Source: Pseudomonadota bacterium | Lineage (GTDB): Bacteria > Myxococcota_A > UBA796 > GCA-2862545 | Direction of reading: 5' to 3' | DNA length: 64,000 nt | Assembly: GCA_005776945.1 (NCBI GenBank) | Contig: SXOB01000036.1 | Location: forward strand, 1 to 64,000 | Shown: positions 1 through 64,000 of the stretch, in pieces | Numbering within the stretch: position 1 is the first letter of the stretch | How the letters are laid out: each line of letters opens with the position of its first letter | Position numbers and translations under genes: made by a program | Notes under the pieces: model-generated | What the model was told of the DNA's origin: nothing | Databases searched by the model: none | What the model saw: only the letters and a program-made list of their open reading frames with translations

Positions 1-434
1 TAGGCGGGAACGGTGATGACTGCCTGATCGACCTCTTCCTCGAGCGCCTCTTCCGCGGATTCCTTGATGCGCCGCAAGATGGCCGCGCTGATCTGCTCAA
101 GGGTGAAGACCTGGTCGGAGACCTTGATGAGCACTTCGGAGGACTCACCCTCCATCAACTCATAGGTGAAAACCTGTTGGAAGCGCTCCATCGCCTGGCT
201 GCCGAACGAGCGGCCGATCAGGCGCTTGGACGCTGCGATGGTGTTGAGCGGATTGTCGGAGGCCTGGGTCCGCGCATCGTTGCCGACAAGCCGGTTGCCC
301 GTCTTGTCGATGGCAAACACGCTGGGAATCGTTCGGGAACCGTCCCGGTAGGTGATGACCCGAGGTTTTCCACTTTCGACGACGGCGCAGCACGAGTTCG
401 TGGTGCCCAAGTCGATGCCGATGGCCCTTCCCAT
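1..434 (-). CDS. dnaK: DnaK (Hsp70 chaperone), N-terminal part only
   Basis: This is the N-terminal ~144 codons of an Hsp70 chaperone, read leftward and cut by the window edge. Hsp70 binds and releases unfolded polypeptides in the cytoplasm in an ATP cycle driven by DnaJ and GrpE. The protein starts MGRAIGIDLGTTNS, the phosphate-1 loop of the actin-like ATPase fold. It continues with SRTIPSVFAI, ASKRLIGRSF and ends at AVITVPA, just before the conserved YFN. The frame is uninterrupted from the ATG at 434. The fatty acid hydroxylase gene lies 104 bp upstream on the same strand. Neither dnaJ nor grpE is in view. The family is certain from the loop and spacing. Whether this is the main DnaK or a paralogue cannot be told from this fragment. 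Confidence 0.95.
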   Translation of the reverse strand, partial: MGRAIGIDLGTTNSCCAVVESGKPRVITYRDGSRTIPSVFAIDKTGNRLVGNDARTQASDNPLNTIAASKRLIGRSFGSQAMERFQQVFTYELMEGESSEVLIKVSDQVFTLEQISAAILRRIKESAEEALEEEVDQAVITVPA

Positions 435-479
435 GCGCCGTCACCCGCTGCAGCGAACCCATCGGTTCGCGCGTCGACG

Positions 480-506
480 ATTAGCGTCCGGCGGTGGAGG
501 GGTCAA
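480..506 (-). promoter_or_regulatory. possible sigma70-like promoter before dnaK
   Basis: On the minus strand TTGACC (506-501) is followed after 15 bases by GCTAAT (485-480), about 45 bp upstream of the dnaK start. The -35 box is close to consensus, but the -10 box matches only four of six bases and the spacer is short. No CIRCE-type inverted repeat is seen in the 104-bp gap. Weak candidate only. Confidence 0.25.
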
Positions 507-538
507 CGGCCTTGGCGCGAAGGTGCCCGAGGTCGTGG

Positions 539-1159
539 TCAGTAGGTCCCGAAGACGTGATCCCACAGCGTGTTGGACACACCAAACTTGCGGTCCTTGT
601 GGGCGGCGTTGTGGTGGTGCGCCATGTGGTGGGCGCGCAGCTTGCGGCCGACCCAAGTCACAGGCTTGCCGTGGTGCAGGTAGTAGTGGGTGAGGTCATA
701 GGTCATGTACCCGGCCATCACGCCGGCGAAGAGCGCCAGGGTCCAGGTCGGCGTGACCAAGGGCGCCAGCACCATCGACAGGGTCCACAGGGATCCGTAG
801 ACGACGACACCGATGGCGATCGACGCGGCCGGCGGCATGACGAGCCGGAACCGGTCGCGGTGCCAGGTGTGATGGACGCCATGGAGCAAGAAGTGGAAGC
901 GGGGGCCCCAACTCGTGGCGGGCGTCCAATGGAAGAGGGTCCGGTGCAGCCAGTACTCCATCAGCGTCCAGGCGAAGACGCCGGCTGCGAACTGGCCGGC
1001 AATGGCCGTGGCGGAGACGCCCACATGGCTCGCGCTGTACGCAAAGCCGGCGATGGCCGGCACATAGATGAGGGGCACGGCCCACCAAGGGACGCGGCTG
1101 AAGAAGTCGATGAAGTCAGACTCGAACATCCGAGGCGACTCTTCGCTCGCATGGCGCAT
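539..1159 (-). CDS. membrane fatty acid hydroxylase / sterol desaturase family protein
   Basis: A 206-residue membrane protein of the fatty acid hydroxylase superfamily, which uses a di-iron centre held by His clusters on the cytoplasmic face to hydroxylate or desaturate lipids. The His clusters are visible in order: H72-R-T-L-F-H77, H93-G-V-H-H97, H158 with H162-H163, and H177-H178 with H181-H183. Hydrophobic segments lie at about residues 25-60, 108-135 and 138-155. This matches the short bacterial members related to the ceramide 2-hydroxylase (Scs7/FA2H) domain without the cytochrome b5 part. The substrate is unknown; a 2-hydroxy lipid of the outer membrane or a sphingolipid is a reasonable guess. 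It starts at the ATG at 1159 (MRHASEE); a later ATG at residue 11 is possible. It lies 104 bp upstream of dnaK. Confidence 0.85.
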   Translation of the reverse strand: MRHASEESPRMFESDFIDFFSRVPWWAVPLIYVPAIAGFAYSASHVGVSATAIAGQFAAGVFAWTLMEYWLHRTLFHWTPATSWGPRFHFLLHGVHHTWHRDRFRLVMPPAASIAIGVVVYGSLWTLSMVLAPLVTPTWTLALFAGVMAGYMTYDLTHYYLHHGKPVTWVGRKLRAHHMAHHHNAAHKDRKFGVSNTLWDHVFGTY

Positions 1160-1342
1160 GCGACCTCCGTCGGAGCCCCAACGGGCGCGGCTCCGCAGAG
1201 GACGGATAGCGCGCTGGAACCGCCTTTCGCAAGGCTCGCCGCGAGGTCGTGATACCCGGCCGCCGTCTAGGCTTCTCGGCCAATCGGGGGGACTCTGGAA
1301 CTCTCGGCCACGGCCTTTCGGCTCATCCCCCAGTTTCCCTCG

Positions 1343-2770
1343 GTGGGTCCGTCGGGAATCCTCGCCTGGATGTTCGCAGCCGCGTCCCTCGCCTTTGCGC
1401 TGCGTGGGCGAATGCGGGTCGCCGTCGTACTCGCCACCTTTGCGGCCTCAGTTGGCTGCCTGGACGCCGTCGCGATCGGTTGGGAGTGCCACCGTCACTA
1501 CGATCGTGCCGCGGAGGCCTATGGACTGGCGGCCCGAGCCCGGGCCCATGGGTACCTAGCGGCGTCGGTGGCGTACGGAGGTTGCCTTGTGGCCTCGGTG
1601 CTCGTGCCTCATGTTCGTCGGGACGACGACATGGTGTTGGAGGTCACCCTCACCGGCGTTGCGTCGGCGGTGCTCGCCTACGCCGTCGGCCGGTTCGAGG
1701 GCGGTCCGGCGACTTGGGCGCTTTGGGAAGTGCTGATCACTTTGGCGGTGATTGGCCTGTTCTCGGTCGGTTCGTACCGGGGCGCCGTCGTCGACCTCCG
1801 TCCGACGCTGTTGGGTACCGCTGTCATCGCGACGTTCTGGCGGGGTGCGGCCGCCAGCATCGTCGCGAATGCCTACGCGGTTCGGACGGATGGGCACATG
1901 CCGCCGCTGCACAACATCGTGCGGATCTGGGACCAACTCGCGGGCCTCAACTCGACGGCCGCTGGGCCCCTCATCGCCGTGTTGTTCGCTGGGTTTGCGA
2001 CCGCGCGACGCGGCTCTTGGTGGCTCCCGCGGACTTGGGCTGTCGCTGGCGGGGTCCTCGCCTTCGTCGCCGTCGAAGCCGAAGCCTCCGCCTGGTTTTG
2101 GCGACCCTACGCGGAAGGGGGGGACCTCGTCTGGCGTGCCGACGCGGCCGCGCCGCGGATCTGGGGGCGCGTGCCCTACCCAGGGGGCGACTGCGTCCGC
2201 GCCGTCCGTGAGGACGGCGTCGTTTCGACCGACCGATGGTTTGGGTCGGGGTCGTGTGACCCAGGCGTTCCGACGTTGGTGCAAATCGGGGCGGATGCGC
2301 CCGCCGAGGCGTTGTTCCACCCCGATCTTCCGGGCCGATTCGAGGTTCAGGTGGTCCTGCCCGATTCGGGCGTGCACCGGGGCCCGTTGCGATGGATCGA
2401 CGTCGGAGGTCTTTGGATCGAGCGCCTTGACGAGCGCGTCCCCGAGAGCCTGCTGTCGGAAGCGCGGCTCCACGCCCTGGACGGGTGGTTGGAGGACGCT
2501 CGACCGGGCCGCCCGCAGCCCTTCTGGGTGATCGAACGGGTGGGCGGGCCGCTCGCTCCTGCTGCGCCCGACGCCTCGAGAGCGGCGGATGACCTCACGG
2601 AGCGGCGCGACGTTTGGCGAGCCCACTTGTCCAGCGGGTCTGCCGCTTCGGTGGTCTTTGTCGTGAATCACGGGTGGACCGTCCAAGACCTCGTCGACCG
2701 ATGCGTCGAGGCGCGCCGTGGGGGCGTGTTCGACGCCGTCCAATGCATCATCGCCAGGTCAGGTCCGTGA
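1343..2770 (+). CDS. polytopic membrane protein with periplasmic ExbD-like tail, function unknown
   Basis: A 475-residue protein not recognised as a whole. The N-terminal half has about six or seven hydrophobic segments (roughly residues 5-30, 70-90, 95-115, 120-145, 155-175, 205-225, 232-255). The second half is soluble. Its last ~60 residues (VVFVVNHGWTVQDLVDRC and following) resemble the periplasmic end of ExbD/TolR-type proteins, where a beta strand reading V-V-x-A/V-x-x-x is followed by a helix that monitors a channel. The start is a GTG at 1343 with no strong ribosome site. The stop TGA overlaps the GTG start of the next gene (GTGA at 2767-2770), so the two are probably translated together. 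A link to a proton-driven motor complex is only a guess. Confidence 0.55.
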   Translation: MGPSGILAWMFAAASLAFALRGRMRVAVVLATFAASVGCLDAVAIGWECHRHYDRAAEAYGLAARARAHGYLAASVAYGGCLVASVLVPHVRRDDDMVLEVTLTGVASAVLAYAVGRFEGGPATWALWEVLITLAVIGLFSVGSYRGAVVDLRPTLLGTAVIATFWRGAAASIVANAYAVRTDGHMPPLHNIVRIWDQLAGLNSTAAGPLIAVLFAGFATARRGSWWLPRTWAVAGGVLAFVAVEAEASAWFWRPYAEGGDLVWRADAAAPRIWGRVPYPGGDCVRAVREDGVVSTDRWFGSGSCDPGVPTLVQIGADAPAEALFHPDLPGRFEVQVVLPDSGVHRGPLRWIDVGGLWIERLDERVPESLLSEARLHALDGWLEDARPGRPQPFWVIERVGGPLAPAAPDASRAADDLTERRDVWRAHLSSGSAASVVFVVNHGWTVQDLVDRCVEARRGGVFDAVQCIIARSGP

Positions 2771-4515
2771 CACTGCTGCTTTGGCTAGCGTGCCGCGGCC
2801 ATTTCGAGGCCACGACGGGCACGGACTTGGCGGTGGATTGCCCACCGTCCTCGGAAATCTACTTGGCCCCCGACCACATCGTCGTGGAATCGGGATGCGG
2901 TCGGCTGTTCTTCGACTCGTTCTCATGGCGCGGGTCGGGCCCGCTCCGGCTCGACTTGCTGAGCGACGGCCACATCCTCTTGCCGGCGCTTGTCGCCGAC
3001 GGTGGCGACGGCGTTGTGACCGGTGTTCGGATGGGTGGGGTCCACGATTTGGACGGCGTGGAGACGCTCTGGGCCGCGCGGCACGCGAGGGACGCGAGCG
3101 GTCCAAGCGAGGTCGACGAGGTCCTTGGTGCGAGTCGCGATCCCGAGGGGTGGCCCCTGTGGCCGGCCCCCCAGGAGTTGGGCCAGGGGACGAGCAGTTG
3201 GTCGATGCTCGCCGGCCGTGGCACGACCTCGGCCCTCCATATGGGTGCAGTGCGGGCGTCGGTCGCGTCGGTGTCGTTTGCCATCGGCGAGGCGGAGGTC
3301 GACGTCGTTTGGGGGGATCGGGGCGAGCGTTGGGACGTGCCCGACGGCACGACGCTGTACCTCGACCCGGTGCGGCTAGAGGTCGGCGGCGACGGCGCGG
3401 GTCTGGAAGCGGCTTGGGCCGGCGCCGTGGCGGACGAGGTGGGCCTCGCGGCGCCAAGAGGCAGCGCCCTCCGCCGGTGGGCAGGAGAGGTCGACGCGGC
3501 AGGGCTCAGCGAAGAGCTGGCTGTAGAGGGAGTCCCTCGACCGGACCTTTGGTCGATTGGGGAGGGCTGGCAGGCGACGGCGGGCTCGTTGGCGACGTCG
3601 ACGGGTTGGCCGGATGGCGTCAGCGGCGCCGTCGCGGCAGCGGCCCCCGAAGGGGTCGAGTTGTCCTGGGCCCCATGGTGTGTCGACGAAGGCGAACCGC
3701 TGGCCGTGGAGGGAAGCCCGGCATTGTGGGTCAAGGGGGCCGACGGCCAGCCGCTCATCGTGGACGGCTGCCTCGCGCTGGACGTGACCTCCGAGGAAGG
3801 CGGAGCACTCTTGGCGGAACAGGCGGTCGCGCTGGCAGCGACCGGAATTGTGGGCGTGGTTCTGACGCGTGGCGACGTGGGTTCCGCCGAGGGCGGCCGC
3901 GCCGTTCCGATGTCGGGGACCTCAGCCTTCGGTCTGGCCCTGGAGCAGCTGGGCGAGGCGATGCCGAATGTCGAGCGCATCTTGGCGTCCGGGCCGTGGT
4001 TGGCGGCCGTCGGCCGTGTGGAGCGCGCTTCTTGGGGCGAGGGCCGCGCGGCCGACTGGTCCACGGCGGCGGCACGGACGTCCACGAGCCGCTGGTGGGC
4101 TGTGGATCCGGGGGCCTGGGCACCCACGTCGCGATGGGAGCGGGCGGCGAGCGTCGCGCTTGGGCAGGTTGAAACGGTCGCCGCGCCTCGACAAGGCGTC
4201 GAAGCGGCGGATTGGGCAACGGTCTGGGACATCCGCGCCCTTCCATGGCGGGAGGGCGTGATCGTGGCCCCGTCTCGTTCGCGGGCTCTGGCCAACACCG
4301 CGTTTGGCGGTGTGCCGGCGGTTTGGGCGCGGTCGGGGGGCGCGGTCGTCCATCTCAATCCGACGGATGCTCCGTTGGAGGTCGCGCCTCCCGCGGGAGC
4401 GAGTCTGCTTTGGGATGACGACGACGGTGGGGGCACTCTGCCGCCCATTGGCGCGGCCGTTTGGGTCCCGTCCGGTCTCGCGCATGGCCCGACCGCGGCT
4501 GGGCAGCTAAGGTGA
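2767..4515 (+). CDS. lipoprotein with a GH36/melibiase-like fold, probably not catalytically normal
   Basis: A 582-residue predicted lipoprotein. The chosen start is the GTG at 2767, overlapping the previous stop; it gives MTLLLWLAC, a nine-residue leader ending in a lipobox with no basic residue. The body resembles GH36-type alpha-galactosidases. Around residue 305 is a W-A-P-W-C-V segment, followed by LDVTSEEG (the LD-x-T strand before the helix that closes barrel strand 4). Near residue 400 is ASGPWLAAVGRVERASWG, corresponding to the GCG-x-P-L-x-x-x-G-L-V-D-x-x-R-I-G-P-D motif. RWWAVDPG and a C-terminal beta-sandwich (HLNPTDAPLEV) follow. The usual catalytic K-x-D and R-x-G-P-D motifs are not preserved clearly, so activity is doubtful. 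An upstream ATG at 2743 would add a basic n-region but break the overlap pattern. Confidence 0.55.
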   Translation: MTLLLWLACRGHFEATTGTDLAVDCPPSSEIYLAPDHIVVESGCGRLFFDSFSWRGSGPLRLDLLSDGHILLPALVADGGDGVVTGVRMGGVHDLDGVETLWAARHARDASGPSEVDEVLGASRDPEGWPLWPAPQELGQGTSSWSMLAGRGTTSALHMGAVRASVASVSFAIGEAEVDVVWGDRGERWDVPDGTTLYLDPVRLEVGGDGAGLEAAWAGAVADEVGLAAPRGSALRRWAGEVDAAGLSEELAVEGVPRPDLWSIGEGWQATAGSLATSTGWPDGVSGAVAAAAPEGVELSWAPWCVDEGEPLAVEGSPALWVKGADGQPLIVDGCLALDVTSEEGGALLAEQAVALAATGIVGVVLTRGDVGSAEGGRAVPMSGTSAFGLALEQLGEAMPNVERILASGPWLAAVGRVERASWGEGRAADWSTAAARTSTSRWWAVDPGAWAPTSRWERAASVALGQVETVAAPRQGVEAADWATVWDIRALPWREGVIVAPSRSRALANTAFGGVPAVWARSGGAVVHLNPTDAPLEVAPPAGASLLWDDDDGGGTLPPIGAAVWVPSGLAHGPTAAGQLR

Positions 4516-4546
4516 AGGACGACCTGCAATCGCGGAGACGCACCCG

Positions 4547-7167
<2,621 letters not shown>

Positions 7168-7171
<4 letters not shown>

Positions 7172-8238
7172 TCGCAGTCCTGCTGGCCTGCGGGCCAGCG
7201 CCTGTCGATTCGTCGCCAAGCGATTCCGCGTCTGAGTGGACCCTGGAGGCCTTGCAGGCCCCAGGGCCCTTCCCGGTCGGCTACCGCGTCGACGAGGTGA
7301 CTTGGGACCTACCGGACGGCTCCCCGCGGACGTTGCGTCTCGCGGTCTGGTACCCTGCGGCCGAAGCCCAAGGGGAGCCTGTCGAGTACTTGTACGGGCT
7401 TCATCCGGACCCCGACAGCTTCGGCGATGCGGTGCCCGCGGACGGTTCCTTTCCCGTCGTCGCCATGTCCCATGGCCACCAAGGCTACGCCGAGGTCAGC
7501 AGCTTCCTCCTGACGCACCTGGCGTCGCATGGGCATGTCGTCGTTTCGCCGGATCACACGGGCAACACCACGTTCGATGGCTCAGACCGCGACACGGCCA
7601 TCTACTGGCAGCGGCCGATGGATTTGTCGGCCGTCCTGGACCACGTGGAAGGTTGGGGGCCCGACGATCCGGCGGCGGACATGACCGCGCCGGTGCTCCT
7701 TGGCCACAGTTTCGGCGGCTACACGGTTTTTGCTGCGATGGGCGCGGCCTATGACGCGGCGCGGATGGACGGTTGCGCGGCTGATGTTGGGGAACCCGGC
7801 TTTTGCCATGACTTCGACGCCGATGACCGGGCGCTGTTCGAGGCCGGCTTGGGCGACCCGCGCTGGGCGCGTGGCGTGGCCATGGCGGCTGGCGACGAGA
7901 CGCTTTTCGCGGACGGCGTGACCGAGGTGACCGGCCCGGTTCACTTGATGACCGGCGGCCTCGACGGCGACCACCAAGGGCAGGCCTATTGGCCTTGGCT
8001 TACTGGGACGGGCTCGGACTGGGTCGACCTTCCCCGAGGTGGCCACCAAACGTTCACGGACGTCGCTGGGGGCTTCGACGTTCAGCCGGGCCAGATCGAC
8101 GCCAAGGAGGGCTGGGACCTCATCAACGCCTGGGTGCTGGCGTGGGTGCTCACGGGCCGCGGGGAGACGGGGCTGGATTGGGTCTGGAAGGACGCTTGGG
8201 GGGAGCCCGAGGCCGTTCTTACCCAAGATTCGGGCTGA
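7168..8238 (+). CDS. alpha/beta-hydrolase lipoprotein (PAF-acetylhydrolase/chlorophyllase-like)
   Basis: A 356-residue predicted lipoprotein esterase. It starts at the GTG at 7168, overlapping the preceding stop by 4 bp, and has the very short leader MIAVLLAC. The fold is an alpha/beta-hydrolase like the plasma PAF-acetylhydrolase/chlorophyllase/dienelactone hydrolase group. MSHGHQGY supplies the oxyanion loop, GHSFGGYT the nucleophile elbow (Ser about residue 179), and PRGGHQTF the catalytic His (about 292). The acid is likely Asp in MTGGLDGDHQ. The N-terminal strand region (RLAVWYPAAE) is typical of this group. All triad residues look intact. The substrate is unknown; an ester or lactone in the envelope or medium is likely. 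It is the last gene of a four-gene + strand run and faces the SET genes convergently. Confidence 0.8.
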
Positions 8239-8253
8239 GCGCGGCCTGGATCG

Positions 8254-8784
8254 TCAGTCGAGCGAGGCGAGGTCCCGCTCCAACAACTGCATCAGCGGCT
8301 GGGGAACGTCCCGCATGGCAGCTCGCGCAGCGACGAAGCGTTGGCTGAGCGTTTGGCGTTCGTCGGGAGTCGCCGTGAACAGCTTGGAACCCCGGCAGCG
8401 AACGTGCCCACAGGTGCACGCGAAGGGTGTCTCGAAAGGCAGCGCGCAGTCGGCGTAGTCATTGGTCACCTGTTCGCCAGCCTGAATGTCGCGTAGCGCG
8501 ACTTCGAACCCGAACTCTGTGCCAGCAGCGTTGGGGTCACAGGCGTGATTCATCAGCCTGGCGTGATCCCAGGGCTGCCAGACTTCGTCGCGGACGCGGA
8601 GGGCCGTGTGGCTCAGGATTGGGCGCCAGACGTCGGGCCATGTCAGCACGGACGCGAGGGGCCAGGACGCGTCGAGGGCGTCACGAGCCCACACAATTGT
8701 GCCCTTGGGGATGGGGCGCAGCGCGACCACGCCCCGGCCAACGACGTCGGAGACGTGCGCAACGGCGAGATCGGGATGGATCAT
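8254..8784 (-). CDS. SET-domain protein (second of a tandem pair)
   Basis: A 176-residue SET-domain protein; SET domains transfer methyl from S-adenosylmethionine to lysine side chains. The SET core is clear: G-R-G-V-V-A near the start, the pseudoknot motif MNHACDPN (canonical N-H-S-C-x-P-N), and NDYA with the catalytic-type Tyr. A post-SET zinc-like C-T-C-G-x-x-x-C-R follows. The ATG at 8784 was chosen because its product MIHPDLAV matches the start of the upstream paralogue (MIHPATDV) and because it overlaps the TGA ending the reading frame downstream of that paralogue (ATGA at 8784-8781). Bacterial SET proteins of this small type are found sporadically. The target protein is unknown. Confidence 0.8.
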   Translation of the reverse strand: MIHPDLAVAHVSDVVGRGVVALRPIPKGTIVWARDALDASWPLASVLTWPDVWRPILSHTALRVRDEVWQPWDHARLMNHACDPNAAGTEFGFEVALRDIQAGEQVTNDYADCALPFETPFACTCGHVRCRGSKLFTATPDERQTLSQRFVAARAAMRDVPQPLMQLLERDLASLD

Positions 8785-8948
8785 CGTGTGGCCCACAGGC
8801 GGGTCGGGTCTGCGGCACCGCCCTGGACCGGTGAGCGTAGAAGGTACGCCAGACTTGGCGGCGGAATGAGGCGCCCGTCGCGCAAAGCGTCGATCCAAAC
8901 CCGGTCGCCCTCGGGCGGGTCCGCGAAGGGCAGCAGCGGTTGGGGGAC
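8781..8948 (-). pseudogene. in-frame continuation of the upstream SET gene beyond an amber codon
   Basis: Directly after the TAG of the upstream SET gene the same frame stays open for 55 codons, to a TGA at 8783-8781 that overlaps the next ATG. The segment has no ATG, GTG or TTG near its start. It begins VPQPLLPF, matching VPQPLMQLL in the neighbouring paralogue at exactly the same distance (28 positions) after the post-SET C-R pair. It continues GDRVWIDALRDGRLIPP, which reads as ordinary protein. The simplest reading is that it is the true C-terminus of the upstream protein, cut off by a nonsense mutation or base-call error at 8949-8951. Confidence 0.65.
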
Positions 8949-9422
8949 CTAGTAGGCGGCCGCCCAGGCGTCGGCCGCCCAGGCGTCCCATTGCGCGAGA
9001 TGGGCCGAGGCCTCGTCCGAGCGTACCTGCCGGCGGCACTTAGGGGCGCCGCACTGGCAGTCGAGCGTTCCCGTCATGTTCAGAACGCCGTAGTCGCAGG
9101 TCAAGGCATCCCCAGCTTCGATGTCTCGGCGCGCGACCTCAAGCGTTCGGCTCACGGCGACCGTGGCAGGGTCGCAGCTATGGTTCATCATGCGTCCCGC
9201 ATCCCAGCAGAAGATGAGGTCGCCGCCGGGGTCTTGGTAGCTGTACCGCTCGACGGCGCGGGCCAAGGCCGCAGGCAGGGTGTCCACCTGACCAGGTTGC
9301 ACGCGCCGATCGAGGCGATCGAGAACCCACAGTATGGTGCCCTTCGGGATCTTCGCGATCGCGAACACCCCGGCGCCGATGGTCTCGCTCACTTGGCGGA
9401 CGTCGGTCGCGGGATGAATCAC
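8949..9422 (-). CDS. SET-domain protein (first of a tandem pair), ends at an in-frame TAG
   Basis: A 157-residue SET-domain protein, presumably an S-adenosylmethionine-dependent lysine methyltransferase. Visible are G-A-G-V-F-A and PKGTILW (SET-N), MNHSCDPA (the canonical N-H-S-C-x-P motif), CDYG with the active-site Tyr, and the post-SET C-Q-C-G-x-P-K-C-R. It starts at the ATG at 9422 (MIHPATDV), the same start sequence as its downstream paralogue. The stop TAG falls where the paralogue has Asp. The frame then continues for 55 codons with clear similarity, so the ancestral protein was probably ~213 residues. The core SET domain is complete even in the short form, so it may still be active. 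It lies downstream of the Ig-like lipoprotein gene, with a hairpin between. Confidence 0.8.
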   Translation of the reverse strand: MIHPATDVRQVSETIGAGVFAIAKIPKGTILWVLDRLDRRVQPGQVDTLPAALARAVERYSYQDPGGDLIFCWDAGRMMNHSCDPATVAVSRTLEVARRDIEAGDALTCDYGVLNMTGTLDCQCGAPKCRRQVRSDEASAHLAQWDAWAADAWAAAY

Positions 9423-9454
9423 GGTGCCTCCGGCGACGTTTCACCATGCACAAA

Positions 9455-9486
9455 CGCCGCAGCGTCCACGAAGGGACGTTGCGGCG
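9455..9486 (-). terminator. hairpin terminator after the Ig-like lipoprotein gene
   Basis: A 13-bp stem (9455-9467 with 9474-9486, one mismatch) with a 6-nt loop, GC-rich. On the minus strand it is followed by TTTGTGC, a short and weak U-tract. It lies 30-60 bp after the stop of the lipoprotein gene at 9516 and before the SET gene start, so it could reduce read-through between them. Confidence 0.55.
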
Positions 9487-9515
9487 CGTGGCGCGCGGGC
9501 GAACCCGCAACTCGT

Positions 9516-10082
9516 TCAGGGAGCGGGCGGAGCCGCAACCACGTTGAGCGTCACGGTGGCCGAGAGGGCCTCGTGCTTCGCCGTGATCGTGACCGAACCG
9601 GCCGCAACGCCCGTGACGTTGCCGGCGTCGACGGTCGCAATGGCGGCGTCGCTGGATTCCCAGGTGACGGCCTTGCCTTCGAGCGCCGTTCCGTCGGCCT
9701 TCACGGCGCCGGTCAGGGCGACGGGGGTGCCGATGGCGACGTTGCTGTCGGCCGGCGCGCCGCCGATCTCGACCGCGTCTGGCAGAGAGACGACGATCGT
9801 GACCGAGTCGCTCAGCTCGCCGAGCTTGGCGGAAACGGTGGTCTCGCCGTCGGCCAGCGCGACGATCTTGGAACCGTCGTCGGACAGCTTGGCGATGTTG
9901 GCGTCAGCGACGGCCCACTCGACCTTTTGGTCGGGGATCTCCGCGCCTTCGGCATCCAGCACCTTGGCGCTGGGCGTCGCAACTTCGGACAGCTCGTGGA
10001 CAGTGATGCGCTCCTCACCGGAGAGCTCGACTTTGGCAGGGGTGGGCGCGCAAGCGACCAGGGCCTGAATGATGATGAACAT
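9516..10082 (-). CDS. small lipoprotein with two bacterial Ig-like (BIG2) domains
   Basis: A 188-residue predicted lipoprotein. The leader MFIIIQALVAC is eleven residues long, ends in a good lipobox and has no basic residue; an in-frame TAG lies upstream with no ATG, GTG or TTG codon between. The rest is two bacterial Ig-like repeats of the BIG2 kind. The first (about residues 15-95) contains VEWAVADANIAKLSDDG and ALADGETTVSA. The second (about 100-185) contains VTWESSDAAIATVDAGN and GVAAGSVTITA. The pattern W-x-S-S-D-x-x-I-A-x-V followed by G-x-A-x-G-x-x-x-I-T-A is diagnostic. These domains serve as surface adhesive or spacer modules; no catalytic part is present. The 95-bp gap before it contains a 6-bp hairpin (10097-10112) in its leader. 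Confidence 0.8.
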   Translation of the reverse strand: MFIIIQALVACAPTPAKVELSGEERITVHELSEVATPSAKVLDAEGAEIPDQKVEWAVADANIAKLSDDGSKIVALADGETTVSAKLGELSDSVTIVVSLPDAVEIGGAPADSNVAIGTPVALTGAVKADGTALEGKAVTWESSDAAIATVDAGNVTGVAAGSVTITAKHEALSATVTLNVVAAPPAP

Positions 10083-10177
10083 GGGCGTTCCTCGCAGCTC
10101 TGGTTGCAGAGCGCGCCGCGGCTAATCGAGAGGAGCGACTCCGCTACAGCCTGCATCACGACGTTGCATAACGACGC

Positions 10178-13100
10178 TCAGGGTTTGTAGACGACGGCCG
10201 CGCGACGCGTCGTTGCGATCCCGTTGGCAACGGTCTCGACGGCCAGAACATACACGCCAGCCGCCGACGGGGTGAAGGAGACGCTTGCCGTGGCTGCGCC
10301 GGTCAAGAATGGGGGCGGGCCCGCCGCCGCAGGCGTTCGGAGCCAGGTCCACGACCAAGAAATGGGGGCGCCGTCCGCGTGGACCGACCCGGACGCGTTG
10401 AGGGTCACGGGTCCTGGCACGGTGGAGAGGGTGACGCCTGCCAACGTCCAACTCAAACCATGGTCGTCAGGGTCGGTCGGGTCGCTGGTCTCGAGGCCGT
10501 CGCCGACGCCGTCCCCGTCGGTGTCCAGGCGGTCTGGGCGCGTGCCGGCGAGCCACTCCTCCCCGCGATTGAGACCGTCGCCGTCAGCGTCTTCGCCGGT
10601 ATCGTCCAAGTTGGGGTCGCCACCGGTAGCCGTCTCCCAGGCGTCGGGGAGGCCATCGGCATCGACGTCGTGGATCGCAAGGTCGATGGGGCTTTCCCAT
10701 GCGCCGCCGAGCACGCCAAGGTCGGGCTGGGACCCGTCGGCATCCGCGCCATTGGCAAATCCGGCGTCCCGGAACTCCGCGGCGGCTGGGCGCTCGACGG
10801 CGACCGCGACGTCGTCGAGCCGGTCGTCGCCGAGAACCCAGGTCGCGATCCCTGCGGCATCGCCGAGGCGAAGACCATCGCCCACGTCGATCGCGGTCGC
10901 GTCGTTGGCATCGAACCAAACGGCCCACGCGCCAAAGGTCGTCGGGTCGACGATCTCGTCGTCGGGATTCCAGTCCTCGGCGCGAAACAGGGCGCGGCCC
11001 GCCGTGTCGCGGACGGCGACGTCGACCAAGTGAATCACGCCGCCCTCAGACCAGAATGGCGCGTCACCCCACGAGCGTTCGATGAGGCCGTTGCGTACGA
11101 CGAGGGCGGCGACCTCGCTGTCGCTGGATTGGGCCAGGACGGCACCCTCGCGGCCGTGGTTGCCGATCGCACGCAGCCCGTGGATCGCTCGGGGGGTAGT
11201 CGTCGGAACGGGCTCGACCGCGAGGAGGACGCCGCCTTCGTCCACGGCGCCGTCCCCTACGCTGGTCCAGCCGACGACGTCGATGGAGGCCGCGTCGATC
11301 CAGGCGGCACCGCCGTTGTTCGCGTAGTTGTGCTCGGTGTGCAAGTTGCGGGCGACGAAGCTCGTTCCCGCAAAGGCAAGCGCGCCGCCCTTCTCCAGAC
11401 AGCCGTTGTCGACCATGGCGACGTCCACGAGCGTCAGCGCGGTGGCAAGCCGCGCGTCGATGGCGCCGCCTCGGGTCGCCTGGCCGCGGGTCAATGTGAG
11501 ATGACCTAGGACGACGTCGTCCGCGGCGCCCGTGAGAACGACGCTGGCTGCCTCCTGGGCATCCAGGACGACGTCGGAGACCTGCGATCCGAGGCCGATC
11601 AAGGCGATGTTGCGACCGGCGAGGTCGAGCGTTGCAGGCCACAGGCCCGGGCGGATGCCGACCGCTTCGCCGGGCACGGCGAGGTCGAGCGCCTCCGCTA
11701 CCGTGCTCGCGTCGTCGGGCACGAGGACGCCATCGTAGACGAGGACATCGGCGGCGTCGGTGACCGTGGACGCCCCGTCTGAGGCCGTCAGCGTCAACGT
11801 GTAGGTCCCGGCCACGTCGGGCACGAAGCGCGGGTCGGCGGGGTCGTCGAGTGCGGCGATGGACGACGCCGAAGGAGCGTCGATCGACCACGCGACCGTC
11901 ACGGCCAGCCCATCCGGGTCCAAGGCCGATGCGTCGGGGATGGCGACCTCCGCGTGGACGACCCCAAGGCGATCGGCGCCGGCAAATGCGGCGACGGCAT
12001 GGTCGCGTGCGTCAAGCGGGTCCGTCCCGAGATCGACCTCCTCACCGTCGGAAACGCCGTCGGCGTCGGAGTCTGCGTTGTTCGAGTCGGTTCGGTTCAG
12101 CGCTTCCTCCGATGCCAAGAGGCCGTCGCCATCGGCGTCGGCGTCGGCGTCCGGAGTCGCGGGATCAAATCCCAAGAAGGACTCATGGGCGTCATTGAAG
12201 CCGTCTCCGTCCCCATCCGCGGCGAAGGCGCCGGCGCTCCACGGCCATGCGTAAGGCCCCCCGTGTGCGCCGACGTCGGCGGGGGTCCCGTCTAGGTCGA
12301 GCACGAGGGGATCGCCGGCGTCTACGAGCGGGCTCGTCGGCCACAAGCGAAGGTCGCTGTCGGACGGGGAGAGTGGGTTCTCGGCGAGGAATTCGGGGCG
12401 CCAAGCGTGCAGGATGTCCGAACGGAATCCGCTGGCGTCGTCCCAGTCGTCAGAATCGAGGACCCAGACGCGCTTGGCGTCGAACCCGTCGCCGAGGTCG
12501 GCCACGTCGAACCAGGGCCCACTGCCGGTGCCGCCCGCGAAAGCGAAATCGACGAGCACCGTGGACGAGATCCCGCCTGGCGGATCGTCGTCGGCCGAGG
12601 CGTCGGCGCTGAGCACCTGCTGCCCTTCGGCGTCGGAGCCGGCGGCTGGGCCGTTGCCCCAAGCCGTCGCAAACTTCACGGTGGCGTGCGACGGCCGGTC
12701 GCCGTCGGCGACCGTGGACCTCCGCGTGTGGAGTACGGCGCCGACGTTCGCGATGTTGCCGACGAAGATTGCGTTGCTGAGGTCCAGCGAGGATCCGGAC
12801 ACGGTAATGGCCGCGCCGGTGGGCGCCTCGTTGGCAGCAAAGGTGAGCCGCGTGCCGTTCAATGAGGTCCCGGGGCCGACCCACAAGCCGCCGCCGTTGA
12901 CAGTGGCGTCGTTGTCGGCCAAAACGACGTCTTGTAGAACTGCAGCGCCGACCTCGACTGCGATGCCGGCGCCTTGTTTCGCTGAGTTGCCCGAGACGCA
13001 GAGATCGGTGGCAACGACGTCACCGAGGATGTGCAGGCCACCGCCGACCTCGAGATCGCCACCGCCGATGCCGCCGCTCAGCGTGAGCCCTGTGACGGCG

Positions 13101-14056
13101 CCGCGGTCCGCTGTGAGGCTGGGCCCGGACGCGCCCACGAGCGTCGTGAATGCGCACCCCTCGCCGGCGAGGGTGACGTCGTAGCCGCTGATGTCAAAGG
13201 GCCCGAGGAACCAGCCTTCGTCGAATTGGACGACCGCACCCGGCGGCGCGGCGGCCAAAGCGTCATCGAGGGTCGCGAACGGAACAGGGATACCGAACTC
13301 GTCGACGAAGCCGTCGCAGTCTTGGTCCAGACCGTCCGAAGGCAGGTCCTCGGCATGGGGGCCCACGGCGGGGTCCTGGTCGTCGCAGTCTCGGTCGTTC
13401 GACGCCAGGCCCGGCGCGTGGCCACACCCGAAGGCGACGGCGCCGGGCGCCCCGTAGCCATCCCCGTCGGCGTCTTCGAAGAGCGGCTCCGCCGGTGCTC
13501 CTTCGTCGATCAGGCCGTTGCAGTCGTTGTCCACGCCGTCGCACACCTCGGTGCGGCCCGTCCAGGCGAGGGGTTCGGCGTCGTCGCAGTCGTCGCCGAG
13601 CGACGACCAACCGGGGGACTCTGTGCAGCCGGGTCCCGGCCGAAGGGGGTCGCCGTGTTGGTCTCCATCGAGGTCCTCGAACAGCTCACCGAGCACGCCT
13701 TCGTCAGTTTCGCCATTGCAATCGTTGTCGAGACCGTCACAGGTCTCTCCAAGGCCCGGCGCGATGCGAGCGTCGACGTCGTTGCAATCCCCGCCGAGCG
13801 GAGACCCGTCCGGCGGAAGCGTACAGACGCGGCGCGCGAACTCGTCGGCGCCGAACCCGTCACCGTCGACGTCGAGGAATGCCGTGATGGACACGCCCTC
13901 GTCGATCTGCCCGTTGCAGTCGTCGTCGAGGCCGTTGCACGACTCGGGCGCGGAGGGGGAAATCGCTGGATCCTCGGGCGCGCAGTCGCGTCCGTTGCGA
14001 GTGCCGTCTCCGTCGTGATCGGAGCAGGCCAGCCATGCGGCGAGGACCGTGATCAT
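10178..14056 (-). CDS. giant lipoprotein: MopE motifs, two beta-helix blocks, TSP3 repeats and Ig/PKD-like domains
   Basis: A 1292-residue predicted lipoprotein. The start is the ATG at 14056, which overlaps the stop of the phosphoesterase gene (ATGA) and gives MITVLAAWLAC. Domain order: ~12-190, five MopE-type motifs (D-C-x-x-x-D-P ... C-x-G-L-D-D-D-C-N-G-x-I-D-E-G); ~200-540, right-handed beta-helix ending SPLVDAGDPL and DVGAHGGP; ~555-620, thrombospondin-3-like Asp repeats (DADGDGLLASEEALNR); ~620-690, a PKD/Ig-like domain (GTYTLTLTASDG); ~695-1040, a second beta-helix; ~1110-1190, more Asp repeats (DADGLPDAWE, DTDGDGVGDG); ~1190-1292, a final PKD-like domain. It probably sits on the outer surface. 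The MopE name comes from a copper-binding Methylococcus protein; metal binding here is inferred only. No enzymatic motif is seen. Confidence 0.8.
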   Translation of the reverse strand: MITVLAAWLACSDHDGDGTRNGRDCAPEDPAISPSAPESCNGLDDDCNGQIDEGVSITAFLDVDGDGFGADEFARRVCTLPPDGSPLGGDCNDVDARIAPGLGETCDGLDNDCNGETDEGVLGELFEDLDGDQHGDPLRPGPGCTESPGWSSLGDDCDDAEPLAWTGRTEVCDGVDNDCNGLIDEGAPAEPLFEDADGDGYGAPGAVAFGCGHAPGLASNDRDCDDQDPAVGPHAEDLPSDGLDQDCDGFVDEFGIPVPFATLDDALAAAPPGAVVQFDEGWFLGPFDISGYDVTLAGEGCAFTTLVGASGPSLTADRGAVTGLTLSGGIGGGDLEVGGGLHILGDVVATDLCVSGNSAKQGAGIAVEVGAAVLQDVVLADNDATVNGGGLWVGPGTSLNGTRLTFAANEAPTGAAITVSGSSLDLSNAIFVGNIANVGAVLHTRRSTVADGDRPSHATVKFATAWGNGPAAGSDAEGQQVLSADASADDDPPGGISSTVLVDFAFAGGTGSGPWFDVADLGDGFDAKRVWVLDSDDWDDASGFRSDILHAWRPEFLAENPLSPSDSDLRLWPTSPLVDAGDPLVLDLDGTPADVGAHGGPYAWPWSAGAFAADGDGDGFNDAHESFLGFDPATPDADADADGDGLLASEEALNRTDSNNADSDADGVSDGEEVDLGTDPLDARDHAVAAFAGADRLGVVHAEVAIPDASALDPDGLAVTVAWSIDAPSASSIAALDDPADPRFVPDVAGTYTLTLTASDGASTVTDAADVLVYDGVLVPDDASTVAEALDLAVPGEAVGIRPGLWPATLDLAGRNIALIGLGSQVSDVVLDAQEAASVVLTGAADDVVLGHLTLTRGQATRGGAIDARLATALTLVDVAMVDNGCLEKGGALAFAGTSFVARNLHTEHNYANNGGAAWIDAASIDVVGWTSVGDGAVDEGGVLLAVEPVPTTTPRAIHGLRAIGNHGREGAVLAQSSDSEVAALVVRNGLIERSWGDAPFWSEGGVIHLVDVAVRDTAGRALFRAEDWNPDDEIVDPTTFGAWAVWFDANDATAIDVGDGLRLGDAAGIATWVLGDDRLDDVAVAVERPAAAEFRDAGFANGADADGSQPDLGVLGGAWESPIDLAIHDVDADGLPDAWETATGGDPNLDDTGEDADGDGLNRGEEWLAGTRPDRLDTDGDGVGDGLETSDPTDPDDHGLSWTLAGVTLSTVPGPVTLNASGSVHADGAPISWSWTWLRTPAAAGPPPFLTGAATASVSFTPSAAGVYVLAVETVANGIATTRRAAVVYKP

Positions 14057-15000
14057 CCGCCCCCCTGCCTTGTTTCTGACGCGACGGGACCGCCGCCGCA
14101 AACGCGGGGGCGGCGAGGCGCGGCCCACTGCCAGCTGACACCGGTGGGGTCGACGAAGCGGACCTCGATCGTAGAGGCGGTCAGGGTGAGGTGGACGAGG
14201 CCGTGCCCTCCCGAGCTGTGAAGCGAAGGAATGCCGCGCCCTGGCGGGCCGTGGGGGTCGGCCCCCGCTCCGGAAACGGCGAACCAGGTGCCGCACGCGT
14301 CGAGCCACTCTCGGTGGTGGTCGTGGCCCGACAACACGATGTCGGCGCAGCCGCAGAGCGACGTGTCGCGCAAGGCCGCGAGGCCTGTTCCCGACATCCA
14401 GGGCACGCCCCGCCAACCTTCGTAGGCGCCGGCTGTGCCGTGGGTGCCGTTGGACATGAATGTGTGGTGGGCCAGAACGACGCGCCAACGGGTGTCGGCG
14501 CCAGCGAGGGCGGCGTCGATGAAGCTGTCGTCGGCGCCGTCCCAAAAGCGACGCGTCGTCTCCAGGCCGACGATCCGCGCAAGCGGCAGATCCAGCACCC
14601 AATCCTGCGACGGGAGGTGGTACCGGCCGGCGCCCCAGGCCCAATCCCGTTGGCGTCCGAACGCGGCGGCGTCAAAGCCGCGTCCCCAGTCGTGGTTGCC
14701 GGCGACGGCCCAGGTCGCGGGCGGGTCGTCGCCGACGAGGCGCTGAAAGCGGAGGGCGTGTCGGGTCACGGCCGCATCTCCCGTCAATCCGCGTGGGTAG
14801 GCGTTGTCCCCCGTGAGAAGGAGAAGGTCCACGCCAAGGTCCCGCCGCGCCACCTTCAGGGCGGCGGCGGTTCCGTCGAGGCCAGCACGATCTTGGCCCC
14901 AGTCACCGATGACGGCGAGCGTCAGTTCATCGGGTGACGGGTCGACGGTCCGCCAGACCGTCGGGGGGCCGACGCCGAGACATGCTGCCCATACCCACAC
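14053..15000 (-). CDS. calcineurin-like metallophosphoesterase lipoprotein (purple acid phosphatase-like)
   Basis: A 315-residue secreted phosphoesterase. The dinuclear metal site is complete: IGDWGQ, LTGDNAYP, AGNHDWG, AHHTF and SGHDHHRE, in the order of the calcineurin-like/purple acid phosphatase fold. Such enzymes hydrolyse phosphomonoesters outside the cytoplasm. The start is the GTG at 15000. An in-frame TAG lies four codons upstream (15012-15010) with no possible start between, so the leader must be MWVWAAC: six residues before the presumed lipid-modified Cys, with no positive charge. The following gene overlaps its stop by 4 bp (ATGA), so the phosphatase and the giant MopE lipoprotein are likely co-translated. 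It is divergent from the lipoprotein gene at 15094. Confidence 0.85.
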   Translation of the reverse strand: MWVWAACLGVGPPTVWRTVDPSPDELTLAVIGDWGQDRAGLDGTAAALKVARRDLGVDLLLLTGDNAYPRGLTGDAAVTRHALRFQRLVGDDPPATWAVAGNHDWGRGFDAAAFGRQRDWAWGAGRYHLPSQDWVLDLPLARIVGLETTRRFWDGADDSFIDAALAGADTRWRVVLAHHTFMSNGTHGTAGAYEGWRGVPWMSGTGLAALRDTSLCGCADIVLSGHDHHREWLDACGTWFAVSGAGADPHGPPGRGIPSLHSSGGHGLVHLTLTASTIEVRFVDPTGVSWQWAAPRRPRVCGGGPVASETRQGGG

Positions 15001-15093
15001 GCCGTCCGCCTAACGCCGCGCAGGGCGGCCCGAACGGGGCGCTCGCGGCGGCCACGAAGGCTCGGTCATGATAGGAGGCGCCCCGAGGCTTCT

Positions 15094-16626
15094 GTGATGC
15101 GCCCCATCGTCGCCGCCCTGATCGTCGTCGCCTGTGGCCCCAGTGGGGACACGCCGCCGCGCCCGACCGATGCCACGACGGATGGCACCGGCGGCCCGGT
15201 GACCACCGATACGACCGTTGAGGAACCTCCTCCCTTCTTGAAGGTGGGCGAAGAAGGCAGCGTCGTCGTGGTTCGCTCCCATGCTGGTTCGGGCGGGAAC
15301 GCCACGTTCAGCGTGTACGGCGTGTTTGCCGATCGACTCAAGGGGTACACGGCGTCGGCGCTGTGCCTGGCCGAAGGGTTTTGCCTGCCCGAAGGGCTGC
15401 CCGCCGAAGACGATTTCTTGGACGTCTCCGAGGAGGAATTCCCGCCGGCAGGCGCCGACTGGAGTTGGGTCGGAAATACCTTTGTCGCGGCGGACCGCGC
15501 CGTTCCTCTCGTCCTCGACGCCGAGGAGGAGCAGACGTTCTACGAAGTGCGCGGTGTCGAGCAGCTTGCCGATCCCCCCTACGCGCTGAGCCTTGGCGGG
15601 GAGTGGGGCGACTACTTTGACCCTTCCGCCGTCGCGATGAACGTCATCGAGGTCACGGAGCCGGAGCCAGGGCTGGGCCTTAGCCTGACGCCGGGCACGA
15701 CGATTCCTTTCCGTTGGAAGAAGGCCGGGGAAGGCGACGTCGTCCTTCGCATCAGTGGCGACGGTTTCGAGCGCGTTTGGCGCTTGGCCGACGACGGCGA
15801 GTTTGACCTGAACGTTGACGCGGTGCCCATCGAGTCCGACGGCGAGTATCGGGTGAGCCTTGCCCGCTGGACGACCACGACGATCGATGTCAACGGCAAC
15901 GACCTCGATGTGATCGGTGTCAGTGAGCAGCCTTGGTGGGCGGCGGAGTGCGCCGATTTCCCGACTGTGGACCTTTTGGAGGGCAGCGACGGCGACCCCT
16001 TCGATCCCGCGATCCGGCCAGCCTACGTCGGCGTGGGTTTCAGCGGCATCGTCAGCGGTAGCCACCTCTTCGACTACTCGTACGACGGCGTCCAAGGGTC
16101 CGCAGTCCTCTTCTTCTACGTCTACGACGATGCATTCGTCCTCCAGTGTACGGTCGCGTACGACGCGAGCGCCGCTGTCGAGATTGCGGCGGACACGTGG
16201 ACACCGAACATCCCTGGCGAGGAGATCTACCGCGCCTTCGATGTCCCGCTGGCGAACGGGTACACGGACTGCCCGCCGACGGACGTGGCCTTCTTGGGGA
16301 CGGATGACATTCGGCTCCACCTCGAACGCGTGGATCTGTTCGATTGGGGCGTCGGCATCGGCTCGAAGTCGCTTCAGGCGACCACGTTCTTGAAGAACGT
16401 GACGACGGTCGACCAATTCAACGATCTCAATCCCGTGACGTCCTCTGGCTGGGTGACCCCCAATGGGGTGACCGCCTACGAGACGTCCATCATCGAGCAC
16501 CTTGAGATGGTTCCCTGCGGAAACGCGGACAGCGACAATCCGATTCCTGCTGCGACGTCCGAGGACTTGGTGCCTGGCTACTACGGCTCGACGTTCCTCT
16601 ACCTGCTGTTGCAGGCGAGCTTCTAG
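15094..16626 (+). CDS. lipoprotein of unknown function
   Basis: A 510-residue predicted lipoprotein, not recognised. The leader is MRPIVAALIVVAC (lipobox V-V-A-C, one Arg at position 2). A Thr/Pro/Asp-rich linker follows (about residues 14-50, many T-D-x-T), typical of a tether that lifts a globular part off the membrane. The rest is beta-rich with many Asp, Tyr and Trp. Around residues 180-270 there is a domain with a pre-Trp strand pattern (DGEYRVSLARW) like carbohydrate- or Ig-type sandwiches. Seven Cys in the mature part suggest disulfides. It stands alone on the + strand between two minus-strand groups and is followed by a perfect 9-bp hairpin. Confidence 0.65.
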   Translation: MMRPIVAALIVVACGPSGDTPPRPTDATTDGTGGPVTTDTTVEEPPPFLKVGEEGSVVVVRSHAGSGGNATFSVYGVFADRLKGYTASALCLAEGFCLPEGLPAEDDFLDVSEEEFPPAGADWSWVGNTFVAADRAVPLVLDAEEEQTFYEVRGVEQLADPPYALSLGGEWGDYFDPSAVAMNVIEVTEPEPGLGLSLTPGTTIPFRWKKAGEGDVVLRISGDGFERVWRLADDGEFDLNVDAVPIESDGEYRVSLARWTTTTIDVNGNDLDVIGVSEQPWWAAECADFPTVDLLEGSDGDPFDPAIRPAYVGVGFSGIVSGSHLFDYSYDGVQGSAVLFFYVYDDAFVLQCTVAYDASAAVEIAADTWTPNIPGEEIYRAFDVPLANGYTDCPPTDVAFLGTDDIRLHLERVDLFDWGVGIGSKSLQATTFLKNVTTVDQFNDLNPVTSSGWVTPNGVTAYETSIIEHLEMVPCGNADSDNPIPAATSEDLVPGYYGSTFLYLLLQASF

Positions 16627-16640
16627 CGGCCGCTTCGCAG

Positions 16641-16663
16641 CCCGGTCACGCCTTGTGACCGGG
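16641..16663. terminator. bidirectional hairpin between convergent genes
   Basis: A perfect 9-bp inverted repeat (16641-16649, CCCGGTCAC, with 16655-16663) and a 5-nt loop, placed between the lipoprotein stop (16626) and the pheT stop (16673). No T-run on either side. It is well placed to stop transcripts from both directions. Confidence 0.6.
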
Positions 16664-16672
16664 GCGGCGGTG

Positions 16673-18742
16673 TCAGCGGAGACGGACGCCCGGCAAGACC
16701 GCCTGGACCGCGTCCACGGCGCGCATGACGGCCCCCTGGAGGTCCTCGGCGGTCCAACTCGTGTCGCCCTCGTCGGGGACGCGGATGGCGATCGTGAGTG
16801 TGACCGTTCGGTCCTCGTGGACGAAGCGGTCGGCCACGCGGGCGGTGGAGCCGGGGGGCAATGCGCTTTCGACGGCGGACGTCACCTGTGAGGCGGCCAT
16901 CGTTGCTGGCGTGTTGAGGGCGAGGTCACGCGCGATGGCGGGACGCTGGCTGGGTTCACGGAACGCGCGGCGCCGCGGCTTGGCGTGCAGCCAAAGGTCG
17001 GCGTCCATTTCGACCCACAAGGGACGCGCGTGTTTGATGCGCGCAGCCCGCAGGACGCGGGGATGCACCTCGCCGACGACGCCAGCGGCCTCGCCGTTGA
17101 CGGCGACGGCGGCGCTTCGGCCGGGGTGCAGGAGGGGAGATCGAGGATCGGTCGCGTCCAGGCGCGAGAACGTGAGATCGAGGCCCTGGGAACGCGCCAG
17201 CGCGGCAAGCTCACCCATGAGGTGGTGAAGCGACGCTTCGGCGCCTTTCTCTGCCCAACTTGCCGGTCGAGCGGAACCGAAGCGCGCGAGCCAAAAGACG
17301 GCGCGTTCGTTCGCAATCGGGCGGCTGCGGTCCAGCGGCCCCGAGGGCAGAGGGTCGAACAGTCGTGTCCACTCGAAGACGGCGCCGTCGAGGGTGCGGT
17401 GGCGCACGTTTTCTGCCACGAGCTCGAGTACCTGCGGCAACGTGCAGCGTTTCAGGAAGGCGTAGCCGCGGTCCAGCGCGTTGGTCGTCTCGACATGGCG
17501 CAGCAGCTCGCTGTCGGCGGGCAACACCGCGGCCAACGGCTCGTCCGCGCCGCGACCGTGGAATCCGTCGGTAAAGACCTCTGTCCAACCGTGGGCGGCG
17601 AGCAGGTCGTCGTAGGCGTCCCGGCGGCGTTCGCTGGCCGACGGTCGGGAGCCGAGAGGGATGGGCGGCAACGCGGGATGGACGGCGTTGTAGCCGACGA
17701 TTCGGGCCACCTCCTCCATGAGATCAGCGGGCTCGGACACATCCCAGCTGCGCCAAGTGGGGACGGTCACGGTGAGTTGGCCGTCGTCTGTCCTCGGCTG
17801 GAACCCCAGGGCGTTCAGGCCTGAAAGCACGGTCGCGCGCTCGAGGTCGAGGCCAAGGAACGTGCTCAGCTTGGCCCAATCCAAGGACACCTGCGGGGTT
17901 GGCGGTCGGGCGCGGTTCGGAGCGTGGTCCGTCGTGCCGACCGTCGTCCAGCAGTCCTCCAACAACCTGGCGACGCGCTGGGTCGCGATGGGGACGGCGT
18001 CCCAGTCGCCACCACGTTCGAATCGCGCAGAGCTGTCGGTGGCGATGGACAGCGCGCGCGCCGCCCGGCGAACGGCGATCGGGTCGAACGTCGCGGACTC
18101 GAGCCAGATCTCCTGCGTCGCCGCCGTGACTTTGCTGCCTTCGCAGCCCGTGACGCCCGCGATCGCGAGGATCGTGCGGTCGTCGGCGATCACAAGCGTC
18201 CCTTCCGGCAACACGACCGGTTCCGGCTGAAACAGGGGGTGGGCCATTTCTCCGGCGACGCTTTCGCGAACAACGACGGTTCCGTGGATGGCTGCCGCAT
18301 CAAAGGCGTGGGTTGGCTGCCCAAACTCGATGCGGGCCACGTTCGTTGCGTCCACGGCGGGGTGGACGGCAGCCAGACCGGCACCGGCCAATGTGGCCTG
18401 AGCTTGCGCATCGAGTGGCCGATCCGGGCCGGACCGACGGAAGCGGGTCAGCTGGTAGCGGAGACATCGCGGGCTTTGGATCGCGCAGGGAGGGCCGTCG
18501 CCGGTCGGCGCTGCGGCGAGCGGGGGCGGGGTGACGGCGGCTCCGGTTCGGGCCGCGACCTCGCGAGCGAGCCCGTGATGGCCGTGGTGGTCGCCGCGAT
18601 TGGCGAGCAACTCGACGGTCATATTGCCCGCGTGATCCAGGCGTTTGACCTCGATGCCGAGGTCGTCGAGCAGTCGGCGCAGGTCGCCGCCGTCGGTTGG
18701 CAACGGAACCCAGGTGGCGAGGTTGTCGCGATGGAGCTTCAC
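16673..18742 (-). CDS. pheT: phenylalanyl-tRNA synthetase beta subunit lacking the N-terminal tRNA-binding OB domain
   Basis: The 689-residue beta subunit of the alpha2-beta2 phenylalanyl-tRNA synthetase, which charges tRNA-Phe in the cytoplasm. The start is the GTG at 18742, overlapping the pheS stop (GTGA). The N-terminal B1 part is present (LHRDNLATWV ... LDDLGIEV). Instead of the ~100-residue EMAP/OB domain expected after GLEV (G-x-V-V-G-x-V), the chain goes at once into NMTVELLANRGDHHGHHGLA, the equivalent of the T-I-E-I-S-V-T-P-N-R-x-D segment. B3/B4 (GQPTHAFDAA, IAGVTGCEGS), B5 (DLMEEVARIVGYN), the synthetase-like core and the C-terminal ferredoxin-fold anticodon-binding domain (final ~95 residues) all follow. 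Usual bacterial PheT is near 790 residues, so the difference equals one domain. Confidence 0.93.
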   Translation of the reverse strand: MKLHRDNLATWVPLPTDGGDLRRLLDDLGIEVKRLDHAGNMTVELLANRGDHHGHHGLAREVAARTGAAVTPPPLAAAPTGDGPPCAIQSPRCLRYQLTRFRRSGPDRPLDAQAQATLAGAGLAAVHPAVDATNVARIEFGQPTHAFDAAAIHGTVVVRESVAGEMAHPLFQPEPVVLPEGTLVIADDRTILAIAGVTGCEGSKVTAATQEIWLESATFDPIAVRRAARALSIATDSSARFERGGDWDAVPIATQRVARLLEDCWTTVGTTDHAPNRARPPTPQVSLDWAKLSTFLGLDLERATVLSGLNALGFQPRTDDGQLTVTVPTWRSWDVSEPADLMEEVARIVGYNAVHPALPPIPLGSRPSASERRRDAYDDLLAAHGWTEVFTDGFHGRGADEPLAAVLPADSELLRHVETTNALDRGYAFLKRCTLPQVLELVAENVRHRTLDGAVFEWTRLFDPLPSGPLDRSRPIANERAVFWLARFGSARPASWAEKGAEASLHHLMGELAALARSQGLDLTFSRLDATDPRSPLLHPGRSAAVAVNGEAAGVVGEVHPRVLRAARIKHARPLWVEMDADLWLHAKPRRRAFREPSQRPAIARDLALNTPATMAASQVTSAVESALPPGSTARVADRFVHEDRTVTLTIAIRVPDEGDTSWTAEDLQGAVMRAVDAVQAVLPGVRLR

Positions 18743-19782
18743 GACAGGCTCCCCCGGTCCAGCGCGGCATGGACCCGCAAGTCCGTCTCGTAGAGCGACT
18801 TGATTCGCGCGACGCCCGCCCATTGCGCGGCCATGCGGGTTGTTCCAAGGCCAAACGCGATGCCAGAGACCACTTGTGGGTCGTAGCCAAAGCCTCGGAG
18901 CACCTTGGGGTGGATCATGCCGGCGCCGAGGATCGTCACCCAACCGCTGCCATGACAGCTTTCGCAGCTCCCGCCCCGTCCGCCACATGTCACGCAGGCA
19001 AGATCTACGCCGACGCTCGGTTCCGTGTACGGGTAGAACTTGGGTTTGAAGCGCGTAGGATGGTCGCCATAGAGGCTGCGCGCGACGAAGTTGAGGACGC
19101 CTTGGAGGTGGGCAAAGGTGAGGCCTTCCTCCAGCCAGATGCCCTCGAATTGGTGGAACATCGCGAGGTGGGTCGCGTCGACGGCCTCGTTTCGGTAGAC
19201 GCGGCCGCGGGCCATGACGCGGATGGGGGGCTTCGGCGTCGAAGCCAGGATGCGCGCCTGAATTGTGGTCGTGTGGCTGCGCAACAGCCAGCCACCTTCG
19301 ACCCAGAAGGTGTCCTGCAGGTCGCGTGCCGGGTGGTGTTCAGGGATGTTGAGGGCGTCGAAGTTGAACCACGGATGTTCGACCTCCGGCCCGTCGACAA
19401 CCTCGAAGCCAAGTTGGCGAAGGACGGCTTCGCAGCGCCGCTCTACGAGCGTCACCGGATGGCGGCCTCCCGCGGGCGGTTCGATGGGCGGAAGGGTCGT
19501 GTCCACGGCCTCGACAGCGAGCCTGGCGTCCAAGGCGGCGGATTCGATGGCCTGGGCCTTGCTCTCGACTTCGGATTCCATCCTGGCAAGCGTCTGTTGG
19601 ACGTCGCGCGCGAATGCGGGACGGTCCTCAGGGGCCAACGTCCGAAGCTGGGACAAGGCTTCGCGAACGGGCGCCTTCTTGCCGAGATGTCGCCGACGCA
19701 CCTCTTCGACGGCGGCGGGGTCGACGGCTTGGGCCAAGTCGCCCGCGAAGGCGTCGTAGATGGAGAACAGTTCGGTACCCAC
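18739..19782 (-). CDS. pheS: phenylalanyl-tRNA synthetase alpha subunit
   Basis: A 347-residue catalytic alpha subunit, a class II synthetase. The N-terminal coiled-coil arm (residues ~1-90) is rich in E, A and R and contains HLGKKAPV, corresponding to the usual L-G-K-K/R-G-x-L/V. Motif 1 lies near VERRCEAVLRQLGFEVVDGPE. HTTTIQAR and GRVYRNEAVDATH with MFHQFEG form motif 2 and the substrate pocket. FKPKFYPYTEPS precedes an insert with two C-x2-C pairs (CVTC, CESC), which also occurs in Firmicutes PheS and may bind zinc. Motif 3 reads GIAFGLGTTRMAAQ, keeping the Arg but replacing the usual acidic residue before it. It starts at the GTG at 19782 and its stop overlaps pheT. No leader or attenuator is evident upstream. 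Confidence 0.95.
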   Translation of the reverse strand: MGTELFSIYDAFAGDLAQAVDPAAVEEVRRRHLGKKAPVREALSQLRTLAPEDRPAFARDVQQTLARMESEVESKAQAIESAALDARLAVEAVDTTLPPIEPPAGGRHPVTLVERRCEAVLRQLGFEVVDGPEVEHPWFNFDALNIPEHHPARDLQDTFWVEGGWLLRSHTTTIQARILASTPKPPIRVMARGRVYRNEAVDATHLAMFHQFEGIWLEEGLTFAHLQGVLNFVARSLYGDHPTRFKPKFYPYTEPSVGVDLACVTCGGRGGSCESCHGSGWVTILGAGMIHPKVLRGFGYDPQVVSGIAFGLGTTRMAAQWAGVARIKSLYETDLRVHAALDRGSLS

Positions 19783-19847
19783 GGCGCCCTCGCAAGCCGG
19801 GGCCTCGCCTATGGCTCGGGCCGCTGGCGTGCCATAGGCCGCGGGCG

Positions 19848-21047
19848 ATGCGTTGTGACGACACTGCTGAAGCCCTGCTTCAACCCGTGCGCGCGTTGGT
19901 CGACGGCGTTCTCGCGGACTGGGGCGTCGGCGCAGACTTTCATGTGACGGTGGGCGGGTCCCCGGGTTGGGTCGACGGGGGCGTCGTTCTGCCGTCGGAA
20001 TTGGCCAAGGGGGACCCGTTTCCGACGGGCCAGGGGCCAGGTCAGGTGGACCGGTGGCGGCGCGCGGCGAGCGGCGTTCTGGAGGGGGCAGTCTTGGACG
20101 GGCTCGCCCAGCGGGTCGGTGCGTGGCCCGCCGACGACTGGCGCTGGGTTGGGCTGGCTGCCGAGGTCGCCGATCGCGCGGCCCCGGTCCTTGGCGCCGC
20201 TGCAGCGGACCTCCAACGCGCCATCGCGACCGGCAACCTCCATGCCCACCCGCGGGCAGGTTTGGCCTTTTGGCGATGGCTCAGGACGATGGGGGAAGAC
20301 CCGGTAGAGCGATTCGTCGAGGTCGCTCGCGGCAGCCTCGTTTCGGGGGATGAGTGGACCCGTTTTGGCGGTTGGCTATTTGACGCTGCGCCCCGACTCC
20401 TCGAATGGCCCGTCGAACGTCCACCGGTGGCTACGATGCCGTCAACTTGGGGCCCGTGGCAGCTAGGGCGCGCCGTCGTGGCGGCAGGGCCCGGTGGCCG
20501 CATTTCGACGGCAGGGGCGGGCTGTTGCTCGTCGAAGTGGTGGCGGGCAGGGACAGTCGTCGTCGTCGGGGCGACGGATGGCGAAGGAACGGTCGAGGCC
20601 GCCCCGGCGGGTGTCGGGGGGCGCTGGCAGGTCGCGAGCGCCTCCGTCGCGGGCCAGGTCATGGGCGCTCGAGGGGTGTTGTGGACGCTGTGGGAGGATG
20701 GTCGGCTCGAGATCGTCCTCAGCGATGCGTTTGTCGGTCCGCTGGCCGCGTTGCCTGTGGCGTCGGAGGTGGGAACCAGCGGCGTGGCCACGGGCCGTTG
20801 GCGCGTGGACGAGGCGGACGTGCTCACGTTCGAGGGCGTCACAACCGCAGGGCTCACGGTTCATGGTCGGCGAGGGGACCGGATGGGCGGTCGCGCGCTT
20901 GGTTTTGGCATTCCCGAGTGGATCGCCGACCTCAACGAGGGGCCGTGGCGTTTCGTGAAGGCTGACGACCGCCTCGTCATGCGCGGCGCCATGCGCGGCG
21001 CGCCGGTGGAGGTTCGATTTCGTGACGCCGACCCGGTGGCTGACTGA
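19848..21047 (+). CDS. hypothetical protein
   Basis: A 399-residue protein that is not recognised. The ATG at 19848 (MRCDDTAEALLQPV) leaves a 65-bp divergent gap from pheS; codon use is normal for the window. There is no signal peptide and no membrane segment, so it is probably cytoplasmic. Residues ~1-150 are Ala/Leu/Trp-rich and helical (LQPVRALVDGVLADW, HPRAGLAFWRWLRTMG); the remainder is beta-rich with repeated G-x-V/W strands. No catalytic motif is visible. It ends 15 bp from the stop of the convergent ExbD gene. Confidence 0.6.
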   Translation: MRCDDTAEALLQPVRALVDGVLADWGVGADFHVTVGGSPGWVDGGVVLPSELAKGDPFPTGQGPGQVDRWRRAASGVLEGAVLDGLAQRVGAWPADDWRWVGLAAEVADRAAPVLGAAAADLQRAIATGNLHAHPRAGLAFWRWLRTMGEDPVERFVEVARGSLVSGDEWTRFGGWLFDAAPRLLEWPVERPPVATMPSTWGPWQLGRAVVAAGPGGRISTAGAGCCSSKWWRAGTVVVVGATDGEGTVEAAPAGVGGRWQVASASVAGQVMGARGVLWTLWEDGRLEIVLSDAFVGPLAALPVASEVGTSGVATGRWRVDEADVLTFEGVTTAGLTVHGRRGDRMGGRALGFGIPEWIADLNEGPWRFVKADDRLVMRGAMRGAPVEVRFRDADPVAD

Positions 21048-21061
21048 CCACCGCCAGAGGG

Positions 21062-21694
21062 TCAGGGCTTCTTTTCTGTCTTTTGCATGACGACCAGCTT
21101 GAATTGGCTGAACTGCGTGTCGCCGGCCACTTCGAGGAGCGAGGTCAGAAGCAGGTAGGGCGTCGTCTCGTGGGCGACGACGAGGAGGCGGCCGTCGAAC
21201 GGAGTGCCGCCCATGTCGGAAAGGGCCTTGAGGTGGTCCACGCGCTCAAGCAGGGCGTCGTGGAGTCCAGGCACGTCCATCATGCCCGTCTTCGGGTTGA
21301 CCTTGATCTCTTCGACATCGATGACCGGGAGGTCGTCGACGAGGATCTGCTCGCTCGTGATCGTCACTTTGGTCGCGGCATCGAGGACGATGGTCGTCGT
21401 GGACGGGGGCGGGCGGAGTTTGAGATTGACGTTGATGTTCTCAGGCTCGACGGCAAATGACTTGACGAGGAAGACGAGGAGCATCGTCATGATGTCCATC
21501 ATCGGCGTCAGGTTCAGATACGCGATGTCCTCTCCTGGCATCTTGCGCGCCTTGCGGCGGCGGCGTTTCGGCTTCTCGCCCCAGATGTCGTCGACCGGTT
21601 CCTCAGCTTCGGCCGGGGCGTCGATCGGCGCGTCGTACTCGGTCAACGCCGCTGGCGGTCCATCGGGCTCGACGACGCCGCTGGGCGGGCTCAT
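21062..21694 (-). CDS. ExbD/TolR family protein, second copy
   Basis: A 210-residue ExbD/TolR-family subunit of a proton-driven energy-transducing complex in the inner membrane. An acidic, Pro-rich cytoplasmic N-terminus of ~60 residues, longer than usual and carrying the basic cluster KPKRRRRKARK, precedes the single transmembrane helix. The helix reads LNLTPMMDIMTMLLVFLV, with the conserved Asp that carries the proton path. A periplasmic domain follows (VTITSEQILVDD, GRLLVVAHETTPY). The ATG at 21694 overlaps the stop of the first ExbD gene (ATGA). The role of two different ExbD proteins is probably a heterodimer peg in one ExbB channel. Confidence 0.88.
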   Translation of the reverse strand: MSPPSGVVEPDGPPAALTEYDAPIDAPAEAEEPVDDIWGEKPKRRRRKARKMPGEDIAYLNLTPMMDIMTMLLVFLVKSFAVEPENINVNLKLRPPPSTTTIVLDAATKVTITSEQILVDDLPVIDVEEIKVNPKTGMMDVPGLHDALLERVDHLKALSDMGGTPFDGRLLVVAHETTPYLLLTSLLEVAGDTQFSQFKLVVMQKTEKKP

Positions 21695-22197
21695 GGGACG
21701 CCCCCGACGTTGGCCAGCAGGACGTCAGGGAAGAGGGGCTTGCCCTTCTTGTCGGCGCGTGCGGCGTCCATGGCGGCGACTACGACTTGGTACTCGATCT
21801 CATTGGACGCCACGAGTTGCAGCGACTCATCCAGTCCAAGATTCGCCTTGGTCTCCTGCAGCTTCGTCGTCAGAAGGGCATTGTCGTAGTCTTTGCCCTT
21901 CTTCGGGATCGCGATCTGGCCAAGTGTGGGGTCGTCCGTGACCAGTTTGTAGCCGTCCGTCGTGATCATCAGTGTGAGCGTGCGCTTGGGGTCGTCCGGA
22001 TTCTCGTCGGGGTTTTGCGACGAGGCACCGTAGGCCGGGGGCATCAACTCGATGAGCCGGAACTCGATGATGACCTGGAACGTGAAGACCAGGAAGATCA
22101 CGAGCGTGGTGATGATGTCGAGGTAGGGGACGAGGTTCAACTCGCCCGACTCCTCGGCCTCATCCTCGAGGTGTACCGGTTGGCGGCGGCGACCCAT
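21691..22197 (-). CDS. ExbD/TolR family protein, first copy
   Basis: A 168-residue ExbD/TolR-like protein. The basic N-terminus MGRRRQPVHLEDEAEESGELNLVPYLD leads into one membrane helix whose Asp, in N-L-V-P-Y-L-D, is the conserved proton-path residue. The periplasmic part is about 115 residues and includes RTLTLMITTDGYKLVTDD and a C-terminal helix. It differs clearly from the next gene, so the two are not a recent duplication. It is separated from the ExbB gene by 6 bp and overlaps the following ExbD gene by 4 bp, giving one operon ExbB-ExbD-ExbD. No tonB, tolA or pal gene is adjacent, so the driven partner is elsewhere or is not TonB. Confidence 0.88.
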   Translation of the reverse strand: MGRRRQPVHLEDEAEESGELNLVPYLDIITTLVIFLVFTFQVIIEFRLIELMPPAYGASSQNPDENPDDPKRTLTLMITTDGYKLVTDDPTLGQIAIPKKGKDYDNALLTTKLQETKANLGLDESLQLVASNEIEYQVVVAAMDAARADKKGKPLFPDVLLANVGGVP

Positions 22198-22203
22198 GAC
22201 GCC

Positions 22204-22881
22204 TCAGGTGGTCGCGGGACCGGGCGCGGCCGCCCCGGTTTCACGGCCGCCCGTGGCCAAACGTCGCTTCGCGAGGATGTTCTCGATGCGGATGGCGCTG
22301 TGCTCAAGGCCGTCGAGCACGTTGCGAACCAAGATCGACATCGTCATGTGGAAGAACACGCACGTGACGGCGATCGCGAGGCCAAAGAAGGTGTTCGCCA
22401 TGGCGTGGGCGATACCTTCTGTCAGCAACTGCGACTTCTGGTCTGGCGCGGCCATGCCGACCGCGGCGAAGGCTTGAATCAGACCGTAGACGGTGCCGAC
22501 GAGGCCGATGAGGGTCGCCAAGTTGGCGATGCCCCAGAGGATGCCGGCGCGCTTGGTGACTTGGGGCTGGACTTCGGACATCGTCTCGTCGATGGACGAG
22601 GTGACGGCCGCTGCGCCCATCCGTGCACTGACAAGCGCGCTGCGGACGACGCGGGGAACCGCGGCCCCCTCGTGCGAGCTGCAGAGCTTGATGGCCCTGT
22701 CGAAGTTGCCGGCCATCACCAGCTTCTCAACGGCGGCCAGGAAGGCACGCTCGTTGATTCGCAGGCGAAAGAACAGCACGAACGTGCGCTCCGACACGGT
22801 CGCCAAGGCGAACATGAGGACGGCGAGGTTCACCCACATCAGGCTTCCGCCATCTCGGAACAGTTGCGCGACACTCGTCAT
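22204..22881 (-). CDS. MotA/TolQ/ExbB proton channel family protein
   Basis: A 225-residue ExbB/TolQ-type channel subunit. The start is the ATG at 22881 (MTSVAQLFRDGG), chosen for the GGAG ribosome site about 10 bases upstream; an in-frame GTG 42 bp earlier would only add a Pro/Gly-rich stretch. Three membrane helices fit the family: one near residues 15-35 (MWVNLAVLMFALATV), then a cytoplasmic loop of ~100 residues, then AGILWGIANLATLIGLVGTVYG and a final helix near 175-195 (MANTFFGLAIAVTCV). The G-L-x-G-T-V-x-G motif is the family hallmark. First gene of the ExbB-ExbD-ExbD operon; a perfect hairpin lies in its upstream region. Confidence 0.9.
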   Translation of the reverse strand: MTSVAQLFRDGGSLMWVNLAVLMFALATVSERTFVLFFRLRINERAFLAAVEKLVMAGNFDRAIKLCSSHEGAAVPRVVRSALVSARMGAAAVTSSIDETMSEVQPQVTKRAGILWGIANLATLIGLVGTVYGLIQAFAAVGMAAPDQKSQLLTEGIAHAMANTFFGLAIAVTCVFFHMTMSILVRNVLDGLEHSAIRIENILAKRRLATGGRETGAAAPGPATT

Positions 22882-22923
22882 GGAACCGTCTCCATCCGTT
22901 CTCGGACCCGGGGGGTCGAACAA

Positions 22924-22943
22924 GACGCCCCGGGTGGGGCGTC
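22924..22943 (-). promoter_or_regulatory. hairpin in the upstream region of the ExbB operon
   Basis: A perfect 8-bp inverted repeat (GACGCCCC at 22924-22931 with its complement at 22936-22943) with a 4-nt loop, 43 bp before the ExbB start. No T-tract, so not an obvious terminator. It could be a protein-binding dyad or a leader structure shared by the divergent operon and the gene at 23083. Confidence 0.35.
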
Positions 22944-23082
22944 GTCGCGGCCCTGGTAGCCCGGAAGCGGGTACGGTGCAGCGCCTCGACGAGGCCTACA
23001 TCGGACCGCCGCCTGACTTCCTCCGCTGAAAGTCGGGTAACGCGCCCCGTCGGCAGGCGCGCTACTCTGGCTTGGGGAAGTC

Positions 23083-26000
23083 ATGACCGTCGGATTGTGG
23101 GTTGCGATCATCGCGACGGTGCCCGTGTCAGCCGCGGATTTTACTGCGTGTCCGGCTGGTTGCGACTTCACGACCATCGCTGCCGCCGTGGCTTCGCCGA
23201 CGGTCGCGGACGGCGACACGATCGAATGGTCTGGCGACCTGCCCATCACAGCCGCCCTCTCGATTGGCAAGGATCTGACGATCGCGTCTGTGGGTGACCC
23301 CGGCGATGGCGTGATCGCCGTAGCCGCTGGGCCCATGGTGACGGTCAACGCGGGCGCGGTCGTCACGCTTCGCGGTTTCACGGTCGGCGGTCACCGGACC
23401 CAATGTGTACACGTCGATGACGGAGCGGCCCTGACCTTGGACGACGTCATCGTCGCCGGGTGCGGTGGGGCCTTCGCTGGCGCCGGCCTGGCCGTAGATG
23501 CTGGCGCATCGGCCGTGCTCGTCGACAGCCTGTTTTCGGACAACGACTCGGCGCTCGCGGGCGTCTTTCATGGTCCGCACGCCTGGACGGATGGCGGCGA
23601 CATCACCGCGACCGACACGAGCTTTGTCGATGGTCGCGGGGGGGCGAGCGGCGGCGTCTACGTCAAGAATGGGAGCTTCGTCGGCACGCGCGTGTCGGCT
23701 ACCGGCAACGCGGCTGACGGCTCCGGCGGTGCGATCCACGGCGTCGCTTCCGACCTCTCTTGCGTCGACTGCAGCTTCATCGGCAACGAAGCCGTGGGCG
23801 ATGGCGGTGCGATCTACGCGTCGTCGAGCAGCGCGGTCGATCTTGCGGGCGGCGCCTTTTCTTGGGATCCCTTGGACGGGGTCGCCGCGGTGAGAGGGGG
23901 CGCCGTCTACGTTCACGACGGCTCCATCACGGTGGACGGGACGTCCTTCACGGACCTCGTCAGCAGCGGCAACGGCGGTGCGGTCGCGACGAATGGCGCC
24001 GCGTCAGCCACGGTCACAGGCGCACGCTTCGAGCGCAACGAGGCGACGGGCACGGGCAACGGAGGCGGAGGCTGGTTCGGGGGCACCGCTGGGCTGACGT
24101 CCTCGGCCACCACGTGGCGGGACAACGCTGCGGCGGGCAACGGCGGCGCCCTGGTCTCCAACGGCGTCACAGCCTTGGAAGGGGACGAATTCATCGGCAA
24201 CGTTGCGGGCGTCTACGGGGGCCACGTCGAGTTTGCCGCGGACGCCGTCGACGTCGGCAGCACGTTTCAGACCGGGCTGGCGCTCCGTGGCGGCGCCGTG
24301 CGGATTCGGTACGGCGGCACCGAGGCGACCTTTGAAGGAAGCCAATTCGTTGGCAATGTCGCCTCGAACGACCACGGTGGCGCGATCCAGTTCGAGGGCG
24401 GCCTTGCGCTGTGGCTGGATGGAGCGAAGTTCACGGACAACGAGGCGGCCAAGGACGGCGGCCATGTCTGGGCTGACTCGACAGTGGCCGCGACCCTCGA
24501 TCTGTTGGACTCGAGCTTTGTGGGGGGTTCCGCGGGTCGTTCGGGCGGTTGTGTGGCCGCCGACGACTTCGTGCGGCTCACAGTTTCGGGCGGCAACTTC
24601 GTTGGCTGCTCCGCGATCAACGACGGCGGGGCGCTGTGGTGGTCGCCCGACGATGGGACCGCCACGGCAAGCCTGACTGGGACCACGTTGTTGGCCAATG
24701 TGGCGGACGCCGGCGGCGCCGCCATCGATGACGGCGGTGGGATCTACGCCACAGGCGGCGCCTCGCTCACTGTGACCGACCTGACGACCTCGGAGAATAT
24801 CGGGGGGCGCGGGGGCGGCCTGGCCGCGGTTTCGGTGCCCCAGGTCGACGTCGTCCGCTGGAACTCATGCGGCGACGAAGCCGAGGACGAGGGCGGCGTC
24901 GCCTGGGTCTCTGGGGGAGCGATCGACGTCGCCAACTCGATTTGGGCGGGGGCGGTCTCCGGAAAGGGCGGGGCGGCGTTGGATGCCGGCGGCGCCGTAG
25001 TATCGGTGGCGTTTTCGGACATCGTCTTCGCCGCCGGCGATGCCGTGGTGGTGGCGGATGGCTCGGCGAGCTTCGACAGCAACTTGGTGGCCTGGAACAG
25101 CGGAGTCGGGATCGAGGACGACGGCGCGGGCGCGACGGTTTCGACGAGCGCGTGGTTCGCCAATGGCGATCACGTCGGCGGTGACCTCGGCGTCGGGGAT
25201 CTCGCCGGCCAGCTCGTCGACATCGATCCCACCCTCATCGACGCCAGCGACGACGGCGACTGCAACAACGACAACCTTCGCCCCGCGCTTGGCAGTCCCT
25301 TGTTCGACGCGGGAAATCCGGCCGTCCTCGACGGCGACGGCACGCGGTCGGACATCGGTTGGACGGGTGGACCAGACGCGCCGTTCGACGAGGGCAGCAT
25401 CGACGCCGACCATGACGGGGCTCCGATCGCCTTGGATTGTGACGACGGCGACCCGGACGTCTTTCCCGGTGCGGTCGAGACTCCCGCCGACGGCATTGAC
25501 AGCAACTGCAACGGCTTCGAAGCCTGCTACGTCGACGCGGACGGCGACGGCTTCGGTGTCGGCTTGGCCGAAGACAGCCTTTTGGATTGCAGCGATCTGA
25601 ATCGCAGCGACGAAGGCGGGGACTGCGACGACGCCGACCCAGCTCGTTCGCCAGGTGCGCTCGAGGTCGCCCTCGATGGCGTCGACTCCGATTGCGACGG
25701 CGGCGAAATCTGTGCGTTGGATGCCGACGCCGATGGGTTTGGCGGCTTCGGTCTCGTCGCCAGCGTCGACGGGGACTGTGGGGACCTCGGGGAGTCTCCA
25801 GGGACGACCGATTGCGATGACGCCGACGGCGACGTTTACCCAGGCCGCGCCGAGGTGGTGGCCGACGGCGTCGATCAGGACTGCGACGGCGGGGACCGCT
25901 GCTGGCGCGACGGCGACGGCGATGGCTTTGGCGTCTCCATCCCGGTCTCGTCGGTGGACCTGGATTGCCTCGATGGGGGCGAGTCGTCACTGACGACGGA

Positions 26001-27879
26001 TTGCGATGACCTCGATGATGACAGGTTTCCGGGCCACGACGAAGTCGTCGACGATGGCGTGGACCAAGATTGCAGCGGTGCCGATCGCGTCACTTGCCAC
26101 GTGGATGCCGATCTCGACGGGGTTGGAGGCTCCGAGATCTCGCTGGAGGACGATGGCGACTGCTCGGACCTTGGAGAGTCGACGATCGGGACGGACTGCG
26201 ATGACGAAGACCCCGACCTCGCACCGGGCAACGAGGAGATTCCGGAGGACGGCATCGATCAAGACTGCAGCGGCGCCGACTTGATCGGCTGCTACGTCGA
26301 TGGCGACGGCGATGGCGTGGGAACCGCAGCCGTGATGCCGGCGCCGGATGGCGATTGTGAGGACCCCGGGGAAAGCGCGCTCGCATCTGATTGTGATGAC
26401 CTCGACGCCGAAGTCTTTCCGGGGGCAGTCGAGACCTGTGGGGATGCCGTCGACAGCAACTGCGATGGCGTGGGTGGGGTCGGAGACGACGAGGATGGCG
26501 ACGGTCTGAGCTACGCAGAAGAGGTCCTGGCTGGGACGACGGATTGCGCTGGCGACACCGACTCGGACGGGCTTTTCGATGGCGACGAAGTGGCCCTTGG
26601 CACGGATGGGTCGGTCGCCGACACGGATGAGGACGGCGTTCTGGACGGCGCCGAGGTCGAATTCGGGGCCGATCCGCTGTCGGACGACAGCGACGGCGAT
26701 GGAATCGAGGACGGCGTGGAGTTTGGGGAGGAACTTGGGCCGGTCGACTCGGACGGCGACACCCTGCCCGACCTCGTGGACGACGACGACGATGGCGACG
26801 GTCTCCCCACGATCGTGGAGGGTCCCGCAGACGTGGATGCCGATGGCATCGGCGCATGGTTGGACGACGACAGTGACGGCGATGGCGTGTCCGACGCGGT
26901 GGAAGGACTCGACGACATCGACGGTGACACGGTTCCCGACTTTCTCGATCCCGACGACTCCGACGGCCTCTACGGGGACCCGGATGCCGACGGAATCATC
27001 ACGGCCGACGAGATCCCAGCCGGCGCGAACCCCGCTGACCCGGACACCGACGGCGATGGCCGCGACGACGGCGCCGAGTGGGACCTGCACCACGATGCAG
27101 ATGGTCGGATGGACGCCCTGGATGACGACGACGACGACGACGCCGTCCCGACCCAGGATGAGTCTGGGATGGCCTGTGTGGCCCAAATCTGGACGGAAGG
27201 TGGCGTGCTCGTTTGGCGCTGCCTGGATGGCACGCCATTGACGCCGAGCTGGCGCGACACCGACAGCGACGGGGTGCTCGACGGCGTCGACGCAGACGAT
27301 GATGCAGACGGGACCGATACGCGCGACGAAGACGTGGACGGCGACGGAGATCCTCGAGACGACGACACCGACGCAGACGGGGTCGCGAACTTCCTGGACT
27401 CCGATGATCAGGACGGCCCGGCCGGCGACCAAGACGGCGACGGCGTCCAGAACGGCGACGAGGCGATCAAGGGGACCGACCCCTCGAGTGCGGATTCGGA
27501 CGGCGACGGCCTCGCGGACGGCGACGAGCCCGGGGACACCGATGGCGACGGCATCCCGGACGCGCTGGACCCCGACGACGACGGCGATGGGATTCCGACG
27601 GCGGAAGAGCGCTTCGGCGATCTGGATGGTGACGGGCTGCCGGCGTGGCTCGACGACGATGCGGACGGCGACGGCGTCGACGACGCGGCCGAGCGCGGCC
27701 TCGACGACGACTGTGACGGGCTTTCCGACGAACAAGATGCCGAGTCGACCGACGTATGCGGGACCGGCGCCGGGGCCGAACCGTTTGTGGGTTTAGGGTG
27801 CGCGTCGGCGGACCTCAGCGCACCCGGGCTACTCGGCTGTCTCGCCGCCCTACGGCGTCCCAAGCGGCGCATCCCGTAA
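23083..27879 (+). CDS. 1598-residue secreted beta-helix / MopE / TSP3 protein with degenerate MYXO-CTERM-like tail
   Basis: The largest protein of the window. The Sec signal MTVGLWVAIIATVPVSA lacks a basic residue. Residues ~20-770 form a long right-handed beta-helix with many G-G-A-V/I and F-x-x-N-x-A turns (the outer-membrane polymorphic-protein style), ending SPLFDAGNPA and DIGWTGGP. Residues ~785-1130 hold six MopE-like units, here in the variant D-C-D-D-x-D-P-x-x-x-P-G ... D-G-x-D-x-D-C-x-G. Residues ~1145-1560 are thrombospondin-3/dockerin-like Asp repeats (DSDGLFDGDEVALG, DPDDDGDGIP). The end reads C-G-T-G, then ASADLSAPGLLGCLAALRRPKRRIP: Cys, hydrophobic stretch and basic end, as in MYXO-CTERM but weaker. 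Probably a Ca-stabilised surface stalk and adhesin. It is divergent from the ExbB operon with a 200-bp gap. Confidence 0.8.
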   Translation: MTVGLWVAIIATVPVSAADFTACPAGCDFTTIAAAVASPTVADGDTIEWSGDLPITAALSIGKDLTIASVGDPGDGVIAVAAGPMVTVNAGAVVTLRGFTVGGHRTQCVHVDDGAALTLDDVIVAGCGGAFAGAGLAVDAGASAVLVDSLFSDNDSALAGVFHGPHAWTDGGDITATDTSFVDGRGGASGGVYVKNGSFVGTRVSATGNAADGSGGAIHGVASDLSCVDCSFIGNEAVGDGGAIYASSSSAVDLAGGAFSWDPLDGVAAVRGGAVYVHDGSITVDGTSFTDLVSSGNGGAVATNGAASATVTGARFERNEATGTGNGGGGWFGGTAGLTSSATTWRDNAAAGNGGALVSNGVTALEGDEFIGNVAGVYGGHVEFAADAVDVGSTFQTGLALRGGAVRIRYGGTEATFEGSQFVGNVASNDHGGAIQFEGGLALWLDGAKFTDNEAAKDGGHVWADSTVAATLDLLDSSFVGGSAGRSGGCVAADDFVRLTVSGGNFVGCSAINDGGALWWSPDDGTATASLTGTTLLANVADAGGAAIDDGGGIYATGGASLTVTDLTTSENIGGRGGGLAAVSVPQVDVVRWNSCGDEAEDEGGVAWVSGGAIDVANSIWAGAVSGKGGAALDAGGAVVSVAFSDIVFAAGDAVVVADGSASFDSNLVAWNSGVGIEDDGAGATVSTSAWFANGDHVGGDLGVGDLAGQLVDIDPTLIDASDDGDCNNDNLRPALGSPLFDAGNPAVLDGDGTRSDIGWTGGPDAPFDEGSIDADHDGAPIALDCDDGDPDVFPGAVETPADGIDSNCNGFEACYVDADGDGFGVGLAEDSLLDCSDLNRSDEGGDCDDADPARSPGALEVALDGVDSDCDGGEICALDADADGFGGFGLVASVDGDCGDLGESPGTTDCDDADGDVYPGRAEVVADGVDQDCDGGDRCWRDGDGDGFGVSIPVSSVDLDCLDGGESSLTTDCDDLDDDRFPGHDEVVDDGVDQDCSGADRVTCHVDADLDGVGGSEISLEDDGDCSDLGESTIGTDCDDEDPDLAPGNEEIPEDGIDQDCSGADLIGCYVDGDGDGVGTAAVMPAPDGDCEDPGESALASDCDDLDAEVFPGAVETCGDAVDSNCDGVGGVGDDEDGDGLSYAEEVLAGTTDCAGDTDSDGLFDGDEVALGTDGSVADTDEDGVLDGAEVEFGADPLSDDSDGDGIEDGVEFGEELGPVDSDGDTLPDLVDDDDDGDGLPTIVEGPADVDADGIGAWLDDDSDGDGVSDAVEGLDDIDGDTVPDFLDPDDSDGLYGDPDADGIITADEIPAGANPADPDTDGDGRDDGAEWDLHHDADGRMDALDDDDDDDAVPTQDESGMACVAQIWTEGGVLVWRCLDGTPLTPSWRDTDSDGVLDGVDADDDADGTDTRDEDVDGDGDPRDDDTDADGVANFLDSDDQDGPAGDQDGDGVQNGDEAIKGTDPSSADSDGDGLADGDEPGDTDGDGIPDALDPDDDGDGIPTAEERFGDLDGDGLPAWLDDDADGDGVDDAAERGLDDDCDGLSDEQDAESTDVCGTGAGAEPFVGLGCASADLSAPGLLGCLAALRRPKRRIP
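26515..27735 (+). repeat. coding tandem repeats of thrombospondin-3-like Asp units
   Basis: Inside the 1598-residue gene, short Asp-rich units of 13-20 residues (pattern D-x-D-G-D-G-x-x-D-x-x-E) recur about 20 times, interspersed with D-D-D-D-D runs (27121-27146). At the DNA level this is a GAC/GGC-rich tandem region likely to recombine or mis-assemble. The units resemble calcium-binding TSP type 3 repeats. Confidence 0.7.
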
Positions 27880-27897
27880 GGGCTTCCGCTGGGCGGC

Positions 27898-28524
27898 TTG
27901 GTTATCTGGGCGCCGGGAGCCGTCTTGGGACCCTTCGATCCCTACCCCTATGGATGCCCGTTGGGCGTGCTGGCGCCGCCGTCAGAGATGCCCCAGTTCG
28001 TGCGGGACCTCTGCGTTCGGTTGCGGGATGTGTTCGACGCGACGATTCACGTCGTGAAGCCCCGCGGGGGCGCATCGTACCCGGTCCTCAGCCTTTACCG
28101 GCCCGACCACGCGGTGGTGCCCGCCCTCGTCCTCTTCCCCGCTTGGGAAGTCGACGCGCGCGACCCGAGCCGCCGCATCGGGTTTGGACGGATGGTGACG
28201 TTGCTGAGGCGGATCGCCGAGGCCGGCGATCGTGGCGAGGAGATCGACCGCCGCGAGCAGACCGGGGACGCCACGCCGTTGCTCGTACCGCTCGCGGTGA
28301 CTGCGGCGGAGATGGCGGCCGTCGAAGTGGATTTGCGCGGCCGGTTGCCATCCGGAGCGTCTCTGGAGTCCATCGAGGGCGGGGGCCTTCGGGTCCTGAG
28401 GTTGCGCGGCCCAGACGATCGCGTCCGACTCGTCCTACATCCAGGTTGGCGCGGGAACGTCGAGGCCGACGAGGACCTCGTCTCGGGAACTTGGGTCCTG
28501 TCTCGCCTCAAGGCGCGGGGCTGA
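27898..28524 (+). CDS. hypothetical protein
   Basis: A 208-residue protein, not recognised. The longest form starts at a TTG (27898), 18 bp after the giant beta-helix gene; an ATG at 27988 (MPQFVRDLCVRL) is a plausible alternative. The chain is soluble, with no signal or membrane helix. It has alternating helices and strands: RDVFDATIHVVKPRG, SLYRPDHAVVPALVLFP, RMVTLLRRIAEAGDRGEEIDRR, then a strand-rich end (LRVLRLRGPDDRVRLVLHPGW). The stop is 1 bp from the GTG of the YbjN gene, so the two form an operon. Confidence 0.55.
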   Translation: MVIWAPGAVLGPFDPYPYGCPLGVLAPPSEMPQFVRDLCVRLRDVFDATIHVVKPRGGASYPVLSLYRPDHAVVPALVLFPAWEVDARDPSRRIGFGRMVTLLRRIAEAGDRGEEIDRREQTGDATPLLVPLAVTAAEMAAVEVDLRGRLPSGASLESIEGGGLRVLRLRGPDDRVRLVLHPGWRGNVEADEDLVSGTWVLSRLKARG

Positions 28525-28525
28525 T

Positions 28526-28996
28526 GTGCCCTTGATGGAGGCCGTGACCGCGTTCTTCGACGCGGACGAATGGCCGTACGCTGCGGTCGATGCGACAGGC
28601 CTCCAACTCGCATTCCAAGGCAGCAGCGGATCGTGGGCCTGCCTTGTCCGTGTACGGGAACTCGAGCAGCGAGTCTTGTTCTACAGCTACCTTCCAGCCC
28701 GCGTTCCGGTCGGTCGGCGCCACGCGATGGCGGAGTTCGTTCTACGAGCCAACTACGGGCTCATGCTTGGCAACTTCGAGTTCGATCTCGACGACGGCGA
28801 AGTGCGTTTCAAGACGTCGATCGATGTCGACGGTGCGGAGCTCGGCCACATCCTCATGAAGCATGTGGCGTACGCAAATGTATTGACCTTCGACCGCTAT
28901 TTTCAGGCGGCTATGGCCGTGGCGTTGGCGGGCATGGCGCCGCTCGATGGCATTCGGCTCTCGGAAGGTGAGCCCGCGCCGGTCGAAGAGGCGTGA
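28526..28996 (+). CDS. YbjN-domain protein
   Basis: A 156-residue cytoplasmic protein of the YbjN family (type III secretion chaperone-like fold), proposed to act as a regulator or chaperone; E. coli YbjN affects motility and stress responses. Diagnostic features are FFDADEWPY near the N-terminus, the central strands WACLVRVREL and VLFYSYLPARVP, and RRHAMAEFVLRANYGLMLGNFEFDLDDGEVRFK, the family signature (A-E-F-L-x-R-A-N-Y-G-L-x-x-G-x-F-E-x-D). The start is either the GTG at 28526 or the ATG at 28535. It follows the hypothetical gene at 27898 and converges stop-to-stop with the molybdenum hydroxylase beta-subunit gene (TGATCA at 28994-28999). Confidence 0.85.
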   Translation: MPLMEAVTAFFDADEWPYAAVDATGLQLAFQGSSGSWACLVRVRELEQRVLFYSYLPARVPVGRRHAMAEFVLRANYGLMLGNFEFDLDDGEVRFKTSIDVDGAELGHILMKHVAYANVLTFDRYFQAAMAVALAGMAPLDGIRLSEGEPAPVEEA

Positions 28997-29977
28997 TCAG
29001 CGCAGCGAGTTGAGGGCGCGGCGCGTTTCGACAACCGCCATATGCCGCCGCCAGGCGGGATCGCCATGGACGGACGTCATGGGGCGGCAGGCCTTTCCGA
29101 CGCGGAGCGCGATTTGGTCGATGGCAGCATCGTCGAGCGGCTTGCCGAACAAATCGTCGAACGGGCCCACGAGACGAGGCGCTGGCAACATGGCGCCTAC
29201 GGCCAGGGAAAGCTGCCTGAGCGTCGTGCCTTCGAATTTGGCGGCGACGGCGACGGAGAGTTGGGGGTAGTCAATCGCCGCCCGGCTTCGAACCTTGTGG
29301 TACGCCGCCACCCAGCCCCGGCGTGGCGGCACCTGGACCTCGGTCAGAAGGGCCCCCGTCGGGATCTGATGGACGCGTTCGTAGCGGCCGTCCTTTCCGA
29401 AGAGCCCCGCAAGCGGAACCGTGTGGGCGGCGCCGTCGGGCAGGAGGAAATGGGCCGTCGCTTCCAGCGCCGTCAACATCGGGACGGTGTCGCTGCTCTG
29501 GGCCGCCACACAACCTTTCGGGCTACCCGACACGTGGCAGTGCTCGCCGTCCTTCTTCAAGCAGAAGCCGATCGACGCGCGCCAGAACTCGGTCTGGTTG
29601 TAGAACAGGCAGCGCGTGTCGAGGAGGACGTTGCCGCCAAGCGTGCCTGCGCGCCGGTGCTGGGGCCCGGCGATGGCTGCGGCGGCCGTCGCCAAACCGG
29701 GAGCGCGGAGGGCCACGAGCGCGCTGGTGGCCAGGCTTTCGAGCCGCACCATCGCGCCAAGCGCAAGCCCGCCGTCTGGCAGTTCGCGTATGGCGCCGAG
29801 CCCCTCGACCCGCGTGAGGTCGACGAGGAGGCGAGGAGCGTGCAGCCCATGTTTGAGGTTGACGAGGAGGTCGGTGCCGCCAGCCAGGTACAGACTCTGC
29901 GGTTCTGCAGCGCGGGCGGCGACGGCGTCGCGGGCGGAACGCGGCTGAACGATGTCGAAGGAGGGAAGCGGCAACAT
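28997..29977 (-). CDS. FAD-binding subunit of a molybdenum hydroxylase, 4-hydroxybenzoyl-CoA reductase beta type
   Basis: A 326-residue FAD subunit of the xanthine oxidase family. LAGGTDLLVNLKHG (residues ~32-45) is the first FAD loop and GTLGGNVLLDTRC the second. After it comes an insertion with four Cys at 123, 139, 147 and 156 (spacing 16, 8, 9). As I recall the literature, this is the arrangement that binds the extra [4Fe-4S] cluster of 4-hydroxybenzoyl-CoA reductase beta subunits (HcrB), which run electrons in the reductive direction; ordinary xanthine or CO dehydrogenase medium subunits lack it. The ATG at 29977 overlaps the stop of the partner gene by one base (TGATG). No benzoyl-CoA or phenol pathway gene is nearby, so the substrate may differ from 4-hydroxybenzoyl-CoA. 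Confidence 0.85.
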   Translation of the reverse strand: MLPLPSFDIVQPRSARDAVAARAAEPQSLYLAGGTDLLVNLKHGLHAPRLLVDLTRVEGLGAIRELPDGGLALGAMVRLESLATSALVALRAPGLATAAAAIAGPQHRRAGTLGGNVLLDTRCLFYNQTEFWRASIGFCLKKDGEHCHVSGSPKGCVAAQSSDTVPMLTALEATAHFLLPDGAAHTVPLAGLFGKDGRYERVHQIPTGALLTEVQVPPRRGWVAAYHKVRSRAAIDYPQLSVAVAAKFEGTTLRQLSLAVGAMLPAPRLVGPFDDLFGKPLDDAAIDQIALRVGKACRPMTSVHGDPAWRRHMAVVETRRALNSLR

Positions 29978-32832
29978 CAGGAGTCCAATCTGCCCATCGC
30001 GCGCAGCACGCGATCGGGCGTGAATGGCATCGTCCGAAGGCGGGCTCCGGTGGCGCGCCAGATGGCGTTGGCGATGGCCGGGATCGCTGGGTGAAGGGGG
30101 CCTTCGCCAGCCTCCTTGGCGCCGTAGGGTCCGCCTGGGTCGATGGACTCGACGATGGAGGCGAGCACTTCGGGCGTGTCAAGCGATGTGGCGAGACGGT
30201 AATCGAGGAGGTTGGGGCCGCGGTGCTTGCCGCGGACGCGCGGGCCGACGTTGCCGCCGCCGTCGTAGAAGGCGTGGTCTTCGTACAGCGCCTCGGACAT
30301 GCCCATATAGACGCTGCCTTCGATCTGGCCCTCGACGAGGACAGGCTGGAGCGCGCGCCCACAATCGTGGGCCGCCCAGATGCGCTCGACGCGCACGACA
30401 CCGGTGTCGGCGTCCACGTTCACCTCCGCGACGTGGGCCGTCGCCGAGTAGGCCGGGGACGCTCCGATCGTGCCGCCTCGGTAGTCGCCGCCAACGGCGC
30501 GGGTTCGGTAGCCGCCCGAAGCGATCGCTGGGCGCCCGAGGCGGGCCTCGGCGAGCCGCAGCGCAGTGATGATGTCTACGGCACGGTTGGGGTCGGCGCG
30601 GTGGATGACCTTGCCGAGCAGGGGAACGACGTCTTCGGCGGCACAGGTCCAGTGGGCCGCCACGGCCTCGCACAAGATGTGACGCAGGGCCTGGCCCGCC
30701 TCGATCGCTGCCGTTCCAGCCATGAACGTGACGCGCGAGCTGTAGGATCCGAGGTCGACGGGCGTGAGGTCGGTGTCGCCAGCGACCACCGTGATCCACT
30801 CTGGTGGAACGCCTGTCTCCTCGGCGACGATGGCCGCGATGACCGCCGAGCTGCCCTGACCGATGTCATTGGCGCCCGTGAACACGGTGAGGCGGCCGCT
30901 GCGGTCGGCTTGGATGGACACGCCGCTTTGTGGCATGTCGTTGGGGTAGATTGGGTAGGCCGTCCCCGAGATGTACATGGACGTGGCGACGCCAAGGCCC
31001 CGGCCCGCGGGGAGGTTGGCGTAGCGTTCGCGCCAACCCGACGCGCGCTCGACGGCGTCGAGGCATTCGAGGATGCCGCACGACGGAACGAGCTGGCCGT
31101 TGACCGTCCGCTCGCCGCCTTCCATCGCGTTGCGACGACGGATGTCGATGGGGTCGATGGCGAGTTTTTCGGCGGCCTCGTCCAGCGCGGTTTCGAACGG
31201 GAAGCGCGGCTGGACCGAGCCGTGGCCGCGCTTGGGGCCGCAGCAGGGCTTGTTCGTGTACACGCGCTTCGAGTTGAACCGGTAGGTCCCGAACCGCATC
31301 GGCCCAGGCAGAAGCTGGCCCGCATAGTAGGTCGTGACGAGGCCAAAGCTGTGGTACGCGCCGCCGTCGATCACGACGTTGGAGTCGACGGCCTCGATGC
31401 GCCCATCGGCCGAGACGCCGAGTTCGAAGCGGAAGTCCATCGGGTGGCGGCCGCGGTGGGCGTAAAAGACCTCTTCGCGGGTGTAGAGGATCTTGACGGG
31501 CCGTCCGGCGGCCCGCGCCAGCCAGGCTGCACAGAATTCAAGGTCGAAGGGCTCGGACTTGCCGCCGAATCCCCCACCGACGGCCGGCTGGATGACCCGT
31601 ACGCGGCCCTCGGGGATGTCGAGGACCTTGGCGATTTCGCGGTGCAAGTAGTGGCTGACCTGGGTCGCCGACCACAGAGTGAGATTTCCATCGGCGCTCC
31701 AGCTGGCGACCGCACAATGCGGCTCGATCGCGGCGTGGGTGCTGCCACTGTAGTGCCACTCGCCGGCGATGCGGCACGCGCTTCGCGCGAGCGCGTCGTC
31801 GACGTCGCCGAAGCTGAGCGAGACGTCCTTGCAGATGTTGTCCGTCCTGGGCCGCCCCTTCCAGTCCGTGTCGTGGACGAGGGGGGCGCCGGGCGCGAGC
31901 GCCTCGCTGGGGTCGAGGACGTCGGGCAGGACCTCGTAGTCGACGACGATCGCGGCCAAGGCAGCGTCGGCGGTCGCTTCGTCGACTGCTGCCACCGCGG
32001 CAACGCCGTCTCCGACGTAGCGGACCTTGTCCACGGCGAGGGCGTGCTCGTCGGGGGTCCACGGGATCACGCAGAAGGGCGTCGGGAGGTCTCTGCCGAC
32101 CATGACCGCGTACACCCCGGGCATGGCCGCTGCGCGGGAAGTGTCGACACTGCGGATGCGGGCGTGGGTGTGTGGGCTGCGCAGGATGCGCCCGAAGGCC
32201 ATCCGGGGCAGGGCGATGTCGTCGGCGTAGGCCGTCGCCCCTGTCGCCTTTCCGATGGCGTCAGCCTTGCGGGCCCGCCGTCCGATGACCTGGAAACCCG
32301 GCACGGGGGGCCCGTGGGGCATCGGGACTTGTTGTGGAAAGGTGCCGTCGGCGGCGTCGGGCAACACGGAGCGCGCATCGCCTGCGGCGCGGACCGCTTC
32401 GATGATCGTGGTGGAGCCGGTGCAACGGCAGAGGTTGCCGGCCAGCGCCTCGCGGCCCTGGCTGTCGGACGGCTTGGGAGTCTGCCGAAGCAGCGCGGTT
32501 GCACTCGCGATCATGCCGGGTTGGCAGAAGCCACATTGCAAGGCGCCACACGCGTCAAAGGCACGCTGGACGGGGGACGGGCCGCCGGCATCGCCGAGTC
32601 CTTCGACAGTTTCAATCTTGGCGCCTACGTGCTGCATGGCGAGGGCCACGCAGGACAAGACGGCCTTGTCGTCGACGATCACCGTGCAGGCGCCGCAGTC
32701 TCCTTTGTCACAGCCCTGCTTGCTGCCGGTGAGCTTCAGCCCGTAGCGGAGCGCTTCGAGCAGCGTCGTCTGAGGTGAGACCGCGACCTCGTGTTCTTCG
32801 CCGTTGACGTGCAGCGGTACCAGGCGTCGCAT
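29977..32832 (-). CDS. fused [2Fe-2S] and molybdopterin subunits of a 4-hydroxybenzoyl-CoA-reductase-like enzyme
   Basis: A 951-residue fusion. Residues 1-~155 are the two-cluster iron-sulfur subunit: plant-type C41-x4-C46-x2-C49 with C61, then CGFC and CRCTG for the second cluster. After a linker (~155-185) the molybdopterin-binding large subunit fills ~190-951. It contains GKATGATAYADD, RSPHTHARI, EPHCAVASW, GGGFGGKSEP, CCGPKRGHGSVQPRF (close to the HcrA motif C-C-G-x-x-R-G-H-G), GQGSSAVIA and AKEAGEGPLHPAI, with the catalytic Glu. The order and motifs fit HcrC fused to HcrA. With the adjacent HcrB-like subunit, two genes encode the whole enzyme instead of three. It starts at the ATG at 32832 (MRRLVPLHVNGEE). 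It is cytoplasmic; Mo-cofactor genes are not nearby. Confidence 0.88.
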   Translation of the reverse strand: MRRLVPLHVNGEEHEVAVSPQTTLLEALRYGLKLTGSKQGCDKGDCGACTVIVDDKAVLSCVALAMQHVGAKIETVEGLGDAGGPSPVQRAFDACGALQCGFCQPGMIASATALLRQTPKPSDSQGREALAGNLCRCTGSTTIIEAVRAAGDARSVLPDAADGTFPQQVPMPHGPPVPGFQVIGRRARKADAIGKATGATAYADDIALPRMAFGRILRSPHTHARIRSVDTSRAAAMPGVYAVMVGRDLPTPFCVIPWTPDEHALAVDKVRYVGDGVAAVAAVDEATADAALAAIVVDYEVLPDVLDPSEALAPGAPLVHDTDWKGRPRTDNICKDVSLSFGDVDDALARSACRIAGEWHYSGSTHAAIEPHCAVASWSADGNLTLWSATQVSHYLHREIAKVLDIPEGRVRVIQPAVGGGFGGKSEPFDLEFCAAWLARAAGRPVKILYTREEVFYAHRGRHPMDFRFELGVSADGRIEAVDSNVVIDGGAYHSFGLVTTYYAGQLLPGPMRFGTYRFNSKRVYTNKPCCGPKRGHGSVQPRFPFETALDEAAEKLAIDPIDIRRRNAMEGGERTVNGQLVPSCGILECLDAVERASGWRERYANLPAGRGLGVATSMYISGTAYPIYPNDMPQSGVSIQADRSGRLTVFTGANDIGQGSSAVIAAIVAEETGVPPEWITVVAGDTDLTPVDLGSYSSRVTFMAGTAAIEAGQALRHILCEAVAAHWTCAAEDVVPLLGKVIHRADPNRAVDIITALRLAEARLGRPAIASGGYRTRAVGGDYRGGTIGASPAYSATAHVAEVNVDADTGVVRVERIWAAHDCGRALQPVLVEGQIEGSVYMGMSEALYEDHAFYDGGGNVGPRVRGKHRGPNLLDYRLATSLDTPEVLASIVESIDPGGPYGAKEAGEGPLHPAIPAIANAIWRATGARLRTMPFTPDRVLRAMGRLDS

Positions 32833-32878
32833 CGGCCCTCGTGGGGTCTGCGGCTAACCCGTGAGCGGCCGACGGCCG

Positions 32879-34321
<1,443 letters not shown>

Positions 34322-34360
34322 GGCCTCTCCGGAGGGCCAGCGTTAGCACGGCGGCGGGGT

Positions 34361-35515
34361 GTGGTGGACGCCGAGGTTCTGGTCGTTGGCGCCGGTCCGG
34401 TCGGCGTCGCCACGGCTCTCGGCCTCGCGTCCCGCGGTCGCGACGTTCTTGTGCTGCACAATGACGTGGGCGACAAAGTGTGCGGCGAAGGCCTCATGCC
34501 CCACGGGGTCGACGCCCTGGAGCGACTTGGTGTTGACGGCGTCTTGAGCGAGATCGGCAGTGCCCCCTTTGCCGGGATCTGCTGGCAACGTGGGGACCTT
34601 CGCGCCGTCGGCCACTTTCCCGGGCGGCGCGACGGGCATGGCGTTCGGCGCGATCGATTCGACCGCGCGCTCCGCGGGCGGCTGAAGGGCCGCGCAACGG
34701 TGCGTGTGGGGCGGCTGCGGTCCTTTACAGTCGAGGGCGGAGGGGTGACGGCCCAGACCGACGGCGGCGAACTCCGGGCCCTGTTCCTCGTCGGGGCGGA
34801 TGGGCTGCACAGTACGGTGCGCCGCGCGATGGGGGCGTGGACCCGGAGCCGCGGGGCGGTCCGCGTCGGTGTGCGCGAGCGGTGGGAGGGCTTGGCGGCC
34901 ATTCCAACCCATGTCGAGGTCCACGTCACACGCGACGCTGAGTTCTACGTGACGCCGGTCGGGGAGGGAGCGGTCAATGTGGCGATGTTGGCCTCACAGG
35001 GTGCCGTGAAGCGCTTGGGCGGCGACGTCAGTGGCGGCTTTCTAACGTCGCTCGCGGCGGTGCCGGCGCTGCTGGCCCTCCGCGGGACCGGGCGCGTCAC
35101 GACGAGGGCTGCAGCGGTGGGGCCGCTACGGCAGCGTGCCTCGACCCTCGTCGGTGCACGTGTCTTGCTTGCCGGCGATGCGGGCGGCTTCATCGACGGG
35201 ATCACGGGGGAAGGGATGAGCTTGGGCCTGCTTGGCGCTGAGCTTGGCGCCGAGGCGCTCGACGACGCGCTCCGCAGCGGGTCGTCGGGTGCAAGCGCGC
35301 TGGCCACATACGCGCGCCGACGTCGTCGCCTGGAGCGGGACGCCGAGTGGCTGACAGAACTGGTCCTATGGTGGGTGCGCCGCCCCGGGTTGGGCGATGT
35401 CGTGCTCCGTCAGTTGCGCCGTCGGCCCGATTTGTTCGACGCGTTCTTGGCCGTGCAGGTCGGGTCCGCGCCGTTCCTGTCGTTGCTTGGGCGGGTCCCG
35501 CGGCTCGTCTGCTGA
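34361..35515 (+). CDS. geranylgeranyl reductase-like FAD-dependent oxidoreductase
   Basis: A 384-residue flavoprotein of the geranylgeranyl-reductase/PHBH-like monooxygenase group. Residues 3-11 (AEVLVVGAGPVG) are the dinucleotide-binding Rossmann loop. CGEGLMPHGVDALERLG is the substrate-side motif of geranylgeranyl reductases and related halogenase-like enzymes. RRDRFDRALRGRL holds the FAD adenine loop, LVGADGLHSTVRR is the D-G motif, and VLLAGDAGGFIDGITGEGMSLG is the second FAD motif (G-D-A-x-G-x-x-x-P/T-G-x-G-I). Likely reactions are reduction of isoprenoid chains of quinones or lipids, or oxidation of a lipid. The GTG at 34361 was chosen because it just precedes the Rossmann strand; the frame is open further upstream, but there it overlaps pepA. 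Confidence 0.82.
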   Translation: MVDAEVLVVGAGPVGVATALGLASRGRDVLVLHNDVGDKVCGEGLMPHGVDALERLGVDGVLSEIGSAPFAGICWQRGDLRAVGHFPGRRDGHGVRRDRFDRALRGRLKGRATVRVGRLRSFTVEGGGVTAQTDGGELRALFLVGADGLHSTVRRAMGAWTRSRGAVRVGVRERWEGLAAIPTHVEVHVTRDAEFYVTPVGEGAVNVAMLASQGAVKRLGGDVSGGFLTSLAAVPALLALRGTGRVTTRAAAVGPLRQRASTLVGARVLLAGDAGGFIDGITGEGMSLGLLGAELGAEALDDALRSGSSGASALATYARRRRRLERDAEWLTELVLWWVRRPGLGDVVLRQLRRRPDLFDAFLAVQVGSAPFLSLLGRVPRLVC

Positions 35516-35526
35516 ACGGCGTCGGG

Positions 35527-36012
35527 TCAGCGGCGCCGGCCGGGTACGGGGGTCGTGACGACATTGGCGTACGGGCGCGGCAACCAGCTGCCAAGCGTCG
35601 AGCGCCAGGGACCGGCGAACACGGTGGCCCCCTCGGTGTCGGAAACGAGCCAATCCCCGATCGCCCGACCGAAGTCCAATTCTCCTTGGACCATGAGCTT
35701 GCCGTTGGGCCACCAGCGGAAGAACAAGCGGTGGGGCAGACCTTCGCACCACTCGCCTTCGCTGTCGGGCTCGCCTGTCGGGTACCATGTGGCGGCGGGA
35801 CCATGCCGGGTCCCATTCGCGTACTGCCATTCGGCCGCGCGGCGCCCGTCCGGAAAGAAGTCTGTCACCGGGCCATTCGCGCGGGGAACGCGAGGCGGCG
35901 CGGCAGAGAACGTCGGCGCCGGGACCGCCTTCGAGGCGACGAGGGCAGCGAATAGGCGGCCGTCGGCATCGTCCGCCGGCCACTCTGGCGGCATGAACGG
36001 CAACCCGTCCAT
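35527..36012 (-). CDS. MORN-like repeat protein (YwqK-type), function unknown
   Basis: About 161 residues from the ATG at 36012 (MDGLPFMPPEWP). The middle has repeats of the toxin-antitoxin YwqK/MORN-like type: VTDFFPDGRRAAEWQYANGTRHGPAATWYPTGEP and FFRWWPNGKLMVQGELDFGR. Each unit reads W/F-x-x-x-G-x-x-x-x-x-G-x-Y/W-x-x-G-x-x-x-G. Such repeats form short beta-hairpins in surface and membrane-associated proteins. A TTG further upstream (MRLVLPFDPVPD) would add ~18 residues and is possible. No signal peptide is obvious. It converges with the flavoprotein gene and diverges from the gene at 36117. Confidence 0.6.
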   Translation of the reverse strand: MDGLPFMPPEWPADDADGRLFAALVASKAVPAPTFSAAPPRVPRANGPVTDFFPDGRRAAEWQYANGTRHGPAATWYPTGEPDSEGEWCEGLPHRLFFRWWPNGKLMVQGELDFGRAIGDWLVSDTEGATVFAGPWRSTLGSWLPRPYANVVTTPVPGRRR

Positions 36013-36116
36013 CGGCAGAATCGTGTCGGGAACGGGGTCGAATGGAAGGACAAGGCGCAATGTGCACTCGGCGTGCAGTGTACCACAACTGCCCCATGGG
36101 AAGGTAAGCGACGGGC

Positions 36117-37376
36117 GTGTCACCCATTCACAGCGTCGCCGTCGTTCCTGTCCCCGTCGGCGCGGACGTCTGCGCGTTGTTGGCGACGTTGGCGCCGGGC
36201 GACATCGCCTTGTTGCCGGCAGGCGATTGGCCGCTCGCCTGCGTGATGACCGGTGGAGAGGTGGTCGAGGCGGGCGAGCGAACGACGTTGGCGCCGCTGG
36301 ATCCTCAGGGGCCCCGTCCACGGCTCGTGCCGGCGGCGGACGACCAGCCTGTACTCACATTCGTTGGCCCACACTTGCAGGTGGCGGGCGTCGACGTGTT
36401 GGCCCCCGCCGTCGGGCCCGCGATGCGGAGCGCGGGGGCAACGGACCTTCGTCTGGTGGACGTCGTCCTTGCCGGTCCTGGAACGTTGATCGAGCTTGAC
36501 GGGGGCAGTGAGATCGCGATCGAGGCGCCAGGCGCGGTCGCAGGGCCCGGGCCCCTCGTGGTCGCTGACGGCGTGAGTGATCTGTCGGTTGTCGGCGGCT
36601 TCATCGAGGGAGTGGGCGCGGTCTTGGACGCCACCGCCAGCAGCGTTCGGGTCCGCGACGTCTTCGCCGTTGGCGGCAAAGGCCCCCTTGTGAAGATTGC
36701 CGATGCCGTGGGGCCATCGTTCGTGGAGGGTTGCCTCCTGCTTTCTGACGGGGTGGCGCTCGACGTGTCGGACGGCGCCATACTCGTGCGCAACGACATC
36801 CTCGGTGGCGCCGAGGCCGCCTTGCAAGTGTCGGGTGCCGACGTTCGGGTGCTCGGGGTGTCGGTCGTCGCGACCTCTGAGCCAGGGATGGCGCTGGACG
36901 GCGTTGGCGAGGTCGCGTCCGTCCTTGTTTCGACCCACGCCACGTGGCCAGAGATGACCGAGGGCCAGGTAAGGTCCTGTGGCTCTCCGGAGGCGTGTTG
37001 GTTGGACGTCATGGCCCTCGACTTTCGGCCGGTGGAATCATGGTCGGGCGACGGGACCTCGGACGACGCCTTGGACGCCGACTTCTGCGGCGATCCCCGC
37101 GGCTCGGCGCCGACCGCCGGGGCCGTCGAGCCGACCGGCGAAGGCCATCCGCTTGTCCTGGAGGCGAAGTCTTCCCAGCCGTGCGGATTGCCGGATTTGG
37201 ACCGCACGGCGCCGGAGGACTTCGACACGGGGGTCGTCGTCGTCGACGAACCTCCCGTGGGGTGCGGTGCATGTGAGGGCGATGGGCGCGCGGCGTCGTC
37301 CGGGGCCGCCCTGACCACTTTGTTGCTGTGGTCGGTCGCAGTTGGTGCTAGGACGAGGGTGGTCGGAGGGCGGTGA
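36117..37376 (+). CDS. beta-helix-like protein with MYXO-CTERM-like C-terminus
   Basis: A 419-residue protein starting at the GTG at 36117. Residues ~20-350 have the regular short-strand pattern of a right-handed beta-helix (LQVAGVDVLAPAV, LRLVDVVLAG, LSVVGGFIEGVG, VRVRDVFAVGG, ALQVSGADVRVLGVSVVA), ending with a D-x-x-A-P-T-A-G-A-V-E-P-T-G segment typical for such proteins. The C-terminus has C-G-A-C, a hydrophobic run (ALTTLLLWSVAVG) and Arg residues, resembling MYXO-CTERM sorting signals but without a long Arg tail. The N-terminus (MSPIHSVAVVPVPVGAD) is a poor Sec signal, so export is uncertain or the start is misplaced. The stop overlaps the following lipoprotein start (GTGATG). Confidence 0.6.
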   Translation: MSPIHSVAVVPVPVGADVCALLATLAPGDIALLPAGDWPLACVMTGGEVVEAGERTTLAPLDPQGPRPRLVPAADDQPVLTFVGPHLQVAGVDVLAPAVGPAMRSAGATDLRLVDVVLAGPGTLIELDGGSEIAIEAPGAVAGPGPLVVADGVSDLSVVGGFIEGVGAVLDATASSVRVRDVFAVGGKGPLVKIADAVGPSFVEGCLLLSDGVALDVSDGAILVRNDILGGAEAALQVSGADVRVLGVSVVATSEPGMALDGVGEVASVLVSTHATWPEMTEGQVRSCGSPEACWLDVMALDFRPVESWSGDGTSDDALDADFCGDPRGSAPTAGAVEPTGEGHPLVLEAKSSQPCGLPDLDRTAPEDFDTGVVVVDEPPVGCGACEGDGRAASSGAALTTLLLWSVAVGARTRVVGGR

Positions 37377-38440
37377 TGACGATGCTCTGGGTTCTCGCGT
37401 GCGGGCCGGGCCAACAGGACGACGCGGTCGTGGAGGCTGCAGTCACGCAGTTCGGCGTCGACCCTGTGTTCACGGAGTTGGCGTCGTCGGACGACAAGCT
37501 GCGTCAGCCTCGGGACCTCGGATTCAACACCGCGGCGGTCAACGACCTGTGGGTCGTGAATCGAGAAAACGATGCGGTCGTGATCCTTCGCGAAGCGACG
37601 ACCGGCGTCTCGAAGGCCGAGCGCCTGATCGATTGCGCCGCGAACCACTTCATGGAGGAGGTGTCGGCCATCGCCTTCGGGCCGGACGGCATGTTCGGCA
37701 CGGCCCAAGAGTCCGACAACACCTACGACGACCAGGCCCCACCCAACGGTTTCATGGGGCCCGCACTGTGGACGGCCGATCCCACGGTGTTCGCCGAGGT
37801 GAACCAGTCCTGTACGGTCGCGGCCAACGGCAGCCACCTCGACATGTTGCACCAGAGCCCATTCGGGATGGGTATGGCCTGGGACCAGGACAATGCCTAT
37901 TGGTATTTCGACGGCGAGAATGGACACCTCGTCTGGTATGACTTCCAGGACCCTCACGGCCCCGGCGAAGACGATCATTCCGACGGCCTCGTTCGGCGGT
38001 ACCCGGAGGTCGCACTCGATCGCAAGCCCGACGTTCCGGGGCACATGGAGATGGACCACACGACGGGCCTGCTCTACGTGGCGAACACGGCCGCGGGCAA
38101 ACTCTTGGTCGTCGACACGGGCACGGGCGACGTGACGGACACGCTGACGACCTTCCTGGAGCCGCTTGAGGAGTACTCGGAGGTCACGGGCGTTGACTTC
38201 GACAGGTGGGACCTCGACATCCGTTGGCCGAGCGGAGTCGCTTTGGCAGATGGCTTGGTGTTCGTGGGTGACTACGAGACGGGCGCCATCCTCGCGCTGG
38301 ACGCGGCCACCGGAGAGGAGGTGGACCGGGTCCTGTCGCCGTCTGGCAAGGGCCTCATGGGCCTCGAAGTAGGCCCCGACGGCCGGCTCTACTACGTCGA
38401 TGAAGACGACGAAACTGTCGGCGTCATCGACGCCGGCTAG
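37373..38440 (+). CDS. lipoprotein with NHL/SMP-30-like beta-propeller
   Basis: A predicted lipoprotein of 354-355 residues. The possible starts are the GTG at 37373 and the ATG at 37376; an in-frame TAG at 37349-37351 excludes anything longer. The leader is therefore (M)MTMLWVLAC, with no basic residue. The mature protein has repeated propeller strands of the NHL or SMP-30 kind: LWVVNRENDAVVIL, GLLYVANTAAGKLLVVDTGTGDV, WPSGVALADGLVFVGDYETGAILALDAATGEEV and LEVGPDGRLYYVDED. Each blade shows the L-Y-V-A/x-D/N-x-x-x-x-x-V pattern. No enzymatic residue set can be assigned. It is translated together with the preceding beta-helix gene. Confidence 0.75.
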   Translation: MMTMLWVLACGPGQQDDAVVEAAVTQFGVDPVFTELASSDDKLRQPRDLGFNTAAVNDLWVVNRENDAVVILREATTGVSKAERLIDCAANHFMEEVSAIAFGPDGMFGTAQESDNTYDDQAPPNGFMGPALWTADPTVFAEVNQSCTVAANGSHLDMLHQSPFGMGMAWDQDNAYWYFDGENGHLVWYDFQDPHGPGEDDHSDGLVRRYPEVALDRKPDVPGHMEMDHTTGLLYVANTAAGKLLVVDTGTGDVTDTLTTFLEPLEEYSEVTGVDFDRWDLDIRWPSGVALADGLVFVGDYETGAILALDAATGEEVDRVLSPSGKGLMGLEVGPDGRLYYVDEDDETVGVIDAG

Positions 38441-38557
38441 ACGGCCGCAAGCCGTTCGGATGCCCGCCGGCCCCTTGGAGCGACCACCTTGAATGCCAAG
38501 TTCAATGTTGCCCTTTTCCCAGCCCCGCGGCGTTCGGTCCGATACCCTCACGTCGCC

Positions 38558-40348
38558 GTGAGGCTCCTGGCGGGACTGGCTCTTTGCGCCTGTTCGGCGG
38601 CCGATGATCAGGACACCCAAACAACCCCGGTGCCGACGGACGAGTCGGATTCGTCGCCAAGCGACTCTCCCACGGACGAATTGCCAACGACGGATCTGAC
38701 AGACACCGCGGGCATCACCGATCCCGCCCCCGTGCACGAGGGTCCCATTGGCCGGTTTCCGTACGACGGATGGTCCGCAGTGGATTTTCTCGGGTACGAT
38801 GACCTCGGCGGTGGGATCACCGTTGGCGAGAGCGTCGAACTCGGCGATTTTGACGGTGACGGCAAGGCCGAGATGGTCGTTGGGGCGGGCGCGCTCAACC
38901 TCGTGGGGATCAACAGTGGCGGTTTCTGGGTGTTTCGCTATGGCGACGTCATCGCCAATTGCCCGGTTGGAACCTCGGGCGTCATCGAGTGTGCCCTGGA
39001 GGATCCCGCCCTCCCGGCCTCTTTTTTCGCGTGGGGGACCTCGGAGAAGGCCAGGTTGGGCAGCGCGTTCGCCGTAGGGGACCTCGACGGCGACGGAATG
39101 GAGGACCTGTTGGCCGGCAGTCCCGGCTCTGACCAGGTGCTGCTCTGGTACGGGAATTCAACCCTGACATGGGACGCACCCGACGCCACTTTCAATGGTC
39201 CCGGAATCGGGAGCACGCAAGCCGTTATCAGCGACATCGACGGCAACGGCTGCGACGAACTCCTGCTCGCTGCGCACGAAGGCTCATCGAACCAGGGGCA
39301 CGTCTACCTCTACCTCACGAGCGGCACATCACCGACCTGTGGTCGCCATTCGGGCGTACGCACCACGGGTGAAGGCGCGGCGGGCCCAGACGCCACGATT
39401 GAAGGAGAGGCGAACGATTTCGCGGGCGCCAGCGTGGCCTCTGCGGGGGACTTCAATGGAGACGGCTGGGCCGACATCGTCATCGGCGCTCCTCAGGCGA
39501 ACAAATACTATGGGACCTTTGGGCCGGGGCATGTGACGGTGCTTTACGGAGGTACGGCTCCAGGTAGTCTCGCTGTCTGCGCAGGATGCCTTCTGGACCT
39601 CAGTCTTTTCCGAGACGGCACGCACCTCGGGCTTCAATTTGCCCTTGATGCCGACGACCCGGCGAATGACGACGCATGGCTCGGCAGCAAGGTCCGGGGC
39701 ATGGGCGACCTCAACGGCGATGGGTGCGACGACATCGGCATTGGCGCAATGCGGTCCAGCTATGAGGGCGTCCAGCAGGTTGGGAGCGTATTTGTTGTCC
39801 TTGGTCGCGGCGAATGCACGGGAGCGCCGATGGCGTTGGGATCCGTGCTCATGGATGCCAGCGGCGACGACTTCGCTGTTCGGTTTGTAGGCGACGAATA
39901 CGACGACAAATTCGGTGAAGCGCTCGAATCCGCGGGCGATTTTGACGGCGACGGGCGGGCCGAAATCTTGGTGGGCGAATATAGAGACGACGACGGGGGA
40001 ATTTCGCTCGGCGGCAACGGAGGGGCGGTGCACGTTCTCTACGGTGGATGGTCGGGCTTCGATACCTCCACGCCGTCCGTCGTCATCATGCATGACCTCG
40101 ACTGTGTCGGCGGCGGTCAAGGCGCCGGTCGCCCCCGCAGCCTCAAACTCTACGCGAATGCAGAGAAGGAGGCCTTTGGCAAACACGTCGCCGGTGGACG
40201 GGACGTCAACGGCGACGGGTTCGCGGATCTCCTGGTCGGTGGGCCGAGGTGGGGCTCGCTCGATGGCGACTGCGGCGACCTGTCATGCGACAAGGGGCGG
40301 GCTCGGCTCATCCTTGGCCGGCCCGACGACACCTGCGTCGCCGAGTAG
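38558..40348 (+). CDS. FG-GAP repeat (integrin-type propeller) lipoprotein
   Basis: A predicted 596-residue lipoprotein. The chosen start is the GTG at 38558, giving MRLLAGLALCAC with a normal short signal; an in-frame TTG at 38489 would add 23 residues that do not look like a signal. A Thr/Asp/Ser/Pro-rich linker follows (about residues 14-65). Then come seven FG-GAP/VCBS-type repeats: GDFDGDGKAEMVVGAG, GDLDGDGMEDLLAGSPG, SDIDGNGCDELLLAA, GDFNGDGWADIVIGAP, GDLNGDGCDDIGIGA, GDFDGDGRAEILVGE and RDVNGDGFADLLVGGP. Seven blades make a complete propeller with a calcium-binding D-x-D-x-D-G loop in each. GC content is visibly lower than in its neighbours. Confidence 0.82.
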   Translation: MRLLAGLALCACSAADDQDTQTTPVPTDESDSSPSDSPTDELPTTDLTDTAGITDPAPVHEGPIGRFPYDGWSAVDFLGYDDLGGGITVGESVELGDFDGDGKAEMVVGAGALNLVGINSGGFWVFRYGDVIANCPVGTSGVIECALEDPALPASFFAWGTSEKARLGSAFAVGDLDGDGMEDLLAGSPGSDQVLLWYGNSTLTWDAPDATFNGPGIGSTQAVISDIDGNGCDELLLAAHEGSSNQGHVYLYLTSGTSPTCGRHSGVRTTGEGAAGPDATIEGEANDFAGASVASAGDFNGDGWADIVIGAPQANKYYGTFGPGHVTVLYGGTAPGSLAVCAGCLLDLSLFRDGTHLGLQFALDADDPANDDAWLGSKVRGMGDLNGDGCDDIGIGAMRSSYEGVQQVGSVFVVLGRGECTGAPMALGSVLMDASGDDFAVRFVGDEYDDKFGEALESAGDFDGDGRAEILVGEYRDDDGGISLGGNGGAVHVLYGGWSGFDTSTPSVVIMHDLDCVGGGQGAGRPRSLKLYANAEKEAFGKHVAGGRDVNGDGFADLLVGGPRWGSLDGDCGDLSCDKGRARLILGRPDDTCVAE

Positions 40349-40408
40349 CGACCGGCGCTTGAGCTTGACCCGCCTACCGACTGGGACTACCCACTCCAGG
40401 GAGCGTAA

Positions 40409-41431
40409 ATGGCCATGGGAAGCTTGGTCTGGAGTCTCCTGATCGCGTGTTCAAGGGAGGACGGAGGTGGCGAGCCGACGGATCCTGATGCGAGCCCGAA
40501 CCCGACCTTCGGCGAGGACCCGACATCGTGTTCCGCAAGCGGCTACGTCGAGCCCCCTGGCTGGTACGAAGTCCTGCCAATCGAAGAGATTACGAACACG
40601 GAGGATTCCGAGACCGGCGAACGTTATATGTACTGGATCCCCGAGAATCCGGTCGCGGCGCTCTGGGTGTTTCACGGAAACGGCGGCGACATCGGAAATC
40701 TCCAGCAATTGGAGTACCACCGCGTCTACAACCCCCTGATTGCAGACGGCTATGCAATTCTGGCCAAAGAGAGTCTGGTTCGCGGCAACGATGCCCACTG
40801 GGACTACGAGAAGGGCAGCGCGAACGCCAACCCCGACATGATTGCCATTCAAGCGCTGAGGGCGAAGCTGATCGATGAGACCGGCCTCGAAGAGTCCACT
40901 CCGATGTTCGGCATGGGCTTTTCGGGAGGCGCTGCATTCGTTGGGACGTGGGCGGAACTCGGCATCCGCGACTTCGGCTGGGATATTCGCGGGATCGACT
41001 GCCACAACGGCTCGCCCGCCCTGGAACCCCATCTCGACTCCATGCACAACCACGCTGCCAACGATGACGGCAATTCTGCGATCAGCGGCTTCGAGAGTAT
41101 GGAGGAAAACTACCCAGACAAGTATCATGAGCTCATGATTCATGAGGAAGTTCCCCTCGATCCGCTGCGGATGATGTCTTTGGGGTACGATGAGGCCACG
41201 TCGATCGCAGTGTTCGACGAGCTTGTCGAAATGGAACTGATCGATGAGGCCGGCGTCCGCCTATTCGACATCGTAGACGTCGAGGGCGTACTCAACGACT
41301 ACGAAAATCGCAGCACGGGCCCTTCGCCCGCCAAGGTGAACGGCGTCCTTCGCGTGGTCTGGGCGACCCACCGAGTCAACGGCGACAACAACAAGGCCAT
41401 CCGCGACACCTTCACCTGTCTCAACCTCTGA
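40409..41431 (+). CDS. alpha/beta-hydrolase-fold lipoprotein
   Basis: A 340-residue predicted lipoprotein. A TAA sits immediately before the ATG at 40409, so the leader must be MAMGSLVWSLLIAC, which has no basic residue. After a linker of ~30 residues rich in D, P and E comes an alpha/beta-hydrolase core: LWVFHGNGGD gives the oxyanion loop, and GFSGGA (about residues 169-174) is the nucleophile elbow G-x-S-x-G. A late His in ATHRVNGDNN could complete the triad. The length and the H-G-N-G-G motif resemble secreted feruloyl-esterase or LpqC-type hydrolases. Substrate unknown. It is the last gene of the + strand run beginning at 36117. Confidence 0.75.
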   Translation: MAMGSLVWSLLIACSREDGGGEPTDPDASPNPTFGEDPTSCSASGYVEPPGWYEVLPIEEITNTEDSETGERYMYWIPENPVAALWVFHGNGGDIGNLQQLEYHRVYNPLIADGYAILAKESLVRGNDAHWDYEKGSANANPDMIAIQALRAKLIDETGLEESTPMFGMGFSGGAAFVGTWAELGIRDFGWDIRGIDCHNGSPALEPHLDSMHNHAANDDGNSAISGFESMEENYPDKYHELMIHEEVPLDPLRMMSLGYDEATSIAVFDELVEMELIDEAGVRLFDIVDVEGVLNDYENRSTGPSPAKVNGVLRVVWATHRVNGDNNKAIRDTFTCLNL

Positions 41432-41564
41432 GCGTTGCCGGCGCGCGGCCAACGGTGCCGCCGCGTCCTGATTCCCCTGGATGTGAGACAGCGCCGGCCG
41501 CCAAGTCTGCCCACGGAGCAAGTTTCCGGCGGGTGACGCAAAGCCGTCGAGGCGAGCGGCCTAG

Positions 41565-42122
41565 CTAGAACCCGAGGCCTGCGCTGAAGCCTGCGAACGG
41601 AACGGTCGCTTCGCCTTGGCCCAGCACGTTGGGCGCACCTTGGATGTAGGCGGCGCCGGCCGTAAAGTCTGCGGTCAGGTAGGTGCGGCCCGTGGTGTCC
41701 AGCCAGACGCGGCCCGCGAGTGATGCGCTCACCTCGGGCCCTGCGGCTTCGACCGCGCCGTCCTCCGCGCGACCAAGGCGGAAGCCGGGCTCGTCTCGGC
41801 CTGCCTGGATTTCGGCGAGGCCGGCGCCGAGTGCGAACTCACCGTCGAGGCGTCCGCGGGTGAAAGTCACCGGGGCGAAGCGCCCGCGGAAGTGGGCCAT
41901 GTCGATACCTTCGCCGTCGTGGAGAATGCCCTGGCCGGTGCCACAAGCCTCGACGGACCAAGCGCGCAGCGGGCTGCCCTTGATGCAGACGACGGGGTGC
42001 CCGCCCGTTCGGTCATCGACCCCCAACCGCACGTCGAGAACCGGGTGGCCCGCCACGGGGCGCGGCAATTCGGCGACCGAATCTTGTGCGAGCGCGGCAA
42101 CGGCGAGGACCGCGGCGACCAT
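41565..42122 (-). CDS. small exported protein, outer-membrane beta-barrel-like
   Basis: A 185-residue protein with the short Sec signal MVAAVLAVAALA, which carries no basic residue. The mature part has alternating strands ending in a C-terminal Phe (ATVPFAGFSAGLGF), the signature of an outer-membrane beta-barrel end recognised by the BAM complex. Strands such as VTFTRGRLDGEFALGAGLA, GRVWLDTTGRTYLTADFTAGAAYI and AELPRPV/VLDVRLGVDD fit an 8-stranded barrel. One Cys pair is present (VCIKG, EACGTG). Function unknown. It is the last gene of the long minus-strand run, 25 bp after the dehydrogenase gene. The 133-bp gap to the convergent hydrolase gene contains inverted GC-rich 8-mers (41437-41444 and 41491-41498) but no clear terminator. 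Confidence 0.65.
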   Translation of the reverse strand: MVAAVLAVAALAQDSVAELPRPVAGHPVLDVRLGVDDRTGGHPVVCIKGSPLRAWSVEACGTGQGILHDGEGIDMAHFRGRFAPVTFTRGRLDGEFALGAGLAEIQAGRDEPGFRLGRAEDGAVEAAGPEVSASLAGRVWLDTTGRTYLTADFTAGAAYIQGAPNVLGQGEATVPFAGFSAGLGF

Positions 42123-42147
42123 CGCCCCCCCGTCGGCGCCGTAACTC

Positions 42148-43089
42148 TCAGATCACGTGCGGAATGGGGCGACCGATGACCCACGCCGACAACGCGGCGG
42201 CGACCTCGCTACGAACGCGCTGGCCGAGGTCATGGACGAAGCCGGCTGCGTGCGGCGTGGCCCAGACGCCCGGCAGACTCGCCGTTTCAGCCAGAAGCCT
42301 CCAAGGTTCCCGAGGGTAAACGTCGACAGCGAGGCCGCCTAGACGGCCGTCGTGCAGGAGTCGCATCGCAGCGTCCAGCGCCAGGACGTGACCGCGAGAA
42401 GTGTTGACGACGACGGCGTGGGAGGGAAGGGCCCGAAGCCGGTCGTCCGAGAGGAGGCCTGCGGTGGCGTCGTCGAGGTGGCAGTGGAGCGTGACGGCAT
42501 CGCAGTCGGGTAGGGCGTCGTCGATCGTGCGGGCCTCGAGGTCGGAGGGCACGCCCTTGGGGTCGACGCCGATGACCTGCGCACCGAAGGCCTGCAGTAG
42601 CGTCGCCGTCTTGCGGCCGATCACGCCGACGCCGACGACGGCGACCGTGGCCCCCGCGAGCGAGCGTGGCGCCATGTGCGGGAGACGGTCCCGAATCCAA
42701 CGACCCTCCAATGCCGCGGCCTGGTGGGCCGGTTGTTTGCGGAGCAAGGCCTCCATCGCGGCGATGCACCAATGGGCGACCGGGTCCCGGCGGGCGACGG
42801 GGCAACGTGCAACCGTGATTCCGAGCTCCCGCGCGGCGACGAGGTCGATGTGGTCGTAGCCGCTTGTGGTGGCCACGATCAGATTCCCGCCAAAGCGTTG
42901 GAGATCGGGTCGGGCGAGGCGGGTTCCGCTTGGAACGACGAGGGCACCGACCTGCTCCAGGTCGGGTTTGGCGTTGCCGGGAGCGCTGCGCCAAGCGAGC
43001 CCGAGAGCGGCGGCATCGTCTCGTTCTGCAGCCAGGTCCGCATCTGTCTCGTAGTCGGAACGCCCCCAGCGCAGCACGGTGCGGATCAT
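42148..43089 (-). CDS. D-isomer 2-hydroxyacid dehydrogenase family protein
   Basis: A 313-residue NAD(P)-dependent D-2-hydroxyacid dehydrogenase, which reduces 2-oxo acids to D-2-hydroxy acids or the reverse in the cytoplasm. VAVVGVGVIGRKTATLL (about residues 148-164) is the G-x-G-x-x-G nucleotide loop, followed by the Asp of VIGVDPKG, which favours NAD over NADP. The catalytic residues are intact: Arg in NTSRGHVL, Glu in YPREPW and His in TPHAAG. TTSGYDHIDL is the substrate-loop motif. The specific substrate (lactate, glycerate, phosphonate and others) cannot be inferred. The ATG at 43089 overlaps the asparaginase stop (ATGA), indicating coupled translation. Confidence 0.88.
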   Translation of the reverse strand: MIRTVLRWGRSDYETDADLAAERDDAAALGLAWRSAPGNAKPDLEQVGALVVPSGTRLARPDLQRFGGNLIVATTSGYDHIDLVAARELGITVARCPVARRDPVAHWCIAAMEALLRKQPAHQAAALEGRWIRDRLPHMAPRSLAGATVAVVGVGVIGRKTATLLQAFGAQVIGVDPKGVPSDLEARTIDDALPDCDAVTLHCHLDDATAGLLSDDRLRALPSHAVVVNTSRGHVLALDAAMRLLHDGRLGGLAVDVYPREPWRLLAETASLPGVWATPHAAGFVHDLGQRVRSEVAAALSAWVIGRPIPHVI

Positions 43090-44057
43090 TGGGCCTCCCC
43101 GGCGACGTCCGTCGCAAGCCAGGTGCGTCGAGCCGCGCGGTCGCCGATGTTCGCCAACGCGTGCATGAACTTGGGCACGGCGGCTTCCACGCGCATCCGT
43201 CCTCCGGAGATGGCCCCGGCGTCCCTCAACGCGCGGCCATTGGGGTACAGATTCAAGTCTATGCGACCGCCCGCTTGGCTGACCACGAGGACATCAATGC
43301 CGGCGTCGACGGCTCGGCGGACCGACGGTGCCAGATGGCCCGCGGTGGTGCCGACCCCCCAAGCTGCGAGGACGACGCCGCGGACGGACTGAGCGAGCGC
43401 GTCGAAGGAAGCTGGCGACCAAGCGGGCGTCGCCCAGGCGACGGCAACGGCGGGGTCGAAATCGGGAAGCAGGCGTAGGGGCCCTCGTGTGGGTTCGCGA
43501 GGGCCGGTGCGGAGGTCGAGGTCGAGGCCAAGCCTCCCCAGCGGCTCCACACCGGGGCTGTCGAAGGCACGGTAGTGCTCGGCGTCGAGCTTGGTCGCCC
43601 GCGTGCCGCGCAGGAGCTGGCCGTCGAAACAGATCATGACTTCGGTCGGTCCACAGGTCGCGACCTCGACGGCGTCCACGAGGTTGCGCCGCGCGTCCGT
43701 GCGGAGCGCCGAAAGTGGCCGCTGGGCGCCCGTGAGGACGATGGGCCGATGGAGGCCGGGCAACGCGAACGCGAGGGCGGCCGCCGTGAACGCCATCGTG
43801 TCGGTCCCATGGATGACGACGAAGCCGTCGATGTCGTCGGCGCGCTCGGCGATGCGGCGCGCAAGGGACGACCAATGCCCCGGGTTCATGTCGGAGCTGT
43901 CGAGGTTGCACAGGACCTCGGACTCGATCTTGGCGAGTTGGTTCAGCTCAGGAACGTCTGACAACAGCCGGTGCAGGGCAAGGCCGGGTTCCAGCGGCGT
44001 TCCGCTCATCCCCAGCGTCCCACCGGTGTGGACGACGAGAACTCTGCGCACGGTCAT
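43086..44057 (-). CDS. ansA: L-asparaginase, type I (cytoplasmic)
   Basis: A 323-residue asparaginase that hydrolyses asparagine to aspartate and ammonia. VVHTGGTLGM holds the first catalytic Thr, and VIHGTDTMAFTAAALAF the second Thr with the Asp of the T-D pair. SSDMNPGHW and LTGAQRPLSALRTDARRNLVDAV follow the cytoplasmic type I (AnsA) pattern rather than the periplasmic type II. There is no signal peptide. The ATG at 44057 overlaps the stop of the giant membrane protein gene, and its own stop overlaps the dehydrogenase start, so it sits in a tightly coupled operon with no obvious metabolic logic. Confidence 0.92.
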   Translation of the reverse strand: MTVRRVLVVHTGGTLGMSGTPLEPGLALHRLLSDVPELNQLAKIESEVLCNLDSSDMNPGHWSSLARRIAERADDIDGFVVIHGTDTMAFTAAALAFALPGLHRPIVLTGAQRPLSALRTDARRNLVDAVEVATCGPTEVMICFDGQLLRGTRATKLDAEHYRAFDSPGVEPLGRLGLDLDLRTGPREPTRGPLRLLPDFDPAVAVAWATPAWSPASFDALAQSVRGVVLAAWGVGTTAGHLAPSVRRAVDAGIDVLVVSQAGGRIDLNLYPNGRALRDAGAISGGRMRVEAAVPKFMHALANIGDRAARRTWLATDVAGEAQ

Positions 44058-47000
44058 GGCTGGGCGGCCTCGGGGGGAGCCGGCGGCCGCGACGGCGTCG
44101 GCAGGCGAAACCAGCCGCCGGTGGCGGCCGCACGCCAGGCGTCGGGAAGCCAGGTGACGAGTAGCCAAGAGAGCCACAGGGCCCAGAGCAGGTGCACGAC
44201 CCGCCAGGTCCAGAGGGGGAGCCAGACCATCCAGGCCACGGGCATGGCGCTTTCGGTGCGATCGGCCGTCCACTTGAACCACGTCGCGTGGCTGCCGTTT
44301 CCGGCGACCTGCAAGTCAGGGGTGAGCAACAGGCCCATGTGGATGGCGACGTAGAGCGTCACCAAGGCAGCCAAGGTCAGGCCCGCAAAAGCGAGCTGAA
44401 CCAAGTTGTGGGCCAAAGGCCCATGGTCCGCCATCTGTCTGCGGGCGTTGATGGCGAGCAACCAAAGGACAGGAAGGAGGGCGAGCGGCGCAGGAATTTG
44501 GGTGAGGCCGAGGCCAAGGAGGACCCAGGCGTAGGTGGGCAACGGGTTGTACGGCAACCTGCGGAGGAGGGGGGCCGCGATGCAGACGGCCGCCACCGTC
44601 GTCCACAAGAGTGGCACTGGGCCCCAAGGCGGGCCGCCGAGAGCGACGATGAAGCGGTCGAGCGGCGGGTCGACGGTGACGTTGAGGTTGACGGCCGGTC
44701 CGCCGAGGTCGACGTCAGGCGTGGTGACGTACCAGGCGTTCGTGACGGGTTCGGACCACGCCACGATGAAGTCGTTTGGACCGGGGCGCAGGGGAAGCGG
44801 CAACGTCCCGTCTTCGCGAATTTGAAGCGGGTGGGGTTGGCCCGCCACATGGACCGAGGCGAGCTCGGCGCCCTCCGGCAAACGGATGACTTGCCGGCCA
44901 CCCTGGCTGCTGATGATGTTCAACGTGAGCCGCGCGGTGGCCAGGCGATGTCCGGGTTGGACGGAGAGCTCGGCGGCGCCGATGGTGATCGTCTGACCCT
45001 CCACGGCCGGAGGACGCACGACGTTCAGGGCGAGCGTCTCGCCCGGCCACGGCCGCCAGCGCCGCACCATTTCGCCGTCGATGAGCGACGCAACGGGCGG
45101 AATGCCGGTGGCCTCGCAGCGGAAAATGGGACTGCATCGCAGCGTCCAGGTCTCCCACAGGCCCCCCGCCGCGGGGGAGAGGCTGAGGTCGGGAGCCTCC
45201 TCGAGGTTCGAGGACCACGTCACTTCCGGATGATCTCGGTCGAGGCCGACGGAGACTGCATGGTCTTCGACCTCGATCTCCGACGCCGTCACGGCCTCGC
45301 CTGGCAACAAAGGCACGCGCACTGTTGCGGCCTGGCGCCCCGAGCCCCGCTGCCGGACCGTCGTCGTCACGCGCCAGGGGACACCGATTGAGATGGCGCG
45401 TTCAACCTCCACCCAGGCGGACAGGTTCTCGCTCGACGAACCCCGGCTCCCGGTGTCGGCGCTCCGGGTCCAGGTGAGCGTGCGGTCCAAGGTGCCGTCC
45501 GCGCGCAGGCCGTCGAGCTGCCACTGGTCCGCGGACCACTTCGTAGCGTGAGGTGGCTCAGGGACCTCGAGGACGACGCTGTCGACCAGGGGTAGCGGCC
45601 CAGAAACGACAACTGTGTGGCGTCCCGCAGGGACCCGAAGCTGGGTGAAGCCGTCGCCGCCCAATCGTGCATCCGTCGTGGCCGCGCCGTCCATCGTCAT
45701 CCTGACGGGGCTCCAGACCCGGGCTGGACCCGGAAGGGCCACGGCACCGTCGACGGCCGCGTGGACATCCAGTTCGATGGTCAGGACGTCGTTGGTGACC
45801 GTCAGGCCCATACGGCCGACGTCCACGCAGTTGTTTGTGCAGTCTGGCGCGCGGGTGACGCGGGTCCGCAATTCCGACAACATCTCGTTGGACGGAATGG
45901 AGGCCTGGGCGCCCAACGGCGCAGCCAGTAGGCCGGCCAAGAGCACCACGGGCCAGGCGGCCCGGGCGATGCGGACGGCGAGCGCCAACGCGAGGCCCAC
46001 CCGGGCGAAGGCGAGAAGCGCGAGCCCCATGGGACCGATCCACCACAGCCGCAACGTCTGCTCCGCCGTCACGGGCCCGCGCCAGGACAGCTGGTAGGAC
46101 GACCAACTCCATGTGGGAATGCCGGGCCCCGTCTGAACGACAGCCTTGGGGTCGACGTCGTCGCTGAATTTCTTCCACTTGGTTTCTTCGCGTTGGTAGA
46201 ACTCTGATTTTTCCGCGGGGGGTTCGGCGGACCTCATGTTCATGCCGCCCAACGCCATTTCATCCCCGACGTCCTGAATCGTCGCCTCGAAATTCATGGA
46301 TCCGGGCCAGTCCCCTCCGCCGACGGCTGCGCCCAACGCCGGGTGAAGGGCCGTTTCGATCTGGCCGACCGCGTAAGGGAGGCCCGTCGCGACGAGGGCC
46401 AAGCCGAGCGCGATGTGGGTGGCTCGGGTGGCGCGTTGGGCGAGGACGTGGCTCAGGCTCTTTGCGATGGCTGCGGTCGCCATCCAGACCGGCCAGATCC
46501 ACTGAGGGGCGCCGCTTTCGTGCCGGCCAAGGACGAGGGCGGCAAGCGCGATCGCGGCCCATGGCGGTCCCAGCAACTTCCAGGTGGCGGCGGCACAAAC
46601 GAGAACGAAGAACAGGTCGAAGAGCGTCCACGCGCCGACCATCGTGCCGCTGGCGCTGTCTGCGCCCATGGCGGCAAAGAGACGCCAACCGGGTCCTGCG
46701 TGAACGGTGGCGGACAGGCTGGCGACATCGCTGGACCACCCGACGGCGGGCAGCGTGCTCAGGCCACCCTCGACGCGCGACTCGGCCGCCAGGTTGACGG
46801 CAGTTTGGCGCAGTTCGACGCCTGGCTGGCCCGTCGGACCCTCCGTGACGAGCTGATCCGTTTCTCCGACCGACACGTGGCCAACCAGGAGTGGCGCCGT
46901 TGCGTCAAGTCGCCAAGTCCGACCCAAGGTTCCGGAAAACGTGTCGCGAACGGTGGCACCCTGGCCGTCCAGGTCCAGCCAGATCGCCCGCAACAGCGTG

Positions 47001-47983
47001 AGTTGGTCGATCGGCTCGATGTCACCGCGGCGCAATTCCTCGAAATTCAACCCTCCGCCGCCCTGGACCGACCACGTCGGCAACGTGCGCCAGTCGCTGG
47101 GGACGGGCGTCCGGGTGGGGTCGATGCCCGGGGCACCCGACAGGTTGACGGAGCGGATCGACTCTACCGCCTGGAACGCCCACGTCTCCGTCCCCGGCCA
47201 TGGGGCGGGCAATGTTGGTGCGGTGAGCGCCGCCAGCTGCGTGTCGTGGGTCGCCACGACGACGATGGTGTGGTCGCCGGGGCGAGCCGTCACCACGAGG
47301 TGCCCGTTGGCGTCGAGGTGCGCGGCGACCGTCGCGTCGAGCGAAACCGCCCGGGTACCCGCCAGAAGCACCTGACCGAGGTCGACCTCCCGCGCGCGAC
47401 CGGAGACGCGGGCAGCGATTCGTGTCTCAATCGTGACGGGAACGCCGTCGACGATTCTGCGCATCACGTCGAGTTCCATGGACTCGCCGGCGCGGGCGGC
47501 GCCGTCGACGTTGCCGAGTTGAAGGCCGGTGGCATCGACGCGAGGGAATGGAACTACGTCTCCGTCGATCGACAGGTCCACGCGGGCGACGTCCGACGGG
47601 ATGGCGAGCGTGGCGGGCCGCGACGGCCAGGCCATCCGCGCACGGACGACATGGCTGCCTGCGGGCATTTGGACTTCAGGGCGGCCCCCGGCGTCGCGGA
47701 CGACGGCCGGGCGCCCCGAAACCGTGACGTCGACCGGCCAAGCGCCGGTCTGCCCTGGAAGGGCGAGCCACCCTGGGGCGTCGGCGCGGACCTGAAGCGT
47801 GATGGAGGCGCCGGTAGCGTCAGCGTCGACGGCCAGTGCGCCAGGCCACAAACACGTTCTGGCCTCCCCGGTCCAAGGACAGCCGAGGTCGGTCACACCA
47901 TCGGTCGCCCAGGGAACCCAGGGCTGCAGCTCCGGAGGCACTTGGGCGACCGAGGACATCGCCAACCACCACGCCAAAACCAC
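44054..47983 (-). CDS. giant inner-membrane/periplasmic protein, function unknown
   Basis: A 1309-residue protein starting at a GTG with the signal MVLAWWLAMSSVAQ. The first ~430 residues are periplasmic beta-rich domains. A block of about five membrane helices follows near 435-560 (TLFDLFFVLVCAAATWKLL, WAAIALAALVLG, WPVWMATAAIA, IALGLALVATGLP). Two helices near 645-700 (IGPMGLALLAFARVGLALA, AAWPVVLLAGLLAAPLG) lead to a second periplasmic beta block of ~430 residues. Four helices close the C-terminus (~1120-1290). WWLP-type and W-S-S-Y-Q-L-S-W-R motifs are visible but no known domain. The layout resembles large envelope proteins annotated only as hypothetical in Myxococcota. Downstream it overlaps ansA; upstream is the GerMN lipoprotein gene, 31 bp away. 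Confidence 0.7.
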   Translation of the reverse strand: MVLAWWLAMSSVAQVPPELQPWVPWATDGVTDLGCPWTGEARTCLWPGALAVDADATGASITLQVRADAPGWLALPGQTGAWPVDVTVSGRPAVVRDAGGRPEVQMPAGSHVVRARMAWPSRPATLAIPSDVARVDLSIDGDVVPFPRVDATGLQLGNVDGAARAGESMELDVMRRIVDGVPVTIETRIAARVSGRAREVDLGQVLLAGTRAVSLDATVAAHLDANGHLVVTARPGDHTIVVVATHDTQLAALTAPTLPAPWPGTETWAFQAVESIRSVNLSGAPGIDPTRTPVPSDWRTLPTWSVQGGGGLNFEELRRGDIEPIDQLTLLRAIWLDLDGQGATVRDTFSGTLGRTWRLDATAPLLVGHVSVGETDQLVTEGPTGQPGVELRQTAVNLAAESRVEGGLSTLPAVGWSSDVASLSATVHAGPGWRLFAAMGADSASGTMVGAWTLFDLFFVLVCAAATWKLLGPPWAAIALAALVLGRHESGAPQWIWPVWMATAAIAKSLSHVLAQRATRATHIALGLALVATGLPYAVGQIETALHPALGAAVGGGDWPGSMNFEATIQDVGDEMALGGMNMRSAEPPAEKSEFYQREETKWKKFSDDVDPKAVVQTGPGIPTWSWSSYQLSWRGPVTAEQTLRLWWIGPMGLALLAFARVGLALALAVRIARAAWPVVLLAGLLAAPLGAQASIPSNEMLSELRTRVTRAPDCTNNCVDVGRMGLTVTNDVLTIELDVHAAVDGAVALPGPARVWSPVRMTMDGAATTDARLGGDGFTQLRVPAGRHTVVVSGPLPLVDSVVLEVPEPPHATKWSADQWQLDGLRADGTLDRTLTWTRSADTGSRGSSSENLSAWVEVERAISIGVPWRVTTTVRQRGSGRQAATVRVPLLPGEAVTASEIEVEDHAVSVGLDRDHPEVTWSSNLEEAPDLSLSPAAGGLWETWTLRCSPIFRCEATGIPPVASLIDGEMVRRWRPWPGETLALNVVRPPAVEGQTITIGAAELSVQPGHRLATARLTLNIISSQGGRQVIRLPEGAELASVHVAGQPHPLQIREDGTLPLPLRPGPNDFIVAWSEPVTNAWYVTTPDVDLGGPAVNLNVTVDPPLDRFIVALGGPPWGPVPLLWTTVAAVCIAAPLLRRLPYNPLPTYAWVLLGLGLTQIPAPLALLPVLWLLAINARRQMADHGPLAHNLVQLAFAGLTLAALVTLYVAIHMGLLLTPDLQVAGNGSHATWFKWTADRTESAMPVAWMVWLPLWTWRVVHLLWALWLSWLLVTWLPDAWRAAATGGWFRLPTPSRPPAPPEAAQP

Positions 47984-48014
47984 GGCGCCTCCCGGGACAG
48001 CGGGACCTAACGGG

Positions 48015-48452
48015 TCAGGGCACGAGGCAGCGAGGCCAGCTTCTTGGGCTCGCGGGCGCGAGCGTCAGCCCGTCCGGGTCGCGGACTCGGAGGCCCTTCA
48101 CGTCTTCGAACTGGACCAGCGTCCGGGCGATGGCGTCGTATACGGTGGGTTCTCGGCCCGCGGCGTCACAGCCACCGGTCAGGGTGATGTCGACGACACC
48201 GTCGCCGATTTGGAAGTCCTTGAAGCCGGTGGCGGACGACGTGTCCAATGCGAGCCCTTGTTCGATTTCGGCTGGCGACGGTCCACGCAGGAGATGTTGA
48301 AGCGTCGCCTTGATGCGGTGCCGTTTCGGCACGGTCCGCGGTACTTCGACCCAGCTTTCGCCCGAGCGCAGGGAAATCGTGACGGCGAGGGCCAAGGTCT
48401 CGGGCGCCGGGGCTGGCGGCTGGGCAGTGCAGCCGGCCAGCGCGACGATCAG
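48015..48452 (-). CDS. GerMN-domain lipoprotein, probable CTG start
   Basis: About 145 residues. The GerMN domain, named from the sporulation protein GerM and lipoprotein LpqB and thought to bind cell-wall or signalling ligands, is visible as PKRHRIKATLQHLLRGPSPAE ... LDTSSATGFKDFQIGDGVVDITLTGG ... YDAIARTLVQFEDVKGLRVRDPDG. Its lipobox lies in LIVALAGC. No ATG, GTG or TTG suits the lipoprotein leader. A CTG at 48452 overlaps the previous stop as CTGA and would give MIVALAGC, mirroring the ATGA and GTGA overlaps of neighbouring lipoproteins. The frame is open further upstream, so a longer start inside the previous gene cannot be excluded. Confidence 0.6.
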   Translation of the reverse strand: MIVALAGCTAQPPAPAPETLALAVTISLRSGESWVEVPRTVPKRHRIKATLQHLLRGPSPAEIEQGLALDTSSATGFKDFQIGDGVVDITLTGGCDAAGREPTVYDAIARTLVQFEDVKGLRVRDPDGLTLAPASPRSWPRCLVP

Positions 48453-50691
48453 TAGATGTGCATCTCGAGCGCGTAGTCCCAGCACTGGGCAGCATCGTAG
48501 CAATCCACACCCACGTGGACGAGTTGTGGGGCACCCGTCGTGTTGACGTAGCCGACGCGCTCTTCGTCGCCGATCAAGGTGGCATCGGCGCCGGCCTCGC
48601 ACGAGGTGAACAGAGCGCAGTCCGAGAAGATGTAGAGGCTCGCGTCGCCGAACCAGTTCGTGTAGGCCACGTCGAGGGTCTCGCCGTTTTGCAGCAGGAC
48701 GGGGAAGAAGGCGTCGTCGCCGCCGGTCTCGAAGCCCGTGCAGGGGTTCGCGGCGCCCATGTTCACGTCGTTGCTGAATGCGATCAGGTTGCCGGCCAGG
48801 AAGTAGTCGCCGGTTTCGTAGAGCGTCGCCGCGAGCGAATCCGCGCAACTGTCGGGGGGCGACGTGCTGTCGGAGACGCGGATGTCCAGTGTGTAGGACG
48901 TGCACCCGGCGACGCGGCAGTCCGCGACCGCGGTCCAGGTCACGTCCGTGCCCCGGTCGTTGTAGATGATGATGCCCTCGGGGTTGAGCGCGCCATCGGC
49001 CCCAAAGACACAGGTCGCGGTGTCGACGCAGTCTTCGAGGACGTAGATGGACGGGTTGCCACCCGCCCCGGCGCCCATCAACATGACCATCTGGTCGTTG
49101 GGACCGAACGTGAAGGGGAACACAACCTCTTCGCCCGAAGAGGTTGCGCCGGTGCAGGGAGGGCCAGGGATGGCGACGTCCAGGTCGTTGGCGGCGGTGC
49201 TCAGGTCGCCCGTGAACTGATAGAAACCGAAGCCATACACGTCGGCCCCGACGTCGGCACAATTGTCGTAGACGGCGCCGCCGGCCATCGGAGGCGGAGG
49301 CGGCGGAATCACGTCAGGCTCGAAGGGGAGGTCCACGATTCCGGCGCCCTCGATGTAGCTGGACGGCCAGTCGCCAGCGGGCGACGGGTGCGGGACCAAC
49401 TCCCCACCGACGAAGGTCACGAGGTCACAGGCGCGTTCATAGGCGGTGGCCGAGCCGTGCTCTGCGACCGTGGCGCCGTCGGTGGAGATGTACCAACCGC
49501 CCGCAAAAGGCTCGACGTCGGCTGCCCAGGCCGGGCCAGCCAGGGCCTCCAATTCGTCTGCCAGGTCGGTAAGGGTGCCCAATCCGAACGCCCAGGTCCG
49601 CGACGCGATGACGTCCCGGACGTCGTTCGAACCCCAAACGCCCGCGTCCAGGGCCGGGCAGGTGGAGTCGCCATCGTGCAGGCCAAATGACCACATGTGG
49701 GCGACGCTTCCCGCACCGGCGACGGTCCAGGGATCGTAGTTTGGGAGGAGGTCGGAGCCGTCGTACTCGACCTTGCACAAGGCCGCCCCTCCGCTGCGCA
49801 GGCGGAACGTGACGGTAGCCGACGCCAGGTCGGTCAGACCATCCCCGTTGGCGTCGATGCGGAAGTCGAGCAGATCGTCGTAGTGAAACGCACCACGGAC
49901 GTCGATTTGCACGCTGTCGGGCGAAATCGGACCACCAACGGGGGCGGTGAAATCGTAAACGTCCAGCGTGGTGAAGACGCACGAGATGTCATCGCCGGGG
50001 TCGTGAGGGTCGGTGCCGTCGGTGACTTCGTCGCCGTCGCTGGTTCCGCCGCCGTCGGTGTCCCACAGCGTTGGGTTCGTGCCGGTGCCCAGCACCTCGG
50101 TGGGGTCGGTCAGGCCGTCGGCGTCGGTGTCCGATTCGTCGAGTTCGGTTCCAAGAGCCGCCTCGGACCCGTCGAGCAGCAGGTCGCCATCGGTGTCGTT
50201 GGACGTGGGGTCGCCGCCGAGGGCGGTTCGTCCCCGTCCTGCAGGCCATCGGAGTCGGTGTCGGCGTCCGTAGGGTCGGTGCTCCACACGTCCACTTCGT
50301 CGCCGTCGAGCAGGCCGTCGCCGTCGGAGTCGGCGTCGAGCCCGTCGGTGCCAAGCGCGATTTCCTCGCCGTCGAGCAGGCCATCGTCGTCGGAGTCGGG
50401 GGTAAGCGGATCGGTGCCCAAAGCTACTTCGGCGCCGTCGCTCGAACCGTCATCGTCGAAGTCGGGGTCGTTCGGGTCGGTCCCGAGGCTGGCTTCTTCG
50501 CTGTTCGTCAGGCCGTCGGCGTCCTTGTCGCTCGCGGGCGCGCCTGTCGTCGTGGTGACGTCTGTGTCGGCGTCCGTATCCGCGTCCGTGTCCGCGTCGG
50601 CATCCCCCTCTGCTGCGGTCGGCGCCGCAGTTTCCGGCGCCGACGGACCGCAGGCCGCGAACAGGGCGAGGAGGATGAGGTGGCGAGTCAT
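48449..50691 (-). pseudogene. TSP3-repeat lipoprotein gene with a single-base frameshift
   Basis: Two frames together give one protein of ~747 residues. From the ATG at 50691, [14 protein letters not shown] is a normal lipoprotein leader (Arg-3), followed by an Asp/Thr-rich linker and thrombospondin-3-like repeats ([33 protein letters not shown]). At about 50225-50229 one base is missing. The frame then shifts into [19 protein letters not shown], which continues the same repeats. Beta-sandwich domains follow (GDYFLAGNLIAFSNDVN, YDNCADVGADVYGFGFYQFTGD: two pre-peptidase-C-terminal-like units), ending LEMHIY. The total span of 2243 nt is one base short of a multiple of three. It could be a true mutation, an assembly error in a repetitive stretch, or slippage. 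The gene otherwise looks fully maintained. Confidence 0.75.
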
Positions 50692-50711
50692 GATCGCTCC
50701 GCAAACGCCCT

Positions 50712-51515
50712 TCAACTAACCCTGCGACTTCGCAAGAGCAGTTCGGCCACTTCGGCGAAGCCTCGGCCGCCTCGCGAAGGGGCGATGAAGCGCGGCGCCA
50801 CGGACATTCGGTCCAGAAAATCGGCGACATTGGCGACACCGAAAGACGCATCGACAAGCGAGAAAAGCGGTTCGTCATTCGCGGAATCGCCGACGAAGGC
50901 CCAAGCGGCGGGGTCGAGGTCTTCGTCCCAGCGCTCGCGAACGAGATCGCGAACGCCAGACCGCTTGTCGAAGTCGCCAAACCAGCCGTTGACGTGGATC
51001 GAACTCACCTTACATGTGGCGCCGATGGCCTGGAAAGAAGCGACGATGGCGTCGACGGAGGCCTGAGACAGTCGCGGCACGTCCTCGCACCAATCGATGG
51101 CGAGGTCCAGCGCGCGGAAGGGCTGGTCGCTCGCAAGGGCAGCACCAGGAACGCGAGCAAGGATGTCGGCGGCAGCGTCATCGAGCCGAGCGCGGTTGGC
51201 GCGCCGCGTCTCCGACGGCTGGGCGAAGCGGTGGACCATTCGGCCGTCGGCTCCGACCCACGCCCAGAGTCCCCCGTTTTCGCCGACCACCGCGTCGACG
51301 GGCCAAGTTCGCGCGATGCAATCTACCCAGCCGATGGGGCGGCCTGTGACCGGCACGATGCGGAACCCGGCCTCGCGTAGGGCTGCGAGGGCCGCGAACG
51401 CTTCAGGGACGAGGCGCCCGCCCTCCGTCAACGTGTCGTCGATGTCTGTGAAGACCCCCTGCAGGTGCGGCCAGTCGGACGGACGGGCCGCATGAAGTGG
51501 CAGGGGTTTCACCAC
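50712..51515 (-). CDS. HAD-superfamily hydrolase, Cof / mannosyl-3-phosphoglycerate phosphatase type
   Basis: A 267-residue cytoplasmic phosphatase of HAD subfamily [15 protein letters not shown] (residues ~22-33) is motif I with the nucleophile Asp. [10 protein letters not shown] is motif [12 protein letters not shown] supplies the motif III Lys, and [25 protein letters not shown] is motif IV. ENGGLW and the alpha/beta cap between motifs II and III are as in Cof and mannosyl-3-phosphoglycerate phosphatases. The N-terminal ~18 residues ([15 protein letters not shown]) may be shorter in reality. The GTG start at 51515 overlaps the stop of the preceding giant lipoprotein gene by 7 bp. The substrate is a sugar or cofactor phosphate, not deducible. 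Confidence 0.85.
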
Positions 51516-54500
51516 GCTGGGGTGACCGCCGTGGGTACGAACGTCTGCACTTCGCCGGGGACCGCGTCGACGGCGTCACCTGGGGCGCCGATCAACACTT
51601 GGTCGCCGTGGAGGTCCACCGCGGCCCCGAAGGTGGGCGACGACGACACCGTGAACTGGGCCACGCCGATCACAGAGAGGTCCGTGCCCCCCCAGGGGAA
51701 GACGCCGTCGGGGTCGGAGTAAAAGCGCGACGAGAACCAGCCCGTCGGGTCCGTGGCCTCCGTGGCCGTGATGACGCCGGTGCAGCTGGCATCCGTGGCG
51801 TAGGTTCCGATGGGCTTGAAGCGAACGATGAGGCCGCCGCCGGCGAAGTTGAAGGTGTTGGTGACCTCCCACGCCAGTTCGTAGTCCTTCGAGATGCCGT
51901 TTCCGCGAGGGACCGCGGGCTTGCCGATGGCGAGCGTCGTGAAGCCTGCGACGTCTGGCTCTGCCGACCCGCTGAATTTCGCGGAGGCGAACGCAACTTC
52001 CATGTTGATGTCGACGTCGTTGACCGCCCAAAGGTCCCAGGCGATCACGTCGCCCGGGCGCAGGTCGAAGGCGGGCTGATTCTTGTAGACGAAGCCCATG
52101 TAGTCGCCGAACGTCGAGCCATCGCCGAATGGGATGCAGTTGCTCGCGGACGCGCTGGTGGGGCCGACGATGGTGAGCACGTCGGTTGGCAGCGTGCTGC
52201 TGCCAAGGACCCAGGCCGCCTCCACCCAATTTCCGACATCGGCAAACACGTGGGCAGACGACTCCTCGCCGGGGCTGCCAGCCACGATCCGCCCGCCCTC
52301 GAACGCGACGGAGGCCGGGAAACCCTCGGTGGGCTCATGAAGGGTCAGCGTGGCGTCGAGAGTCCACGTGGCCCCGTCCGTGGACCAGACCTCCGCGTTC
52401 CCGCTTCCAGGGGCAGCGACGACCAATCGGTCGCCGTGGATGGCAACGTCGGTTCCGTAGGTCCGGGCCGGTTCGTGGGCGCCGAGGCAGGTCATCGTGT
52501 CCGTCGCGGCGTCGATGACACAGGCTGCGCCGTCGCCCCCGGCCGCGCCCGCGACCGCAAAGTCGCCGGTCGCGTCGATCGACGCGCCCAACGCGGACGC
52601 ATCGACGTCGAGTACTTCCTCATCGAAGACAGCGTCGAGCGCCCACGTGGCGCCGTTGTCGACGTATTTGTAAACGCGTCCGGCGTCGGGGTCGGCGCTG
52701 TCGTCGCCGGGGGCACCCACCCACAAGGTGTCGTCGGAGCCGAATGCGACCGCGGCTCCAAACGCGTCGCCGAGGTCGCCCGCGTCGGACAGAACGGCCA
52801 TTTGAATCCAATTCAGGCCATCGTCTTCGTAGATGAAGACCCTGCCGCCGTCATCGCCACCGGGGGCACCGATCGCGATGAGCGTGCCCACCGTGTCGAC
52901 CGCTGCGCCGAATTCGTCCGCGGCGGTTTGCGTTGCATCCGACACCAAGGCCTCGGCGGCCCATACGCCCGCGCCGAGGTCGCGGTAAACCAGGGCCCCC
53001 CCGTGGAGGGTCGATCCACCGTCGGGAACGCCGACGACGAGGACGTCGGCTGCAGTCGCCATCGCCGACCCGAAGCCGATGTCGGTTGGATCGAGGTGGA
53101 AGCTTTCGAGTTCGATGAGCGTGGCGCCGATGCCGTCGCCGTCGATCGTGCACTCATTCAGCGGGTCGTCCCAGTCCACGAGGCCGTCGCAGTTTTCGTC
53201 GACGAGATTGCACATCTCCGTCGCGTCCGGGTTCACCATCGCGTCCGTGTCGTCGCAGTCGTCGGCGTTGCTCACAAGGTCGGGTGCAGGAGCGAGGCAG
53301 GCGACGACGATCGAAGGTTCGGCGCCGTACCCGTCGCCGTCGGTGTCGGCGTACCAGTCGACCAGGGCGCCGCCGATGCCACCGTCGGCATCGTCACAGT
53401 CGTCGTCGTTGTCGACGTACCCGACGGGTTGGGAACACGCCTCGGTCGATACGGCCGGGTCGCCCCAGCCGTCGCCGTCCGCGTCGAGGTACCACAGGGG
53501 GGCGGTGCTGAGGTCGACGCTTGGATCGCTGCCGTCGCGCAGCGCGTCGCAGTCGTTGTCGACCCCGTCGCACACTTCGGTGGCGAGCGGGCTGATGTCG
53601 GGGTTGGCGTCGTCACAATCCAGCTTGTTGCCGGCCGTGCCGGGGTCGCCGACGCAGGCCCAGGCGCCTGGCAAGCTGTAGTCGCCAAAGGTGTCGCCGT
53701 CGGCGTCCACGTAGAACTTGGTCAGCGTGGTGGCGTCGAGGTCCAGGTCGTCCAGGTCCGTCAACCCGTTGCAGTCGTCGTCAAGGCCGTTGCAAACCTC
53801 GAGCGCGTCGGGGTGGACCGCGGCGTCGTTGTCGTCGCAGTCGTCGCCGCCGTGGGTCTCGTTGAGGTACCCGTCGAGGTCGGCGTCGCAGCTGGCGGCA
53901 CATTCGGGATCGACGCAATCGACGAGATCGTCGGCATCGTTGTCCGCGAAGTCGAGGCAGTCCTCGTCGCAAGCGACCTCACATTGGGGGTCGTTGCAAT
54001 CCGCGAAGCCGTCGAGGTCGTTGTCGCGGCCATCGGCACAGTCTTCTGGGCAAAGGCCGTCGCAGTCCTCGTCGTCGCAGTCGACGGCGGCATCGGCATC
54101 GTTGTCGCGGCCGTCCGTACACAATTCGGCGCAACTTTCGACGTTGCAGTCGGGGTCGGAGCAATCGATGGCGCCGTCGGCATCGTTGTCTCGGGTGTCC
54201 GTGCAGTCCTCGGGGCAGTCGGGTGTCCGACAGTCGGTGTCCGCACAGTCGGTGAGGAGGTCACCATCGTTGTCTCGGCCGTCGCCACACGCATCGGCCT
54301 CCGGGCATGAACCATCGCACGCCTCGTCGAGGCAGTCGATCGCGCCGTTGCCGTCGTCGTCGAGGTCGTTGCCACAAATCTCCGGACAGGAGCCAGCGCA
54401 GTCGTCGTCGACGCAATCGACCAGGCCGTCCCCATCGTCATCGGCGCCGTTGGTGCAGATTTCGGCGTCGACCGCCGACCCGTCCGAGGTGTCGACCTCA

Positions 54501-54538
54501 CCACAGGCGAGCAGGGTCCAGGTGAGCAGGGCAGTCAT
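51509..54538 (-). CDS. giant lipoprotein of a tandem paralogue family (third copy in transcript order)
   Basis: A 1009-residue predicted lipoprotein starting at the ATG at 54538 with a GGGAGG ribosome site; the leader is MTALLTWTLLAC. Residues 27-218 hold seven ~27-residue repeats of pattern C-x2-G-x-D-x-D-x-D-G-x2-D-C-x-D-x2-C-x3-C. Residues ~219-463 hold five MopE-type units with D-A-D-G-D-x-F/W-G segments. ~465-790 is an FG-GAP-like propeller (FGSAMATAADVLVVGVP, FGAAVDTVGTLIAIGAPGG, LGASIDATGDFAVAGA). ~795-960 is a module beginning SNCIPFGDG, with PAFDLRPGDVIAWDL and GGGLIVRFKP. A final blade (FGAAVDLHGDQVLIGAPGD) and the terminus PTAVTPAW follow. The two upstream genes encode the same architecture. 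Surface display and Ca or other metal binding are likely; its function is unknown. Confidence 0.82.
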   Translation of the reverse strand: MTALLTWTLLACGEVDTSDGSAVDAEICTNGADDDGDGLVDCVDDDCAGSCPEICGNDLDDDGNGAIDCLDEACDGSCPEADACGDGRDNDGDLLTDCADTDCRTPDCPEDCTDTRDNDADGAIDCSDPDCNVESCAELCTDGRDNDADAAVDCDDEDCDGLCPEDCADGRDNDLDGFADCNDPQCEVACDEDCLDFADNDADDLVDCVDPECAASCDADLDGYLNETHGGDDCDDNDAAVHPDALEVCNGLDDDCNGLTDLDDLDLDATTLTKFYVDADGDTFGDYSLPGAWACVGDPGTAGNKLDCDDANPDISPLATEVCDGVDNDCDALRDGSDPSVDLSTAPLWYLDADGDGWGDPAVSTEACSQPVGYVDNDDDCDDADGGIGGALVDWYADTDGDGYGAEPSIVVACLAPAPDLVSNADDCDDTDAMVNPDATEMCNLVDENCDGLVDWDDPLNECTIDGDGIGATLIELESFHLDPTDIGFGSAMATAADVLVVGVPDGGSTLHGGALVYRDLGAGVWAAEALVSDATQTAADEFGAAVDTVGTLIAIGAPGGDDGGRVFIYEDDGLNWIQMAVLSDAGDLGDAFGAAVAFGSDDTLWVGAPGDDSADPDAGRVYKYVDNGATWALDAVFDEEVLDVDASALGASIDATGDFAVAGAAGGDGAACVIDAATDTMTCLGAHEPARTYGTDVAIHGDRLVVAAPGSGNAEVWSTDGATWTLDATLTLHEPTEGFPASVAFEGGRIVAGSPGEESSAHVFADVGNWVEAAWVLGSSTLPTDVLTIVGPTSASASNCIPFGDGSTFGDYMGFVYKNQPAFDLRPGDVIAWDLWAVNDVDINMEVAFASAKFSGSAEPDVAGFTTLAIGKPAVPRGNGISKDYELAWEVTNTFNFAGGGLIVRFKPIGTYATDASCTGVITATEATDPTGWFSSRFYSDPDGVFPWGGTDLSVIGVAQFTVSSSPTFGAAVDLHGDQVLIGAPGDAVDAVPGEVQTFVPTAVTPAW
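53885..54460 (-). repeat. seven Cys/Asp 27-mer coding repeats
   Basis: Seven units encoding residues 27-218, each about 81 bp and rich in GTC/GTCG on the plus strand. Every unit has four Cys (some spaced by one extra residue) and the D-x-D-x-D-G loop typical of EF-hand or dockerin calcium sites, followed by D-C-x-D. Same unit type as in the two upstream paralogues, but one more copy. Confidence 0.8.
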
Positions 54539-54571
54539 GGCGCCTCCCAGAGGGGTTGTATCGCGGGGCGA

Positions 54572-57325
54572 TCACCAAATGGGCCACGTCGCCGCCGTGC
54601 AGATTTGGACGGCGCCGGGTGGTGGGTCGGGGATCTCGGCGGCGGGTGCGCCGATGGCGAGGCGGGGTCCGTTGAGCGCCAGCGCGGTGCCAGAGCGCTC
54701 GGTGCGGTCGGCCAGCACGATGCGCAGGTCGGGGATCCGCGTGGCGTCCTGTTGGTCCCAAGGCGGCAGGCCATCCGCGTCGGCCCAAACCCGGGCCACC
54801 GGACCGGTGCCATCCGCGTCGCGAACGACGAAGACGCCGCTGCAGGTCAGGTCGGCCGCGAAATCCCCGGTTGGCGTGAGGCGAACGATGAGGCCACCAC
54901 CCGGGAAGTGAAAAGGCACGTCCACCGGGAAGGCGAGGTCGAAGTCGCCGGTGACGAAGTTCCCGACGCCGGCGCTCGCAGCCAAGGCCACGGGGACGAA
55001 ACCGCCTTCGTCGGGTTCGTCGGCGCCGTCGACAATGGCGACGGCCAGCGCAATGTCGGCCTCCAACGCGTGGTCGTTCGGCGCGGTCGCGTCGAAAGCC
55101 AACTGGTCGCCCGGCAACAGGTCGAAGGCCGGAACGCCCTCGTAGATGAGGGCAAGGTGCGGGCCGTGGCCACCGCCTCCGAGCGGGATGCAGTTGGCGA
55201 CGGGTGCACCGCCTTCCAACTCGCTGAGGTGGACGTCGCTGGGCTCTGAACCAAGGAGGGTGGCGCGAAGCAGGCCCGAGGCGTCGAGGACCTGCACAGA
55301 TCCGGTCGCGGGGTCCCCGACGGCGAAGCGGTCGGCGTTCATCGAGAGAGATGTCGCCGGCGTCGACAACTCGCCGTCCGACGCGCCCGTCCACCAAACG
55401 GCGGTTCCATCGGTTGCCGCCCAGGTTTCGGCGTCGGTGGCGAGGGCGGTGGTGGGACGGTCGTCCAGCCAAGTCGAGGTGCCGTCGAGTTGCAGCTGCG
55501 CGAGGCCATCGGGTCCACCCGCGAGGACGTTGTCACCCCAGGCCCCGAGGGCGACCGACGACGTGGTGAAGCGGGGCCCGGCGACGGCGGCGTCCTCGCC
55601 GAGAATCCAGCTGGCGACGCCGTCATCCACCGTCGACCATACGGCGCCCCCCGAGAGTGCAACAGCCCCGCCTGCGCCGGCGTCGGAGAGGACGACGACG
55701 AGGTCCAGCGACGGCCTCGCGTAGACGTAGACCTCGTCGACGCCGGGAGCGCCGACGGCGAGCCAATCGGCGTCGGCCGCGAGCGAGGCCCCAAAGGCGT
55801 CGGACCTCTCCCGGTCGCCCGCTTCGAGAACGACGCCGTCGAGCCAGGCGCCTTCGGGCGTCGCATCGAAGGTCCACACGGCGCCCGCGCTGCCCCACGG
55901 GTCGTCGGGAGCGCCGACGGCGATCCAATCCCCGACGAGCACCAGGCTGCGACCGAAGGTGTGTTCACCGGGCTGTGGGCGGAAGGGCGCCAGGGACTGG
56001 CACGTGAGGTCGGGGTCGCCGACGAGGTCGTAGCTGCAGTCGAGATCGGGATCGGCGTCGTCGATCAGGCCGTCGCAGTCGTCGTCGATCTGGTTGCACG
56101 CCTCTAGGCGACCGGGGAGGCGGCTGGCGTCCGCGTCGTCGCAATCGTCGGCATTGTGCACGGTGTCGTCGCTGGGGGGAACGCACCCGACGCCCAACGC
56201 GGGGCCGGCCCCCGCGCCGTCGCCGTCGCCGTCGGCGTGCCAAGACGCCGAGGGGCTGCCAACGGCCGCGTCGTCGTCGTCGCAGTCGTCGTTCGTGGCC
56301 GAGAAGTCCAACCACGGGTCGCAGTCGTCGTGGAAGGCTGCGCTGCCGCCGACGCCGTCGCCGTCACTGTCGAACCACCAACGTGGAACGACGGTGTCGG
56401 GGTCCTCCTCATCGATCAAGTGGTCGCAGTCTTCGTCCCACGTGCCGTCGCAGACCTCCGCCGCGCCCGGATGGATGGTGGGATTGTGGTCTGCGCAGTC
56501 GCCAAGTTGGTCGACGCCCAAGGGCGGGGATTCGCAGCTGACGCGTTGAACGGCCTCTCGCCCCCAGCCGTCGCCGTCGGTGTCGCGGTGCCACGTGATC
56601 AGCGTTGTCGCGTCGAGGAACGGGTCGTCGTCCTCCGTCAGGCCGTCGCAGTCCTCGTCGACGTTGTCGGAGTCGCAGCGTTCGGGCAAACCAGGGTGGA
56701 TTTGGGGGTCGTCGTCGCGGCAGTCGTCGCCGCCGGCCGCCAACGCGTCGTGGCCGTCGCCGTCGGCATCGCACTGGCTGCGACATTCGCCGTCGAGACA
56801 GTCGACCAGGCCGTCGGCGTCGTCGTCCAGGCCGTTGGAGCAGATCTCGGCGCAGCCGACCTCGCAGGAGGGGTCACTGCAGTCGATGAGCCCGTCGCCA
56901 TCTTCGTCGAGGCCGCCGTCGCACAGCTCTTCGCATGAGCCGATGCAGTCGGGGTCCGCGCAGTCGATGAGGCCGTCGTCGTCGTCGTCGCGCCCACCGA
57001 TGCAGAGCTCGGGACAGGCTGTGCCCCCACATTCGGGGTCGGCGCAGTCCACAAGGCCGTCGAGGTCGTCGTCCCAGCCGTTTTCGCAGACCTCGGGGCA
57101 GGCGCCCGCACAGTCCCGGTCGTCGCAATCGACAGTGCCGTCTCGGTCCTCGTCCACACCCCCGTCACAGGCCTCGGGGCAGGTGCAGATGGGGTCCAGG
57201 CAGTCGGGCAGGCCGTTGCCGTCCTCGTCGCCGGGCAGGGCGCACAATTCCACGGGCGCGATGTCGAACCCGTCTGTCGGCGTCGCGGAAGGCCCAACGC
57301 ACGCGAGTGCCAAGGCGATCACCAT
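54572..57325 (-). CDS. giant lipoprotein of a tandem paralogue family (second copy in transcript order)
   Basis: A 917-residue predicted lipoprotein. It starts either at the ATG at 57325 (MVIALALAC) or at the GTG at 57322 (MIALALAC), which overlaps the preceding stop as GTGA; both leaders lack basic residues. Residues 28-185 contain six Cys/Asp repeats. ~186-445 hold MopE-like units with W-H-R/A-D-x-D-G-D-G segments. ~455-700 form the FG-GAP-like propeller ([37 protein letters not shown]). ~705-870 hold the shared module, starting ANCIPLGGG, with [15 protein letters not shown] and [10 protein letters not shown]. It ends with a last blade ([15 protein letters not shown]) and the terminus AATWPIW. 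The next paralogue starts 33 bp downstream. No enzymatic motif. Confidence 0.82.
56771..57244 (-). repeat. six Cys/Asp 27-mer coding repeats
   Basis: Six units encoding residues 28-185 of the second paralogue, again with four Cys per unit in most copies and the D-x-D-x-D-G loop; the first copy is degenerate ([11 protein letters not shown]). Confidence 0.8.
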
Positions 57326-60180
57326 GGGGACAGCGGCGTCGGAACGAGTAGCGTCGCGTGGCCGGGGGGCGGCGGCGGAACCCAGTCGCCGGGGGAGGCG
57401 GGTTCTGGCGTGGGCGAGCCGGGGGCGCCAACCAGGAGGGCGTCGTCGGCCAGTGCGAGGGCGGCGCCGAAACCCGGCCGCCGGGTGGTGAGGAACTGAA
57501 CCTCGGGAATGGAGACAGCGCTGGTGACGTTCCAGGGCCAGTCCCCGTCGTACTCGTAGAGCGTTCGCGCCACGAAGTGGCCGCTGGGGTCGGTCGCCGA
57601 GGCGCCCTCGAGGTTGGGGGTGCAGGTCTCGTCGTTGGCGTACCCCAGGCGCGGCGTGAGTTGGAGCACGAGGCCACCGCCCGAGAACGAGAACGGCTCC
57701 TCCACGATGAACGCGAGCTCGAAGTTCCCGCGGATGTCGTCACCGCGGGGAGCCGTTGCGCGGGCGGCTGTGGCCACGGTGACAAGGGGGCCCGCAGGTT
57801 CGTCCGTCCCATCCTCGACCGTCCCGGCCAGAGCGATGTCGACGATGATGTCGACGTCGTTGGGCGCCATCAGATCGAACGCGATCACGTCGCCGGGCAG
57901 GAGGTCGAAGGCCGGGACTCCGGCCCAAACGGCGCCCATATGGTCGCCTCCCCCGTCGCCGAGACCGAAGGGCTCGCAGACGACCCCCGGGGACGGGTCT
58001 GACGCGGCCAACACCTCCGTGGCGGCACTGGCTGTGGCGCCTCTCGGAGCGACCTGAGCGACGAGGAGCCAACCATCGTTCAGGGGCGCGTAGAGCAGGA
58101 CCTCTCCCGCTGCCGACGGGGCGCCGACGGCGAGCCGATTGCCCGTTCCCGCGAGGGTCGCGCCGAATTCGGCCGGGGCGTGCGGGGGCACGAGATCCAC
58201 GGCCAAGCCGACGTCCGGCAGCCATCGGACGAGCCCGGCGCCGGGGGCGCCCACGGCCGTGCCGGCCAGGGCGCGCGCCACGGCTCGCCCGAAGTCCGCG
58301 CCGGCTTCGCCCAAGGTCAGCGTCGGCGGGTTGGCGTCGTCGAGCCAAAGCGCCACGGCGTCGCTGGCGCCTGCGGCAACGATGCCGGCCCCGTCGACGG
58401 CCACGCTCCGTCCCAACGAGGCGACGGGGACCTCCGGGGCGGGGAGGTGCTCAGTCGTCCAGGCGCCTGGCGCGCCTTGGATCGCGACGGCCACGGCCCC
58501 CGCGCCATCGAATGCGGAGGGAGCACCGAGCGCGACGAAGCCGCCGGTTGCGGCCAGAGCATGGCCCCAATCCGCAGTCTCGTCAGGCAGCGTCAGGTCG
58601 GTAAGCGGCTCGGCGGAGGGTAGGGCGAAGCGGGCGACGCGCGGGATGTCGGGTTCCCCGACCCAGAGTTCACCTGCCAGGAGGGCCACCGAGGTGCCGA
58701 AGCTCGGGCCGCCGGCGAGGACGATGGGGTCGGATTCCGGCGATCTCGACGCCCAAAGCCACACGAGGCCGGTGCCGTCGGACACGGCCATCGCGTCGGC
58801 CGCGACCGCGACCGCGGAGCCGAAGAGGAGGCTGCCCGACGGGTCCACCACGTCGAACAGGTCCGCAAAGTCGTTCGTGTCGCCCCACACGCATTCGGCG
58901 TCTTCGTCGGCCAAATCGACGGCGTCGTCGCAATCGTCGTCGACGCCGTTGCAGGATTCCGTGGCTGTCGGGGCGATCGCAGGGTCGTCGTCGTCGCAGT
59001 CGCCGTTCAGGAAGGCCGTCGGCACGCCGGGCGCATCGCAGCCCTCGGCGAGGACAGCGTCGCCGAACCCGTCCCCGTCGGTGTCGGCATACCAAAACAG
59101 CGGAAAGCCAGCGTTCGCGTCGGAATCGTCGCAGTCCAGCGCGTTGTCCACGGTGTCGGCGAGGGCATCGCATGCCAGCGTCTGCGCGTTGGGGTCACCC
59201 CAGCCGTCGCCGTCGCCATCGGCGTACCAGGTTCTCAGGGTCGACAGGTCGAAGTCCGGGTCGGCCTCGTCGAGGAGGTGGTCGCAGTCCTCGTCCCAGC
59301 CCTCGGTCGTGCAGCGCTCCCCGGCACCGGGAAACGTGGTGGCGTCGTGGTCGGCGCAATCCAAGTCGTTGTCGACGGTCCGGTCGGCGCCGGTGCACGC
59401 GATCAGGCTGGCGAGCCCGCGGCCGAAGCCGTCGCCGTCCCAGTCGGGGTACCAGGTGCGCATGGACGCCACGAGGGTGTCCGGGTCGGCATCGTCGATG
59501 AGGCCGTCGCAGTCGTCATCGATGCCGCCGCAGGTCTCTGGCGCGTCGGAGTGGACGGCGGCGTTGCGGTCGTCGCAGTCGTCGCCGCCGAAGAGGGCAC
59601 TGGTCTCGCCGTCGCCGTCCACGTCACAGGTCGCCGCGCACTCGAGGTCGTCGCAGTCGACGTCGCCGTCGGCGTCGTCGTCCGTGTCGTTGGCACATTG
59701 CTCGCTGCACACGGGCTCGCAGTCCGGATCTTCGCAGTCCACGGCGCCGTCTCCGTCGCCGTCCAAGCCGTCGGAACACACCTCGCTACACTGCCCGAGG
59801 CAGTCGGGGTCCTCGCAATCCACGAGGTTGTCGCCGTCGTCGTCGCGTCCGCCCGTGCACCGCTCGGGGCATTCGGGTCGGGCACAGTCGGGGTCGTCGC
59901 AGTCGATGAGGCGGTCGCCGTCCTGGTCGGCGCCGTCGTCGCAGTCTTCAGGGCAGGCTGCCCCGGTGCAATCGGCGTCGCGGCAGTCGACGTCGCCGTC
60001 TCCGTCGTCGTCGCGTCCATTGTCACACCGCTCGGGGCATTGTCCGTCGCAATCGGGGTCGTCGCAGTCGACGAGCCCGTCGCCGTCCTCGTCGACGGTT
60101 CCCGCACACGCTTCGGTTGGCGCCTCGTGGGGGACGGGCGAAGGGGCGATGGGCTCGCTGCACGCGATCACCCACCACAT
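57319..60180 (-). CDS. giant lipoprotein of a tandem paralogue family (first copy in transcript order)
   Basis: A 953-residue predicted lipoprotein and the first gene of the 18.6-kb minus-strand run. The ATG at 60180 has a strong GGAGGTG site 4 nt upstream, and an in-frame TGA two codons before it, so the leader is fixed as MWWVIAC: only six residues before the lipobox Cys, without charge. A Pro/Glu linker follows. Residues 25-185 are six Cys/Asp repeats, ~186-470 five MopE-like units (W-Y-A/P-D-x-D-G-D-G), and ~475-735 an FG-GAP-like propeller ([35 protein letters not shown]). ~738-900 hold the shared module ([34 protein letters not shown]). The last blade ([19 protein letters not shown]) ends in PTPLSPW. 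Its stop overlaps the next paralogue. Confidence 0.83.
59626..60108 (-). repeat. six Cys/Asp 27-mer coding repeats
   Basis: Six units encoding residues 25-185 of the first paralogue, with the clearest consensus: C-D-x-G-x-D-D-D-G-D-G-x-V-D-C-x-D-P-D-C-x-x-x-C-P-E. They join directly to the MopE-type units. Confidence 0.8.
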
Positions 60181-60191
60181 GGCTCACCTCC
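60181..60191 (-). promoter_or_regulatory. ribosome binding site and upstream in-frame stop fixing the start at 60180
   Basis: On the minus strand GGAGGTG (60191-60185) is followed by AGCC and then ATG. The codon two positions before the ATG in the same frame is TGA (60186-60184), partly inside the Shine-Dalgarno sequence. No longer N-terminus is therefore possible for the first tandem lipoprotein. Confidence 0.8.
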
Positions 60192-60272
60192 GGCGCCTTG
60201 CGATGGCCGGAAACGCCCCGAACCGTCATGCGCGCGGCGAGGCGGCGCCATAGACGGCGGCAGGCGATCCCC

Positions 60273-61109
60273 TTGGCGACAGCGCAACTCCATCGAATCC
60301 CCGGTGCCGCAGGCCACCATGTTCAGGTCCGGACTTGGTTGGCCGATAGCCCGACGGCGATCCTGCTGCATCACGGCCTCGGCGAACATGCGGGTCGATA
60401 TGACCGTTTCGCCGAGGCACTTGGCAACGTCACGGTCGTGGCCCACGACGTGCGGGGCCACGGCGGTTCCGACGGCCGGCGAGGTGACGCGCTCGGAATT
60501 GAGCAGCTCGCCGACGATTGGGTCGGCCTGTTTCCGCGTCTCGCGGAGTTGAGCGGCGCGAAGCGTTTTGTGCTTTTCGGACATTCGATGGGTTCACTTG
60601 TCCTCCTCGAGGTCTTGGAGAGGGGTCGGATGCCCGATGGCACGGTCGGCGCCATCGTCAGCGCGCCTCCGGTCGCCGTGGAGCGGACACACGCCGTTCG
60701 CGCCAAGGTGGCCTTTGGGCGTGTCGTGAAGTTTGTGGCGCCCGGGCTGCGCTTGGCCAACGAGGTTTCGCTCGAGGGCATCAGCAGCGACGAGGGCGAG
60801 GTGGCCCGCTACCAAAGCGACCCGCTCGTCCACGATCGTCTGAGCATCCGGCTCGGACTGTCCATACTCGAATGGGGCCCCCGCGTGATCGACGGCGCGA
60901 GCCGCATTTCGACGCCGGGGCTGATCGTCGCCGGCAGTGACGACCCCATCGCGCCGGTGGCGGGAGCGCGGGCTCTAGCCGCGAATTGGCCCGGAGTTCG
61001 CCTGGACGTCATCGAGGGGAATCGCCACGAAGGCCACCACGAGCGGTCAGAAGGGCGGGAACGCTGGTTTGCTTCGGTGCGCGGCTTCCTCGAAGGGATT
61101 GGCGCGTGA
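60273..61109 (+). CDS. monoacylglycerol lipase-like alpha/beta hydrolase
   Basis: About 278 residues from the TTG at 60273 (MATAQLHRIPGAAGHHV), whose start agrees with the usual beginning of this family; an ATG at 60228 would add an Arg-rich stretch that looks non-coding. The serine hydrolase core is complete: LLHHGLGEHAGRYDRFAEAL (oxyanion loop and family motif H-G-x-x-E-H-x-x-R-Y), HDVRGHGGSDG, GHSMGSLVLLE with the nucleophile Ser (~104), GSDDPIAP with the Asp (~222) and NRHEGHHE with the His (~254). It hydrolyses lysophospholipids or monoacylglycerols. No signal peptide, so cytoplasmic or peripheral. The stop overlaps the start of the sulfatase-like gene (GTGA). Divergent from the first tandem giant lipoprotein. 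Confidence 0.87.
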   Translation: MATAQLHRIPGAAGHHVQVRTWLADSPTAILLHHGLGEHAGRYDRFAEALGNVTVVAHDVRGHGGSDGRRGDALGIEQLADDWVGLFPRLAELSGAKRFVLFGHSMGSLVLLEVLERGRMPDGTVGAIVSAPPVAVERTHAVRAKVAFGRVVKFVAPGLRLANEVSLEGISSDEGEVARYQSDPLVHDRLSIRLGLSILEWGPRVIDGASRISTPGLIVAGSDDPIAPVAGARALAANWPGVRLDVIEGNRHEGHHERSEGRERWFASVRGFLEGIGA

Positions 61110-62260
61110 TCGCGCTTCTTCTCGCTCTGGCGTGCGGGGGGCGGGAGGCCCCACGCCACCTCATCGTCTTGTGCGTCGACGATCTGCGCGCCGACGCGCT
61201 CGGGACCTACGCGGTGGACGCCCGCGAGACGCCGAACCTGGACGCCTTTTTGGCCTCGGCCGTGGCCTACCCGACCGTGTTGTCGCCGACGTCGGGTCGA
61301 CGCCCCGGGGTTGCGACGTTGATGACGGGCCTTCGACCCCACCGGCACGGGCTGGGCGTTGAATCGCAGGACCTCTCTTCGCGCGTGACGAGTTTGGCGC
61401 AAGTTCTGTCGCCCGCATTTTTTGAAACTGCGGCCGTCCTTGGCGTTGTTCCGGACGAAGGGGCAGGTCTTTACCGGGGATTCGACGTCGTCAGCCACGG
61501 GGATGAGCGCCGTCCGGCGACCGAGGTCACCGACACGGCGTTGGCTTGGTTGGACGAGCAAGTGATGGGGGGAAGGGACCCCGACCGCCTTTTCCTATGG
61601 GTGGAATACGCGGACTTGCTCCCGCCGCGCAATCGGCCGGCTGGGGACGTGCGGCGCTACAACTTTGCGGTCGGCGTGATGGACGATGAAATTCGTCGAT
61701 TTCTCGAGCGATTCGACGCCAGCCCGCTTTCACGGGATGCGGCCGTCGTTTTGATTTCTCCTCGGGGAAGTACATCGGCGCTGCACGCCGCGCGCGTGGA
61801 CGGGGCGGGCGAATTGCTTGACGACATCACTCGCGTACCGTTTGCCATCCGAGTGCCAACGGGTCGATCAGGCCAAATCGCAGGCCTGGTGGGGACGGAG
61901 GACGTCATGCCGACCTTGCTCGACCTGATGGGCATCGGCGTCGGGCCCATCGACGGACGGTCGATGTGGGGCCGTGTGGTTCAGCCCCGCGATGTGGTCG
62001 TTGCGGAGGCCTCCGTCGCGGGGGCCGACGCAAAGCGTCCGAGCTGGATCAACTCGGACCGTTGGCAAATGGCGCGCTCGAATCGCCATAAGTTGCTCTG
62101 GGATCCGCTGTCGGGCGATATGGAGCTCTACGACCTGGTCACCGATTCCAACGAATTGTGGAACGCGCTCGACGACAGCCCGGAGCGCACAGGGCTCGCG
62201 CGGCCGTTGCTTGACGCCATCCTGCAGCGGCGTCGAGAGGCGGAGCCGCAGACGTTGTGA
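61106..62260 (+). CDS. sulfatase-fold lipoprotein with degenerate active site
   Basis: A 384-residue predicted lipoprotein starting at the GTG at 61106 (overlap GTGA), with leader MIALLLALAC. The alkaline phosphatase/sulfatase fold is clear: HLIVLCVDDLRADALGTYAVD with the metal-binding Asp pair, ETPNLDAF, TLMTGLRPHRHG, the I-x-R-V-P-F-A-I-R-V-P strand and DVMPTLLDLMGIGVGPIDGRS. However, the segment that should carry the catalytic C/S-x-P-S-R before T-G reads R-R-P-G-V. The later metal motif S-D-H-G is S-P-R-G, and the usual D-x-H-x-P-Y region (EYADLLPPRN) has no His. It is therefore probably a pseudo-enzyme, perhaps a binding protein. It is co-translated with the lipase-like gene. Confidence 0.78.
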   Translation: MIALLLALACGGREAPRHLIVLCVDDLRADALGTYAVDARETPNLDAFLASAVAYPTVLSPTSGRRPGVATLMTGLRPHRHGLGVESQDLSSRVTSLAQVLSPAFFETAAVLGVVPDEGAGLYRGFDVVSHGDERRPATEVTDTALAWLDEQVMGGRDPDRLFLWVEYADLLPPRNRPAGDVRRYNFAVGVMDDEIRRFLERFDASPLSRDAAVVLISPRGSTSALHAARVDGAGELLDDITRVPFAIRVPTGRSGQIAGLVGTEDVMPTLLDLMGIGVGPIDGRSMWGRVVQPRDVVVAEASVAGADAKRPSWINSDRWQMARSNRHKLLWDPLSGDMELYDLVTDSNELWNALDDSPERTGLARPLLDAILQRRREAEPQTL

Positions 62261-62298
62261 CGATGGTGTCACGAGGGACGTTGGCGCACCGGGGCCCA

Positions 62299-64000
62299 TC
62301 AAGTGATGCGGTTCTGCCCCGTGCGAATCGCATCCGCGTCCCAGCCGTCGTCCGGCACCGTCGTTGACGCGTCGTCCGCCAGGACTTGCTCGAGCAGCCG
62401 GATGCGCTCTCGCGCCGTCGCCTGCAATGCGCCGGTGTCGTGTCGGAGAGCTGCGAGGTCGCGCATCGCGCGCTCGTCGTGGCGTCGGAAGGTGCGCGCC
62501 ATGCGTTCGGCTTGGTGCGCGGGCATTCCGAGCAAGCGGAGGGCGTCGGTCCCGGCGCGCAGCGCGCTGTCCATTGTCTCCCGGTAGGCGCCCTCCACGC
62601 CGGTAGCGACGAGTTCCATCGCATCGACCCGGCCTCGCGCGCGGACGAGCAGTGCGAGATCCGGGAAATGAGTCCGGGCCACGCGTACGATTTCGAGCGC
62701 CTTGGCCGGGTCGTCGACGGCTACGAGCAACACGCGGGCGCGCTCAGCCCCAGCTGCGCGGAGCAAGTCGAGACGGCCGGCGTCGCCGTAGAAAACGCGC
62801 GCCCCAAAACGCTTCATGATTTCGATCTGCTCGTTGTCGACATCGAGCAGCGTCACGCGGTGGCCCGTGGCGCGGAGCAACCTTGCGGCGATCTGGCCGA
62901 AGCGGCCGTAGCCAGCGACGATCACCTGGGCGCCTTCATCTTCCACGTCGTGTTCACGCGTGGTGCGTGTGGCGACCCAGCGGGGGAGAATCCAGCGCTC
63001 CGCCACCGTGACCAAAAGCGGCCCGGCGGCCATCGACAGCGCGGTCACGGCCATCAGCGGCGCCACGACGGCAGCGGGCAGGAGACCCAGTGCGCTGGTG
63101 AAGCCTAGCAACAGGAATGCGAATTCGCCTACCTGGGCGAGGGACACGCCCAAGATCAGCGCCTGGTCTCGGGCCATGCCAGCCGCGCGACCGAGGCCGA
63201 ACAACACGAGGCCTTTGACAGCGAGTACGGCGACCAACGCGCCGAAGACGGCGAAAGGATTGGCTGCGACCGCCGCGAAATCGATGCCCGCCCCAACGGA
63301 CAGAAAGAAGAGCCCGAGGAGCAGTCCCTTGAAGGGTTCGATGTCGCTTTCTAGCTCGTGCCGGTATTCGCTGTTCGCGAGGACGACGCCCGCCAGGAAG
63401 GCGCCAAGGGCTGGCGACAGGCCGACGAGGCCCATGAGAACCGTCACGCCGATCACGAGAGCCAGGGCGGCGGCGGTGAACAGCTCACGAAGGCCTGACG
63501 ACGCGACGGCCCGCATCAGGGGCGGAACGCCCAAGCGGCCGAGCACCACGACAGCGGCCACGGCACCCAGCGTCGCGAGGGGATGGGCGGACCCGTGTCC
63601 GCCGTCTTCGGTCGCGCCCGCCATCCAAGGAAACAAAGCCAACATGGGGATGACGGCGAGGTCCTGGAAGAGCAGGACGGCGAAGGCCCTCTGGCCAGCG
63701 TCGCTCTTCATCCAGCCCTTTTCGCTGAGCTGCTGCACGGCGATGGCTGTGGACGACATCGCCGCAATGAGCCCAACCGTCGCCGCTTGTATGGGGGGCA
63801 AACCGGCCACCATGGCGAGGCTACCGACGGCGACCGCGCTCCCGCCGACCTGGGCGCCGCCGAGGCCGAGCAGGGTTCCGCGCAGGCGCCAGAGGCGTTC
63901 GGGCTCGAGTTCGAGTCCCACAAGGAAGATCATCATCACGACGCCGAATTCGGCGAAATGCAGCACGTCGGTGCCTGCGTCACCGACGAGGTCGAGCACG
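62299..64000 (-). CDS. Kef-type monovalent cation:proton antiporter with RCK domain (N-terminus cut by window edge)
   Basis: The visible 566 residues are a CPA2 antiporter. The membrane part (about residues 1-345, roughly eleven helices) has VLHFAEFGVVMMIFLVGLELEPERLW near the left end of the protein, matching the region after helix 2 in KefB/KefC, so roughly 50 residues lie beyond the window. LLFQDLAVIPML holds the Q-D pair of the ion path, and SPALGAFLAGVVLANSEYRHE is typical. The C-terminal RCK N-domain (VIVAGYGRFGQIAARLL, LLDVDNEQIE, VFYGDAGRLDLL) binds NAD(H) and gates transport. The function is potassium or sodium efflux in exchange for protons, often under electrophile stress. It converges with the sulfatase-like gene. 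Confidence 0.9.
   Translation of the reverse strand, partial: VLDLVGDAGTDVLHFAEFGVVMMIFLVGLELEPERLWRLRGTLLGLGGAQVGGSAVAVGSLAMVAGLPPIQAATVGLIAAMSSTAIAVQQLSEKGWMKSDAGQRAFAVLLFQDLAVIPMLALFPWMAGATEDGGHGSAHPLATLGAVAAVVVLGRLGVPPLMRAVASSGLRELFTAAALALVIGVTVLMGLVGLSPALGAFLAGVVLANSEYRHELESDIEPFKGLLLGLFFLSVGAGIDFAAVAANPFAVFGALVAVLAVKGLVLFGLGRAAGMARDQALILGVSLAQVGEFAFLLLGFTSALGLLPAAVVAPLMAVTALSMAAGPLLVTVAERWILPRWVATRTTREHDVEDEGAQVIVAGYGRFGQIAARLLRATGHRVTLLDVDNEQIEIMKRFGARVFYGDAGRLDLLRAAGAERARVLLVAVDDPAKALEIVRVARTHFPDLALLVRARGRVDAMELVATGVEGAYRETMDSALRAGTDALRLLGMPAHQAERMARTFRRHDERAMRDLAALRHDTGALQATARERIRLLEQVLADDASTTVPDDGWDADAIRTGQNRIT

What the first reader, a model, noticed from the sequence alone, without database searches (positions are those of the whole stretch)
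8781..9422. In-frame amber codon splits a SET-domain gene
After the TAG at 8951-8949 the frame stays open for 55 codons to a TGA that overlaps the next gene's ATG (ATGA), the coupling used throughout this window. The continuation starts VPQPLL. In the neighbouring SET paralogue VPQPLM stands exactly 28 positions after the post-SET C-R pair, and in this gene it also does if the stop is counted as position 28 (Asp in the paralogue). The gapless match shows the stop lies inside a once continuous gene: a fresh nonsense mutation, a base-call error, or read-through.
Basis: seen in the sequence. Interest (0 to 1): 0.72.

Follow-up and report, generated by a model that had tools for sequence, protein, structure and literature searches.

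The report
Recent stop codon in SET-domain gene
A bacterial methyltransferase-like gene in an uncultured myxobacterial relative carries one stop codon just before a part that every examined relative keeps, which is most simply a fresh knock-out mutation or a sequence error and so rather ordinary.

Summary
On the minus strand a SET-domain gene (A, from GTG 9422) meets TAG at 8951-8949 (codon 158); the frame then runs 55 codons to a TGA whose ATGA overlaps the next SET gene's ATG (B, 8784). None of 82 relatives examined has a stop at this codon; in all 82 the conserved arginine and the V-x-Q-P-L motif lie 28 residues apart and the Q and P are kept. Q161 and P162 are among the 9 invariant columns of a 73-row alignment. 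In 8 of 12 tandem A-B pairs from other genomes the genes overlap by the same ATGA, so the tail's TGA is the ancestral end. The stop interrupts a formerly continuous gene. No sign of recoding: TAG ends other genes, release factor 1 fragments are present, no CUA-anticodon tRNA among 37, no PylS above cut-off, no in-frame TAG in 140 family matches (one TGA). Best reading: a recent nonsense change that removes a conserved segment and probably uncouples B. A base-call error in this metagenome-assembled genome cannot be excluded; regulated read-through is possible but unsupported. Ordinary in kind; the conserved coupled SET pair is the more interesting by-product.

The parts
8952..9422 (-). SET gene A upstream of the stop (157 codons, GTG start): SET and post-SET regions with N80, H81, Y111, R130 and the post-SET cysteines
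   Evidence: Pfam SET E 7.8e-10; alignments; 3 of 41 conserved columns deviate, one of them the GTG start
9427..9431 (-). GGAGG, ribosome-binding-like sequence ahead of gene A's GTG
   Evidence: sequence
8949..8951 (-). in-frame TAG, codon 158
   Evidence: no stop at this column in 82 of 82 relatives
8931..8948 (-). VPQPLL, the conserved V-x-Q-P-L motif directly after the stop (codons 159-164)
   Evidence: Q and P in 82 of 82, V in 77, L in 76; Q161 and P162 invariant in 73 rows
8784..8948 (-). 55-codon tail after the stop, homologous to the C-terminal part of relatives
   Evidence: shuffle z 6.7 for residues 159-195; AF2 pLDDT 95 for residues 161-170
8781..8784 (-). ATGA overlap of the tail's TGA with gene B's ATG
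   Evidence: sequence; same overlap in 8 of 12 tandem SET pairs examined elsewhere
8254..8784 (-). SET gene B (176 codons), tandem paralogue; no clear Shine-Dalgarno before its ATG
   Evidence: Pfam SET E 5e-12; groups with gene B of Aquimonas voraii, support 96/89; upstream sequence

Best explanation
Gene A was a 213-codon SET-domain methyltransferase-like gene, the first of a tandem pair (A-B) joined by an ATGA stop-start overlap. In this genome codon 158 has recently become TAG. Shown: the stop interrupts sequence that relatives read through; the part after it is still homologous and still ends in the conserved ATGA. Inferred: the protein made is cut to 157 residues, losing the invariant Q-P motif and the C-terminal segment, so it is probably impaired; and ribosomes stopping 164 bases before B's ATG instead of at the ATGA should re-initiate there poorly, so B is probably under-produced. 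It is a strain-level polymorphism or the first step of pseudogene formation, not a programmed signal.
For: No stop at this codon, and Q-P directly after it, in 82 of 82 relatives from many phyla; 28-residue spacing in 82 of 82. Two of nine invariant columns of the family lie just after the stop. Little sign of decay elsewhere in gene A: 3 of 41 conserved columns deviate, no frameshift or second stop in the tail, and residues 159-170 fit the family better than 78% of relatives do. 8 of 12 tandem pairs in other genomes end gene A in the same ATGA. Standard code: TAG ends 5 of 33 roughly predicted genes in the window, this one included; no TAG inside 140 ABC, response-regulator and kinase matches; RF1 fragments at two contig ends; no CUA tRNA among 37. 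Another in-frame stop, a TGA, interrupts a kinase in the same genome, so such lesions occur in it. Published work: in-frame stops in bacterial genes are widespread and mostly short-lived (PMC7918605, abstract and section 2.1 read); premature stops that leave 38 nt before the next gene cut re-initiation by 80-90% or more in E. coli (PMC10666635, abstract and one section read).
Against: No reads, second strain or same-species genome was available, so mutation is not separated from error. The only other genome of the genus held has no orthologue, so the age of the stop is not bounded. The tail's codon usage is weak: 4th percentile of coding windows, although its frame scores best of six. The tree gives A and B of this genome long branches (1.72 and 2.57 against a median of 0.66), which could mean relaxed constraint older than the stop. 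That the shortened protein is impaired is not shown; its model folds confidently (pLDDT 94).
Confidence: 0.62

Rival explanations
1. Base-call or assembly error: the living population carries a sense codon here and gene A is intact.
For: The genome is an incomplete assembly (92 contigs, 90.5% complete). Everything around the codon looks intact. A second isolated in-frame stop, TGA in a kinase, could be another error.
Against: Only 1 of 140 family matches in the same genome holds an in-frame stop, so errors of this sort are not rife; from general knowledge, consensus error in well-covered assemblies is low. Nothing here tests it directly.
Confidence: 0.24
2. Functional read-through: the TAG is kept as a brake, some ribosomes pass it and make full-length A and then B through the ATGA.
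For: Motif and ATGA junction preserved after the stop. Published claims that some bacterial in-frame stops sit in genes under purifying selection (PMC7918605, abstract).
Against: No relative has a stop there; no suppressor tRNA found, though the set lacks some essential tRNAs and so is incomplete; no PylS above cut-off; no special RNA structure after the stop, z +0.49.
Confidence: 0.08
3. The 157-residue protein is itself the working product and the C-terminal segment has become dispensable here.
For: SET catalytic positions and post-SET cysteines are intact; the shortened protein is predicted to fold with high confidence.
Against: Q161 and P162 are invariant in 73 rows; gene B of the same genome, although short, keeps VPQPLM.
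Confidence: 0.05
4. TAG is read as an amino acid throughout this genome.
For: The frame continues as homologous protein after TAG.
Against: No TAG inside 140 family matches; TAG ends other genes; RF1 fragments present.
Confidence: 0.01

Closest known systems
In-frame stop codons in bacterial protein-coding genes (Belinky et al. 2021, PMC7918605)
   Same: A single stop inside an otherwise intact, homologous reading frame; consistent with a short-lived, population-level change
   Different: Those authors concentrated on stops shared by two or more species; this one is seen in a single genome, so its persistence and selection could not be measured
Bacterial SET-domain proteins (Pfam PF00856)
   Same: SET and post-SET sequence and fold; N-H and Tyr positions conserved
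   Different: This family adds a C-terminal segment with V-x-Q-P-L at fixed spacing; substrate unknown
BurB, methionine S-methyltransferase (PDB 9l4t, 9l4v; PMC12542666)
   Same: Best PDB sequence match of this protein (E 6.8e-5) and a similar fold (Z 10.6, rmsd 3.0, 125 residues); a small bacterial SET enzyme
   Different: Sequence match covers residues 78-135 only; LLLHSC stands in BurB where this protein has MMNHSC. No evidence of the same substrate
ATGA-overlapping, translationally coupled gene pairs (Huber et al. 2019, 2023; PMC6728339, PMC10666635)
   Same: 4-base overlap between co-directed paralogous genes
   Different: Here the upstream gene is cut 164 bases short of the overlap; coupling itself was not measured

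Membership tests
Gene interrupted by a nonsense change | Relatives encode a sense codon at the stop position | tested here: met
   82 of 82 relatives
Gene interrupted by a nonsense change | Homology continues in the same frame after the stop | tested here: met
   Q and P in 82 of 82; shuffle z 6.7 for residues 159-195 and 4.3 for 167-195
Gene interrupted by a nonsense change | The stop is really present in the organism's DNA | not testable with these tools
   No reads and no second genome of the species
Programmed stop-codon read-through | Stop conserved in relatives | tested here: not met
   0 of 82; among 31 match rows of 28 genomes, the other rows with a stop have it at their natural end, after the motif
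Programmed stop-codon read-through | Decoding machinery or stimulating RNA structure | tested here: inconclusive
   No CUA tRNA among 37 but the set is incomplete; PylS below cut-off; RNA fold z +0.49
SET-domain methyltransferase (PF00856) | Match above curated cut-off and N-H / Tyr positions | tested here: met
   39.6 and 46.6 bits against 22.4; N80, H81, Y111 invariant
SET-domain methyltransferase (PF00856) | Methyl transfer activity | not testable with these tools
   needs an assay
BurB-type methionine S-methyltransferase | Full-length relationship and shared active-site residues | tested here: inconclusive
   Sequence match over 58 residues, fold match up to residue 140; substrate-site residues were not compared one by one
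Translationally coupled A-B pair | 4-base ATGA overlap conserved in other genomes | tested here: met
   8 of 12 co-directed adjacent pairs examined; the others have gaps of 3, 12, 13 and 26 bases

The most novel reading that the evidence does not exclude
The TAG is a retained expression brake in a coupled SET-A/SET-B operon: rare read-through makes full-length A and, through the ATGA, matching amounts of B for a heteromeric methyltransferase, while most translation yields a short A with a separate role.
Probability: 0.06. Interest if true: 0.55.

Novelty: new member of a known kind. Interest (0 to 1): 0.24.

Why it matters
As a single stop in one metagenome-assembled genome it matters little: it warns annotators that the gene should not be ended at codon 157 without comment, and it flags a conserved C-terminal motif that a plain SET annotation misses. 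Of wider use is the by-product: a small bacterial SET family with an invariant Q-P inside a V-x-Q-P-L segment, often in tandem A-B pairs with a conserved ATGA overlap across several phyla, which makes a heteromeric bacterial SET enzyme a testable idea.

Tried and rejected
Genome-wide recoding: rejected on TAG use as a terminator, 140 family matches without in-frame TAG, RF1 fragments at contig ends C31 and C88, and no PylS above cut-off. PylS hits below cut-off occur in most control genomes too.

Selenocysteine was not considered because the codon is TAG. Frameshift by-pass: gene B's frame is open for 85 codons upstream of its ATG, so a shift could in principle give an A-B fusion, but it would not encode V-x-Q-P-L; left as unlikely.

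RNA structure after the stop: none beyond shuffles. Synteny with the only other genome of the genus: the hydrolase and the repeat protein next door are kept, no SET gene is found there, so gain and loss cannot be told apart. Function from neighbours: 100 neighbouring ORFs of relatives scanned (of 143 picked), with ABC_tran in 10, SET in 5, CN_hydrolase in 3 and no single answer. BurB was read up as a lead (PMC12542666: abstract and passages) and not adopted. Codon-usage test of the tail: weak and partly against (an earlier version trained on only 4 ORFs was discarded).

Of 22 rows with two SET genes, 12 pairs were examined; the rest are the window itself, duplicates, opposite-strand or separated pairs.

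Full report
What is there. On the minus strand, gene A begins at GTG 9422 with GGAGG nearby and reads 157 codons to TAG at 8951-8949. The frame then stays open for 55 codons to TGA 8783-8781, which overlaps the ATG (8784) of a second SET gene, B, as ATGA. Both proteins match the Pfam SET domain above the curated cut-off, 39.6 and 46.6 bits against 22.4. The window lies in a 92-contig, 90.5% complete genome; its order also holds a genome recorded as Myxococcota (G024, whose matching contig has the length of L042's).

Is it more than chance? The openness of 55 codons is not: 57% of random 55-codon stretches in this window are open. The homology is. I aligned the read-through frame with 82 relatives: gene B, 80 loci of named genomes and one viral-contig locus. 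None has a stop at codon 158; the column itself is variable, with 14 residue types. Directly after it come V (77 of 82), any residue, Q (82 of 82), P (82 of 82) and L (76 of 82). The distance from the conserved arginine to this motif is 28 residues in 82 of 82. The 13 full-length relatives taken from nearby genomes also read through this codon and keep the Q. In a 73-row alignment the invariant columns are M1, G28, D74, N80, H81, Y111, R130, Q161 and P162. Further into the tail homology is weaker but real: residues 167-195 score 4.3 standard deviations above shuffles of themselves.

Where the gene ends. Second SET genes stand next to the first in several relatives. Of 12 co-directed adjacent pairs examined, 8 overlap by the same 4 bases, ATGA, in hosts recorded as gamma- and alphaproteobacteria, Myxococcota and others; the other four have gaps of 3, 12, 13 and 26 bases. 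In a 47-row tree, B of this window groups with B of Aquimonas voraii (96/89) inside a loose group of ten B genes (84/49, not firm); A genes do not form one group. So the TGA after the 55-codon tail is most likely the ancestral end of A, and the TAG is premature.

Is the code unusual, or is this read-through? TAG ends 5 of 33 roughly predicted genes in the window, this one included. Searches of the whole genome with three large families gave 58, 28 and 54 matches with no TAG inside; one kinase has an in-frame TGA after the VALKVP stretch. Pieces of release factor 1 sit at the ends of contigs C31 and C88, as if the gene had been split by an assembly break. None of 37 tRNA genes has a CUA anticodon, but no Phe or Asn tRNA appears in those listings either, so the set is incomplete and a suppressor is not excluded. 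PylS matches stay below the cut-off. The RNA around and after the stop folds no better than shuffles, z +0.49. Among 28 of 377 genomes of the phylum with a match, the stops marked inside other rows are natural ends beyond the motif.

How old is it? Gene A shows little decay: 3 of 41 conserved columns deviate, one being the GTG start, against 10 of 41 in gene B. Residues 159-170 fit the family better than 78% of relatives do. Against this, the tail's codon usage is weak, 4th percentile of coding windows, residues 171-195 fit the family worse than 92% of relatives (as the SET part does, 91%), and both genes have long branches in the tree. The single other genome of the genus has no orthologue, so no date can be set.

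Consequences. The full frame is predicted with pLDDT 96 and 95 over residues 151-160 and 161-170 and falls below 60 after residue 200, so the lost motif is likely part of the folded protein; this confidence rests on the relatives in the alignment. The cut protein alone also gives a confident SET model. Known structures match up to about residue 140; the C-terminal part was barely tested by that search. Gene B has no clear Shine-Dalgarno sequence and now starts 164 bases after A's stop. Published tests in E. coli found re-initiation cut by 80-90% or abolished at 38 bases (PMC10666635, abstract and one section), and premature stops before the overlap prevented downstream translation in Haloferax gene pairs (PMC6728339, passages). 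That B is under-produced here is therefore a fair inference, not a result.

Verdict. A formerly continuous gene is interrupted; I put that near certain. A real recent nonsense change is the best reading (0.62), an error of base or assembly the chief rival (0.24). In-frame stops of this sort are reported to be widespread and mostly short-lived in bacteria (PMC7918605, abstract and section 2.1). The finding is sound but ordinary. I did not search the literature specifically for this A-B pair beyond the SET-domain searches (listings only), so I make no claim that the pair is undescribed.

Noticed in passing
L219 (G000:C32:10600-13600), about 616-1365: A kinase-domain gene in the same genome has an in-frame TGA just after its VALKVP stretch, with kinase motifs continuing in frame: a second isolated nonsense lesion or error.
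   Followed up: partly
L026, L027, L028, L036, L039, L045, L030, L204: Tandem SET genes overlapping by ATGA in genomes recorded under several phyla: a possible heteromeric SET enzyme.
   Followed up: partly
L029:3656-5815 and L087:3576-5714: A transporter with ABC membrane, ABC ATPase and cyclic-nucleotide-binding domains recurs next to this SET family (cNMP_binding in 6 of 100 neighbours scanned).
   Followed up: no
L064:3567-5213, L038:3581-5233: A GNAT acetyltransferase fused to a carbon-nitrogen hydrolase follows the SET gene in some relatives.
   Followed up: no
G000:C31 end and C88 end (L216, L217): Release factor 1 appears as two fragments at contig ends, probably an assembly break.
   Followed up: partly
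window 8785-9039, minus strand: Gene B's frame is open for 85 codons upstream of its ATG, overlapping gene A; probably chance in GC-rich DNA.
   Followed up: no

Follow-up and report, generated by a model that had tools for sequence, protein, structure and literature searches.

Our analysis revealed that three adjacent genes of a draft bacterial genome encode large lipoprotein-like proteins of one architecture, named P3, P2 and P1. Their leaders probably belong to a second class of lipoprotein signal that the order uses beside the ordinary one, with 6–11 residues, no charged n-region and, most often, L-L-A-C at the end. The triplet would be exported by this class of signal. We hold it about evenly balanced whether P1–P3 are surface lipoproteins that carry an integrin-like head on a stalk, leave the cell by means of the ultra-short leaders, and act in adhesion or recognition with differing specificity.

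The genes lie in a 64-kb window, the whole stretch of DNA that was analysed, which comes from a 3.88-Mb draft genome of 92 contigs (G000). P3, P2 and P1 are co-directional adjacent ORFs on the minus strand (Table 1). They align end to end with 42–45% identity by the aligner's count and 39–42% in a second alignment. The three share one domain order: a leader with a lipobox Cys, acidic double-disulfide repeats, MopE units, FG-GAP_2-like blades, a module of about 180 residues, a last blade and a terminal Trp. These results confirm the claim of an earlier note on this DNA that three adjacent lipoprotein-like genes have the same architecture. Within the window, the C-terminal module was found in these three ORFs only. 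The same note described the genes as translationally coupled. Coupling by overlap applies to P3 and P2, which share 7 nt; P2 and P1 are separated by a 33-nt gap, P1 having its own Shine-Dalgarno site.

The overlap of P1 with the following HAD-type hydrolase gene, whose product is probably a cytoplasmic phosphatase, reads GTGGTGA; we do not claim that this overlap is conserved, since a stop closes that frame early in the sister species (G001). A terminal Trp is present in all six proteins of the two species, so the residue pointed out earlier is a real shared trait. Its codon lies within the overlap with the next start in P3 and P1 and not in P2; since the P2 Trp is outside any overlap in this genome, an origin of the residue as a by-product of gene overlap was rejected.

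Table 1. Features of the P3-P2-P1 cluster, in positions of the 64-kb window
Feature	Position	Strand	Description and basis
P3	57319..60180	-	953 aa, first cluster gene; ORF; PF11617 and NF033662 over cut-off
P3 Shine-Dalgarno site GGAGGTGA	60184..60191	-	Perfect; direct sequence reading
P3 leader MWWVIA before Cys7	60163..60180	-	ORF translation; stop-to-Cys distance 7
Inserted module of P3	57469..58014	-	Module limits, alignment
P3 end / P2 start overlap, ATGGTGA	57319..57325	-	7 nt; sequence; identical in sister species G001
P2	54572..57325	-	917 aa, second gene; ORF; PF11617, PF14312 and NF033662 over cut-off
P2 leader MVIALALA before Cys9	57302..57325	-	ORF translation; start and overlap same in sister species
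Inserted module of P2	54692..55234	-	Module limits, alignment
P1	51509..54538	-	1009 aa, third gene; ORF; PF11617, PF14312 and NF033662 over cut-off
P1 leader MTALLTWTLLA before Cys12	54506..54538	-	ORF translation
P1 stalk of acidic double-disulfide repeats	53891..54466 (approximate)	-	NF033662
P1 MopE units	53129..53890 (approximate)	-	PF11617
P1 propeller blades 1-6	52184..53128 (approximate)	-	PF14312; AlphaFold strand order
Inserted beta-sandwich module of P1	51629..52180	-	Module limits, alignment, model
P1 seventh blade and terminal Trp	51512..51628	-	ORF, model, six-protein alignment
HAD-type hydrolase gene, overlaps P1 end	50712..51515	-	PF08282; adjoins P1 in G001 too

The six or seven Cys/Asp-rich 27-mers described earlier are present in P1–P3 and correspond to a named family, NF033662 (acid_disulf_rpt), with 45.2, 51.0 and 47.3 bits in the three proteins against a curated NCBI cut-off of 41. 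The MopE-like units are PF11617 (81.1, 61.2 and 53 bits; Pfam gathering score 27), which Pfam names as a putative metal-binding motif. General knowledge of the family suggests that these units probably bind Ca2+. The family name implies copper binding, for which a name by itself is no evidence. The whole genome contains at least 150 MopE matches, and 14 control genomes contain none. With repeats over the curated cut-offs, P1–P3 resemble the NF033662/PF11617 stalk proteins of myxobacteria-like genomes, from which they differ by the propeller head and the unnamed inserted module; other stalk proteins of this genome carry, for example, a C-type lectin. Elsewhere in this genome, acidic double-disulfide and MopE proteins with different ends are encoded at L045:1409-3121 (+), L044:4996-7419 (-) and L008:664-1911 (+). 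The first of these has a C-type lectin at the end of its MopE and acidic-repeat stalk, and a 9-residue leader. A 1292-aa protein at positions 10181-14056 (-) of the window combines MopE, PKD and bacterial TSP3 repeats behind the short leader MITVLAAWLAC.

The blades of the FG-GAP-like propeller proposed earlier correspond to PF14312 (FG-GAP_2), which matches P1 (55.3 bits) and P2 (28.5 bits) over the gathering score of 23; P3, at 11.7 bits, is below the cut-off yet aligns with P1 and P2 along the propeller. Structure modelling, which the earlier note had suggested, also gave a propeller for the P1 head, at modest confidence. The AlphaFold model of the C-terminal half of P1, made from three sequences, has a pLDDT of 58.6 and a pTM of 0.60, with the inserted module mostly below 50, and consists of six blades of four strands each, then the module, then a last blade with three clear strands. 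In a Foldseek search with this model, integrin alpha heads ranked first (E ~1e-9, TM-scores near 0.4), which supports the kind of fold and not its details. The model thus points, with modest confidence, to a seven-bladed integrin-alpha-like propeller with a beta-sandwich between blades 6 and 7. The likeness to the integrin alpha headpieces in the PDB consists of the seven predicted blades, the top Foldseek rank and, in P1 and P2, blades that score above the FG-GAP_2 cut-off, and is a resemblance of fold alone. In contrast to the P1 beta-sandwich, the integrin alpha-I domain lies between blades 2 and 3, and P1–P3 are predicted bacterial lipoproteins on an acidic stalk.

Comparison of the inserted module with Pfam, NCBIfam and PDB sequences gave no convincing family match, in agreement with its earlier description as a conserved module of unknown family. 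The NCBIfam family choice_anch_J matched one of nine members with an E-value of 0.035, and the PDB sequence matches were two antibody chains and a lysin domain; these were considered unconvincing. Modelled alone, the module is all-beta (pLDDT 61, pTM 0.68), and Foldseek found weak matches to jelly-roll folds and carbohydrate-binding modules, the best with an E-value of 0.004. Across the module alignment, two Cys residues are nearly invariant and may be joined by a disulfide.

A profile of the C-terminal region matched 5 of 94 genomes. Three copies of the module are present in each of G000 and G001, both species of the genus, and one in each of G026, G030 and G060, which belong to another family of the order. 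The single copies are homologous to the P1 module (43–52% identity); unlike in P1–P3, they follow a signal peptide close to the N-terminus of a MopE protein that has no propeller. The tandem arrangement, which the earlier note proposed to seek in relatives, was thus found within the genus, in G001 at least as P3-P2, while outside the genus the module is single and in a different architecture. These comparisons suggest that the tandem triplet is a genus-level feature, as far as is known, and that the module, which outside the genus takes up the opposite end of another kind of protein, is mobile between architectures. A scan of an 84,980-species collection used two short peptide patterns only, so that relatives can be missed, and returned one relative, L018, the same protein as that of G060 and counted with it as one genome. 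A nine-sequence module profile gave one further distant match in the phylum (E 5.5e-12; 379 genomes) and two further marginal ones, of which one, in a polysaccharide-export-like frame, is probably due to chance.

In G001, one contig carries genes for a sulfatase and an abhydrolase together with P3 and P2, and a second carries P1 and the HAD gene; the flanks match. P3 and P2 overlap by the same ATGGTGA in the two species, and the start position of P2 is identical. P1 probably does not directly follow P2 in G001, where a contig break lies between them, and something has probably been inserted there (contig ends L019:11583-12163 and L020:1-2440). A divergent ORF, L020:1637-2437, is located ahead of P1 on its contig. 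Integron attC sites were suspected by eye at these contig ends and dropped, since no such inverted repeat was found. The suggestion that the genes have been kept together therefore stands at least for P3 and P2, with the same overlap and flanks. In the tree of the six proteins, the P1 orthologues pair at 100 and the P2 orthologues at 99, which leaves the two P3 copies together. Since orthologues group across species, the triplication predates the species split, in agreement with the proposal that the genes are old duplicates; all three paralogues have orthologues in G001.

The domains differ in conservation. The stalk is the most conserved (50–61% identity between the paralogues of one genome, 52–72% between orthologues), the module is intermediate (38–43% and 42–59%), and blades 1–6 are the least conserved main domain (26–27% and 28–39%). 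Low conservation of blades 1–6 beside high conservation of the stalk is the pattern expected of heads that diversify while their carrier is conserved. The fast divergence of the propeller fits, without proving, a set of three binders that differ in specificity; a relaxation of constraint, instead of new specificity, could also be behind it.

We favor the following model of P1–P3. A rigid, acidic, disulfide-braced stalk, formed by the acidic double-disulfide repeats and then the MopE units, would keep the head off the membrane. The head, a predicted seven-bladed FG-GAP propeller with the beta-sandwich between blades 6 and 7, would bind ligands, either carbohydrate or protein, and the three copies, with specificities that differ, would serve in adhesion or recognition. 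Surface exposure and ligand binding are suggested here by general knowledge of the families. The C-type lectin on a MopE and acidic-repeat stalk in the same genome, with its own short leader, argues for a head on a stalk. The description of the triplet as an undescribed surface system was not supported, as it is built for the most part from repeat families already known and the analysis identified no dedicated partner gene. What the triplet adds to the known bacterial stalk proteins is a predicted integrin-like head into which an undescribed domain is inserted, and the three old paralogues provide a natural test of head specificity.

A rather unlikely alternative is that P1–P3 are structural or metal-binding envelope proteins, in which the stalk would bind Ca2+ or Cu and the propeller would pack the surface or matrix without specific ligands. 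The abundance of MopE matches in the genome suggests that such acidic repeats are general envelope material here, and the naming of MopE as a putative metal-binding motif agrees with this. However, the propeller and module are kept as a unit in 6/6 proteins of the two species, which filler would not need, and the head differs from the ends of the other stalk proteins. We give still less weight to a quite improbable reading in which the heads capture substrate within a local unit for the processing or degradation of sugars, formed together with the neighboring sulfatase, abhydrolase and HAD hydrolase. The sulfatase and abhydrolase genes by P3 and the HAD gene by P1 are all kept in G001, and the module weakly resembles carbohydrate-binding modules. 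In contrast, the opposite strand encodes the sulfatase and abhydrolase, the HAD protein is probably cytoplasmic, and synteny within a genus is expected anyway.

The leaders of P3, P2 and P1 comprise 6, 8 and 11 residues, about half the usual length, and contain no Lys or Arg. Ala precedes the Cys in all three (VIAC in P3, ALAC in P2, LLAC in P1), as the Ala/Gly/Ser rule demands, and position -2 is Leu in P2 and P1 and Ile in P3. In a published lipoproteome of Bacillales, the mean position of the Cys is 21.4 ± 2.7, and the G+LPPv3 motif requires Arg or Lys (PMC13068155); from the motif as printed there, we derived position 13 as the earliest for the Cys. P1–P3 fall outside a rule of this type (Lys or Arg in the n-region, Cys at about position 13 or later). 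They share with the canonical Sec/SPII signal peptide a hydrophobic stretch, a small residue before the Cys and a genome that encodes both LspA and Lgt, and differ from it in having the Cys at positions 7, 9 and 12 and no Lys or Arg. One LspA homologue (L113), with the usual motifs, and three Lgt homologues (L114, L115, L116) are encoded in G000. The leaders are shorter than any published lipoprotein rule considered here permits, and the lipidation of P1–P3 is therefore not certain.

The minimal leader noticed earlier is real in P1–P3, and was understated, as it is one case of a class of very short lipoprotein leaders that extends through the genome. In a survey by our own heuristic, covering 464 kb of G000 and including a few candidates that are clearly chance, the 41 candidate lipoproteins had a median leader of 9 residues, and 28/41 had leaders of 11 or fewer; several thresholds were tried, and the median of G000 was always 9–10 where computed. 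The median was 13 in G001 (n=29; 14/29 with 11 residues or fewer) and 9 in G028, of another family of the order (n=37), where two groups are visible. Samples from genomes other than these three were small (n=1–11): two genomes of the same family had medians of 15 and 16 (n=11 each), and the distant G077 had a median of 27 (n=9). Leaders of 6–11 residues recur in G000 (L037-L056 and the window), G028 (L102-L106 and L117-L126, alongside a group of ordinary length) and G001 (L077-L096); examples are MWLWLAC, MWWILALAC and MLLLLLAC. The proteins that carry short leaders include sulfatases, a phospholipase D-like protein, a metallophosphoesterase and the C-type lectin protein.

Homologous DUF1585 proteins with differing leaders show the shortening: the leader has 9 residues in G000, and reads MSPLLWVLAC in G001, MIWLLLAC in G028 and MVRRGWCVGVLALGLAAC in G023. 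A bulky residue occupies position -2 in 55/68 short leaders and 46/94 long ones. Lys or Arg is present in 5/68 short and 85/94 long leaders, a contrast that is partly built in, because the search rule excludes charged residues from the seven positions ahead of the Cys.

It is very unlikely that wrong start sites, errors of assembly or chance have produced the leaders and that they hide true signals of ordinary length. In favor of this reading, the start codons are predicted, the genome is a draft, and in many candidates the frame stays open further upstream than the start that was chosen. Against it, the ATG of P3 has a perfect Shine-Dalgarno site and an in-frame TGA stop whose end lies one codon ahead of it, the start of P2 is pinned down by an overlap that both species share, 13 short leaders from three genomes have an in-frame stop no more than 14 residues away from the Cys, Cys is enriched 8.7-fold over background at the lipobox position behind Shine-Dalgarno-supported ATG starts of G000 while no other residue exceeds 1, and the same procedure found no leader under 16 residues in the outgroup G077.

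The second signal class that we propose would consist of Met, 5–10 mostly hydrophobic residues and the lipobox Cys, with no charged n-region, and the ordinary Lgt and LspA would act on it, lipidating P1–P3. The hydrophobic stretch alone would be the export signal, presumably through Sec. At the membrane, a leader of 6–9 residues could reach as an extended strand, and as a helix presumably could not. If this is true, the assumed minimum for export and processing by signal peptidase II is lowered, and many lipoproteins of this little-known order escape motif-based searches and are badly under-annotated. Provided that the short leaders function as lipoprotein signals, the three-part signal peptide of the textbooks, with its charged n-region, hydrophobic h-region and cleavage region, is not the minimum. 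A limited literature search found no description of such short lipoprotein signals, a weak indication of novelty.

A survey of type I signals gave just 2–6 cases per genome, some of them 11–13 residues long. The single-module MopE protein of G060 (L018:9413-12124, plus strand) begins with VSILLLLSAAHA, a type I-like signal that is very short, and has a C-terminal hydrophobic segment followed by Arg, which resembles a sorting tail.
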